Shown here: positions 1 to 39,556 of the stretch, piece after piece
Layout: each line of letters begins with the position of its first letter
Numbering within the stretch: the first letter of the stretch is position 1
IMG/VR virus record: IMGVR_UViG_3300044613_001703
Location: 1 to 39,556 of that record
Length of the DNA: 39,556 nt
Source of the DNA: a virus
Strand: one strand, 5' to 3'
Program-made: the position numbers and the translations under genes
Notes under the pieces: model-generated
Told to the model about the DNA's origin: nothing
The model's database searches: none
What the model saw: the letters and a program-made list of their open reading frames with translations, nothing else

Positions 1-150
1 AGCGCCCTGACTGACAAGCCCCTCAGCCGGGCGCAGATAGCCATTTGAAATCCCCTGCGGCATCGGGACCGGCGCCATATTCACGGGGTAAGCCGTCCGA
101 AAGTCCGGGCTGCTATCCGTGTAAATGCCGGTAAGGATCGGGATTTGCAC
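1..150 (-). CDS. P22 gp10-like packaged DNA stabilization protein, N-terminal part (runs off left edge)
   Basis: This is the first 50 codons of a tail accessory (hub/plug) protein that closes the portal after packaging. It starts with GTG at 150, directly after the TGA of the upstream gene, with GAAGG about nine bases ahead. The residues read in the same order as the start of P22 gp10: a short start, then AYPVNM and SNGYLRP followed by an EGL segment, matching the P22 pattern YLPVNM, SSGYLRS and PGI. The gene is open at base 1. Its other part enters at the right edge of the window on the same strand, so this is one gene cut by the window boundary, not a truncated gene. Family assignment is from remembered P22 sequence and from its place after gp4-like and fibre genes. 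Confidence 0.85.
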   Translation of the reverse strand, partial: MQIPILTGIYTDSSPDFRTAYPVNMAPVPMPQGISNGYLRPAEGLVSQGA

Positions 151-450
151 TCAAACCCCACCTTCGCCGGGCTGAATGTGAAGCGTGGTTCCGGAAGCGC
201 TGATATACGCCACGTTGCCTTCACCTTCGCCCTTTGAAACGATAATTTCCGAACCGGCCCGGATCGGCGTATCGGCGGTTGTCGCGGTTTGCGTTCCAAT
301 GCCAATCCGCACATGGCAGATATCGTCGCCACTGTTCACAAGGCGCACGCTTTTGGCCTTTGGATCAACGGAAACCTCTGCCGATGCGACGGCAGGCGTC
401 ACCACCTGATTAGCGCCACGGGCCGGGTAGAATGGTGCGCGAATGGTCAT
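151..450 (-). CDS. Small phage virion-region protein, unknown function
   Basis: A 99-residue protein between a fibre-like gene and gp10. It starts at ATG 450 with AAGGAA seven bases upstream and ends directly against the gp10 GTG, so the two are probably translationally coupled. The composition (many T, V, A, G; alternating hydrophobic residues such as SVRLVNSGDDICHVRIGIG) looks like a small beta-sandwich. There is no signal peptide, membrane segment or catalytic motif. Similar short beta proteins occur among podovirus late genes as minor virion or decoration proteins; that role here is inference from position only. Confidence 0.8.
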   Translation of the reverse strand: MTIRAPFYPARGANQVVTPAVASAEVSVDPKAKSVRLVNSGDDICHVRIGIGTQTATTADTPIRAGSEIIVSKGEGEGNVAYISASGTTLHIQPGEGGV

Positions 451-460
451 GTCTTGTTCC

Positions 461-1831
461 TTAAGCCTTCATGATGATCCAGTTGGTGCCATCGCTCACA
501 AGCTCGGCCCAATTCCCCGCCGTGCCCGATACAATGGCCGTACCCGCCGCACCGCCCGCAAGCGGAACCACGTCTGACGAAGCGCTGTTGATTGCCTGCG
601 CCTGAATAGTTTTCATCACCACCACGCGCCCGGTATGGCTTGCCGGCGCTGGCAGCGTCACCACGCAAGCGGCGGCGGGCTTGTTGTTGATGATGTAATC
701 TTCCGCATCCCCAAGCGTGAAATTTGCCGTCTTGGTGACAGGTGCGGCGCGGCGCAAGCCCGTGATAGTCGGCGCGGTGCCAAACACCGCCGCTCCGCTG
801 CCCGTTTCATCAGTCAGCGCCCCCGCCAAATTGGCGCTGGAAGGCGTGGCCAGGAATGTCGCCACATTGGCGCCAAGGACGCTTGCCAAAAACGTCGCCA
901 TGCCGGCGCCAAGGCCGCTGAGACCAGTCGCCACGGGAAGGCCGGTGCAATTGGTCAATGCGCCACTGGCAGGCGTTCCAAGCACGGGCGCCACCAGCGT
1001 CTTATTGGAAAGCGTGTCAGTTGTCGCGCGCCCGACAAGCGTATCAGTGGCGGTCGGAAGCGTCAGGGTGCCCGTGTTGCTAATGCTGCTGATAACCGGC
1101 GCCGTCAAGGTCTTATCGGTCAGGGTTTGGGCGCCCGTGGTTGTCACCACGGGGACACCACCAGCCTGCACCACGCCCGTTCCCTTGGCCACAAGGTTTA
1201 GGTTGATGTTTGTGTCATTGCCGGTTGCACTCAGGCTGGGCGCCCCGCCCGCCGCCGCATTGGTAAGAGTAACCTCATTCACCGCCGCCGCCGTGGCAGA
1301 AACGCGCAAAAGCTCGTTGCCGTTCACATCGTTGATGCCGGTCGAAAGCGTCAGGCTGCTAAAGTTGGAACCCGTATTGCTGGAAAGCGTATACCAAGTA
1401 GCTTGCAGGCTATTGAAACGGATCGTGAAAAACCCGCCAATGCCAAGCGCGCCAGGCGTTCCAAGCAACGTGCCGCCATTACCGTTCACGGTCAGCGTCA
1501 CGATGCTTTGGGAAGAAACGACAAGGATTTCCTGCCCGTCAAAGCATGACGCAACCGGCGGCAAGGTAATGGTGCCAGCCGCAAAAGGTCCGGTTGGGTT
1601 GATGATCAAAAACAGGCTTTGCGTTTGCGCGCCAAGCTGAAGATTAAACCCGCTCGAAGTCGGCGCGCTTATTTGCGTGGTGTAGTCAGGATCGGCAAAA
1701 TAGGATTCAAAGAACGCCAATAACGTCGAAAGGCTGGCGCGGCGCGTGTCACCTTCACCAGGCGCATAGACCAAGATGTTATCGCCTGCGCTCAGGCTGT
1801 TGATCGCAGATAGTTGGTTGATCGTCGGCAT
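461..1831 (-). CDS. Tail fibre-like structural protein with low-complexity repeats
   Basis: A 456-residue protein. The N-terminus (MPTINQL, then GDTRRASLSTLLAFF around residues 27-41) resembles the head/tail-anchoring start of many podoviral fibre proteins. The middle is rich in T, G, A, S and L and holds fibre-type repeats: QTLTDKTLTAPVI near 245, LSNKTLVAPVLGTPASGAL near 285, and alternating hydrophobic stretches to about 360. The last 90 residues form a distinct domain containing VVVMKTI and a terminal TNWIIMKA. No enzyme motif is seen. It lies between gp4 and gp10 genes, a place where P22 has no gene, so it is an added virion component, perhaps a second receptor-binding fibre beside the tailspike. 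The fibre role is inferred from repeats and context. Confidence 0.75.
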   Translation of the reverse strand: MPTINQLSAINSLSAGDNILVYAPGEGDTRRASLSTLLAFFESYFADPDYTTQISAPTSSGFNLQLGAQTQSLFLIINPTGPFAAGTITLPPVASCFDGQEILVVSSQSIVTLTVNGNGGTLLGTPGALGIGGFFTIRFNSLQATWYTLSSNTGSNFSSLTLSTGINDVNGNELLRVSATAAAVNEVTLTNAAAGGAPSLSATGNDTNINLNLVAKGTGVVQAGGVPVVTTTGAQTLTDKTLTAPVISSISNTGTLTLPTATDTLVGRATTDTLSNKTLVAPVLGTPASGALTNCTGLPVATGLSGLGAGMATFLASVLGANVATFLATPSSANLAGALTDETGSGAAVFGTAPTITGLRRAAPVTKTANFTLGDAEDYIINNKPAAACVVTLPAPASHTGRVVVMKTIQAQAINSASSDVVPLAGGAAGTAIVSGTAGNWAELVSDGTNWIIMKA

Positions 1832-1843
1832 GGCGTTCCGTTC

Positions 1844-2320
1844 CTACGGTTCAAGCGGGCCATCAGGCCCCACCAAGACAGGATCAACCGGCCCCGGCAT
1901 GAATGGATTGTCAGATACCCAAGGCCGGTTGCCCGCGCCCGCCGGTAGGGTTTTGGGGAATTGCATTTCCGAAGGCATAGCAGCCCGCGCCAGCAACGCC
2001 TCATAAGCTTGCCGGGCCGATGTTTTCACCTCCACCGCCACCGCCTTGCCGTAAGCTGGGGCAAGCCTCAGTGCCAAGTTGGAAACGATGGCCTCAACCG
2101 CCCGATCTGGAATGCTTGTTTCTTCATCAAGGCCGCTATCCTCTGGGCTACGCGGCAACGGATAGGCAATGCGGATGCCCTTGCTATTCCAAGTCGCCAG
2201 CATCGAATCCATGCGGCGCAGCGCCGATTCCATCTGTGCCGGCGTCAGGTCAAAGGTATAGGCCGCAAGGCCAACCTCTTCAAACGCGGCTTCGATAAGC
2301 TGGCGCTTGGTGTAACTCAT
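1844..2320 (-). CDS. P22 gp4-like tail accessory factor
   Basis: A 158-residue protein matching P22 gp4 (P22_Tail-4 family), which forms the ring that attaches to the portal and begins tail assembly. Visible matches in order: the N-terminal helix (QLIEAAFEEVGL), AQMESALRRMDSMLATW, the aromatic segment after GI, the helix AVEAIVSNLALRLAPAYG (P22: NLACRIAPDYA), and LPAGAGN near residue 126 (P22: MPTGSGN). Its length is close to the 166 residues remembered for P22 gp4. It overlaps the upstream gene by ATGA. Some gp4 proteins are reported to have peptidoglycan-cleaving activity; nothing here proves that. Confidence 0.9.
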   Translation of the reverse strand: MSYTKRQLIEAAFEEVGLAAYTFDLTPAQMESALRRMDSMLATWNSKGIRIAYPLPRSPEDSGLDEETSIPDRAVEAIVSNLALRLAPAYGKAVAVEVKTSARQAYEALLARAAMPSEMQFPKTLPAGAGNRPWVSDNPFMPGPVDPVLVGPDGPLEP

Positions 2321-2637
2321 TTCACCGGCACCATCTTGGCTTCAATCTCGGCGATCAGGCGCTTGTCTGACCACCGGCCATCCACCTTGACGCCAAGCTC
2401 TTCCGCTTTCTGTTCCAATTCGGCGCGCATTACGGGCGCGTCATCGGCAGGCACGGGCGCGGCCTCTGGCGCGGCTACAGGCGGTGCCATCGCGGCGGTA
2501 AGGCTATCATGCCAGCCATCAGCCAAAGCAGCCTCTAGCGCCTCTTGCGTGTCAATACCGCGATAATCATAGGTAACACCAGGCGGGCCAAAATGCGCGC
2601 CAGGAACACGGTAAAGAATAGTTGGAAGAGGTCTCAT
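2317..2637 (-). CDS. Small virion-region protein with C-terminal HeH/LEM-like segment
   Basis: A 106-residue protein. The first 45 residues are a compact segment with PGVTYDYRGIDTQEAL. A Pro/Ala-rich linker follows at 50-65. The last 35 residues (AELEQKAEELGVKVDG, then WSDKRLIAEIEAK) have the pattern of the short helix-extended-loop-helix (HeH/LEM, SAP-like) fold often seen in phage head-completion proteins. It is joined by ATGA overlaps to both neighbours, between the gp4 gene and a small basic protein. The function is unknown; a connector or head-associated role is inferred from place. Confidence 0.8.
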   Translation of the reverse strand: MRPLPTILYRVPGAHFGPPGVTYDYRGIDTQEALEAALADGWHDSLTAAMAPPVAAPEAAPVPADDAPVMRAELEQKAEELGVKVDGRWSDKRLIAEIEAKMVPVK

Positions 2638-2801
2638 TTTGCACCTTTCGGCGCTTTACCGGGTTTTCCAGCCTTCATCGCCGCCGTGCGGGCGGTATTC
2701 AAAGAAATGGCCACCGCCTGCTTTTGCGGTTTGCCAGCCTTCATTTCCTTTTTGATATTGCTGGAAATGGAAGCCTTAGAATAACCCTTCTTCAACGGCA
2801 T
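2634..2801 (-). CDS. Small basic phage protein (MPLKKG type)
   Basis: A 55-residue very basic protein. The start at ATG 2801 is chosen because a strong AGGAGG lies about seven bases upstream and the protein then begins MPLKKGYSKASISSNI, a recurring start in tiny phage late proteins. KPQKQAVAISL follows, and the tail KAGKPGKAPKGAK is Lys/Gly-rich. It has no Cys or membrane segment. The function of this family is not known to me. It lies among head and tail genes, so it may be a packaged or assembly protein that touches DNA; that is inference. Confidence 0.8.
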   Translation of the reverse strand: MPLKKGYSKASISSNIKKEMKAGKPQKQAVAISLNTARTAAMKAGKPGKAPKGAK

Positions 2802-2823
2802 AGGAAAGCCTCCTGCAAGGGGT

Positions 2824-2849
2824 TTGGGCGGGCCGTGAAGCCCGCCCAA
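2824..2849. terminator. Perfect 10-bp hairpin after the 2857 gene
   Basis: TTGGGCGGGC and its exact reverse complement GCCCGCCCAA flank a six-base loop. The hairpin lies eight bases past the stop of the 2857..3480 gene and before the ribosome site of the next one. No T-run follows on the minus strand, so it could be a weak or Rho-assisted terminator, an attenuator lowering expression after the coat region, or an mRNA-protecting structure. Confidence 0.55.
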
Positions 2850-2856
2850 GTCATTA

Positions 2857-3480
2857 CTACAATCGATAGGTAACAAAGGTATCAGCCGCCGTCTTGCGCG
2901 TGCGGAAACGCGCGGTGGCGCCAGCCGTGCCAGCCGTTGCCGCCGCCCCGACAATGGTGTGACCCGTATCAACCGTGATCGTAAGCGCAAAGGCCGCAAG
3001 CGTAGCAAGCGTCCAATCAAAACTATCATTGACAGCCATATTGGTCGCCAAGTCCAATTCCGCGCCGGTTGGTAGCTGGATGTTCCGGCCCGTGGTAGGG
3101 GTCGCAGTCACATAGCCGGTCAGCAGGTTCGCTGGCGAAAACCCCATAGAACCGCCATCAGTAATGTTGGCAGGCGTCACCTGAACTTGCGCGTTCAAGC
3201 GCCCCTGCTGGACCACAGGATCCGTGCCCACCTCATAAAGGGCAGTCACGCCACCGGAGGCTTCAATCACAATGACGGCGCCGGAAGCATACGGGCCAAA
3301 CACCGTCTGGCCATTGCTTACGGTGCCGATCAGCGTCACCTGATCCGGGTAATTGGGATACCCCAGCTTGCGCGACACTTGCGCCGAACCTTGGCACGCA
3401 ACCGCGATGCTTTCATTCGCCGGAATGATGATGTCGCCAGAATTGCCCTGCGGCAGAACGAAACTCGAAAAAGTAGCCAT
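2857..3480 (-). CDS. Hypothetical virion protein downstream of coat (possible head decoration protein)
   Basis: A 207-residue protein with beta-rich, low-charge composition. It starts at ATG 3480 with AAGGAG eight bases before it. It begins MATFSSFVLPQGNSG and carries alternating strands such as VTLIGTVSNGQTVFGPY. The second half (IQLPTGAELDLATNMAVNDSF, then DTGHTIVG) resembles the jelly-roll style of phage spike or decoration proteins. No catalytic motif is seen. It directly follows the coat gene, where many phages encode a capsid-decorating protein; the ribosome site is strong, fitting high expression. The decoration role is inference, and I do not recognise a named family. Confidence 0.75.
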   Translation of the reverse strand: MATFSSFVLPQGNSGDIIIPANESIAVACQGSAQVSRKLGYPNYPDQVTLIGTVSNGQTVFGPYASGAVIVIEASGGVTALYEVGTDPVVQQGRLNAQVQVTPANITDGGSMGFSPANLLTGYVTATPTTGRNIQLPTGAELDLATNMAVNDSFDWTLATLAAFALTITVDTGHTIVGAAATAGTAGATARFRTRKTAADTFVTYRL

Positions 3481-3504
3481 GTTCGTGATCTCCTTCTGCT
3501 GCGA

Positions 3505-4779
3505 TCAGGTCTGGGAAAACATGATGATGCCGCTCATTTGCGGCTGTTTGTTCACCACGCCATAAAGAGTATCAAGGCGATACTTGGTCTTTTGCGTGTT
3601 GATGTCATACTGCTTGGACATGACCAATTCGATGCCCTGGTCAGTCGAAGCCCGCATGACAGCGGCGCCGGCATCGCTCGGGATTGCCAAACGGCCTGGC
3701 AGGATTTCCAGGCTATCCTTGTGCCAGAAGGGATTCATGAAGTTGGTCACGGTATTCAGGAACACGATAGCGGCAGTGGTTGAAGTGCTGGCAGCCACGC
3801 AATTCTGATACTGCACTTCTGCATCCGTGCCGCCCTGCGCCGTGATAAGCGGCGGGGAAATCACCAGCGTCGTCGTGCTTGGCACGCTGATCACGCGGAA
3901 GGTTTTCAGTTGCCCGGTGGACTGTTTGGTGATGTGATGCACCGCTTCAATGCCCGCGATAGTGAAGGCATCGCCCGGCGCCACGCTTGTCGTGCTGGAG
4001 ATTGTGACAGTCTGGAAGCGGTTATCCACATTGGAAACTTCGCCAGTTGCCGCAACGGAAGTTGCCTTCGGCACATAGAACTGCGCGCCCGCAACGGTCG
4101 TATTGATCTGCAAGCCAGCGCCACCAGCGGCGGCAGTCTTGCGAAGGGCATAATCCAGCTTGTAGGTGTCAAAGCTGGCCACCGTGCCGACAAGGGCGCG
4201 GCGCAGCGCGTTATCGCTGGTTTGGTTGCCGAAGGAACGGGTCACGGCCTGAAGATTGCTCGCCATGCCGTTGTAATCGCGTGTGGAAAGCGCCAGATAG
4301 CGGTCCTCCATCATCACGCCTTGCTCGTTCATGATGGCTTCGCACTGCGCCACGTCATCAAAGCCGGACGCGGCAACCGTGCGCTTCACAAACAACGTGC
4401 CTTGCAGCGCCGCCACGTTCATGATCGCCACGTTGATGTCCGACGCCAGCTTTTGCTTGGCCGCATCGCCCAGGCGTTGCTCCTGCAAGGCATCGCGCAA
4501 TTCAGTGCCGGTCATCACCCATGGCACGGAACGCTGAAAGCCAATCGTGGCCGGGACGGTCAACTGCGTGTAATCATCGAAGTTGGCAGTCATATCGGTC
4601 CCGGCATAACTGGTCGCGATATAGGGTTGCGGACGCCAAATGACGTTGTTTGTGCGCTCCATCATCACCTGATCGGTGTTGTAGATCGCCACATTGCGGG
4701 AAAGAACCAGTGCATCCTGAAAGCCTTCAAGGATATTCTCGAAGGCGATGCGCTCTTCTTTGCTGAAACTGTTTGCCAT
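3505..4779 (-). CDS. Major coat protein, P22 gp5-like
   Basis: A 424-residue HK97-fold coat protein of the P22 type, close to the 430 residues of P22 gp5. The clearest match is NVDNRFQTVTISSTTSVAPG near residues 237-256, where P22 has NVDNRFATVTLSATT in the inserted (I-) domain region. It is followed by FTIAGIEAVHHITKQ and TFRVI. The N-terminal arm with NNVIWRPQPY and the C-terminal stretch IELVMSKQYDINTQK also fit. It lies after the scaffold gene as in P22, separated by a 146-base gap, which suggests separate tuning of its expression. A GAGG ribosome site lies about ten bases upstream. Confidence 0.93.
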   Translation of the reverse strand: MANSFSKEERIAFENILEGFQDALVLSRNVAIYNTDQVMMERTNNVIWRPQPYIATSYAGTDMTANFDDYTQLTVPATIGFQRSVPWVMTGTELRDALQEQRLGDAAKQKLASDINVAIMNVAALQGTLFVKRTVAASGFDDVAQCEAIMNEQGVMMEDRYLALSTRDYNGMASNLQAVTRSFGNQTSDNALRRALVGTVASFDTYKLDYALRKTAAAGGAGLQINTTVAGAQFYVPKATSVAATGEVSNVDNRFQTVTISSTTSVAPGDAFTIAGIEAVHHITKQSTGQLKTFRVISVPSTTTLVISPPLITAQGGTDAEVQYQNCVAASTSTTAAIVFLNTVTNFMNPFWHKDSLEILPGRLAIPSDAGAAVMRASTDQGIELVMSKQYDINTQKTKYRLDTLYGVVNKQPQMSGIIMFSQT

Positions 4780-4885
4780 GTTTCATAGCCTCATGATTGA
4801 GAGATGGGGATTGTTGCCATGTCTCACCCATAAGGCCGGGCGGCTGCCGTTTTATGCCCTCTGCGATTTACGGCTCGCGACACCT

Positions 4886-4912
4886 GGGCGCCAACACTTT
4901 ACGCCAGCGCCC
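4886..4912. terminator. Possible hairpin between scaffold and coat genes
   Basis: GGGCGC and GCGCCC can pair around a 15-base loop just past the scaffold stop. This lies in the 146-base gap before the coat gene. No T-run is visible. It may be an attenuator or RNA processing site; I see no convincing promoter in the rest of the gap. Confidence 0.3.
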
Positions 4913-4925
4913 GGCTTGGCGTCAA

Positions 4926-5774
4926 TCACTTTTTTGCGGCCTTCTGGCGCTTATAGGCAATGACCTTGGTCATATCGCCAGTCTTGGCGGCTTCATCGCG
5001 CAGCCGCTCCAGGGTGCTATCCACGGCACCGGATACGGGAACGCCGCCGGTTGAACGGATTTGCTTCTCGGGCGCGGGCGGCGCCTTGCGGGGGGTGACT
5101 TTCAATTGCGCCTCCAGTTTGGCAATGGCAAAGGTGAACTTGACGGGATCGGTAATGGCAGCCAATTCCTTGGCCTTGGCCGGGTTCCGCCCCATGGCGT
5201 AAATCAGCAAGGCCGGGTTTTCGGCCCCGGCCACGATGATGCTTTGCTGCGGCACGCTGAACGTGGTTTGCGCCACGGCTTCGGCGTCGTCATAATCCGG
5301 CACGCGCAATTCAGCCTTGGCCTTGCCGTAGCCTTCCAGCTTAGCTTGCCATGCCTTTTGCTGTTCCTGTTCCGCTTGAAGCTGGCGCGTGATTTCCGCA
5401 TCGGCAGTGCGCTTGCGGTCATACCAAGCCGTCAATTCGCGCTCATACGCATCGGTATCGTAATCGTGATCCTCCAGCGTAGGTTTCTTGCCGGGATCGG
5501 TGGTGGGCGGCGGGGTTGCTTCCTTTGCTGCCAGCTTATCGCGCAATTCCTTGATTTCACGCTCACGCTCGCGGTTGACGCGCCGCAATTCCCGCACCCA
5601 TTCAGGGGCCGGGGCGGTATCCTGCGGCTCCGGGGCGGGTTCATCGCCAATGGTGACGATTACCTCCTCCGGCTCAGGGGCCGGCGTATCTGGCGCATTA
5701 GCCTCGGGCGCGTCAAGCGGGGCAACCTGCTCCTCAATCTCAAGGTCAGGCTCTTGCGTCTGTGTTTCGCTCAT
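4926..5774 (-). CDS. Scaffolding protein
   Basis: A 282-residue, highly charged, helical protein. The first 55 residues are acidic and Pro-rich (several PEP/EPE motifs). Residues 58-90 are a charged coiled coil (RELRRVNREREREIKEL). The middle has DYDTDAYERELTAWYDRKR and a Gln-rich helix (QLQAEQEQQKAWQAK). The C-terminal 40 residues form a basic amphipathic helix ending in VIAYKRQKAAKK, like the coat-binding helix-turn-helix at the end of P22 gp8 scaffold. P22 gp8 is about 303 residues. It stands just before the coat gene, as in P22. It should build the procapsid inside the coat shell and then leave. Confidence 0.85.
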   Translation of the reverse strand: MSETQTQEPDLEIEEQVAPLDAPEANAPDTPAPEPEEVIVTIGDEPAPEPQDTAPAPEWVRELRRVNREREREIKELRDKLAAKEATPPPTTDPGKKPTLEDHDYDTDAYERELTAWYDRKRTADAEITRQLQAEQEQQKAWQAKLEGYGKAKAELRVPDYDDAEAVAQTTFSVPQQSIIVAGAENPALLIYAMGRNPAKAKELAAITDPVKFTFAIAKLEAQLKVTPRKAPPAPEKQIRSTGGVPVSGAVDSTLERLRDEAAKTGDMTKVIAYKRQKAAKK

Positions 5775-5816
5775 TTTGGATTCCTGTCTCGCCCTTCACC
5801 GGCAGGGCGGATGCCG

Positions 5817-5972
5817 TTATTTCTTTTTGCGCGCGGCGCGCATGTTATCCACAAGGTTCGGATACGGGCGCCCGGCTTCCTTTGCCATCGCTTTTGCCGA
5901 CGCCTTCTGCTTGGGCGCCAGCTTTTTGTCGCCCTTGGTAGGGTCTTTGGTTTTCCATACGGGCTTTTTCAT
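5817..5972 (-). CDS. Small basic phage protein (MKKPVWKTKDP type)
   Basis: A 51-residue strongly basic protein; the start at ATG 5972 follows a weak GGCAGAG. It begins MKKPVWKTKDP and contains AGRPYPNLVDNMRAA, a signature that recurs in tiny proteins of phage head operons. About a third of residues are Lys or Arg, so RNA or DNA contact is likely. The function of the family is unknown to me. It lies just upstream of the scaffold gene. Confidence 0.8.
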   Translation of the reverse strand: MKKPVWKTKDPTKGDKKLAPKQKASAKAMAKEAGRPYPNLVDNMRAARKKK

Positions 5973-5982
5973 GCTCTGCCTT

Positions 5983-6645
5983 TCAATGAAAAACAATCTC
6001 TTCGCCGTCATCCAGCAACAGTTGCATTGCCGCCATGACAGCCGCCATTTCCTCACGCTCCAGGGCTTCCTGCCGGCGCTGTAGCTTGCGCCTAGCAGCC
6101 TGCAATTCGCCCCGGACCATATCGGCCACGAACTCAGGCGTGGCGCTCACCGGCAGGGCGATAGGCTCCAGGGCTATGCGCTCGCCTTCAATCTCAACCT
6201 CTGCCACCGGGGCAGCGCGGCGCGGGCGCGGCGCGGGCTGCGCTTCATCTTCCGGCTCGGGCAAGGTGACGCTGGCAAGGTATCGCGCGGCGTCCTCTGC
6301 CCGGTCAAAGACCTTGCCATCCACCATATAGACCGCGCGCTTGCGCCCGCGTTGCGCGTTGCCAGGACCGCCGCCGCCGATGGGCTGGGGTTGCGCCGCC
6401 GTAGCGCTGGATACCAGCGTCACGGCGCCCAGGGTGACGTTTAGATCAGCCGTGATCGGCGGTTGCGTTATGGTCGCCGTTGAAGATAGCGCCAGGCTTC
6501 CAAGCGTGACATTCAGATCGGCGGTAATGCCCGCGCTGCTTACCGTCGCGTCCGATGATAGGGTAAGCGCCCCAAGCGTGACGCTAAGATCAGCCGTAAT
6601 CCCTACGGACGCGCCGCCAGACTGAAGGAGCGTCAGCAGCGTCAT
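5983..6645 (-). CDS. Repeat-containing virion-region protein
   Basis: A 220-residue protein in two parts. Residues 16-87 are three tandem 24-residue units, each beginning ITADL(S/N)VTLG and ending in SS(D/T/A)AT, a beta-type repeat like those seen in surface or tail proteins. After a Gly-rich hinge (IGGGGPGN near 88-95) comes an unrelated domain: RAVYMVDGKVFDRAEDAARYLAS, then a charged helical end with ARRKLQRRQEALEREEM. The mix of an exposed repeat arm and a helical anchor suggests a virion protein, but I do not recognise the family. It lies between portal-side genes and the scaffold. Confidence 0.75.
   Translation of the reverse strand: MTLLTLLQSGGASVGITADLSVTLGALTLSSDATVSSAGITADLNVTLGSLALSSTATITQPPITADLNVTLGAVTLVSSATAAQPQPIGGGGPGNAQRGRKRAVYMVDGKVFDRAEDAARYLASVTLPEPEDEAQPAPRPRRAAPVAEVEIEGERIALEPIALPVSATPEFVADMVRGELQAARRKLQRRQEALEREEMAAVMAAMQLLLDDGEEIVFH
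6385..6600 (-). repeat. Three tandem 72-base units in the 5983 gene
   Basis: Three consecutive in-frame 72-base units encode ITADL-VTLG-L-LSS repeats. The units start at about 6600, 6528 and 6456. The bases differ between units at many third positions, so the array is old or under selection rather than a fresh duplication. Confidence 0.75.
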
Positions 6646-6650
6646 GGAAG

Positions 6651-6821
6651 TTACTCGCTAGGCGGCGAAAGCTGCTCGTTTAACAGGGCTTGGGTCTGGT
6701 TGATCTTGATCTCAACTTCCTGCGCCTGCTGCAATTCATTCAGCCTCTCAAGTGACCCTTTCAGGGTGACAAGGCTGTTGATCTTCGCCTCAAGCATCGC
6801 GATCAATTCTTCTTTGTCCAT
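6651..6821 (-). CDS. Short coiled-coil protein
   Basis: A 56-residue protein starting at ATG 6821 (MDKEELIAMLEAK) and ending NEQLSPPSE at TAA 6651. Nearly the whole chain has a heptad pattern (LIAMLEAKINSLVTL, LERLNELQQ), so a coiled-coil dimer or trimer is likely. It fits tightly between its neighbours, two bases after one stop and five bases before the next start. The function is unknown; small chaperone or scaffold-type proteins are common in this part of phage operons. Confidence 0.75.
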   Translation of the reverse strand: MDKEELIAMLEAKINSLVTLKGSLERLNELQQAQEVEIKINQTQALLNEQLSPPSE

Positions 6822-6823
6822 GG

Positions 6824-8254
6824 CTAGATCACCTGTTGTCTGAGATGGATGCTGAGCGTATTAAGAACCATGTGGACGTAGTAGATTTCCGTGGCGCCAT
6901 CTTTATAGACCACATCAAACGCGGTATCGCCAACCACGGCTGCGCTTTGGGGATAAAGCATCATGCCCCACGGAAACATTTCTGACCGGGCAAAATCATA
7001 CGCATACCATCGGCCAATTTGGTCTTTCTGGATATACAGCGTTCCGTTGTGCAGCGCGTATTTAGTGCCCGTGCTGAGCGTGTCGGCATTGGGCGAGTAG
7101 GTGATGGTCGCCCAGGTATTGCCCGCGATGTCGTAGCGATGCAGGTCCGCAAACCCGCCGCCCCGGAAGGAATAGATATAGCGCCCGTTCAGGATGGCGC
7201 TTTCGTTGCTCCAATCGCTTTCCTGCACCGAATGCACCCAATGTGCGGACATGCCAGCTTGAGGTGCAGCCGCTCGCGCTGCTACAGGGGATAGCGTTGA
7301 CCATGTGTTCGCCGCGATGTCATAGCGATACATTGTAACGGCGCTGTTGCCGATGTAGTAAAGGAAATTGTCGTTTCCCTCGATTGCATAGGTGCTGGTC
7401 GCGTCCGGCGTTGTGGTCCAAGTGGCGACGGTAAGCGTATTCGCCGTGTTGGCCGTGATGGTCCTAATCTGGCCTGCGCCCGTGCCCCCCGTAATGCGAA
7501 CCTGCGAATTGATCCATTGCGATGTGGTCCAAGTCTTGCCCGTTTGCGTCAGTGTGGTGCTTGTGGCGCTTGTCGCGGTGCCGGTGGCGAAGCTTTTGAA
7601 ATCACCATCAACAATCGAAGGTGTGGAGATAAGCTTTCCGTCAGTGCCTAAAGAAGCGGGCAGGCCCGTCTGAGTAAGCGTTGTCCACGTGTTGGTGGCA
7701 AAGTCATAGACGCGGAAAGATGCTGTCGTTAAAACGCCCGCGCCCACCACATACCAGCGCGGCGTCAGCAGGCGATAGACCGTCGAAGCAGTGAAGGCGC
7801 TGGCCTGCACCGGCACTGTAATAACCGCATTCGCGGCAATCGTGTTGGAGGAAATCGTAATTACGGCGCCCGCATTTGGGCCTGACAGGATGTGAACCTT
7901 GTAGCCGCGCAAATCGCGCGCAAGGGTTTGGTTGGTGATGATCGTGGTTGTGCTGCCGCCTGTCGCGGTCAGTGAAGCTGCGCCCACCGTCGAGCCTGTT
8001 GACCACGCGCTTGCCACCCCAGCCGCGCCACCGCCAAACGTACCGGCCAAGCCCGGCGAGGTAATCGGCACCCATCCATCCTCGGAGGGATTATAGATGA
8101 AAGCTTCGGAGTTGCTGCGAACGCAAAGTTGCTGCTGTCTGAAATGGCGCGACGAAGCGATAAAAGTTCCGCTCTGCGTGGTGGTGGGCAGAATGGAGCA
8201 AAATTCCCACCGCTTTAGATCAAGAATTTTTCGATTGCCGTTTGTGGTTGCCAT
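6824..8254 (-). CDS. Large Kelch-like repeat protein of the virion operon
   Basis: A 476-residue protein with Kelch-type blades. Three copies of a YD-NTW pattern are visible: YDFATNTWTTL near 192, YDIAANTWSTL near 318 and YDIAGNTWATI near 386. These are followed by strands such as GRYIYSFRGGG. The N-terminal third has Thr/Ala/Gly-rich beta segments. Two inserts (SGPNAGAVITISSNT and TGGTGAGQIRTITANT) resemble each other and read like short collar-type beta repeats. This points to a beta-propeller, which usually binds sugars or proteins. It lies between the portal and scaffold genes, where P22 has no counterpart. It may sit on the capsid surface; role uncertain. Confidence 0.75.
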   Translation of the reverse strand: MATTNGNRKILDLKRWEFCSILPTTTQSGTFIASSRHFRQQQLCVRSNSEAFIYNPSEDGWVPITSPGLAGTFGGGAAGVASAWSTGSTVGAASLTATGGSTTTIITNQTLARDLRGYKVHILSGPNAGAVITISSNTIAANAVITVPVQASAFTASTVYRLLTPRWYVVGAGVLTTASFRVYDFATNTWTTLTQTGLPASLGTDGKLISTPSIVDGDFKSFATGTATSATSTTLTQTGKTWTTSQWINSQVRITGGTGAGQIRTITANTANTLTVATWTTTPDATSTYAIEGNDNFLYYIGNSAVTMYRYDIAANTWSTLSPVAARAAAPQAGMSAHWVHSVQESDWSNESAILNGRYIYSFRGGGFADLHRYDIAGNTWATITYSPNADTLSTGTKYALHNGTLYIQKDQIGRWYAYDFARSEMFPWGMMLYPQSAAVVGDTAFDVVYKDGATEIYYVHMVLNTLSIHLRQQVI

Positions 8255-8255
8255 C

Positions 8256-8690
8256 TTAGATCACCGTAATGTTGCGGCGGAGGTTGTCCGCCTGAAGGTG
8301 CATTAGCGCGGGAATTTGATCGTTCGACGCAAAGCCGCCCATCTGCGCTTGATTGGTCAGGGTCGCCAAAGATTGACCGCCCGCCAAGCTTGCGGTCATT
8401 TGCAATTGCCCGGCGGCCCCCTGCCGCACTTCCATGATCGGCTGCCCCAAAGCATTCGGAAGCGCAAAGCCGATGGTTTTGGTCAAGGCAGCAATCGCAA
8501 TCCGCATAGCCTCAATGGCTTCAATCAATTCGCCATAGGCGGCGACCGGAAGCGGCGTGGTTGCCGAAGCGTCCACCGCCTCGCCATCCGCGCCGACGCT
8601 GATCTTGACCCGCTGGTGAAGAACTCCGCCGATGTTGTCGGCTGCAACCGTGGCGCCCGCGCCGGGCGTGTATCCGACGTTATCGCTCAT
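8256..8690 (-). CDS. Hypothetical virion-operon protein
   Basis: A 144-residue protein. The start at ATG 8690 overlaps the stop of the upstream gene as ATGA. It begins MSDNVGYTPGAGATVAADNIGGV, a start often seen in phage particle proteins. HQRVKISVGADG follows, then a helix (LIEAIEAMRIAIAALTKTIG near 55-74). The C-terminal half is Gln/Ala/Leu-rich. There are no catalytic residues. It is coupled to both neighbours and probably forms a unit with the Kelch-like protein that follows. Confidence 0.75.
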   Translation of the reverse strand: MSDNVGYTPGAGATVAADNIGGVLHQRVKISVGADGEAVDASATTPLPVAAYGELIEAIEAMRIAIAALTKTIGFALPNALGQPIMEVRQGAAGQLQMTASLAGGQSLATLTNQAQMGGFASNDQIPALMHLQADNLRRNITVI

Positions 8691-9088
8691 GCGTTTCCAT
8701 CCGTAATTGTGAAGGTGTTCACCGTGAAGGATTGCCCCGCCGTGAAGCTGGTGCTGTTCACCGTCATATCCGTGCCGCTGGTGCCCACCGTGCCTTGAAT
8801 GCCGCAAGCCGTGACGCCGTTGTCATAAACCCGGAAATGCCCTGCCGTGCCGGTGTTATCGGCGCTCAAGTCTTCCCATGTGCTGCTTTTGGACTTGCTG
8901 CCATCGCTTGCCGCCGCCATCCAATCGGAAGGCAAATTCACCGTCGCCAGCACTGTGCCGCTATCCGCAGCCGCGCAATTGACGGGCGGGCTGCCCGTGA
9001 AAATCTTTAACACCGCCAAAGCGCCAATAGTCGTTTCAATCGCATCAAGCCGCGCGTTACGCACTGCAACAGAAAGCTGAACCGCCAT
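8687..9088 (-). CDS. Conserved phage hypothetical protein (MAVQLSVAVRNARL type)
   Basis: A 133-residue protein. The start MAVQLSVAVRNARLDAIE and the later segments VLKIFTGSPP, LPSDWMAAA, GTAGHFRVYD and FTVNTFTITDGNA match a pattern I know from many phage and prophage head regions, mostly annotated as hypothetical. The alternating hydrophobic and small polar residues suggest a beta-sandwich. It joins the portal gene through TAATG and the next gene through ATGA, so all three are translated together. It may be a minor head or decoration protein. Confidence 0.8.
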   Translation of the reverse strand: MAVQLSVAVRNARLDAIETTIGALAVLKIFTGSPPVNCAAADSGTVLATVNLPSDWMAAASDGSKSKSSTWEDLSADNTGTAGHFRVYDNGVTACGIQGTVGTSGTDMTVNSTSFTAGQSFTVNTFTITDGNA

Positions 9089-11463
9089 TAGCCTTCAATC
9101 CTTTCGCCAACATAGGAACCGTCAGCCGCTTTCCGCACCACAACCTTCGCCTTGCGGGGGCGCGATGCCTTGGCATCCACATCATCAATCTTGGCGGCAA
9201 TCGCGGCTTGGCTTTGCGCCAGCCCTTCAATCGCCGCGCCAGCATCGGCAAGCGCCATGCTCATAGCGTCAATCGCGGGCTTTAACACCTTCGCAATGCC
9301 GCCATCATTATCTACCACAATCATAGGCGGGGCGCCGGATTCGGCACGCATCGGGCGCGGGCTTTCAATGCTGGCGCGGGTCTTTTCCCGCTCCATCTCA
9401 ACTTCGGCCATCGCCTTAATCCGGGCGACATCGGCATTCAATCGCGCGGTTTCAGCCTGAAGCCTAGCCTTTTCCACATCAGCGTCAATCTTTGCCACCT
9501 CGCCGGCCTGCTTTGCCTGGATCATCTCAGGCGAGAACTCCGCCGCGATTTTCTGCGCTTCCGCCTTAATCTTCTCGGCCTCGGCCAATGCTTTCTGCGC
9601 TTGCGTGATCAAGTATTGCTGTTCCGGCGTCGGGGGCGGCGGCTGTTGCGCGGCTTCCGCCATCGCTTGCGCTTCTTCCTCTGTCGGTTTCACCACGCCC
9701 GTCTGCACAAGCTGTTTGCGGAAATACTCCCGCACATCATCAATGCCCTCGCCTTCCATGTTCATCATGGCCATGGCTTGCAGCACCTTCTGCGTCTCCG
9801 GATCGGACGTAATAGCCATCATGCCAGTCAAGGCGCGCACGGTAGCCGCGCGCTTGCTGGAACTGGACGGGCCAACCGTCACCGCAACGTCAAACTCGGC
9901 GTCAGATAAATCATTCTCATGCTCGACCTCGCCGTCATCGCTCATGATCGGGCGCATAAGCTCGACGGTGGAAACCTCGCCTTGCGCGCCGATGCCCTTC
10001 ATCTTGCGGCCTGGCTCGACAAACACGTCCTTCGCCATGGAAAGCCAAACCTCGCCGCACCGCTTCACGGCCTTGCCCATGTTGGACAGGTAGATATAGG
10101 CCTGCATATCCAAGCGCTGCTGAATCATTTCCACCGCTTTGCCGGAAATGTTCGATACCATTTTGTCGGCTTGCTGCGCCGATCCCAAGATTTCCTGCAT
10201 ATCCTGTTCGGTCACGGCCAACATGCCAGCCAATGCGGGCGGGATGGCCGGCGGCTTGGTATAGGCCATTGGCCCGGCGGGTTGCTGGTTTCCGCTGGCG
10301 TCTGTGATGGGGTTCAACAACAGATAGGGGTAATTCTTTAGGTTGTCCTCTGACCACATCGTTTGATGGCCAAGCACCTGTTCCGGCGTCAGGATCGGCT
10401 TTTCCACACTGGAAAGCGCCGCAATCTCGCCCAACTTGGAAAGCTGCATATTCTTCAGGCGTTGCGCGTCCTTTGCCAGCCGCACATGCCCCATGCACCG
10501 CTCGACGTTATCCACAAACCAGCGCTTGCCATAAACCGGCACAATCGGGATATTCCTCCCGGAAATGTAACCGGCATCTTCAAGCACTTTGGCGCCGCTC
10601 AGGATGTATTTCCGCACCTTCCGGCGCTTCACGCGCTTGCGGCGCATTTCCCGCGCGCCGGTTGCGGCCAGGCGGGCTTCAAGCTCTTCATCTTCATCAA
10701 ACTCGGCCTGGGAATGCTTTTCCTCTTGCCCGGCAAGGGTCCGGAATATCCGGATAGTTTCGGAAACCTCTTCCACCTTGTAATATTCCGCCACATAGAC
10801 AACATCGGGCGTTGCCCAATCAAACTCTAGCTGTTGCACTTCCTTGGGCCAGCTTGCCGGGCTGTCATTCCATTCGCGCTCATAGGCCGCTGGCGTCATG
10901 GAAGTCAGCACAAAGCAACACTTGGCGTCCGCCTTGTCTTGGCGCTTGGCGTCTAAGTCAAACCAAACGGAACTATCTGCATCAAAAATCGGCTCAATCC
11001 GGATGCGCTGCTTATCGTCGTCCTCATCTTCCTCATTGACGTATTCCGTCCGCAAGCGCCAGGCGCCAAAGCCGCCTCCAACCGCCTCTTCAAAGGCGTT
11101 GTCATAGGCTTCCTCTGCCACGCTATCCTGTTCATCGGCGCGGTATAGGTCGTTGCAGGTTTCGGCCAAAGGATCATCTTCCCGGCCTTCCTTAGACACA
11201 AAGGCAACCGAGATGCGGTTATTCCGGAACTCGTTGAAGATGCGAATGACGGAAAGGTGGACCTTGTTCACCTCAAACTTGGGCTTGTTCTCGAATTGCT
11301 CCGAAAGCGGCCCTTCCCATTGAGCGCCGGCGATGGAATAGAAGCGCCGGTCTTTCAGGCATTGCAACCGCTCATCCCGCAATGCGGATTGAATGCGGTC
11401 AAACTCCGCCATTGCCTCCTGGTGGAGGTTCGCCAAGGCCTGCTCTCGGGAAATGCGCGCCAT
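9088..11463 (-). CDS. Portal protein, P22 gp1-like
   Basis: A 791-residue portal, the ring through which DNA enters and leaves the head. The start at ATG 11463 (MARISREQALANLHQ) is chosen because it lies eleven bases after the terminase stop; a longer reading would run into the terminase gene. P22-type features include RFYSIAGAQWEG near 50, FEVNKVHLSVIRIFNEFRNNR near 72-92, and AWRLRTEYV near 146. The C-terminal region from about 600 to 720 is a long Ala/Glu/Lys coiled coil, equivalent to the barrel helix of P22 portal. It is longer than P22 gp1 (725), mainly in this end. The last 30 residues are basic (RPRKAKVVVRK). Confidence 0.93.
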   Translation of the reverse strand: MARISREQALANLHQEAMAEFDRIQSALRDERLQCLKDRRFYSIAGAQWEGPLSEQFENKPKFEVNKVHLSVIRIFNEFRNNRISVAFVSKEGREDDPLAETCNDLYRADEQDSVAEEAYDNAFEEAVGGGFGAWRLRTEYVNEEDEDDDKQRIRIEPIFDADSSVWFDLDAKRQDKADAKCCFVLTSMTPAAYEREWNDSPASWPKEVQQLEFDWATPDVVYVAEYYKVEEVSETIRIFRTLAGQEEKHSQAEFDEDEELEARLAATGAREMRRKRVKRRKVRKYILSGAKVLEDAGYISGRNIPIVPVYGKRWFVDNVERCMGHVRLAKDAQRLKNMQLSKLGEIAALSSVEKPILTPEQVLGHQTMWSEDNLKNYPYLLLNPITDASGNQQPAGPMAYTKPPAIPPALAGMLAVTEQDMQEILGSAQQADKMVSNISGKAVEMIQQRLDMQAYIYLSNMGKAVKRCGEVWLSMAKDVFVEPGRKMKGIGAQGEVSTVELMRPIMSDDGEVEHENDLSDAEFDVAVTVGPSSSSKRAATVRALTGMMAITSDPETQKVLQAMAMMNMEGEGIDDVREYFRKQLVQTGVVKPTEEEAQAMAEAAQQPPPPTPEQQYLITQAQKALAEAEKIKAEAQKIAAEFSPEMIQAKQAGEVAKIDADVEKARLQAETARLNADVARIKAMAEVEMEREKTRASIESPRPMRAESGAPPMIVVDNDGGIAKVLKPAIDAMSMALADAGAAIEGLAQSQAAIAAKIDDVDAKASRPRKAKVVVRKAADGSYVGERIEG

Positions 11464-11474
11464 GGGACGGCATG

Positions 11475-12701
11475 TTACCCCCAACGATGGGCACTTGGCA
11501 AGGGTATAATTGGGGGGCGGTTTTCTACCTTGGCGCGGCGCACGCCTTCGCAAGCGTAGCGCAATGCGTCTATGACGTGGTTCTTCTTATCTTCCAGGAT
11601 CGGCAGGATGCGGTCAGTCAAGGGGTCGCGCTTGTAGGAATACAGGGTCAGCTCGTCAATCGTGTGAACGCATCGCGGGTGAACCACGATATCATAGGAT
11701 TTCAGCCATTCCACCCCTTCCTCCAGGGATCGCGGCCCCTTGACTGCCGGGAAGATGCGCGGGAAGCCATGCTTTCGCATGTGCGAGATAGTCTCGGGCC
11801 GGGCATTATCGGCAGTCATCGGCCATTTCTCGGCCTCGGGAATGGTCATGAACAACTCGGGCAGGTTCACGATCTCACACCCGACCTGATAGGCTTCATA
11901 GTCCACATAGAGCGTCCGGCCTATGATGTGGCAGCGCACCAAGACGCTGGGGTCCACACTGAAACCCCAGTCAGCCCCCATGCGGTGGATGGCATCGCGC
12001 GGCGCGTCAAACTCTTCCACCCGCCAATTTCGGAACACGCGCGCCTCGCTGTTGGCCAGATACCCGCCAAGCCAAACGTGCTTGTATTTGTCCGGATCGC
12101 GGCGCCGATCATACTCCATTTCATCCCGTAGCACGTCCGGAAACCATGGGTTCTGGTCATAATTCACGCCAATGACCACGGTATCCTTGGGTGGCGTGTC
12201 GCCCCTCAGCAGATGGTCAACCGGGTCTGATTTCTCGCGCGGGTTCCAGGTGAACCATAACTCGCTGCCAGGCTTGCGAATGGTCGGGCGCAGCATGTCC
12301 AGGCTGGTTTGGCTAAGGCTCTGCGCCTCTTCCACCCAAGCGCGGTCATAGCCCTCCAGGGACTTGATGCTGTCTGCCGTATGGGTTTTCATGCCCTGGA
12401 AGATGATGCGCCCATCGCCCCGGCGCGACTTGATCACCGCCTCCTGAACCTCAAAGTAATCCCCGGCGCCTAGGGTTTCGATCTTGGTTTCAAGCAGGCG
12501 CTTGACGGATTGGGCAAGGCTTTTCTGGTTTTCTCGGACGCAAACGGAATAGGTTCCAGGGTCCAAGATATGCGCCTCAATCATGGCCTCGGCGAAGAAG
12601 TGCGACTTGCCGGACCCGCGCCCGCCCCATGCGCCTTTGTAGCGGGACGGCGCCAGCAACGGCCTTGCCCATGCCGGGGTTTGGATTTGCAGCGCGGTCA
12701 T
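11475..12701 (-). CDS. terL: Terminase large subunit (packaging ATPase and nuclease)
   Basis: A 408-residue DNA packaging motor of the PBSX/Terminase_3 kind. The ATPase has Walker A GGRGSGKS at 26-33, Walker B AWVEEAQ at 121-127 with the catalytic Glu pair, and the coupling motif FTWNP at 150-154. The RNase H-like nuclease has acidic residues in GADWGF (D244), TADNARPE (D298) and HVIDALRYA (D378). All key residues are present. It docks on the portal encoded next to it and cuts the concatemer. It overlaps the upstream HTH gene as ATGA. The type of end it makes (headful or cos) cannot be read from this alone, though relatives are often headful. Confidence 0.95.
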   Translation of the reverse strand: MTALQIQTPAWARPLLAPSRYKGAWGGRGSGKSHFFAEAMIEAHILDPGTYSVCVRENQKSLAQSVKRLLETKIETLGAGDYFEVQEAVIKSRRGDGRIIFQGMKTHTADSIKSLEGYDRAWVEEAQSLSQTSLDMLRPTIRKPGSELWFTWNPREKSDPVDHLLRGDTPPKDTVVIGVNYDQNPWFPDVLRDEMEYDRRRDPDKYKHVWLGGYLANSEARVFRNWRVEEFDAPRDAIHRMGADWGFSVDPSVLVRCHIIGRTLYVDYEAYQVGCEIVNLPELFMTIPEAEKWPMTADNARPETISHMRKHGFPRIFPAVKGPRSLEEGVEWLKSYDIVVHPRCVHTIDELTLYSYKRDPLTDRILPILEDKKNHVIDALRYACEGVRRAKVENRPPIIPLPSAHRWG

Positions 12702-12925
12702 TCAGTCGGAGCGATTGGTGTTAGCGCATTCCACCGCTCAAGCGGTATTTCGCGCCATTCATGCTTGATCATCATTTCCAAAAGCGCCACCACTGGCCCA
12801 GGCACGGCCCGCGTCCCGTCACACCAGCGGCGGACCGTGCGGGCGTCAACCATGGCAAAGCGCGCAAAGCCGGCCTGGGATAACCCAAGATCGGCAAGGG
12901 CGGCGCGGAATTGGTCAGGGGTCAT
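12698..12925 (-). CDS. XRE-like helix-turn-helix protein next to terL
   Basis: A 75-residue DNA-binding protein. MTPDQFRAALADLGLSQ and ARTVRRWCDGTRAVPGP form the usual helix pair of small phage HTH proteins. It is overlapped by ATGA with terL. A paralogue lies on the plus strand at 16628..16846: about 25 of the first 44 residues are identical, including QFR, LG-SQ, VD-RTVR-W and R(A)-PGP. Because it sits just upstream of terL it could take part in packaging, but its closeness to the regulator at 16.6 kb makes a transcription role equally likely. Both possibilities are inference. Confidence 0.8.
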   Translation of the reverse strand: MTPDQFRAALADLGLSQAGFARFAMVDARTVRRWCDGTRAVPGPVVALLEMMIKHEWREIPLERWNALTPIAPTE

Positions 12926-13091
12926 GGGGTAACGTCAACCAAAACGCTTTCACTAATGCCCAATCTTGAACGGCTGGCGCAAACCCGCGCTTAAAAGCCC
13001 GACAACACCGGAAAGCAGCGTCGGCCATATCGTGATCTTCAGCATCCATTGCGCGTTCTGCAATTTCGCGGGCGATCTGAAGGTTGGTCAT
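12915..13091 (-). CDS. Small hypothetical protein
   Basis: A 58-residue protein starting at ATG 13091 (MTNLQIAREIAERAMDAEDH). It is a helical protein with a Cys pair (FRCCRAFKRG, residues 28-29) and a Trp-rich end (QDWALVKAFWLTLP). It overlaps the following HTH gene by eleven bases. I do not recognise the family. It is the second gene from the late promoter. Confidence 0.65.
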   Translation of the reverse strand: MTNLQIAREIAERAMDAEDHDMADAAFRCCRAFKRGFAPAVQDWALVKAFWLTLPHDP

Positions 13092-13102
13092 AGCGCGGCC
13101 CC

Positions 13103-13294
13103 TTATGCTGCTGACTTGGCGCATTCGTCGCCAGATTCAATCCACTCGCGCAGCAGCGCCAGCAATTCCGCGTCATCCATATCTTCGGGGTCAATGCCGC
13201 GCGCAATGCAAACATCAATCAAATTTCCCGGACCAGTCGTGCCATAAATGGCGCTCAGAAGGTCTTCGCGGCTGGTGTTTTTATCAATGAACAT
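13103..13294 (-). CDS. First gene of the late operon, small acidic protein
   Basis: A 63-residue acidic helical protein starting at ATG 13294, with GGAAG about nine bases upstream. It begins MFIDKNTSREDLLSAIYG, followed by DVCIARGIDPEDMDDAELLALL. It is the first gene after the late promoter at 13345-13373, about 44 bases from the predicted transcript start. It has no recognised family; its place at the head of the operon would make it one of the most transcribed late proteins. Confidence 0.7.
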   Translation of the reverse strand: MFIDKNTSREDLLSAIYGTTGPGNLIDVCIARGIDPEDMDDAELLALLREWIESGDECAKSAA

Positions 13295-13337
13295 CTGTCT
13301 ATCTTCCGTGCCAGCCGGGCTTGATTGCCCTTGCTGA

Positions 13338-13373
13338 TAAAAGGAACATAGGACCATTGGCCCGCACTGTCAA
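13338..13373 (-). promoter_or_regulatory. Putative late promoter with dyad in the spacer
   Basis: On the minus strand a perfect -35 TTGACA (13373-13368) and a -10 TATGTT (13350-13345) are 17 bases apart. The spacer contains GGGCCAATGG followed by TCC, an imperfect palindrome of the form GGnCCAnTGGnCC. The promoter reads into the structural genes beginning at 13294. Its sequence matches the promoter at 16388 on the plus strand at 24 of 29 positions, including the dyad, so a common regulator is likely. Promoter calls are from sequence only. Confidence 0.7.
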
Positions 13374-13416
13374 CAGAAAAAATGCGCGGTGCGTGAATTA
13401 TTTTTCGCCCATAAAT

Positions 13417-13450
13417 CGGACGTTCCGCCTGATTTACGTCCGCTTTTTAT
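13417..13450. terminator. Inverted repeat with T-run between 13447 gene and late promoter
   Basis: CGGACGT at 13417 and ACGTCCG at 13436 pair around a 12-base loop. On the plus strand CTTTTTATT follows directly, as in an intrinsic terminator. For the minus strand it lies just beyond the stop of the 13447 gene, so it could end or slow the replication operon before the late promoter starts. The stem is short, so confidence is limited. The rest of the 152-base gap holds the late promoter and no gene. Confidence 0.4.
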
Positions 13451-13893
13451 TCGCCGGGCTTATCCACAATCACGCGCTCGATCCGGGTGATCATCGCGCC
13501 ACCATCGGCGCCGGTCATCTCCAGCCCGGACTTCTCGTGCAAGCCGATCCTATTCAGCACGGCCAGCGCGGCTTGCAGTGCGCGCGGGTCGGCCTTGTCG
13601 TTGGCAATGTCAATCACGGTCTGGATTGCCAGCGGCGCGGCCTGCTCCAGCGTTTCACGGGCCTTATGCACTTTGCCCTCGCCGTTCTTCATGCCAGGCG
13701 GGCGACCTGGGCCGGGTTTGCGCTCCACTGGACCTCGGGCACGGCCACCCCAGCCTGCGCCAGTCGCCGGGCCACCTCGCGCGCGCGCGCGACTATTTTC
13801 TACCATGTCTGGCGCCTTTTCTACCATTTTTGGCTCCTGTGCTGGTTTTTCGGGTTTAGCATGGCTTCCGGCTTTCGGGGAAGGGTTTTTCAT
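13447..13893 (-). CDS. Candidate terminase small subunit
   Basis: A 148-residue protein. Residues 1-70 are basic and disordered (many K, P, R, G) and include GPGRPPGMKNG, the AT-hook-like start common in small terminases. A helical part follows: KARETLEQAAPLAIQTVIDIA, then DPRALQAALAVLNRIGLHEKS. GLEMTGADGGAM and ITRIERVIVD close the chain, a tail like that of many alphaproteobacterial phage TerS proteins. TerS recognises the packaging site and loads TerL. It is separated from terL by three small genes and by the late promoter, which is unusual; the alternative is a DNA-binding protein of the replication operon. Confidence 0.6.
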   Translation of the reverse strand: MKNPSPKAGSHAKPEKPAQEPKMVEKAPDMVENSRARARGGPATGAGWGGRARGPVERKPGPGRPPGMKNGEGKVHKARETLEQAAPLAIQTVIDIANDKADPRALQAALAVLNRIGLHEKSGLEMTGADGGAMITRIERVIVDKPGE

Positions 13894-14081
13894 CGGCTGG
13901 CCCGCAACCGTTCTGCAAGCGCCGTAAAACGCGCTACAAGCCCCTCCAGGTATTCCCGATCAAACTCGCTCAGGTTTGGCGGTTTAAGCCCATGGGCGCT
14001 TTCGATTGCGCGAAGTTCGCAAAATGTCGCCACAACCTCATCGGCATGGGCGCGCGCCACTTGGGCGGGGGTAAGGTCCAT
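13890..14081 (-). CDS. Small hypothetical helical protein
   Basis: A 63-residue protein starting at ATG 14081, overlapping the upstream stop as TGATG and the next gene as ATGA. It begins MDLTPAQVARAHADEV and ends AERLRASR; DREYLEGLVARFTAL is a second helix. It is mostly alpha-helical without Cys clusters or membrane segments. The family is not recognised. The tight coupling suggests its product is needed together with the neighbouring candidate small terminase. Confidence 0.65.
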   Translation of the reverse strand: MDLTPAQVARAHADEVVATFCELRAIESAHGLKPPNLSEFDREYLEGLVARFTALAERLRASR

Positions 14082-14428
14082 CAGCGCCACCGCTTGCCGT
14101 GCTGGGGGGTGCGGCGAGGGATCAGCCGGTCGGCGATGGCGCTGGTCAGGCCGGCGGGGGGTGGCCAGGGCTGGCCATCGGCGGTCCATTGATCGAAGGC
14201 TGCCTTGATGCTGGCCTTGGTCGGGTAGGCGCTGGCAGGGTCTGGCGCCACCTCGCATGGGGCGGAGGGGGCGCTGGGGGCGGTGCGAGGAGGGACTTTT
14301 TCAAACCTTCCCACCTGCGCATATGCGCGCGCGCCCGTATTTGTAAAAGGTTGGGAAAACTCCCCATCGCATCGCCCCCTCCGCCCCCCTTCGGGGTCAA
14401 ACAGGTCAAGCTGGGATTTAGAAATCAT
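14081..14428 (-). CDS. Small protein with N-terminal sliding-clamp-binding motif
   Basis: A 115-residue protein beginning MISKSQLDLFDPEGG. Residues 6-10 (QLDLF) fit exactly the bacterial beta-clamp-binding consensus QL[S/D]LF. The middle is Ser/Pro/Ala-rich and probably flexible. The C-terminal 45 residues (AYPTKASIKAAFDQWTADGQPW and SAIADRLIPRRTPQ) are a basic domain of unknown fold. It overlaps the stop of the primase-helicase gene by eleven bases, so it is made with a replication protein. A role in recruiting or blocking the host DnaN clamp is inferred from the pentapeptide and the context; the rest of the chain gives no family. Confidence 0.75.
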   Translation of the reverse strand: MISKSQLDLFDPEGGRRGRCDGEFSQPFTNTGARAYAQVGRFEKVPPRTAPSAPSAPCEVAPDPASAYPTKASIKAAFDQWTADGQPWPPPAGLTSAIADRLIPRRTPQHGKRWR

Positions 14429-15878
14429 CTTCCATCTCCTTCAATTTGATACCGCCTACCCAATCCTGTCCCCGAACGCGGCGACGGAATAAACCCTTGC
14501 GGCGATTGATATTTTCGGCAAATTCTTGGTTGCTCGGAGCGTGTTCCCCGTTCGCTTTGGCCCAATTCCGGAAGTCGGAATAAAGGGCGCCAGGCCGCGC
14601 GCTGAAGGTTGCGTCAAGGGCGCACCGCTCCGCAATCCACCTGCCGAAAGCGTCTTGCAGGTCGAAATACTCGGCTGTTTTCGCCGCGATGGCCGGCGCG
14701 GTGCCGAGGCGCTGCTGTTGCCACGCAAGGCAACCCTCGATCATCCATTGCAGGATTGCCGGGTATTCTGCCTCTAGCCGGGTTTTGAGGGTATGGTCAG
14801 GCTCTGCCGGTTCGTTGTCAAATGGCACGATCCGCAACCGGCGCTCCATGGCCTTGCTGCGGCCCTTGAGGCGCGGCGCGTGATTGCCGACGAACATCAG
14901 CTTATATTGCGGCCAATACTCAAAGGGGCGCCCGAACGGCTGACGCGCGGAGACTGGCGCTTCGTTGCCGGTCAATTCCTTGATCTGGCTTTCGGCCCAA
15001 GCGTGGCCCGCCTCTGTCTCTGACGCGGTGACAAGGCGACTGCCGGCCATACGGGCGCGGTAGTATTCCACGTTCATTCTGGAATCTGCCGTGAAGGCCC
15101 CCATGGGCGCCGCTACGGCATAACCGCCTAGGATCGTGGTGACCGTGGTAACAAAAACGCCTTTGCCGTTGCCGCCGCTGCCATACAGGAAGGCCAGCAT
15201 TTCCTCTGTAACGTCGCCGGTCAGGAAATACCCGCAAAGGCGCTGTAGGAAGGCAATGGTTTCCGGGTCGTTGGCGGTCGCTTCGATTAGGAAGCTGCGC
15301 CATAGGACCGGATCGGATGAAGGAGCGGCGGGGGCTATGAACGTGTTTCGGCTGATGTATTCGCCGGGCTTGGCATCTCGTTTCTTGCCTGTTTTCAGGT
15401 CCACCACGCCACCTGGAACGCCGAGAAGCCAAGGGTCAGCATCCCAAACGGCTTGATGCACGGCGATGCGCGTGTCCGACTTGGCAAACTCTAAGACGTT
15501 GCGGGTGAAGGATAACTTGCCCATGGCCTTGCGCTCGCCCTCGGATATGCCTGGCGTCGCCTGAAGGTCGCGCAAGAATTGCCGGGCGCGGTCATTGGCC
15601 TCGCCTATCCCGTCAACCGTCCACTTGCCCTTGCTGAAAAGAAACCATTGGCCTGCGGTATGGTCCCAAACCATCTTGCCCTCCTGCTTTGCGGCGAAAG
15701 CAAGGGCGGCTTGCTCTTCCGAAAAAGACATAATGCCAGCCTCTGACTTGGCAGACTTGGCGGCGGCACGTTGCTGGCGTGCCGATCCGGTAAGGGCGCG
15801 GTTCCAATCGTCGGGATCATAATCTGACACGTCTGGCGTCCGGTTCAACTGCATCAAGAATGCGGCGGGCGGCTTCAT
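14418..15878 (-). CDS. D5/P4-family SF3 helicase (primase-helicase type)
   Basis: A 486-residue replicative helicase of the D5_N/phage-plasmid primase P4 family. Walker A GSGGNGKG is at 233-240, motif B RLVTASETE at 281-289, the sensor motif KLMFVGNHAP at 326-335, and the arginine-finger region ERRLRIVPF at 345-353. Upstream, residues 90-215 fit the D5_N domain (SDTRIAVHQAVWDADPWLLG, then GGVVDLKTG). No prim-pol or zinc-finger module is present at its N-terminus; the gene before it may supply one. The start at ATG 15878 has GGGAG about ten bases upstream and overlaps the previous gene by 62 bases. It is probably the replication initiator helicase. Confidence 0.92.
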   Translation of the reverse strand: MKPPAAFLMQLNRTPDVSDYDPDDWNRALTGSARQQRAAAKSAKSEAGIMSFSEEQAALAFAAKQEGKMVWDHTAGQWFLFSKGKWTVDGIGEANDRARQFLRDLQATPGISEGERKAMGKLSFTRNVLEFAKSDTRIAVHQAVWDADPWLLGVPGGVVDLKTGKKRDAKPGEYISRNTFIAPAAPSSDPVLWRSFLIEATANDPETIAFLQRLCGYFLTGDVTEEMLAFLYGSGGNGKGVFVTTVTTILGGYAVAAPMGAFTADSRMNVEYYRARMAGSRLVTASETEAGHAWAESQIKELTGNEAPVSARQPFGRPFEYWPQYKLMFVGNHAPRLKGRSKAMERRLRIVPFDNEPAEPDHTLKTRLEAEYPAILQWMIEGCLAWQQQRLGTAPAIAAKTAEYFDLQDAFGRWIAERCALDATFSARPGALYSDFRNWAKANGEHAPSNQEFAENINRRKGLFRRRVRGQDWVGGIKLKEMEDDF

Positions 15879-16233
15879 TCTCCGACATCTCCCAAGTGTA
15901 GCTTGCTAGGCTGATGATGCTGCGCCCTTTGGCGCCGTCTGTTTTCCAATCACATGAAACAGTGCAGAACCAGACGGCAGGCGCTTTGCGGTGGCGTTGT
16001 AGCAAAAGGCAAGGCCAATCGGCGCGATCTGCGCGCGTGTCTAGGCTTTCCCTCAAGATGGCGTATTCAAACCAAAGCGGCGTTCCAATGCGCGGCGCTT
16101 GAAATATCGCGCGCTTGTATCCCATCGCGGCCAATGCCATAGCCAAACTGTCGCGCGACATGCGCGCGTATTCATTGGCGATCTCTGCCGCAGTTGGCGC
16201 GGGAAGCGCATCATATATTGACCGGCGCTTCAT
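15817..16233 (-). CDS. Protein before the SF3 helicase, possible degenerate primase zinc-finger domain
   Basis: A 138-residue protein; the start at ATG 16233 overlaps the previous stop as ATGA. The second half has WPCLLLQRHR, AVWFCTVSCDW (C75, C90, C94) and then GRSIISLASYTWEMSENEAARRIL. The order Cys, aromatic strand, Cys-x3-Cys, Gly, small helix and a final helix with (S)-EA-R-L is like the CHC2 zinc domain of DnaG-type primases, but the spacing is not canonical. The first half (IANEYARMSRDSLAMALAAMG) is helical. Together with the SF3 gene it could be a split primase-helicase. This is a weak structural guess; otherwise unknown. Confidence 0.7.
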   Translation of the reverse strand: MKRRSIYDALPAPTAAEIANEYARMSRDSLAMALAAMGYKRAIFQAPRIGTPLWFEYAILRESLDTRADRADWPCLLLQRHRKAPAVWFCTVSCDWKTDGAKGRSIISLASYTWEMSENEAARRILDAVEPDARRVRL

Positions 16234-16376
16234 TCCTTGCCCTGCTTCCATGTCTCAAAATGCGCCTCGCGTTCCGCGTCCTCTACCGGGTCCGGCACGC
16301 GCTCGGCAAGGTTGCGGGCGAAGCGCTGGTAAAAGGCCAGGCGCTCTTCTAGGGTGGATGGGACGGGTTCAGACAT
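16230..16376 (-). CDS. Small hypothetical protein at head of the primase operon
   Basis: A 48-residue protein, MSEPVPSTLEERLAFYQ at the start and FETWKQGKE at the end. ATG 16376 has AAGGG eight bases upstream, and the TGA overlaps the next ATG. It is acidic and helical. The family is unknown. It faces the plus-strand regulator island across only 46 bases, so the two transcription units probably share control sequences. Confidence 0.65.
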   Translation of the reverse strand: MSEPVPSTLEERLAFYQRFARNLAERVPDPVEDAEREAHFETWKQGKE

Positions 16377-16387
16377 AAAAATATCCC

Positions 16388-16416
16388 TTGACAGATAGGG
16401 CCAATGGGCCTAAGTT
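16388..16416 (+). promoter_or_regulatory. Putative promoter of the HTH island, same type as late promoter
   Basis: TTGACA at 16388-16393, 17 bases, then TAAGTT at 16411-16416. The spacer has GGGCCAATGG followed by GCC, forming GGnCCAnTGGnCC around a central A. It matches the minus-strand promoter at 13373 at 24 of 29 positions. A start point about seven bases past the -10 falls at 16423, the A of an ATG, which predicts a leaderless message. The shared dyad lies between -35 and -10, where a repressor would block polymerase. Confidence 0.7.
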
Positions 16417-16422
16417 ATGCGT

Positions 16423-16638
16423 ATGTCCAAGCCCGCAACCCGCCCCGCCCTTCCTGCCGATGCAATCGGCTTCATCGCTTGCCGTGACGACCGGCCCGAA
16501 CGCCTGGCGCTGTTCAAGGCCGACGGCAGCCTGTCCAACACGTTCCGCATTGACGAAACGATTGACACGCTGCGCCCCGCCCTTGCGGCGGCTGGCATGA
16601 CGGTGGACGCGCAAGGCATTGTCCGCCGTGTCGCCTGA
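16423..16638 (+). CDS. Small protein encoded by a predicted leaderless message
   Basis: A 71-residue protein starting MSKPATRPALPADAIG at ATG 16423; an ATG six bases earlier is less likely because it lies at the edge of the -10 box. No Shine-Dalgarno sequence is seen, which agrees with the promoter position. The chain has short strands and helices (GFIACRDDRPERLALFKADGS, then TIDTLRPALAAAGMTV) with a periodicity like a small alpha/beta protein. The family is not recognised. Its last bases overlap the start of the HTH gene at 16628, so the two are probably co-translated. Confidence 0.7.
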   Translation: MSKPATRPALPADAIGFIACRDDRPERLALFKADGSLSNTFRIDETIDTLRPALAAAGMTVDAQGIVRRVA

Positions 16639-16846
16639 GCAATTCCGGGAAGCGATTGCCGCGCTGGGCATGTCGCAACGCGCGGCGGCAACTGCGCTTG
16701 AGGTGGATGAACGCACAGTGCGGAAATGGGCGCTTGGAGAGCGCGCGATCCCTGGCCCGGCAAGGGTGGCGCTACGTTGCATGATGATCATCCATGAGCG
16801 TATCGCGCGCCAGATTTGCGGCCAGATTTGCAATCGAAAGCAGTAA
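16628..16846 (+). CDS. XRE-like helix-turn-helix regulator, paralogue of the 12698 protein
   Basis: A 72-residue protein. The GTG at 16628 is chosen because the protein then starts MSPEQFREAIAALGMSQ, aligned with MTPDQFRAALADLGLSQ of the 12698 paralogue. VDERTVRKWALGERAIPGP is the recognition-helix region. Its last 75 bases lie opposite the end of the methylase-like gene (16772..17425), so the two convergent genes overlap. It is one of only two minor genes on the plus strand inside a long minus-strand block and is transcribed from a promoter with the same dyad as the late promoter. A repressor or activator of both promoters is a fair inference. Confidence 0.82.
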   Translation: MSPEQFREAIAALGMSQRAAATALEVDERTVRKWALGERAIPGPARVALRCMMIIHERIARQICGQICNRKQ

Positions 16847-17425
16847 ATCCCGAAACTCGGGCGGCGTGGCGTTGCGGATTGCCTTCTTGTGCTTTCCGCC
16901 GATCATACTGACCATGCCTTTGCGGCGCGCGTATTCATAGCCGTGCCTTTCGACCATCTTGGGGTCTAGGCGTTGCTCACCCTGGCCCCAGCGAAGCGGC
17001 GGCACGATCACCTTGAAAGCGTAAAGCCATGTAGCCTTGCGGGCCGGGTGACCGTAGTGGCCTTGCTCCACATAACAAGTCAGGCCACCAAACTGATCTG
17101 CCGGCGTCCAACCGCCCGACCTAGCAGGGCGGTTCAGCCCAAAAGCGCGCCATGCGTGACTATCGGCGGGATGCTCCAACACGCCCCCGTAAAGGCGCAC
17201 CGCTTCAAGCGCCGCCGCAAAACATCCGCCATCATCCCCTAGCTTGAATTGATGCGGCTTGCGCGGGCTTCCATGCCAGAAACGCCCCCACCGCTCGCAC
17301 GGCGGATGCGCTACAACGGGCCAAGGCCCGGGATATAACCGCGCATCGCGCGCCTGGTCCCAAGGATCAACGCCGGGAAGACCGTAATATGCGCCGCCTG
17401 GTTCGACATAAAGCGCAGCTATCAT
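16772..17425 (-). CDS. PPC-motif methylase-like protein
   Basis: A 217-residue protein; the start at ATG 17425 (MIAALYVEPGGAYYG) overlaps the upstream stop as ATGA. Landmarks: a Gly-rich first strand, VVAHPPCERWGRFW near 38-51, GVLEHPADSHAW near 82-93 and GHPARKATWLYA near 125-136. These fall in the order of motifs I, IV (PPC, nucleophile Cys), VI (EN/EHP) and VIII (basic) of C5-cytosine methyltransferases. The chain is much shorter than a normal C5 enzyme (over 300), and the SAM-binding motif is weak. It may be a reduced cytosine methylase or a derivative that acts on phage DNA; activity is not established. The end basic segment (GGKHKKAIRNATPPEF) is typical of this phage family. Confidence 0.7.
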   Translation of the reverse strand: MIAALYVEPGGAYYGLPGVDPWDQARDARLYPGPWPVVAHPPCERWGRFWHGSPRKPHQFKLGDDGGCFAAALEAVRLYGGVLEHPADSHAWRAFGLNRPARSGGWTPADQFGGLTCYVEQGHYGHPARKATWLYAFKVIVPPLRWGQGEQRLDPKMVERHGYEYARRKGMVSMIGGKHKKAIRNATPPEFRDLLLSIANLAANLARDTLMDDHHAT

Positions 17426-17766
17426 CTCACGTTCCATCCCCATTCCTGCAACATCAGCACCGCGTCATCCTGCGACCGCACCACCGCCACGTCATGGCCC
17501 ATGCGGCGCAGCATGGCGAGGCAGTCATCTTGCGCGGCTGACGTGCGGCCTTTCTCGGCCTTGACTTCAAAGAACGCCACGCGCTTGTCAGGCCCTACCA
17601 GCGTCAGGTCAGGCCAGCCCGTGATCATGCCTTCTGCCTTTAGCATCCTGCCGCCGATCACGCTGCGCTTGCCCGCATTGGGCGAATGATGGCACACCAC
17701 GCCAGACAGGGCCAGGCGGCGCTTAATGGCGATCTGGATGGCACGCTCTGGCGCGGCGCGGGTCAT
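17422..17766 (-). CDS. VRR-NUC domain nuclease
   Basis: A 114-residue PD-(D/E)xK nuclease of the VRR-NUC family. The N-terminal helix (ERAIQIAIKRRLALSG) is followed by GWPDLTLVG with catalytic D53, FFEVKAEKG with E67 and K69, and QDDCLAMLRRMGHDVAVVRS with the family Gln at 79. All active-site residues are present and the length is normal for stand-alone phage forms. Such proteins cut branched DNA or act as Holliday junction or structure-specific nucleases. It overlaps both neighbours by ATGA and lies in the DNA-modification operon, so a role in recombination or in resolving concatemers before packaging is likely. Confidence 0.88.
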   Translation of the reverse strand: MTRAAPERAIQIAIKRRLALSGVVCHHSPNAGKRSVIGGRMLKAEGMITGWPDLTLVGPDKRVAFFEVKAEKGRTSAAQDDCLAMLRRMGHDVAVVRSQDDAVLMLQEWGWNVR

Positions 17767-17936
17767 GGTTCATCCCTCACATGCTGATAGGTCTCGCGCT
17801 TCCGGATCGAATAAATCACCTTTTGCGTCACGCCGTAGTGTTTGGCGAGTTCCGGCCCGGATATGGGATTGCTGCGAATTTCCCGCACCTGATCATCAGT
17901 CAGCTTGCGGGCGCGTTGGGGTAATGCGCGGGTCAT
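17763..17936 (-). CDS. Small helix-turn-helix protein
   Basis: A 57-residue protein starting at ATG 17936 (MTRALPQRARKLTDDQV). REIRSNPISGPELAKHYGVT then KVIYSIRKRETYQHV reads as a helix-turn-helix with a basic recognition helix, the type found at the ends of HNH endonucleases and in small phage DNA-binding proteins. It is overlapped by ATGA on both sides. It may regulate the operon or guide the VRR-NUC nuclease to DNA; neither is shown. Confidence 0.78.
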   Translation of the reverse strand: MTRALPQRARKLTDDQVREIRSNPISGPELAKHYGVTQKVIYSIRKRETYQHVRDEP

Positions 17937-18127
17937 CGCTCTTTCTCCCTTTCCTTAAACTCCGCCACTGTTACGCAATCCGTAACATGCAGCGATTGCC
18001 CTTCCTGTAGCCCTGCCAGCATGTAAGCCTCAGCCGCCGCACATGTGCGATGCGCGACATGGCCCTCCTCGCACATGGCGCCTTCGGCTGGGCATATTAG
18101 GAATAGCAGGATGAAGGCGGCGGTCAT
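17933..18127 (-). CDS. Exported Cys-containing micro-protein
   Basis: A 64-residue protein with an N-terminal hydrophobic stretch (MTAAFILLFLICPAEGA) that looks like a cleavable signal peptide, and a soluble part with three Cys (C19, C29, C51) and a charged end (EFKEREKER). After cleavage about 45 residues would reach the periplasm, where the cysteines could form a disulfide. It lies in the middle of a DNA-modification operon, coupled by ATGA on both sides. A superinfection-exclusion or host-envelope role is possible; the family is unknown to me. Confidence 0.7.
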   Translation of the reverse strand: MTAAFILLFLICPAEGAMCEEGHVAHRTCAAAEAYMLAGLQEGQSLHVTDCVTVAEFKEREKER

Positions 18128-20658
18128 GATGCAACCGCCGCGATTTCTGCAATATCGAAAAGCGAAGGCATAGAAGCTTCGCGCTCCGCTTCCCGCAAAT
18201 GGCGAAGGCTATCTGTCCAATACTCATGATTAAGCTCCACCCCGGCCCCTTTCCTGCCCAGCTTCAAAGCGCAATAAGATACCGTTCCGAGACCATGGAA
18301 AGGATCGTAAACCAATTCTCCCGGATTGGTGTATCGATTGATAAGCCTTTCCACAATGTCAAACTGCAACGGGCAAACATGCTGTTGCAGATTGCGCTGC
18401 GCTTGCGCGCCATTAAGGGTCCGCATTCTGATAACATCATCCCAAACCGTAGGATCATGGGAGCCAGGCGCAACTGCCATGAAAGTCGCCGGCAAAACGC
18501 CGCGCCGGTCCATATCTTCTGCCACCGCAACATGCGCGCCGTGATCATACACGCGCTCGCGCGTCATCAATGTGAAGTGCTTTGCCAATACATCAGGTCC
18601 AAAGCCTAGCAATTCATCGGCGGTCAGAAAGCGATTTCCGCTGCTGCGCCAGAATGCGTGAGCGTCAACTTGCCAGCGCCCGCGCGTGTATTGCGCCTTG
18701 TCCTTCACCACCGGAACATCGGCGTAGGCGGTGCTGGTATCGCTTGGAAGCTTGCGGAAAAGCAACACATACTCAGGGCACCCGACGCCCATCTTGCTGC
18801 CATCTTTACATTGTTCCGTCCAGCCCAGGCGGTAAGTCTGGTTGTTTTCCCTCACAACGTCCGTAACCACCGTGATCATGCCCATATAGACAAAGCCATG
18901 CCGCCGATAATGCTGAATGCAATCCACATGGAAAGGCTCAACGGAAGGCATTCCAAGGCCAGTCACATTGCCATACCTGATCCGATCTTTGACGTGAATG
19001 CAGGCTAGTCGCCCCGGCCTCAGAATGCGAAGCAGGTTAGGCGTTAAAAACTCCATTTGCTGAAAGAAACGGCCATTATCCGAATTGTGGCCGAAGTCCT
19101 CATAGCTTTCGGAATACTCATAATGATTGCCGAAAGGAACGCTGGTAACGATCAGGTCCACGCTATCGCTTTTCATCCGGTCAGCTTCAAGCACCGTATC
19201 ATTATGCACGGCGGTCCACCCGGCGCCGCGCGCTTCCTTGCGCTCAACTCCGATGGTGCGGGCGAGTTCGGCTTCCACCCCTGCCGTCGCAAGGCCATGC
19301 TCCCGGATCAAGTCAGACATGCGCTCGGTCAGTTCCCGATGCTCGCCCCATTTGCGCTCCAGGCTTTCCCGCACCGGCCTTTCAGTTTCCGCAAAAATGA
19401 TGTCAATCTCGCATGGGTGCGATTGCAGAAAGCGGTGAATGCGGTGGATAGCCTGCACAAAGTCGTTGAACTTGTGATCAATCCCGACAAAGATGGCGCG
19501 ATGGCAAAAGCGCTGGAAATTGCCGCCCGATCCGCTGATTTCCTTTTTCGTCGCCAGAAGGCGAAGCTTGCCCTCTTTGAAATCCATAATGGTGCGGGCG
19601 CGATCTTCGTCATCTTGAGAACCATAGACGGCCCGCGCTTCCGGTAATGCCCCGCAAATGGCATGGCGTTCGCTTTCAAGATCATGCCACAAAATGAAAT
19701 GCTCTTCTGGCGATGCGTTCACAATCTCGCACATTTTCGCAATGCGCCGGTCGAGTGTGTTGCGCTTCTCCTCTGCCGCACGCGCCAGCCCAACTGCGCC
19801 ATCGGTGATCAATACGCCTTGGCCGTCGCGCTCCACCTTGCCTTGCAGGCTGTCCACCGGCACTTCATGCCAGCGCACCACCAATTCGGGTAGGGAATAG
19901 CCTTCGTCAGAATAGCCCAAATCAGAAGGCTTTTGCACAAATGCGGCCCATGAGTGAAGCCAAAGGAAAAACTCCTTTTCCATGTGCGGGTAAAGCGTCA
20001 GATTGTTCGCCTGTTCACTGTCACGCTGGAAAAACCGCGTCAGGGCTTGGCCCGTATCGGCAATGCCAAGGAAACCCGCGTAATGAATCAGCTCCTTGTA
20101 TTGGTTTGGCGAAGGCGTAGCGGTCGCGACAAAACGATATGGCACAATCTGAAACAGGTCAATGAAAACCTGATAGGTTTTCGATCCGTAGGACCGCAAG
20201 ACGCTCGCTTCATCCAGGCTCGCCACCTTGAAAAGCGAAAGGTCAATCTTGCCCTCGCGCACGCTTTCATAGTTTGTCAGATATATGCCAGCGCCGCCGA
20301 TTTCCTCAGTGCTACGGATAAACTTGACTTGAATGCCCAGCATTGCAGCATCAGCCATAAACTCATGCCGCACGTCAAGCGGCATGATGATCAGGCCACG
20401 CCCGCCGACCTCTGCCAACATCAGCCGTTCAATTTCTAACTGCATGATGGATTTACCAAGGCCGAAGCTGGCGAAAATCGCCGCGCGCCCCTTCCGGCAA
20501 GCCCATTGAATAAGGTCCGCTTGATGAGTTTTGGCAAGCGGCGTTATCGCATTGCGCGGCACTGAAAAGCCATGCTCCGCACCAAAACGAAACTTGCTTT
20601 GCAGAAACTCAAGATAGGCGCTGGAATCCAAAAGACCGGCTTTGTTCATGTGGTTCAT
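18124..20658 (-). CDS. SF2 helicase fused to a beta-class DNA methyltransferase
   Basis: An 844-residue two-domain enzyme. Residues 40-440 are an SF2/SNF2-type ATPase: Walker A ASFGLGKS at 63-70, DEAS at 149-152, ATATPSPN at 178-185, ATKKEISGSGGNFQ at 369-382 and QAIHRIHR at 402-409. Residues 480-825 are a circularly ordered amino-methyltransferase: the catalytic loop region DLIVTSVPFG at 501-510 precedes the SAM motif VYDPFHGLGT at 783-792, with CPLQFDIVERLI just before it. The catalytic tetrad reads SVPF where SPPF or DPPY is usual. GAGG six bases before the ATG supports the start. A helicase joined to an N6A/N4C methylase suggests DNA protection coupled to remodelling or strand travel. Confidence 0.9.
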   Translation of the reverse strand: MNHMNKAGLLDSSAYLEFLQSKFRFGAEHGFSVPRNAITPLAKTHQADLIQWACRKGRAAIFASFGLGKSIMQLEIERLMLAEVGGRGLIIMPLDVRHEFMADAAMLGIQVKFIRSTEEIGGAGIYLTNYESVREGKIDLSLFKVASLDEASVLRSYGSKTYQVFIDLFQIVPYRFVATATPSPNQYKELIHYAGFLGIADTGQALTRFFQRDSEQANNLTLYPHMEKEFFLWLHSWAAFVQKPSDLGYSDEGYSLPELVVRWHEVPVDSLQGKVERDGQGVLITDGAVGLARAAEEKRNTLDRRIAKMCEIVNASPEEHFILWHDLESERHAICGALPEARAVYGSQDDEDRARTIMDFKEGKLRLLATKKEISGSGGNFQRFCHRAIFVGIDHKFNDFVQAIHRIHRFLQSHPCEIDIIFAETERPVRESLERKWGEHRELTERMSDLIREHGLATAGVEAELARTIGVERKEARGAGWTAVHNDTVLEADRMKSDSVDLIVTSVPFGNHYEYSESYEDFGHNSDNGRFFQQMEFLTPNLLRILRPGRLACIHVKDRIRYGNVTGLGMPSVEPFHVDCIQHYRRHGFVYMGMITVVTDVVRENNQTYRLGWTEQCKDGSKMGVGCPEYVLLFRKLPSDTSTAYADVPVVKDKAQYTRGRWQVDAHAFWRSSGNRFLTADELLGFGPDVLAKHFTLMTRERVYDHGAHVAVAEDMDRRGVLPATFMAVAPGSHDPTVWDDVIRMRTLNGAQAQRNLQQHVCPLQFDIVERLINRYTNPGELVYDPFHGLGTVSYCALKLGRKGAGVELNHEYWTDSLRHLREAEREASMPSLFDIAEIAAVAS

Positions 20659-20695
20659 CTTTTCCTCTTTGGTTGATGGTTGTTGTGGAGGTTAG

Positions 20696-21487
20696 TTACC
20701 GCCAAGCGCTCGGCGCTTGCCAGCGCATCCTGCCCGCCGCCGTATCCGCCGCGCGTTGCGCCTTGCGCGCCGCCTCGGCTTTGGGCAGCGGTATCAGGCA
20801 AAGCGCATAGTGATCAGCGCAATATGGCGACGCCGCGCCGTTGTCGCGCGCCACGCATGGCGCATCGCAAAAGCGATATTCACCGCGCGTCTCGCCATAC
20901 AGGTATTGGCATTTTGTCCCGGAAAAGACCCGGCGCGGCGCTACATCAGCGCACGCGCCGGGCAAGGTTCGCTCAGGCTGAAAGAACGCCTGGCGCTCAA
21001 CGGCGGAGGAAGCGACGCCGGAGACATGAGCGGCACTTGGCCGCAATGGGAAAGCCGCCCGCATATCGGCAACGGGAAGTTCTCGATTACTGCGGGCGGC
21101 AGGCCGCGCCACCACGGCACGGCTTTTTCGTTGCGCGCTTGCCGAAAGCGAGTGCGCTAATCCTGGATCACGCGGCGGCAAGCCTAATTCGCGCGCCACG
21201 TCTTTGACGCGCCGCTGGCCCAATCCCGTGCATTGCATGATGCGCGCGAAGGACGCCGTTCCCCAAAGGTCGCGCACGATTTCGCGCTGCTGATCCGTAG
21301 TAGGTTTGACGCTGGCATGATACGAATTGCACGGTTGCCGCCTGGGGAAGCCTTCACGATGCGCTTTGCCAACGACTTGGTTTTTATTCAAGCCCATCCT
21401 GCAACCAATTTCAGTTGCAGTAAGGCCATGGTCCCAAAGCTGGCGCAGCGTGGCGATGCTCTCAGGCGTCCAATCGTGATTAGCCAT
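20696..21487 (-). CDS. GcrA-family regulator
   Basis: A 263-residue member of the GcrA family, the alphaproteobacterial cell-cycle regulator that binds the sigma70 RNA polymerase and acts at promoters carrying methylated GANTC. The N-terminus has WTPESIATLRQLWDHGL and TATEIGCRMGLNKNQVVGK, the GcrA DNA-binding helices. Residues 65-105 look like a second HTH-like repeat (TDQQREIVRDLWGTASF). The C-terminus has KCQYLYGE, EYRFCDAPCVAR, PYCADHYALCLIP, matching the CQWP...FCGAP...YCEAH pattern that contacts sigma. It is longer than host GcrA (about 170-180). It is third in its operon, overlapping the 21480 gene. It should redirect host polymerase to phage promoters or imitate GcrA. Confidence 0.9.
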   Translation of the reverse strand: MANHDWTPESIATLRQLWDHGLTATEIGCRMGLNKNQVVGKAHREGFPRRQPCNSYHASVKPTTDQQREIVRDLWGTASFARIMQCTGLGQRRVKDVARELGLPPRDPGLAHSLSASAQRKSRAVVARPAARSNRELPVADMRAAFPLRPSAAHVSGVASSAVERQAFFQPERTLPGACADVAPRRVFSGTKCQYLYGETRGEYRFCDAPCVARDNGAASPYCADHYALCLIPLPKAEAARKAQRAADTAAGRMRWQAPSAWR

Positions 21488-21608
21488 GATGCCTAGGCTC
21501 CCAGGCGCGGTCGCCTAGCCGCTCAAACCAGCGCGCGGTGGCGCGGCAGATTTCGCACATATCCCAGCAGCGCCGGGCGATAAATTGACGGATGCGGCGG
21601 CGGATCAT
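21480..21608 (-). CDS. Tiny basic Cys-containing protein
   Basis: A 42-residue protein starting at ATG 21608 (MIRRRIRQFIARRCWDMC) with cysteines at 14, 18 and 21 (CWDMCEIC) and a Trp/Arg-rich tail. Its start overlaps the HTH stop as ATGA and its end overlaps the gcrA start by eight bases, so it bridges two regulators. The three-Cys pattern could hold half of a metal site. The small size and coupling make it a real gene in my view, but the function is unknown. Confidence 0.6.
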   Translation of the reverse strand: MIRRRIRQFIARRCWDMCEICRATARWFERLGDRAWEPRHHG

Positions 21609-21805
21609 TTGCTGGGCCTCCATTCCAGAGCCTCGGCCAGCGCTAGGCGTTCCACACGGCGGCGCAGCATGGCGCGCAGCCGCGCATGATGCTTATACGG
21701 GACGCCTTGGTAGCGCCAGTTGCAAACGGCATTGGGACGGCAGCCTAGCGTTTCCGCCAGTTTTCGCGTGCCGCCTGCCAAATGGATGATGTCTGAGACT
21801 GTCAT
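21605..21805 (-). CDS. Cro-like helix-turn-helix regulator
   Basis: A 66-residue DNA-binding protein. MTVSDIIHLAGGTRKLAET, then LGCRPNAVCNW and GVPYKHHARLRAML are the helices of YdaS/Cro-like (CarPh-isopro) HTH proteins of alphaproteobacterial phages. ATG 21805 lies seven bases past the -10 of its promoter and has no ribosome site, so its message is probably leaderless. It faces the early operon across 132 bases with a perfect inverted repeat, the typical place of a Cro-like switch protein. It most likely binds that region and controls both itself and the early genes. Confidence 0.85.
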   Translation of the reverse strand: MTVSDIIHLAGGTRKLAETLGCRPNAVCNWRYQGVPYKHHARLRAMLRRRVERLALAEALEWRPSK

Positions 21806-21812
21806 GGTCGGA

Positions 21813-21842
21813 ACCCTAACCCCACCGCGCGGCGCTTGTCAA
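21813..21842 (-). promoter_or_regulatory. Putative promoter for the Cro-like/GcrA operon
   Basis: On the minus strand TTGACA (21842-21837) and TAGGGT (21818-21813) are 18 bases apart. The predicted start point, about seven bases downstream, coincides with the A of ATG 21805. The -35 lies in the left arm of the inverted repeat. The opposite promoter at 21877 carries the same TTGACA and TAGGGTT, which supports both. Confidence 0.65.
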
Positions 21843-21882
21843 TCATAAAAAAAAGCCTTGTGCATTTATTTTATGATTGACA
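21837..21882. promoter_or_regulatory. Divergent-promoter region with perfect 14-bp inverted repeat (putative operator)
   Basis: TGTCAATCATAAAA (21837-21850) and its exact reverse complement TTTTATGATTGACA (21869-21882) are separated by 18 bases. Each arm contains the -35 of a promoter pointing away from the centre. The centre is A/T-rich with an eight-base A-run. A dimeric regulator bound to both arms would control both operons at once; the Cro-like protein encoded next door is the obvious candidate. The A/T-rich centre could also help melt DNA for replication. Confidence 0.7.
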
Positions 21883-21905
21883 GCCGCACCGGCAAGGCAT
21901 AGGGT
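21877..21905 (+). promoter_or_regulatory. Putative early promoter
   Basis: TTGACA at 21877-21882, a 17-base spacer, then TAGGGT at 21900-21905. The likely transcript start near 21912 leaves a leader of about 26 bases with AGGAG eight bases before ATG 21938. No other promoter is apparent up to 27267, so it probably drives the whole early operon. Confidence 0.65.
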
Positions 21906-21937
21906 TACGCCATCGCAACCCGAACAGGAGACCCGCA

Positions 21938-22309
21938 ATGCTCAAGCTACTGCCAATCCAGCCGCCCGAAGCGCCAGCCAAGCACGAAGCATTGGTCAGC
22001 CTAGCGGGTTATCGCGTCCGGCTTGAAAAATGCCCGGATGACAAAAACGGTAACTGGCATGAAGCTGCGACTACGGCTTGGACCTCGATGCTGGCCATTG
22101 AGAGCATGGTTTCGCGCTTGCTGGAAATCAGCGCCGCCGCGCCAAGCCAAGACGCATCCGAGGCGATTGATTATGCGATTGACCAGCTTGTTGAAGCGGC
22201 TGGCACCGTGACCGCCGAAGCCGAACGCCGCGCGGAAGATGACGCCACAAACGGCGCCTTCTATCGCGCGATTGATAATTGGAACATGCGGCGGGGGGGC
22301 GCGCAATGA
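21938..22309 (+). CDS. First early gene, hypothetical protein
   Basis: A 123-residue protein starting at ATG 21938 with AGGAG eight bases upstream. It has a short N-terminal tail (MLKLLPIQPPEAP) and then long helices (SMLAIESMVSRLLEISAAA, AIDQLVEAAGTVTAEAERRAED). It is acidic, with no Cys cluster. The family is not recognised. As the first early gene it would be made soon after infection, a common place for host-takeover proteins; that is inference from position. Confidence 0.75.
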   Translation: MLKLLPIQPPEAPAKHEALVSLAGYRVRLEKCPDDKNGNWHEAATTAWTSMLAIESMVSRLLEISAAAPSQDASEAIDYAIDQLVEAAGTVTAEAERRAEDDATNGAFYRAIDNWNMRRGGAQ

Positions 22310-22473
22310 CCCCCGAACGCGCAATATGGCTTGTGGTCCTGGCGCCGCTTTGCCTGATCCTGGCGCTGGCGCTGGCGATTGGCCCCGGCCCGGTCAATGC
22401 CGCCTTTGAAGCCGTGTTTGACGGTATCGCATGGGTTGTGCTGGTTTGGCTGGCGATGCTGGGATTCATCTGA
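22306..22473 (+). CDS. Small two-TM membrane protein
   Basis: A 55-residue protein beginning MTPERAIWLVVLAPLCL. Two hydrophobic segments (about 8-26 and 38-54) are separated by a short loop containing GPVNAAFEAVF. It overlaps the previous gene as ATGA and the next as TGATG. Likely in the inner membrane in a hairpin. Early membrane micro-proteins in phages often block superinfection or depolarise the membrane; no specific family is visible. Confidence 0.75.
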   Translation: MTPERAIWLVVLAPLCLILALALAIGPGPVNAAFEAVFDGIAWVVLVWLAMLGFI

Positions 22474-22718
22474 TGACGCCCGCACAAGTCGCAAACGTGG
22501 CGCACATCCATGCGGAATACGTGCTGCAAGCGCGCCGCCTCGAAGCCTCTGCCGACCGGCACGAAGGCGCTGATCCTGACCGCGCATCACAAGCGCGCGA
22601 TGACGCTGCACAATGCCGCGCCAAAGCGTCGGCCATTGAAGCGCTGCTGACAGCGGCGGGCGCGCAAGTGCTGATCCCCGAACCGGGGCAGCTTTCACTT
22701 TTTGGAGATGGCCAATGA
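22473..22718 (+). CDS. Small coiled-coil protein with C-terminal clamp-binding motif
   Basis: An 81-residue protein. Residues 5-62 are helical and charged, with ARRLEASADRHEG and RDDAAQCRAKASAIEALL. The chain ends PEPGQLSLFGDGQ, in which QLSLF (73-77) is an exact bacterial beta-clamp-binding pentapeptide, placed four residues from the C-terminus as in many clamp partners. It overlaps the Gp157 gene as ATGA and lies just before recombination and SSB genes. It should bind host DnaN, to draw the clamp to phage DNA or to displace host factors. The motif is seen; the binding is inference. Confidence 0.78.
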   Translation: MTPAQVANVAHIHAEYVLQARRLEASADRHEGADPDRASQARDDAAQCRAKASAIEALLTAAGAQVLIPEPGQLSLFGDGQ

Positions 22719-23263
22719 CCGCCGATGAAATCGCCGCGCAACTTCGGGATGCGCTGGCGCAAATTTGCCCGCCGCTGACCATGCAAGATTATGACGCGCA
22801 TCCGATGCGCTTGGCGCTAATCGAAGCTAAGGTCGCGCTGCCGGGCGCGGCGCGGGCGAATAGCCTGGAAAGCGCTCTCGACAAGACGGTTGACGCCATC
22901 ATCGCGCTGGAAGCTGCCGAGGCTGAGGCTAGGCGCGCGGTGGAATACTGGACGCGCATCATGGCTGAATGCACCCATGGCGTTGCCAGGACGCGCGAAG
23001 CCTTGCGCGTAGCCCTGACTGAATGTGGCGATCCTGGCGCGGTTGATGCACGCGGCAAGCACCACGTCGCCACACTCCGCCCCAATGGCGCCAAGTCGGC
23101 GGAAATCACCGATGAAGAGCTGCTGCCCGAGGAGTGTTTCCGCATCAGGCGCGAGCCGGATAAGGCTTACATCAAGTCGCGCCTGGTGCGTGGCGAAGAA
23201 ATCCCTGGCGCTGCGCTTAGGCAAGCGCCGCCCTCTCTTGTAATAACCGTAAAGGAAAAGTGA
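22715..23263 (+). CDS. Gp157-family early protein
   Basis: A 182-residue member of the siphovirus Gp157 family, often next to recombinase and SSB genes. The first 90 residues are helical (ESALDKTVDAIIALEAAEAEARRAVEY). The C-terminal part has the family pattern: VATLRPNGAKSAEITDEELLP, then PDKAYIKSRLVRGEEIPGA and a closing VIT strand. Gp157 was first linked to resistance to phage Sfi19/21 in streptococci; its molecular role is not well defined. The position here, directly upstream of RecT-like and SSB genes, agrees with that of other phages. Confidence 0.87.
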   Translation: MTADEIAAQLRDALAQICPPLTMQDYDAHPMRLALIEAKVALPGAARANSLESALDKTVDAIIALEAAEAEARRAVEYWTRIMAECTHGVARTREALRVALTECGDPGAVDARGKHHVATLRPNGAKSAEITDEELLPEECFRIRREPDKAYIKSRLVRGEEIPGAALRQAPPSLVITVKEK

Positions 23264-23264
23264 A

Positions 23265-24059
23265 ATGACTGATCTTGTCCCGTTTGGGGAAATGTCGCAA
23301 ATGGCGACGGTAGCCGCAAACTCGCGCATGTTCGGGTTTAAGACCCGTGACGAGGCGCTGGCGATTATGCTGCTGTGTCAGGGCGAGGGTTTGCACCCCG
23401 CCGTGGCGTTGCGCGATTATCATGTGATTAGCGGGCGCCCGTCTATGAAATCGGACGCCATGCTGGCGCGGTTTCAGCAGGCCGGCGGGTCCGTCAAGTG
23501 GTCGCAATACCATGAAACTGCCGTATCTGGCGTGTTTTCGCACCCGGCAGGCGGCAGCGTCGAAATCACTTGGACCATTGAACAGGCCAAGGCCGCAAAC
23601 CTATCCGGTAAGGATGTGTGGAAGGCTTACCCGCGCGCCATGCTTCGCGCCAGGTGCATTTCCGAAGGTATCCGCACTGTGTTTCCGGCTTGCATCGTTG
23701 GCGTCTATACGCCCGAGGAAATTGACGCCATGCCCGCCGAGCCGCGCCATGTGGAAAACCTCGCCGCCGCCGTTGCACCCGCCCCAGCGCCCGCCGCAAA
23801 GCCTGCTAAGGCGTCTTTGCTGCTGATTGATCCCGACGCCATGGAATGCGCCTTCACAAGCATAGAGATGTGGCTTGATGCCGCAAGGCGCGCGTTTGCA
23901 AGGCTTGCGGGTGATCCCGTCGCATTGCGCGCCTGGGCCGATGCGAACGCCGGCGCCTTTGCCGCTGTGGGGGAACGCTACCCCGACACGGTTGCGAAAA
24001 TTGGCGCGGCCATCACGGATCGTCTGGAAAAAACTCTTGAACAGGAAATCGCAGAATGA
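23265..24059 (+). CDS. RecT-family single-strand annealing protein
   Basis: A 264-residue recombinase. The N-terminal 150 residues have RecT landmarks: [18 protein letters not shown] at about 38-55, [19 protein letters not shown] at 57-75, and [17 protein letters not shown] near 123-139. After residue 165 an Ala/Pro linker leads to a less conserved tail. AAAGGAAAAG lies before the ATG. It should anneal complementary strands during concatemer formation and gene exchange. I see no RecE-type exonuclease beside it; the VRR-NUC nuclease at 17422 is the only candidate end-processing enzyme. It overlaps ssb as ATGA, as expected for partners. Confidence 0.88.
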
Positions 24060-24475
24060 GCAGCGTCAACAAAGTCACCTTGCTGGGGCGCTTGGGGCGG
24101 GACCCGGAAGTGCGCAATTTTCAGAACGGAGGCAGGGTGGTGAATTTCAGCCTCGCCACGTCTGAGCGATACAAAGACCGCGACGGGAATCAGCAGGAGC
24201 GCACCGAATGGCATAGCGTTGCCATCTTCAATGATCATCTTGTCGGTGTTGCCGAGAAGTATCTCCGCAAGGGCGCGCAAGTCTATCTTGAAGGCCAGTT
24301 GCAGACCCGGAAATGGCAGGACCAATCTGGGCAGGATCGCCTTACGACTGAGGTCGTGCTGCCACGTTTTGGCGGAGCGATTACGCTGATCGGCGGCAAA
24401 AGTGACGGCGGCGGTGACGCGCCAGCCGCGCCACGCCCGGCGCCGGCTGATCTTGACGATGAAATCCCGTTTTAA
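24056..24475 (+). CDS. ssb: Single-stranded DNA-binding protein
   Basis: A 139-residue SSB with a normal OB-fold: [49 protein letters not shown] and [20 protein letters not shown] Gly/Ala/Pro linker follows. The C-terminal tip is DLDDEIPF, the acidic Phe-ending peptide by which SSB recruits host replication proteins. All key elements are present. It is coupled to the RecT-like gene, so it would protect single strands for annealing as well as replication. Confidence 0.96.
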
Positions 24476-24500
24476 CCAAAACACCCGAAAGGAAAAACCC

Positions 24501-25370
24501 ATGAGTAAGCACAATGTCAACGTTCAAATTCTGACACCCGAAGAAGCGAAGTTTATACTTGATAACGAAAACTTCCCCGGCCAGCGTCCTGTGAAACGCG
24601 ACAATGTGATGCATTTAACGTCGGAATACAATGATGGCCATTTTGACACTGGCGAATCAATCCGGTTTGCTACTTACGCGGGGAGACGATACCTAATCAA
24701 TGGACAGCATCGGCTTCAGATGCTGTCTAAATTAGATGAACCGCTAGAGTTTGTCGTGGTCACTACTAAGTGCGTATCTTTAGAGGAGGTGGCGCATTTA
24801 TATGCTCGAATTGATCGGGGGCGCGGGCGAAGCGTTGTTGATGCTCTGCGGGGGCTAGGCCTTTATCTGGATTCTGCGCTATCTCAAACGCAGATAAATG
24901 CTCTTGGCGCTTGCGCTCCGCTTTTCAAAACCAAACTTCACGGCAGAGCTGACAACCACAGTTCAAGGAGTGCGGAAGCGCGCGAACCATTTATCACTGA
25001 GTATCTGCCTGCTGCCACAAAGTATTTTGACGCGGTAAAAGGCAGTTTGCACGAAAAGTTTTTTCAACGCAAAGAAGTGGTAGTGGTCGGTGCAGCAACC
25101 TTTCATGACAATCCAGCCAATGAGAAAGCTTATGAATTTTGGGCAGAGTGTGCGGCAGATGATGGATTGAGCGCCGCTGACCCCAAAAAGGCCGCGCTCG
25201 AATTTATGCGGCGCACAAAGCCAACCAGTTTCGGGGTTGGTGCGCTCGCTCACGGCGTAGCGGCATGTTGGAACGCTTACTACAGGGGCGATCAGCTGCG
25301 ACTGGTCAAGGTGCTTGATCCAACGGCGCCTCTTCGCATAATGGGCACGCGTTGGTGGAAGCGCTCATGA
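24501..25370 (+). CDS. DGQHR/ParB-like domain protein
   Basis: A 289-residue protein. ATG 24501 with GAAAGGAAAAA upstream is preferred; upstream codons overlap ssb. Around residues 34-72 are VMHLTSEYNDGHFDTGESIR and RRYLINGQHRLQML; the (N/D)GQHR motif at 67-71 is the signature of DGQHR/ParB-like nuclease folds (also in DndB). Next come VVTTKCVSLEEVAHLYARI and DRGRGRSVVDALRGLGLYL. The second half is helical. The gene is clearly richer in A/T than its neighbours and uses TTA/ATA-type codons more freely, so it may be recently acquired. ParB-like enzymes hydrolyse NTPs or nick DNA; the exact role here is unknown. Confidence 0.78.
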   Translation: MSKHNVNVQILTPEEAKFILDNENFPGQRPVKRDNVMHLTSEYNDGHFDTGESIRFATYAGRRYLINGQHRLQMLSKLDEPLEFVVVTTKCVSLEEVAHLYARIDRGRGRSVVDALRGLGLYLDSALSQTQINALGACAPLFKTKLHGRADNHSSRSAEAREPFITEYLPAATKYFDAVKGSLHEKFFQRKEVVVVGAATFHDNPANEKAYEFWAECAADDGLSAADPKKAALEFMRRTKPTSFGVGALAHGVAACWNAYYRGDQLRLVKVLDPTAPLRIMGTRWWKRS

Positions 25371-25498
25371 CCGGCGGCTTTTATCCCGGCCCTGGCCCTG
25401 ATCGGCAACACACGCCGATCACGCGCGGCCAAGCGCTGGCAATTTTGGCAATCTGCGCGGCGATTGTCGCGCTGGCGATTTTGGGGGTGATGATATGA
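25367..25498 (+). CDS. Tiny single-TM membrane protein
   Basis: A 43-residue protein: MTGGFYPGPGPDRQHTP, then a hydrophobic segment (LAILAICAAIVALAILGVMI). It overlaps the previous gene as ATGA. A soluble N-terminal tail with an anchored C-terminus suggests a small inner-membrane protein. It begins a run of very small coupled genes. The function is unknown. Confidence 0.65.
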   Translation: MTGGFYPGPGPDRQHTPITRGQALAILAICAAIVALAILGVMI

Positions 25499-25514
25499 TG
25501 GAGGCGCGGAAGAA

Positions 25515-25718
25515 ATGACCGAGGAAGAATTACGCAAGGCAATGATGAACGCCGCGCCCAAGCCTTCGCTTGAAATACGCCTTGAATGGTTAGAAGCTGA
25601 CGCATCGGCGCAGCGCACGGCCATCCTGAAGCTGGAAAGGGCTTTCAAATCATTTGCCTTCCACTGTTGCACAGCGTTGGCGGTTTATGCTGTGGCGCTG
25701 GTGGTGCTATTGACATGA
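25515..25718 (+). CDS. Small coiled-coil protein with C-terminal TM
   Basis: A 67-residue protein (MTEEELRKAMMNAAPKPS). Residues 18-48 are a charged helix (EIRLEWLEADASAQRTAILKL), and the last 17 are a membrane segment (ALAVYAVALVVLLT). GAGG and GGAAG lie upstream. The layout is like tail-anchored phage membrane proteins such as XhlA or spanin-type pieces, but it is in the early operon, so lysis is not its likely job. Confidence 0.7.
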   Translation: MTEEELRKAMMNAAPKPSLEIRLEWLEADASAQRTAILKLERAFKSFAFHCCTALAVYAVALVVLLT

Positions 25719-25885
25719 CCGCCCATGAAGTCACCTATGACGCCTTGCAGAAGCGGATCGCGGAGTTGCAAGCCGAGAACGCCCGGCTGCGGGAGGCGCT
25801 GACACGCGCAAAGGATTTATTTTTGCAGGATGAACCGCAGAAAGCGTTCATTGAAGTATGCGCCGCGCTGGGAGAAACACAATGA
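25715..25885 (+). CDS. Short leucine-zipper protein
   Basis: A 56-residue protein (MTAHEVTYDALQKRIAELQ) with a heptad coiled coil to about residue 35 (ELQAENARLREALTRAK), then FLQDEPQKAFIEVCAALG. ATG 25715 overlaps the upstream stop as ATGA, and its end overlaps the next start as ATGA. Zipper proteins of this size are common in early phage operons; function unknown. Confidence 0.7.
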   Translation: MTAHEVTYDALQKRIAELQAENARLREALTRAKDLFLQDEPQKAFIEVCAALGETQ

Positions 25886-26070
25886 GCGACACAATGATAT
25901 ATGTGGCGACAATATGGGATGACACCACTTCATTTGGTTCACCATTAGAACGCCGCTGGTTTACGACAGACGAAGCCGCGAATGATTGGATATACAATCA
26001 AATGTCGCGCCGTGATTGGTGGCATGTGGAGCCAGTAGAAAGCGGTGATGAACCGGGAGAAAAGGAATGA
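25882..26070 (+). CDS. Small hypothetical protein, Trp/acid-rich
   Basis: A 62-residue acidic protein starting at ATG 25882 (MSDTMIYVATIWDDTTSFG) and ending GDEPGEKE. It contains RRWFTTDEAANDWIYNQM and RRDWWHVEP. It reads like a small alpha/beta protein with a beta hairpin and one helix. The family is unknown. Coupled to both neighbours. Confidence 0.68.
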   Translation: MSDTMIYVATIWDDTTSFGSPLERRWFTTDEAANDWIYNQMSRRDWWHVEPVESGDEPGEKE

Positions 26071-26264
26071 GAAAGGAAAACATCACTGCCGCCAAGGTTG
26101 AAGCCAAGCGGTTCCTTGCGCGTGTGTCTGAATGGGAGAAAGCCCAAGGCACCTATGAAGCGCACGGCCACACCTTTGACAACCACACACCAAAGCAATG
26201 CGGATCGTTGCGCCGTGCCAGCATGGACCTGACCCGCGCGCTTGCTGAAATGAGGAAGCCATGA
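26067..26264 (+). CDS. Small basic helical protein
   Basis: A 65-residue protein: MRKENITAAKVEAKRFLARV at the start and ASMDLTRALAEMRKP at the end. Two helices flank a polar middle with HGHTFDNHTPKQCG. It is basic overall and may bind nucleic acid; the family is unknown. ATGA overlaps on both sides. Confidence 0.66.
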   Translation: MRKENITAAKVEAKRFLARVSEWEKAQGTYEAHGHTFDNHTPKQCGSLRRASMDLTRALAEMRKP

Positions 26265-26683
26265 CCGAAAACAACAACGGATGGCCCGGCAAGCCTGGGG
26301 TGCCGCTGAACCCGGAACGGGATGGGTGGCATTGGCTTGTGTGCCCATTGAAACATGACGTATTCCCGCGTTTCTGGCGGGCGGCTGGTGAGGCGCAGAA
26401 TTGCCGATGGGCCGCCAAATGGCTTTATAGCCGCAACGATTGGAACCCAAAAGAATGCACATACCTCGGCCCAGCCCTCACGCCCGCCGAAGTGGAAGCG
26501 CGCGTTGCCCAAGCCCGGCGCGATGCGCTGGAAGAAGCGGCGCTAGTGGCGGAAGACGAGCCAGAACCGGAAGGCGACCCGCCGCCAGAATTACATGGCC
26601 GATCTGTGAAGAACATCGCAATAGCATCAGTGCGCGCGACCAAGCGCAGCATCGCCGCCGCCATCCGCGCGCTGAAAGGGTGA
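26261..26683 (+). CDS. Hypothetical early protein
   Basis: A 140-residue protein. The first 60 residues are Trp/Pro-rich (PLNPERDGWHWLVCPLK, FWRAAGEAQNCRWAAKWLY), a pattern I have seen in other small phage proteins. The middle and the end are helical (EVEARVAQARRDALEEAAL; SIAAAIRALKG), with an acidic Pro-rich hinge (EDEPEPEGDPPPE). The function is not known. It overlaps the previous gene as ATGA. Confidence 0.7.
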   Translation: MTENNNGWPGKPGVPLNPERDGWHWLVCPLKHDVFPRFWRAAGEAQNCRWAAKWLYSRNDWNPKECTYLGPALTPAEVEARVAQARRDALEEAALVAEDEPEPEGDPPPELHGRSVKNIAIASVRATKRSIAAAIRALKG

Positions 26684-26687
26684 AGCC

Positions 26688-26930
26688 ATGACTGACCCCA
26701 TCCGCGCCGCGCTGGATGCGGCCACGCGCCATGGGTGCGGCTGTGATTGTGAAAGCTGCCAGCCAGGATGCCGCGCGCAAGTTGCGGAAGAAATCGCCGC
26801 GTTCCTTCGCGCGCTGCCGGACGATGCTGACCTTGTGTTGCCAAGCCTTGGCCCCATCGGCAGAGCCTTTCCAGTTGCAACCCTTGCCGATGCCGTGCTT
26901 GCCGCCGCGAAGGATCAAACCAATGACTGA
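26688..26930 (+). CDS. Small protein with N-terminal Cys cluster
   Basis: An 80-residue protein. Residues 17-28 hold five cysteines (GCGCDCESCQPGC), an arrangement suited to a metal ion or a redox centre. The rest is helical and Ala/Leu-rich (AEEIAAFLRALPDDAD, LADAVLAAAKDQ). The start at ATG 26688 follows a GGGTGAAGCC sequence with a weak ribosome site. I do not recognise the family; the helix pattern recurs in alphaproteobacterial phage genes of unknown function. Confidence 0.68.
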   Translation: MTDPIRAALDAATRHGCGCDCESCQPGCRAQVAEEIAAFLRALPDDADLVLPSLGPIGRAFPVATLADAVLAAAKDQTND

Positions 26931-27267
26931 CCGCACCACACTTCTTGCCCTTGCCGAACGCTGCGAACAGGCAGCGGGGCCGGATCGGGAATTGGATGCA
27001 GAGATTGCCGTGGCCCTGTTTGGCGGCGAAATCATTTGGAAAACCGCCAACTGGACGATGGATTTCTACCCAGCCCGGCGAGTGCAAAATTCCGATTACA
27101 TTGGCGGATACCAAAACGCGGCCATCCCTGTATATACGGAAAGCCTGGACGCGGCGGTTACGCTGTATCCTGTGTTGCCCGAGGTTATTCCGTCATGCCC
27201 ACGCAAGGCCAGCGCCGCCGCGCTACGGGCAAGGGCGGCGAAGGATCAACTAATCCCAGCCGTCTAA
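26923..27267 (+). CDS. Last early gene, recurrent phage hypothetical protein
   Basis: A 114-residue protein starting at ATG 26923 (MTDRTTLLALAERCEQAAGP), overlapping the previous stop by eight bases. The pattern of AERCEQA-GPDRELDAEIA, then WTMDFYPARRV and YTESLDAAVTLYPVLPE, is known from many alphaproteobacterial prophages as a protein of unknown function. It ends 18 bases before the hairpin that closes the early operon. Confidence 0.78.
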   Translation: MTDRTTLLALAERCEQAAGPDRELDAEIAVALFGGEIIWKTANWTMDFYPARRVQNSDYIGGYQNAAIPVYTESLDAAVTLYPVLPEVIPSCPRKASAAALRARAAKDQLIPAV

Positions 27268-27285
27268 TGCTATCGCAACCGCGCG

Positions 27286-27313
27286 ACCATTTTGTTGATG
27301 CCAGCAAAATGGT
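27286..27313. terminator. Strong hairpin between convergent early and late operons
   Basis: ACCATTTTGTTG and CAGCAAAATGGT form a 12-bp stem (one G-T pair) with the four-base loop ATGC. TTTCC follows on the plus strand. It lies in the 51-base gap between the convergent early operon and the last late gene, so it probably stops both transcripts. Confidence 0.75.
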
Positions 27314-27318
27314 TTCCG

Positions 27319-27774
27319 TTACGGATAAACCGCCGCCGGCAATTCAAAGTGCGGTCCGTCAAGGAACGGCTTGCGCCCTGCCGCGCGCCGTTCCGCCACA
27401 TAGGCCGCCTGCGCCGCCTTAGAGCTGTTCTGGGGCCAGTCTTGCACTAGCCTGCCCCATGCGCCGCCCCAGATAAGCGTAACGCCCTCAGTGACCGCCG
27501 CATCGGCTACAGCATCGGCAAGCGGAAAGAAGTGCGTCCAATTCCAGGACACAACGCCATCGGCAATCGGCGCTATATCAATCGCGTGACCTGTCAGGTG
27601 GCGGCTATTCATGGTCTGCGAAGCGCCGGATGCCACAAGGTCGCGCTGGCGCTCCAGGCTTCGCACGCCTTCCACCACCCGGAAAATCGCGCCGCCTTCC
27701 GCCGCGCGGCGCACCACCCGCACCAGGTCAGGATGCACCCCTGCCAAGCGCAATTCACACCGAGCGGAAATCAT
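27319..27774 (-). CDS. M15-family peptidase endolysin
   Basis: A 151-residue cell-wall peptidase of the M15 (VanY/L-Ala-D-Glu) type. The zinc motif SRHLTGHAIDI (H59, D66) and the second part DGPHFEL (D139, H142) are present. VEGVRSLERQRDLVASG near 34-50 matches the conserved R-S-xx-Q segment. It has no signal peptide, so it would need the holin to cross the membrane. It overlaps the holin gene by ATGA. It should cut peptidoglycan stem peptides at lysis. Confidence 0.92.
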   Translation of the reverse strand: MISARCELRLAGVHPDLVRVVRRAAEGGAIFRVVEGVRSLERQRDLVASGASQTMNSRHLTGHAIDIAPIADGVVSWNWTHFFPLADAVADAAVTEGVTLIWGGAWGRLVQDWPQNSSKAAQAAYVAERRAAGRKPFLDGPHFELPAAVYP

Positions 27775-28172
27775 CGCGCCACCCCGCGCATTTTCTCGAA
27801 GGTCCGCAAGCCGCCGATGCCAAGCATGGCCAGCACCAGCTCAAACAGGTGATCAAACTGGATGGCCGGCAATTCCGCTTTGACGCCCAACACCAGCAGC
27901 GCCCAGCTTGCCACCGGCGCCACCACGAAAGCCCAGGCCAGCCCGGCGGCACATACCCAGCCGATAGACGGGCGCCACCCGGCGACAAACACGCTGGAAT
28001 GCGCGGCCTCGATCTTATTGACCTCGACTTGCGCCATCGCGGCCGCGTTTGCCGCTTGCACAAGCTGCAACTCCATTTCCGCCTTGGCCTTATCAGCCGC
28101 CGCGCGGTCAGGGATTAGGCGGTCAATCAGCGTGCCCAGCGCGGGCAGTAGGGCGGTCACAATCGGGACCAT
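27771..28172 (-). CDS. Three-TM holin of the GTA type
   Basis: A 133-residue membrane protein. Residues 7-20 form a first hydrophobic part (LLPALGTLIDRLIP), followed by a charged helix (KAKAEMELQLVQAANAAAM) and KIEAAHSSVFVAGWRPSIGW, the signature of the gene-transfer-agent/3TM holin family. Two TM segments at about 70-92 and 105-122 follow. The family is typical of alphaproteobacterial phages and GTAs. Coupled with the endolysin. Confidence 0.88.
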   Translation of the reverse strand: MVPIVTALLPALGTLIDRLIPDRAAADKAKAEMELQLVQAANAAAMAQVEVNKIEAAHSSVFVAGWRPSIGWVCAAGLAWAFVVAPVASWALLVLGVKAELPAIQFDHLFELVLAMLGIGGLRTFEKMRGVAR

Positions 28173-28175
28173 GTG

Positions 28176-28403
28176 TCAATCTCCATCGGTATCGGGTTCA
28201 TCCGGTAAAAGAACATCATCAGCCAAGGATATTAGCCCCACCGCAAGCGCGCGGCTTTGCGGCACGGTGGCGACCTCAATCCCCTTATCGCCTTCCCAAA
28301 TCAGCATCGCAACGCGCGCGCCATTGGCAATCGCTTCCTCCACATGAAAGCGTAGCGCAGCGGCGAAGGGGTTATTCTCGGGCGGGCGGCGGCTTGCGGT
28401 CAT
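28176..28403 (-). CDS. Small acidic hypothetical protein
   Basis: A 75-residue protein; ATG 28403 has GGAAGG eight bases upstream and is preferred to an upstream TTG. It begins MTASRRPPENNPFAAALRF, contains GARVAMLIWEGDKGIEVATV (a beta hairpin) and ends DEPDTDGD. The family is unknown. It lies between the holin and a phosphoesterase region, so a lysis-timing or stability role is possible. Confidence 0.68.
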   Translation of the reverse strand: MTASRRPPENNPFAAALRFHVEEAIANGARVAMLIWEGDKGIEVATVPQSRALAVGLISLADDVLLPDEPDTDGD

Positions 28404-28421
28404 GGGTTCACCTTCCAACCA

Positions 28422-28664
28422 TTAAGGCGCGCTTAATCGTTCCGAATTGCGTTTCAGCACGGCCCAAGCAATGCTCGATCCTTGCCGCGTGATTTCATGC
28501 CGCGCCGCCTCATCACAGGCCGCTGCCAGCGCAAATTGCATCGCCAGAAAATCCAGCCCCGCGCCAGACTGCGCCAGCGACTGCAACGCCGCCCGCACAA
28601 TGGCGTCGCGCTGCTCGCGCCAGGTTTCCGCATCATGCACAATCGCATCAATATCGGCGCTCAT
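28422..28664 (-). CDS. Small helical hypothetical protein
   Basis: An 80-residue, all-helical protein from ATG 28664 (MSADIDAIVHDAETWREQ) to NSERLSAP. The sequences RDAIVRAALQSLAQSGAGLDFL and ALAAACDEAARHEITRQG suggest a helical bundle. It overlaps the phosphoesterase stop as ATGA. Function unknown. Confidence 0.7.
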   Translation of the reverse strand: MSADIDAIVHDAETWREQRDAIVRAALQSLAQSGAGLDFLAMQFALAAACDEAARHEITRQGSSIAWAVLKRNSERLSAP

Positions 28665-29677
28665 GCGGTAGCCCTTCCCGCCTTCACCCGCACGCGCCCG
28701 GCAACCGGCTCGCCCCGGAACCACGCGGCGCCGTTAATAACCTCGCAAGGTTCTGGCGTCATCAATTCCCCGTCTTTCCATGTCAGCACAATGAATCCCG
28801 GCTGTTGCTGCCCAGGTTGCGCCAGGCGGTAATTAAAACAAGGCCAAGCCGGATCGCCAATCATCCCGCATTGCACGCCCCATAGGCGCCGCGTCCAATT
28901 ATTCCATGGCTTTACCTCAAGCACATGCGTATCGCCTGAGATAACCGTGCGGGCTGATTTCATGGCGTTATTGTATCCGGCATGAACGCCATTGTGAAAG
29001 CGATGCACGAAAGACACGTTATCGCCAACGTCGAGACGCCAGCACATTTGCCAGTCCGGAAACCAATCGGCAAGCGTGAACGCGCCCATGCCTTCAAACG
29101 CCGCCGCATGGGCTGCCAGATATTTGTCAAACCGATCATCGTGGTTACCGCGTATCCAGTAACATGCTGGATTGCCCGCCGCCTCGCGCAATTCGCGCAA
29201 ATGTGTTTGACCGGCGGCGAGTTCGTCTTTGACTTTGGGCTTCGATACGTCGGACCACATTACCGGTGCGTGGCGTGATGTTGCGCCCATGTCTAGGGCG
29301 TCACCTACACAAAAGAGATAGTCCGGCTTGATATACCGCGCCATGATAAGTAGGGCTTCATGCGCCAGCGATAGAGGCTGCACGAGGCTTGTCCAATGGC
29401 AATCCGAGAAGGCTATCGCGGTGGCGTCTTGTATTGGTGGCAAATGCGAAATCAATTCGCTTTTGGGCGACTGCGGCGCCTCCATTAGTGGCGTGTGAGC
29501 GAGGCTTTTTGGATGGTGCCGCACGTCTGGCAGGCCCAACAAAGCCAATGCCTCGCTGTAATGTTTTCGCATTGTGGTAAAGGGAGTGCCGGTTTTTTTT
29601 GCCGCGATATGAATAGCGCCATGTTCTTTGACTGCCTCATGCGCGCGAACAAGTTTTTCTTTAACCGCATCGTGCAT
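28661..29677 (-). CDS. Calcineurin-like metallophosphoesterase
   Basis: A 338-residue enzyme. It starts at ATG 29677 (GGAG eight bases upstream; a GTG three bases earlier is possible). Residues 1-50 form an HTH-like helical part (HEAVKEHGAIHIAAKKTGTP). The catalytic core has FSDCHW, CVGDALDMG, WIRGNHDDRFDK, then FVHRFHNG and SGDTHVLE, the usual D-x-H, GD, GNHD, H and GDxH metal-binding motifs. It may dephosphorylate or cleave nucleic acid in the SbcD manner. Its place inside the lysis/late end is odd for a DNA enzyme; a role in degrading host nucleic acid or in RNA turnover is possible. Confidence 0.87.
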   Translation of the reverse strand: MHDAVKEKLVRAHEAVKEHGAIHIAAKKTGTPFTTMRKHYSEALALLGLPDVRHHPKSLAHTPLMEAPQSPKSELISHLPPIQDATAIAFSDCHWTSLVQPLSLAHEALLIMARYIKPDYLFCVGDALDMGATSRHAPVMWSDVSKPKVKDELAAGQTHLRELREAAGNPACYWIRGNHDDRFDKYLAAHAAAFEGMGAFTLADWFPDWQMCWRLDVGDNVSFVHRFHNGVHAGYNNAMKSARTVISGDTHVLEVKPWNNWTRRLWGVQCGMIGDPAWPCFNYRLAQPGQQQPGFIVLTWKDGELMTPEPCEVINGAAWFRGEPVAGRVRVKAGRATA

Positions 29678-29796
29678 CACACGCGCTCCGTCACTGTGAA
29701 GCTTCGCTCATTGATATTGAACGCGGCCATGATGGTGCCGATCCAAGCACCGCCTGCGGCAAGCGCCATTGTGATAGCCATCTCATCAAGCTTCAT
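29677..29796 (-). CDS. Tiny single-TM protein
   Basis: A 39-residue protein starting at ATG 29796 (MKLDEMAITMALAAGGA) with a hydrophobic segment 7-25 and a short polar end (NERSFTVTERV). It overlaps the previous stop as ATGA and the phosphoesterase start as TGATG. It could be an antiholin or pinholin-like element, given the neighbours; no family is recognisable at this length. Confidence 0.6.
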   Translation of the reverse strand: MKLDEMAITMALAAGGAWIGTIMAAFNINERSFTVTERV

Positions 29797-30008
29797 TTGA
29801 ATGGCCAAAACGGCAGGAATTTGATTGCAAGCGCGGTAATGGCGCCGCTAATCGTGCCGACCAGAACAATGACAAACCACCCACCCTTGCCACGCTCCAC
29901 CAAGGCCAATAGCGATTTCATGTCTTTCGACAGTGCTTCAACTTGTTTTTGCAGGCTAAGGACTTCAGCCTCAAGCCTTCCGAAGTCGCGCGGGTCAATC
30001 GGGGCCAT
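29793..30008 (-). CDS. XhlA-like coiled-coil membrane protein
   Basis: A 71-residue protein. ATG 30008 (MAPIDPRDFGRLEAEVLSL) follows AGGAG about ten bases upstream. Residues 8-40 are a coiled coil (LSLQKQVEALSKDMKSLLAL) and residues 46-68 a TM segment (WFVIVLVGTISGAITALAI). This layout is that of XhlA/haemolysin-type phage lysis proteins. It lies between the tailspike and lysis genes, so a holin partner is a good guess. Confidence 0.75.
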   Translation of the reverse strand: MAPIDPRDFGRLEAEVLSLQKQVEALSKDMKSLLALVERGKGGWFVIVLVGTISGAITALAIKFLPFWPFK

Positions 30009-30021
30009 TGCATTTATTCTC

Positions 30022-31911
30022 CTAGATGTTGTTCGCAATGGCGGTGTTCGCCGCGCCGGTTGTGTTGGAGATAAGCGTCCCGGTTGCCAGCCCCGCGCTG
30101 TTATTGCCAGTCACGACATAGTAATTTCCAGTGCCTTGCAAAGACACGAGGTTCGTGAAGTTTCCATAAAGAACAACCCCAGCGCGTCCCATGTTGTTAT
30201 TCGTGATATTTACCTGGGAACAATCCACGAAGAGAAACGCATGGCCGGGCGGCCAATCCACACCCGACCAACGATTGTTATTGACCGTTACGCCATGAGC
30301 GCCATTACCCGCTACGGCGGCAGTGTTGAAAACACCGGCACTGTAATTGTCAGAGATATTTATACTGTTGACCCGCCCCACGGCAAGACTTGAGGTCAGT
30401 TCCACACACTTCCCATTAACTGCGGTGAAGTAGTTGCCTGTTATATTTATATTAGTTACTAATGCGTTTGCACTAAGAATTTCAACAGTCATTCCGCTCG
30501 TATCGTCAAACTGACAGCGATCAATCCATATATCCGAAAGTGCACTGTAATTATTAGCACGGATAATTAGAGATTTACTCGGATTTCCGCCTCTGTAGAA
30601 AATGCACTCCGTAAAGCGGATACCCGCTACGGTCCCGGTCACAGTAGATGTAGCGCTGGATGCGCCTATCTGCACGACAAAAGAATAAAAATCTTTCCTG
30701 TTGACGAATTGACAGTTTTCAAAACTCAAGTCTCCACAGAACACAGATGTACCGGGCGAGCCGTCCGAGATATTCAAACAGTAGTTTAAATTAGCGAAAG
30801 TGGTCCCGTCAATGCCATCGTTCCAAACCGACACACGCGAAAACTTAACAAGTCTCGTGTTGCGAACTGTAATGCCGAAGCCAAAATTTGATATATGTAT
30901 GTTTTCCACAAGGGATTCTTGCAAACCAATGAGTTCTGTATCGCCAATCAAATTGAAGTATAACCCATTACCTTTGCCTATATTTTGAGAAATGAGCGCA
31001 AAACCCCTTAAAGTAAAATCCACTATCTTTTGAATTGGGTCAGTGTTGCCCTGTATGTTAAGGAGGGTGTAGTTGCCGGTAGTGGCACTAAGAAGCCGTG
31101 AACCGCCGATAAGCGTGCCCATGCCGATAATGTCAATAGGACGATTGGCGGTAGATTCTACCATCCAAGTATCCCCTAAAAGATAATTTCTGGAACGAAG
31201 GTGTATGGTTGTTTTTGCTGCAACCGATCCATCATCTTTAACGCAAGCCGCAGCTTTTTGGAATGCCGTAATGTCGTCTGTCGTGCCGTTACCTATAGCG
31301 CCAAACCACTCAGGATAAACCTCAGCAACGCCGAGAACCGAACCCGCGCCCTGGAAATGGTGGCTGTCTGGATTGCCATTAACTTGCGCGTAAATTCTAA
31401 GCGTGACGCCAGCAGGCACACTAAATGCCGCAGCCGCATTCATGGACACCACTTTTCCAGCCGGAATAGTCAAATTGCTGGTAACAAGATAGATCCCGGC
31501 AGGGAAATAGACTTCTGTATTTGCTGCAAAAGCCTCTTCAATTGCAAAACGGTCGTTTGTAATGCCGTCGCCAGCAGCGTTGTAATTTTTGACGCTAACA
31601 ATGCCGCTGCTTGTATCCTTTGAAGTCGCATCTCGCACCGCCCAAACCGTGCGCCCCGTACCGGTTTGAACGGTCATGCTGAAACTAGCGGCATTGCAGA
31701 AGATGCGGGCGGGGGTTCCATTTCGTACCGCATAGCCGTTCAAAGTGCGGATCGGCTGCGCTGCTGGAATTGTAAGCGCTTCATCCCAATAGACCGGAAG
31801 CGGATTAGTTTGCGCGTCCAAGTTTACGGTGCCGATGAAGATCGCGCCATTATTCAGGGGTGCGCCGCTTGTGTCAAAGAATTGCGCGAAAGGGGTGACG
31901 ATCTCGGTCAT
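30022..31911 (-). CDS. Tailspike with P22-type head-binding domain and beta-helix
   Basis: A 629-residue receptor-binding protein. Residues 1-95 form the P22 tailspike head-binding domain (VTPFAQFFDTSGAPLNNG, FIGTVNLDAQTNPLPVYW, GRTVWAVRDATS). VKNYNAAGDGITNDRFAIEEAF near 105-128 starts a pectate-lyase-3-like parallel beta-helix that continues with many N/I/S strands to the C-terminus (INITGNYF, VTNNNRW-like turns). It should bind and perhaps cut surface polysaccharide. The central and C-terminal coding sequence (about 30.4-31.6 kb) is much richer in A/T than its neighbours, suggesting exchange of the receptor part. It sits after gp16, as in P22. Confidence 0.9.
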   Translation of the reverse strand: MTEIVTPFAQFFDTSGAPLNNGAIFIGTVNLDAQTNPLPVYWDEALTIPAAQPIRTLNGYAVRNGTPARIFCNAASFSMTVQTGTGRTVWAVRDATSKDTSSGIVSVKNYNAAGDGITNDRFAIEEAFAANTEVYFPAGIYLVTSNLTIPAGKVVSMNAAAAFSVPAGVTLRIYAQVNGNPDSHHFQGAGSVLGVAEVYPEWFGAIGNGTTDDITAFQKAAACVKDDGSVAAKTTIHLRSRNYLLGDTWMVESTANRPIDIIGMGTLIGGSRLLSATTGNYTLLNIQGNTDPIQKIVDFTLRGFALISQNIGKGNGLYFNLIGDTELIGLQESLVENIHISNFGFGITVRNTRLVKFSRVSVWNDGIDGTTFANLNYCLNISDGSPGTSVFCGDLSFENCQFVNRKDFYSFVVQIGASSATSTVTGTVAGIRFTECIFYRGGNPSKSLIIRANNYSALSDIWIDRCQFDDTSGMTVEILSANALVTNINITGNYFTAVNGKCVELTSSLAVGRVNSINISDNYSAGVFNTAAVAGNGAHGVTVNNNRWSGVDWPPGHAFLFVDCSQVNITNNNMGRAGVVLYGNFTNLVSLQGTGNYYVVTGNNSAGLATGTLISNTTGAANTAIANNI

Positions 31912-34898
31912 TGCATGTTTCCTGCATTGCGGGCTTGATCTTGCAAGATCGTTCCCATGCGATTGATCAATTTTGTTTCTTCTTCGCTACCAACGCGAAC
32001 TTTTGGCAAGCGTGTCAGAATGTTGCGCGCCGCCGCGCTTTCATACATGCGCGCCACAAGGCCAAAACCGCCAACAGCGGCCAAACCACCGCCCGCGCCG
32101 CCCATTAAATCAGTGACCAGCGCAGCCCCCACCAACGGCACGGCTTGAACGCCAGTTGCCGGGTTAGCCGCTGCCTCTTGCGCGCGGCGGGTCAGGTTAA
32201 GCACCCGCACAAAGCCATCAAGACGCGCCTTGTCCGGGCCGGTAAAGAACACGCCGGTCGAAGCGCTAAGGCGCTGCACCTGGTTCACAAATTGCGTGGG
32301 GTTGATGTTATCAATCCCGCCCGCCTTGCTGATAGCTTCTTCCAAAATGGCAGCTTGGGCACGTGCCCGGCCATCCGGCGAAAGATTGGCGTAAAGCCGC
32401 CGCACATCAGAAGGCTTGTTTGAAAAAAGCATGGACCGGATCGTTTCCGGCGTGGCAGCGCCTTCATTCAGCACGCGCCGGAAGGCGGTATTATTCAATT
32501 CGCCAACCATCTCGGCAAGGCGCCGGTTGGCGACTTCCCATTTGGTAATGTCTCGGGGCAGGCCATTGGCTTTGATGTAATCCGCCATATCTTGGCGCAG
32601 CGGGCCATAAAGGCTTGAAACCAATTTCTCGCCAGTCGTGCGAACCGAACCCAGCTCAGGTGCTGAAAACCTATCACCCAAGCCGCGCCGGAAGTTTTCA
32701 AGGGTTTTCAAGTCAACAATTTGCCCCAAATCGCGCTTCATCGTTTCAAGCTCACGGCGGATCGGGGCATTTGTTTCAAGCCGCAAGTCAGGGCTTGCCA
32801 GAATGTTGTCAATCTGGCGCGTGACAAGGCGCGTATCAACTGGCGCGGGTAATTGTGCCAACCTGTCAATCACTTCGTTTTTCTGATTGGTGTATTTGGT
32901 CAATTCCGCCGATCTGGTTGCGCGCAAACTCGCCACCACATCATCGGAAGCATTGGCGGCACCAGTGGCGCCATATTCGCGCAAAAGCTGGCGCGTTGCT
33001 TCAACGCGTTCCGATTGCTGCGAAACGCGCATCGCCGCCGTGCCAGTGAACGGCGCATTTTCTGCCGCGCGCTGAAATAAACGACCAATCGGCGTTGCAG
33101 GCGGCATTACGTCAGTCGTGGCAAGCCTTACCCGGTTTCGTTCCGCCGCCGCTACATCTTCGGCAATGCGCGGGCCAGCCGCAACGCGGGTTCCACCAAG
33201 CGCGGCGCCAGCAAGGCCACCAGCAAGCGCGGCTGGCACTTGCACCTCTGGCCCATATCCCATTTCAGCCGCCGATTGCGCCGCGCCGCCAGCCCCCGCG
33301 CCGCCAGCCACCTGTGACCGTGGCCCAATGGCCAGCTTTTCCATGACAGCGCGAACTACGGGCGAACTAGACGCAAGGGACATAATGCGGGACAGCGCCG
33401 CAAAGCCGCCCGCACTTGCCGCGCCTTCGGTGGCGGACTTAACAATGCGCTCGGCTTCCGTCGCAGGTTGCTCCACCCCGGCGCGAGCTAGCAGCGCCTC
33501 CATCGCCTTCGTCGGCTCTGTGAATTGCGTCCCCAAGGTAGCGTTCACCGCCCGGACAATCGGATCACCCGCCAATGCAGTCAGGGTGCCGGCGGTAAAA
33601 CCCGCCAAAGCACCAGCAGGGCCTCCAACAGCAAAACCGCCCACGGTGCCCGCCGCAGGAAGCGCCAAAGGCCCTGTAACCGCGCCAGCAAGCCCGCCCG
33701 CCGTAGTGCCACGCGGGCCAGCCGGGGCAGGCGTAATAGCAGCCGCAGGGGCTGGCGCGGGCGCTGGCGTAATCTCTAGCTCGGGGGCAGGTGCGCCATA
33801 TATCGCTCCCCGCTGTCCAAAGCGTTGCTGAGGCGTCATAGGCCGCGCTGGCGTGGGTTCCGGCATGACTACCGGCGCCACGGTGCCAGCCATCATATTC
33901 TCGGCGTACAGTCCGCCGCGCGTGGGTAGCTGCACTTCCGGCAAGGCGGGTTCCGCCTGGGAGGCAGGCGCGCCTTGCATGGGCGATGCGGGGGCAGCTT
34001 GTGGTGCGGCAAGCGTGGCAGCTTGCGCGCCGGGAATAATGCCCTGTTGCGCGGGAGGCGGCATGGCCCGGCCCGGCGTGCCAGGCCGCACGGATTGCCC
34101 AAGCTGGAAACCTTGCGGGACCGTGATCGTGCCGTTTCGGACAAGCCGCTCAAATTCAAGCCTATCTTCCGGCGTCATTCGCCCTTGGCGATAAGCGTTA
34201 AGCGGTCCTTCATTGGCGACAATGGCGTTTGACGCGGGCGCAATCGGCTGGCGGTATTCAGTTGGCGCGACATTCTCGCCAATCAATCCTTCGCCTCGGC
34301 CAAGCATAATGCGACCGCCACGCACTTCACTTTCAAAGGCGCTTGCATCTTCCGGCGTCATTCGACCTTCGCGATACGCCTGATACACGCGGCGCATAGG
34401 ATCATCAGTTTCGCGGCGTGCTTCAAATTGGGCAACAATATCCTCATACCGCACGCGCTGCGCTGGCGTTTCGCCAGTTTCACGCCCTGGGTTGTATAGG
34501 CCCGCCATCACGCGGTTGGTATAAGCGCGCGTGATCGGCCCCCAATTCCTTTGATTGGTGCCGCCATGGTATTCCGTCACGGCAAGCGCCGCGTTGCCGC
34601 GATTGCGCTGCAAGCTTTCCTGCAAAAGCAAGCCCGCCGCCTCTGCCGCATTTTCAGGGCTTAGATATGCGTCAATCCCGTATTTGCGCTCAATCGCATC
34701 GCGGGTTTCAGGAATGATCTGGAATACCGTTCGGGCGCCAGCGCTAGAAACCCGGTTATTTGGAGTGCGCTCGCCATTTGTGACCACGCTTGCAAGCAAT
34801 CCACTGGGTAAGCCAAGGCGTTGCTCAGTCCCGGCAATCAAGTCTTGCCAGAACGGATCACGAAAATCATTTGGCGGGGCTTGGCGCGTTTCCGACAT
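31908..34898 (-). CDS. Ejection protein, gp16 position, with lytic transglycosylase-like domain
   Basis: A 996-residue internal virion protein. Residues 18-135 are SLT-like: VVTNGERTPN with a likely catalytic Glu, VSSAGARTVFQIIPETR, then AAEAAGLLLQESLQRN and VTEYHGG. Residues 165-255 carry two SHOCT-like units (YREGRMTPEDASAFESEV and YRQGRMTPEDRLEFERLV). Then come a long Ala/Pro/Gly-rich linker, a Gly/Ala hydrophobic segment (400-440) suited to membrane insertion, and a helical C-terminal half. In P22, gp16 is injected with DNA. A wall-cutting head plus membrane-active centre fits passage through the envelope. Confidence 0.85.
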   Translation of the reverse strand: MSETRQAPPNDFRDPFWQDLIAGTEQRLGLPSGLLASVVTNGERTPNNRVSSAGARTVFQIIPETRDAIERKYGIDAYLSPENAAEAAGLLLQESLQRNRGNAALAVTEYHGGTNQRNWGPITRAYTNRVMAGLYNPGRETGETPAQRVRYEDIVAQFEARRETDDPMRRVYQAYREGRMTPEDASAFESEVRGGRIMLGRGEGLIGENVAPTEYRQPIAPASNAIVANEGPLNAYRQGRMTPEDRLEFERLVRNGTITVPQGFQLGQSVRPGTPGRAMPPPAQQGIIPGAQAATLAAPQAAPASPMQGAPASQAEPALPEVQLPTRGGLYAENMMAGTVAPVVMPEPTPARPMTPQQRFGQRGAIYGAPAPELEITPAPAPAPAAAITPAPAGPRGTTAGGLAGAVTGPLALPAAGTVGGFAVGGPAGALAGFTAGTLTALAGDPIVRAVNATLGTQFTEPTKAMEALLARAGVEQPATEAERIVKSATEGAASAGGFAALSRIMSLASSSPVVRAVMEKLAIGPRSQVAGGAGAGGAAQSAAEMGYGPEVQVPAALAGGLAGAALGGTRVAAGPRIAEDVAAAERNRVRLATTDVMPPATPIGRLFQRAAENAPFTGTAAMRVSQQSERVEATRQLLREYGATGAANASDDVVASLRATRSAELTKYTNQKNEVIDRLAQLPAPVDTRLVTRQIDNILASPDLRLETNAPIRRELETMKRDLGQIVDLKTLENFRRGLGDRFSAPELGSVRTTGEKLVSSLYGPLRQDMADYIKANGLPRDITKWEVANRRLAEMVGELNNTAFRRVLNEGAATPETIRSMLFSNKPSDVRRLYANLSPDGRARAQAAILEEAISKAGGIDNINPTQFVNQVQRLSASTGVFFTGPDKARLDGFVRVLNLTRRAQEAAANPATGVQAVPLVGAALVTDLMGGAGGGLAAVGGFGLVARMYESAAARNILTRLPKVRVGSEEETKLINRMGTILQDQARNAGNMQ

Positions 34899-34900
34899 GG

Positions 34901-36190
34901 TTATTGGCCATACCTATTAAGCAAACTCGCGCCGGTCTCACTTTCTTGCCGTGGCGCCATGGCGGTGGCGCGGCTTTCGGCAAATGCTTTGGAAAAATCA
35001 CGAAATGAGGTTCCGGGCCTTACATCAATTCCCATGATTTGGACGCCTCTAGTGGCATTTTGCAAACGCCCAAAAGAACCAATCCATTCGCCTTCCATAG
35101 CTTTTGTTTCAGCATCAAGGCGCGCAATTTTTGCCATGCCACGCAAGCCCGCCGCAAGTGCAGAAGGAGAAGCATTTTCATCAAGAAAACCTTGCGTGAA
35201 AATTTGAATGTCACGATCAGAAGCGGCGCCAGGCGGTAGGCCGCGCACAATTTCAGAATTGCGAAGCCTCAGATATTCTCGACGTATCAAAGAAACTTCA
35301 TCTTGCGTGCCTAGAACTTGATTGATCAATTCATTTCCACGCGCTTGAACGCCAGATGTCCTGATGCGTTGCTCAATATTTGAAGCAAGCGCACTCATTC
35401 TATCGGCTTGCTGACCGCCCACGGTTGCAGCAACGACCGCATCATTTAATCGCTTTTCCCCATCAGCAGAAAGATTGCCTCCTTTCGCGCGCAATTCTTC
35501 ATATCTTAACGCTGCATCGGTGCGCGCCTTTTCGGCGTCCAAACCAAGGCGCTGCGATGCGTTGTCAAGATCGCCGTAAATCTTGGCAAGCGCGGCCTGT
35601 TGCGATTGGGGTTCAAATATGGCTTGCGTAGTAGTGCGCGATGCCTCTGCCCGCCCTTGCTGAACAGTGCTAGGCAGCGTCGAAACGCCCTTGAAAGTTT
35701 CGAAAAACTTATCCGGCCCCATGTTTGAAGCCAACACACCGCCGATTTGAAGCATTGCCATACCAGGATTGATGCGCGCGGTCTCGGCAAGTGTCCGAAA
35801 GCGCCTAGCCTCCCCGGTGCGGCCTGAATTTTCCGCCGCCGTCGCCATCTCCAAAAGCCGCTCGCGCGCAATCTCAGGATTACCGCTTGCCAATGCGGAA
35901 TAGATCGGCATGGCTGACGCAATGCGCCCGGTGCGCTCCGTTTCGGTCACGCTCTTCAAAGGCTCCTTCAGCTTATCCGCAAGCGAAGGAAATTGGATCA
36001 TGGTGCGCGTGATGTTTTCCGTGGTCGGATTGGCCGCCAATTCGCCAAGCGCCTGCCGCATTTGTTCCTGCGATTGCTGTTCTTGCTGAATGCCCAAAAC
36101 GCCCTGCCCAAGCTGCAATCCTTGCACAAAGGATTGCTGCGGGTTTGGCATGTTGGCCAAATAATTCGGCGGCTGGATGGATTGGCTCAT
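34901..36190 (-). CDS. Ejection protein, gp20-like
   Basis: A 429-residue, Gln/Ala-rich helical protein in the gp20 position of the P22 operon. The start (MSQSIQPPNYLANMPNPQ) and the next 40 residues (QGVLGIQQEQQSQEQMRQALGEL) fit the gp20-type DNA transfer proteins. Tandem helical segments continue (SLADKLKEPLKSV, ARRFRTLAETARINPG). The C-terminal part has ATKAMEGEW-like polar helices and ends LLNRYGQ. No membrane segment or signal peptide. It should leave the virion with gp7 and gp16 analogues to form the transit channel. Confidence 0.8.
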   Translation of the reverse strand: MSQSIQPPNYLANMPNPQQSFVQGLQLGQGVLGIQQEQQSQEQMRQALGELAANPTTENITRTMIQFPSLADKLKEPLKSVTETERTGRIASAMPIYSALASGNPEIARERLLEMATAAENSGRTGEARRFRTLAETARINPGMAMLQIGGVLASNMGPDKFFETFKGVSTLPSTVQQGRAEASRTTTQAIFEPQSQQAALAKIYGDLDNASQRLGLDAEKARTDAALRYEELRAKGGNLSADGEKRLNDAVVAATVGGQQADRMSALASNIEQRIRTSGVQARGNELINQVLGTQDEVSLIRREYLRLRNSEIVRGLPPGAASDRDIQIFTQGFLDENASPSALAAGLRGMAKIARLDAETKAMEGEWIGSFGRLQNATRGVQIMGIDVRPGTSFRDFSKAFAESRATAMAPRQESETGASLLNRYGQ

Positions 36191-36192
36191 GC

Positions 36193-37008
36193 TTAAAATC
36201 CTGTTTCTGCCGGCGCTGGGAACGGGCCAACTTCTGCCGAGCTTCCATAAACTTGCTGCGGCACCAACGGCGGCGGCGCCGAAGCGCCCCCGAACAATCC
36301 TGACCTATTCAGCATGAATGCCGTGCCCGCCGCCTGCGGAATGGCGCCGCTAAGGAAATTGCCATAAGCGCCAGCCTGACCCAAAATGCCGCCCGCTTGC
36401 GCCGCGCCAGCCTGCGCGCCAAGGTTTCCGATGTTCGCCGCCGTCTGCAATCCTGCCGCCGCCTGCCTGGCCGCGCCGGCTTGCCCAAGCTGCGCCACGT
36501 TCAATTCAGTTTGTGCGCCAAGCTGCGTCAACCCCCCAAGGCGGCCATAAGTGCGCTCAATCTCGGCATTCAGCATCGCCGGACGAAACCGCGCCAGCGC
36601 CGCTTGCACATTGCCGCCGCGCAATCCGCCCGTTGCAGATGCGTTTTGCAAAAGCGCGTTTTCGCCCTCGGTAATTTGAGCGCGAAAGATTGGCGAAGAA
36701 TTGATAAGGTCAATCTGTTCCTGTTGCGCTTCCGGCCCCAGCGTTCCCGCCAGCGCCTGTTGCCGGCGTAATGCGGGCGCTCCTGCCGCCGCGTAGGGTT
36801 CAAGCCCGGTCAAAGCGCCGTAACCAGCTTCGACATAGGGCCTCATCAACTCATTGATCTCTGCAAGCTGCCTTTCTTGCGCGGCCATGCCTTCACGCGC
36901 CACGCCCGCTTGCGTGCTTGCTGCCTTCTTGGCAGCTTGACTTTGCATGTAAGCGGAAACACCGCCAACCGCCACAGTGCCAATTGCAATCGCTGCTACC
37001 GCGCTCAT
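36193..37008 (-). CDS. Ejection protein, gp7-like
   Basis: A 271-residue protein. The N-terminal hydrophobic helix (AAIAIGTVAVGGVSAYMQ) is followed by a charged coil, then the family-like segment ENALLQNASATGGLRGG and LARFRPAMLNAEIER-TYGRLGGL. The C-terminal half is Ala/Gly/Gln-rich (GAQAGAAQAGGILGQAGAYG), a feature of gp7 internal virion proteins. It overlaps the cupin gene as ATGA. The order gp7, gp20, gp16 equals that of P22. Confidence 0.85.
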   Translation of the reverse strand: MSAVAAIAIGTVAVGGVSAYMQSQAAKKAASTQAGVAREGMAAQERQLAEINELMRPYVEAGYGALTGLEPYAAAGAPALRRQQALAGTLGPEAQQEQIDLINSSPIFRAQITEGENALLQNASATGGLRGGNVQAALARFRPAMLNAEIERTYGRLGGLTQLGAQTELNVAQLGQAGAARQAAAGLQTAANIGNLGAQAGAAQAGGILGQAGAYGNFLSGAIPQAAGTAFMLNRSGLFGGASAPPPLVPQQVYGSSAEVGPFPAPAETGF

Positions 37009-37430
37009 TGCTCAATCCTCTTTTGCGCGTGATGATCAAGCCAAACATCGCTCTTTTCAAAAAGCACATCTTCCAGCTTTTCAATGTCGCGCTCTTCCGT
37101 GGCGTAGATGTTCCAGAAAACACAATCTTCCAGAACGCTTGCCAGCTTTCGGCCAGGCGGCGCCACAAATTGCATGGGCGCGCGCTTGATCACCACTTCG
37201 CCATTGTCATCGGTGAAGGTAAGCGCGCCCTTGATAATTACGCAAAGATGCTCATGCTTGTGCCGATGCCCAAGCACAAGCGCGCCGGCAGGCAAGATCA
37301 CTTCGCGGATATAGATGCCCGGCCCGAAATAATGCGCCAATGGCGCATCGGCTTGTGGAGCGCTTAAAAGCAAGCCTTCCACAAAGCTTAAATCGCGCTC
37401 ACTGTGCGGAATGTGCGAAACCTCAGACAT
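37005..37430 (-). CDS. Cupin-fold protein of the virion operon
   Basis: A 141-residue protein with a single cupin domain: YIREVILPAGALVLGHRHKHEH (H-x-H-x3-H cluster near residues 56-60), VIIKGALTFTDDNGEV, and a final strand region FVAPPGRKLASVLED. Cupins of this sort recur in podoviruses beside tail genes. It stands at the place of P22 gene 14 but shows no resemblance to it that I can see. The role could be sugar or metal binding in the virion, or assembly. Confidence 0.8.
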   Translation of the reverse strand: MSEVSHIPHSERDLSFVEGLLLSAPQADAPLAHYFGPGIYIREVILPAGALVLGHRHKHEHLCVIIKGALTFTDDNGEVVIKRAPMQFVAPPGRKLASVLEDCVFWNIYATEERDIEKLEDVLFEKSDVWLDHHAQKRIEQ

Positions 37431-37512
37431 CGGAACCCCTTGAAGGTTGGCCGCTGGCCGCCGGATGTCTCAGCGCCCCAATTATCCCCAAACCAGCCCA
37501 GATTGCAAGCAT
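37423..37512 (-). CDS. Possible 29-residue membrane micro-protein
   Basis: An open frame from ATG 37512, directly overlapping the upstream stop as TAATG, to TGA 37423, overlapping the cupin start by eight bases. It starts MLAIWAGLGIIGALRHP: a short hydrophobic segment followed by a basic, polar tail. The coupling at both ends and the exact filling of an otherwise empty 81-base gap make it a plausible gene, but short frames are common and it has no family. Confidence 0.45.
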   Translation of the reverse strand: MLAIWAGLGIIGALRHPAASGQPSRGSDV

Positions 37513-37847
37513 TATGTGACTTCCCGCCCGCTAGCGCGAATGGTCAGGCTGGTCGCAGCGCCGGCGATGGTGGAGATAAACCCGCCCGGCTCCAAAATAT
37601 GCCCTACCAATTCCGGGCAAAGGTAAGTCTCGCCTGGCACGATGTTCTTTGCGCTCAGTATCAGATTGGAAGCACCAGCCGAACCAGCGGACACCACCAG
37701 ATTGACCGCAAGCGTCACATTGGCCGCGCTGGTATTGGTGACGGAAAATTTGTCAATAATGGTCCGGCACCCCGTCGCGGTGTATTGCGTGGTTTGCGTA
37801 TTTTCGGCTTGTTTTGCCGGAATGATGTTTTTTACGGTCACGGCCAT
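37512..37847 (-). CDS. Small beta-rich virion-operon protein
   Basis: A 111-residue protein with beta-rich composition: MAVTVKNIIPAKQAENTQT, then FSVTNTSAANVTLAVNLVV and PGETYLCPELVGHILEPGG. The pattern is common among short phage proteins thought to decorate the virion. It lies between the needle-position protein and the cupin. Function not known. Confidence 0.75.
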   Translation of the reverse strand: MAVTVKNIIPAKQAENTQTTQYTATGCRTIIDKFSVTNTSAANVTLAVNLVVSAGSAGASNLILSAKNIVPGETYLCPELVGHILEPGGFISTIAGAATSLTIRASGREVT

Positions 37848-37850
37848 GGG

Positions 37851-38645
37851 TCAGGCTCCGATGTTGTTTGTTACGGTCAGAATAACCGATGGAATGGCAG
37901 GGATAGGTGCCGAAGCTGCAAAAGCTTGTAATTGGCAAGATGTGTCATCCACCGCCCACATTAGCTCGAAATAGTCGCCAGCCTTCATGCGGGTTAGGAA
38001 ATTCCAAGCCGTAATCAATTCGGCATTGTTGCCTTGTATTTGAATACGCCCGGCTGAATTGGCTACATCGGCGCCATTGATGCGCGCCCAAATATCTACA
38101 ATGCCCGTGCCGCCCGATGTTTTATCAAGCTGCGCCGAAAACTGGAAATTATAGACGCCCGGCTCGTCCACATAGATGCGCGATGTAGGGCTGCCACGAT
38201 ATACGCCTTCGGTCAGGTCAGTCGTGTTGAACGTGACCGCATAGGCGGTATTGATCGCCGCCGCCGTTTGAGTGGTTGTGTCATAGAAAGAACCAAACCG
38301 GGACCGCTTAGGCGGCGTGATCGGCGGGGTCAGGTTATCAAGAAACGCCATCGGCTGGATCGGAGGGGCCAGGTCATCAGGCATTACCACCGGCAAGCGC
38401 GACGGGCCGTAAGCCAGCAATTCCAGGCTATCCGCAATGCGGGAAAGCGCATCATTGGCTTGCGTAGCCTTGGCATCAGCCGTGCCCGCGTTAAGCGATG
38501 CCTCCTGAATAACAAGCGTCAGGTCGGCAATTTCCGCCGGCGTCTGGTCCGTCGCTTGCGTGAATAGCGCCTCAAATTTCCGAATGCTGTCATCATCCGG
38601 CAGGAAGGCCGCAAGCTGGTTTCGGTTAAGGCGCAGGCGCGTCAT
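37851..38645 (-). CDS. Candidate tail needle/fibre with C1q/TNF-like knob
   Basis: A 264-residue protein in the P22 gp26 (tail needle) place, directly after gp10 with an ATGA overlap. The N-terminal 35 residues (MTRLRLNRNQLAAFLPDDD, IRKFEALFTQ) form a short domain common to phage fibre proteins. Residues 40-80 are a coiled coil (LNAGTADAKATQANDALSRIA). After a Pro-rich neck comes a C1q/TNF-like jelly roll: FGSFYDTTTQTAA, GVYRGSPTSRIYVDEPGVYNF, MKAGDYFELMWAVDD. Some relatives of P22, for example Sf6, have a knob on the needle. That it is the needle is inferred from position; gp26 is not recognisably similar. Confidence 0.7.
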   Translation of the reverse strand: MTRLRLNRNQLAAFLPDDDSIRKFEALFTQATDQTPAEIADLTLVIQEASLNAGTADAKATQANDALSRIADSLELLAYGPSRLPVVMPDDLAPPIQPMAFLDNLTPPITPPKRSRFGSFYDTTTQTAAAINTAYAVTFNTTDLTEGVYRGSPTSRIYVDEPGVYNFQFSAQLDKTSGGTGIVDIWARINGADVANSAGRIQIQGNNAELITAWNFLTRMKAGDYFELMWAVDDTSCQLQAFAASAPIPAIPSVILTVTNNIGA

Positions 38646-39556
38646 ACGGCAAGCGGCTCCACGCTCGCTTCTAGCCGCGCCACGGGCAATAGCGCGTCAC
38701 TGGTGCCCTGGAAGCGCTGAATGCGCCAATTCCGCATCATGCCCTGTTGATGCCATACAACGCGCTTGTTCAAGGCGCCAAAGCCATTCAGGGACAAGCG
38801 CCGGTCTTGGCTCCAATTCTGCCCGTCAACGCTATAGGAAGTGGTTATAACCGGATCAACGCCAAACACGGCATAGCCGGGCAAGCAAACAAGCTCTAGG
38901 CTATGCACCACAGCGCCCCGGCTTTCGTTGTAAAGGATCGCGGTTTGAAATTGCCACCGCACCTTTGCGCCGTAATGATCGGAGCGATCCATAGTCAAAT
39001 AGCCGTAACCGCCATTGGTGGGGTCGCCGCAAAGCCATTTATCATAACACCACACGAAATTGCGCGCTCGGTATTGCGCCACGCCATCAAGTGAAGATGT
39101 CAGGATGAACCATGCCGGTTGTTGCAATGCTTCCGTCGCCGCCGCGTCAAAGACAAGCGTCTGATCTGGAAGATGAACGTAAAGGTATTGATGCGCGCGG
39201 TCGTTCCTCGCTTCAAGCAAAACCTCCGCAAGTTGCGTTTCTGGGTATCCGGCAAGAACGCGGTCAATCTCTGCCGTACTGATCTTGCGCGCGACTGAAT
39301 TGGTGCCCAGGTAAATGCCCGGCGCCTCATTCCGCCCCGAACCCAGAAAGGCAATGGTTTCCTGAAACACGCAACAGGCGCGGGTGCCGACGCATCCTTT
39401 CTGAATTTGCCCGCTTTCAATGCGCGCGAAGGGGAAGTTATCGCCTCCCACGTTGTCAAACACCTCAATAGTGTGGCGGTTTAAGGCATAGACCTCGTTT
39501 CGCAATTTCAGCAGCGCAACGACCGGATCTGGATCAGCTTCGGCGCTGCCATATTT
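38642..39556 (-). CDS. P22 gp10-like packaged DNA stabilization protein, C-terminal part (enters from right edge)
   Basis: A 304-residue C-terminal part of the same gene whose first 50 codons lie at 150-1. The frame is open to the edge at 39556, so the TTG at 39505 is not a true start. The first residues AEADPDPVVALLKLRNEVYAL then RHTIEVFD align with the P22 gp10 pattern (AESQPDGI..., STIEYF). Later segments GTRACCVFQETIAFLGSG, VYVHLPDQTLVFD-like strands and NKRVVWHQQGMMRNWRIQRF match the beta-propeller-like middle and end of gp10. It stops at 38642, overlapping the needle-position gene as ATGA. It plugs the portal together with gp4. Confidence 0.9.
   Translation of the reverse strand, partial: KYGSAEADPDPVVALLKLRNEVYALNRHTIEVFDNVGGDNFPFARIESGQIQKGCVGTRACCVFQETIAFLGSGRNEAPGIYLGTNSVARKISTAEIDRVLAGYPETQLAEVLLEARNDRAHQYLYVHLPDQTLVFDAAATEALQQPAWFILTSSLDGVAQYRARNFVWCYDKWLCGDPTNGGYGYLTMDRSDHYGAKVRWQFQTAILYNESRGAVVHSLELVCLPGYAVFGVDPVITTSYSVDGQNWSQDRRLSLNGFGALNKRVVWHQQGMMRNWRIQRFQGTSDALLPVARLEASVEPLAV

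Follow-up and report, generated by a model that had tools for sequence, protein, structure and literature searches.

Two Aca-like HTH cassettes with look-alike promoters and a common predicted operator in a phage genome

Aca repressors and other described relatives

A study of bacterial Aca families reports that in each one examined an inverted repeat lies inside the core promoter and the cognate Aca acts as a repressor (PMC9410906). The operator of Aca1 is TAGGCACAATGTGCCTA and that of Aca10 is TACGCTCATTGAGCGTA; among the Aca10 residues tested by EMSA (Q22, Q37 and R44), binding depends on Q37 and R44 (PMC9410881). An Aca autorepressor acting on its own operator is a known kind of system, to which we compare here two small helix-turn-helix (HTH) genes, HTH1 and HTH2, of a virus record from IMG/VR. 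The whole record, 39,556 bp, was analysed and is referred to as the window. Its sequence makes it very probable that the window holds two Aca-like autorepressed accessory cassettes with a common operator, each read from a strong sigma-70 promoter.

The arrangement in the window resembles that of Aca1 from Pseudomonas phage JBD30, where a 17-bp dyad occupies a 17-bp spacer in the same register (TTGCGA-ATTAGGCACAATGTGCC-TAATCT; PMC9410881). The outer TAGG/CCTA arms of the Aca1 operator are those of the window class, and differences are confined to dyad positions 6/12 and the free positions. Like the window HTHs, Aca1 is a small HTH encoded downstream in its own operon, with a similar fold (TM 0.64). 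In contrast, at about 26% identity, Aca1 has a tyrosine at the equivalent of residue 33 (HTH1 numbering, used throughout) together with A6 in the operator, whereas the window HTHs combine arginine or lysine with C6. Furthermore, the JBD30 operon contains a second inverted repeat and known Acr genes, unlike the window.

Aca10 (PDB 7XI5) is the best match of the family profile and has, as in the window, a dyad centred on 1 bp that overlaps the -35/-10 region. Its residues Q22, Q37 and R44 align with Q17, R32 and R39 of HTH1. The Aca10 operator, TACGCTCA-T-TGAGCGTA, differs from that of the window, its operon carries acrIC genes, and Q37-Q38 stand where the window proteins have R32 followed by R33 or lysine; the Aca10 operator nevertheless obeys the helix/operator rule described below.

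Against the PDB, the family profile matched Aca10 (1.8e-14), Aca3, HigA2, Aca1 and Aca2, and a profile built without the Aca10-like members still matched Aca10 (1.7e-7), Aca3 (1.4e-5) and Aca1 (2.2e-5). Single-sequence matches to solved proteins are weak, the best being HigA2 for HTH1 (0.0098) and Aca10 for HTH2 (0.04). The AlphaFold model of HTH1 (pLDDT 87) resembles HigA2, Aca2, Aca1, Aca7 and Aca10, none with an E-value below 0.001, and by fold HigA2 is as close as Aca1.

Both window proteins are small single-domain HTHs homologous to Acas, of 75 and 72 aa, for a group in which most members have 60–80 aa. Both cassettes have an inverted repeat in their own core promoter and at least one small gene before the HTH in the same operon. 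A known anti-CRISPR gene upstream of the HTH is found at a related locus, L292, and family searches recognise none in the window cassettes; for this reason we refer to the window HTHs as Aca-like, not as Aca proper.

The plasmid repressors ArdK and KorA are likewise small HTH proteins acting on strong promoters of mobile elements. ArdK, however, a protein of 102 aa from a different family, binds to direct repeats of TTGACA next to the -35 box (PMC9723621). Proteins of the KorA family have about 100 aa. An ArdK/KorA regulator was rejected, as protein length, PDB relatives and site all differ (PMC9723621, PMC3937220). A plasmid-type regulator was also discarded, with just four distant matches on Bradyrhizobium plasmids.

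Promoters, dyads and their linked HTH genes

The features of the two cassettes are listed in Table 1. The 63-aa and 58-aa open reading frames (ORFs) lie between operator 1 and HTH1, and the 71-aa ORF lies between operator 2 and HTH2. HTH1 and HTH2 are paralogues, each downstream of one of the two sites, as had been proposed.

Table 1. Coordinates of the promoters, predicted operators and genes discussed in the text
Feature	Positions	Strand	Description	Evidence
Promoter with operator 1	13373-13345	minus	TTGACA-17-TATGTT, TTGACAGTGCGGGCCAATGGTCCTATGTT	sequence inspection, pattern scan
Operator 1 dyad	13349-13365		17 bp, in spacer; right arm overlaps -10	
Promoter with operator 2	16388-16416	plus	TTGACA-17-TAAGTT, TTGACAGATAGGGCCAATGGGCCTAAGTT	sequence inspection, pattern scan
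Operator 2 dyad	16396-16412		TAGGGCCAATGGGCCTA, 17 bp, in spacer of plus-strand promoter	
63-aa ORF	13103..13294	minus	MFIDKN..., first gene of HTH1 cassette	NCBIfam, PHROGs and Pfam: nothing convincing
58-aa ORF	12915..13091	minus	MTNLQIA..., second gene of HTH1 cassette	
HTH1	12698..12925	minus	75-aa Aca-like HTH, recognition helix RTVRRW; proposed autorepressor	
71-aa ORF	16423..16638	plus	first gene of HTH2 cassette	no family match
HTH2	16628..16846	plus	72-aa Aca-like HTH, recognition helix RTVRKW; proposed autorepressor	
Putative TerS	13447..13893	minus	upstream of HTH1 cassette	position; aligns with TerS-like ORFs in relatives; Pfam search negative
TerL	11475..12701	minus	directly downstream of HTH1 cassette	Terminase_3, 1.1e-31

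The two look-alike promoters of the original prediction are both present and are identical at 24 of 29 positions. The 29-mers are about 3 kb from each other, one on each strand, and are divergently oriented. The sequence GGNCCANTGGNCC has two exact copies in the window, both at these promoters, compared with a mean of 0.08 in the shuffled window, where a count of two was reached in one of 100 shuffles. Allowing up to three mismatches, the full 29-mer pattern finds just the two sites, with 0.00 expected. The likeness of the two promoters is thus far above chance. A shared palindrome in the spacer had also been described and is found at both sites, but the true dyad is larger: the full conserved element has 17 bp, TAGGNCCANTGGNCCTA, and its right arm extends into the -10 box.

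The operator 1 promoter is kept upstream of relatives of HTH1, and the operator 2 promoter is conserved in loci L033, L053, L034, L116, L216, L030, L110 and L071. In all nine promoters of the HTH2 type the ATG is placed exactly 7 nt past the -10 box. Given this fixed spacing, the mRNA from operator 2 is probably leaderless, with the ATG at the predicted +1. The plus-strand ORF, for which a start at 16417 had been assumed, begins instead at this conserved distance, at 16423.

A scan of IMG/VR that used only a DNA pattern, TTGACANNNNGGNCCANTGGNCC, retrieved 110 stretches with 112 sites. At 82 of the 112 sites a small HTH gene homologous to HTH1 and HTH2 follows on the same strand at a distance of no more than 1.2 kb. 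Less than 700 bp of downstream sequence is available at 19 of the 112 sites. None of the 112 has a family HTH downstream on the opposite strand, and upstream such genes are found at only a few sites (five on the same strand, two on the opposite strand). Since G3 and C6 were fixed by this pattern, base conservation within it is not counted, and the usable evidence consists of the HTH linkage, the flanking bases and the later scans. Bacterial and archaeal genomes, where matches to the pattern are mostly due to chance, serve as a control: an HTH is present at 10 of the 14 sites that are followed by the 'TA' of a -10 box, versus 1 of the 32 other sites.

The search was also led from the protein side. 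Most relatives of HTH1 with enough upstream sequence are preceded by a -35/-10 dyad scoring 25–45 bits, and elsewhere in each locus scores seldom exceed a few bits. Among 30 whole records, nearly all have one promoter-dyad, and two are present where HTH1 and HTH2 co-occur. A number close to one per record marks an autoregulated gene, not a regulon. Together with the same-strand linkage, this makes the predicted operator of a self-regulated HTH the best reading of the spacer dyad. The proposal that a regulator has its site in the conserved spacer, which came with a call to look for this site in the genome and in relatives, is therefore supported by the DNA-pattern scans, in which the spacer proved conserved in related phages, by the same-strand HTH linkage and by the helix/operator covariation described below.

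The terminase slot and the exchangeable small ORFs

The window phage encodes a P22-type portal and a large terminase subunit of the Terminase_3 family, and the HTH1 cassette is inserted between the putative TerS and TerL genes. The earlier reading was a late promoter and a two-paralogue switch for late genes. In such a switch HTH1 and HTH2 would compete for the operator, and release of operator 1, as the main late promoter, would turn on the terminase and structural genes. HTH1 and operator 1 are indeed directly upstream of the terminase and portal genes, both paralogues have the same operator class, and several different terminase types are preceded by HTH1 cassettes. However, L116 and L118, whose TerL proteins are 98% and 95% identical to that of the window, have TerS–TerL gaps of 146 and 283 bp without the site or HTH1, and the two terminase genes directly abut in many more distant phages with a related TerL. 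In L132, L136, L140, L153 and L307 the same slot is occupied by an Aca10-like cassette with a TACG-type operator; HTHs upstream of the terminase were sought by profile, as a strict helix regular expression missed the Aca10-like class.

The absence of the cassette next to a near-identical TerL and the presence of Aca10-like cassettes in the same place indicate, from comparison of relatives, that the operator 1 promoter is part of an optional insert and that the space between the terminase genes is a hot spot for such inserts. Read-through from operator 1 into the terminase gene is possible; general late control it cannot be. The HTH1 and HTH2 cassettes each occur without the other and the majority of phages carry just one site, which is at odds with an obligate two-paralogue switch. 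In addition, a consensus sigma-70 promoter needs no late activator, and the small ORFs behind operator 1 are exchanged between phages. We consider the late switch improbable, and neither it nor the late-promoter assignment is retained.

At least one short ORF, mostly of 60–130 aa, lies between promoter and HTH in 69 of 80 non-redundant loci, an arrangement like that of acr–aca operons. At L292 the intervening ORF belongs to the AcrIF11 family of anti-CRISPRs (111 bits, cut-off 50). This is the only Acr recognised in family searches with 89 intervening ORFs, almost none of which match a family of known function, and the small ORFs of the window match no known Acr family. Across 13 loci of HTH1 and its relatives, the window's included, promoter, HTH1 and leader length are constant, while the first ORF is exchanged for non-homologous ones with the same start offset. 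The cassettes are thus modular, and the swapped ORFs behind operator 1 look like interchangeable accessory genes under one controller. By analogy with acr–aca operons, the small ORFs may have an anti-defence role.

The small ORFs could alternatively be toxins, autoregulated together with HTHs of the HigA or MqsA antitoxin type. HigA2 and the C-terminal domain of MqsA are autoregulated, as proposed for the window proteins, and have a similar small HTH fold; HigA2 is the best match of HTH1 both by single sequence and by fold, and an MqsA-type model weakly matches 19 of 34 family members. Yet no toxin family is recognised among the window's ORFs or the 89 intervening ORFs, and operator geometry and linkage in the window fit Aca1. 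Moreover, the intervening ORFs are mutually unrelated and are swapped behind a constant HTH1, so that a co-evolved toxin–antitoxin pair is a poor fit. Such modules are very unlikely here, even more so than the late switch.

Recognition helix, operator bases and proposed circuit

In a second scan, dyad positions 3, 5 and 6 and their mirrors were left open (TTGACANNTANGNNCANTGNNCNTA), and helix residues 32 and 33 were compared with the operator over unique operator/HTH pairs. All 48 pairs with R32 have G3, and all 21 pairs with Q32 have C3 or T3. Of 45 pairs with a basic residue 33, 43 have C6; of 25 pairs with a non-basic residue there, none has it. L328 combines a Q32, H33 helix with a C3 and C6 operator, as if residues 32 and 33 acted separately.

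Predictions for operators with A6, G6 and T6 were recorded before scanning for them. As predicted, every linked HTH has R32 and none has a basic residue 33. Residue 33 is Y, S or N with A6, E or Q with G6, and G with T6 (one case). Our expectation of E33 alone with G6 was too narrow, Q33 being the commoner. Among the A6 loci, many encode Aca1 itself behind a JBD30-like promoter (L347–L349).

Raw contingency p-values for these associations range from 1e-16 to 1e-18 and ignore kinship, and all HTHs but one fall into one single-linkage cluster at 45% identity. For this reason, changes were counted on a rough tree with residues 32 and 33 masked, which is weak because it was built from a short alignment. 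The tree has 5 changes each for base 3 and residue 32, 19 for base 6 and 15 for the residue 33 classes. Such repeated changes argue that the match between helix and operator does not go back to one ancient split.

The covariation also bears on whether the dyad could be a host regulator site or a GGNCC methylation site common to phages, with the HTH linkage inherited incidentally. GGNCC palindromes are recognition sequences of the Sau96I type, and the sites are present in phages of many hosts. The operator bases covary with the recognition helix of the HTH to which they are linked, both inside families and between them, and there is mostly one site per record, tied to an HTH, which leaves this explanation hardly credible.

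In the autorepression model that we favour, the promoter would be active as soon as the DNA enters the cell. The first genes, encoding short proteins with a supposed anti-defence role, would be expressed, followed by the HTH. An HTH dimer would then fill the spacer dyad, exclude RNA polymerase and turn the cassette off. Because the two helices are equivalent (R32 with R33 or K33) and both operators have G3 and C6, HTH1 and HTH2 should each repress both cassettes. On sequence grounds an activator or dual role of the HTHs is also conceivable.

A text search for six versions of the operator sequence found none of them in PMC. In the open-access literature we found no report of this operator class, of paired cassettes sharing it, or of the recognition pattern that Aca1, Aca10 and this class follow, the Aca families compared being those with solved structures.

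We lean, with some reserve, towards a broader view in which a large superfamily of phage-borne Aca-like repressors, running from Aca1 through Aca10 to the window pair, uses one 17-bp frame, TAnGnnCAnTGnnCnTA, whose place in the sigma-70 spacer is fixed, and a two-residue code (residue 32: R for G3, Q for C3; residue 33: R, K or H for C6, Y, S or N for A6, E or Q for G6, G for T6). Anti-defence cassettes would then be findable and their cross-repression predictable from DNA pattern alone, and one phage may hold two cassettes that were acquired independently and are connected through their common operator.

Aca repressors are a main signpost to new anti-CRISPR and other anti-defence genes. The operator described here is one of a wide Aca-like class, present in phages and also in other mobile elements, for which a DNA pattern suffices as a query even where the protein is not known. 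The small ORFs that vary behind such promoters are specific candidates for anti-defence genes. The covariation of helix and operator gives the family a testable recognition code. The analysis also corrects a natural misreading, as a strong promoter beside the terminase need not be a late promoter.

Cassettes at the terminase junction and other operator-associated HTHs

In related phages (L132, L136, L140, L153, and L307), an Aca10-like cassette lies between the genes for the putative small terminase subunit (TerS) and the large subunit (TerL). The TerS/TerL junction is a hot spot for cassettes of this kind. An AcrIF11-family anti-CRISPR locus, L292, was retrieved by the DNA pattern alone; its operator is of the TACG type.

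Additional Aca-like classes with TAGGCGCANTGCGCCTA operators are found at L290, L326, L366, L369, L371, and L376, where residues 32–34 of the recognition helix (HTH1 numbering) are REY, RQY, or RQW. The GGNCC operator is also used by a group of longer HTH proteins with the helix RQWRKY (L044, L073, L102, L288 [Pantoea], and L263 and L281 [Cupriavidus]), often near the group's own start codon. This group possibly resembles the VC1465 Xer-activation family, which is matched weakly by 19 of 34 members.

Predicted transcription start at operator 2

The reading frame at operator 2 probably has a leaderless mRNA, and its ATG-to-promoter spacing is kept in nine of nine related promoters. In the transcription-start region, the family logo also shows a conserved ATCA that lies past the -10 element, roughly at +1 to +4.

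Features of the window and of locus L292
Feature	Position	Strand	Remarks
AcrIF11-family anti-CRISPR	L292:3315-3776	-	directly behind TACG-type operator, before Aca10-like HTH
Open reading frame	16423-16638	+	ATG exactly at predicted +1
844-aa protein	18124-20658	-	C-terminal half DNA methylase (N6_N4_Mtase), N-terminal half weakly SNF2-like
GcrA-like protein, phage-encoded	20696-21487	-	Pfam GcrA, 2.8e-13

A GcrA-like protein

GcrA is a sigma-70 cofactor of alphaproteobacteria. The GcrA-like protein of the window is therefore a candidate for the phage's phase regulator and may fit that role better than the HTHs do.
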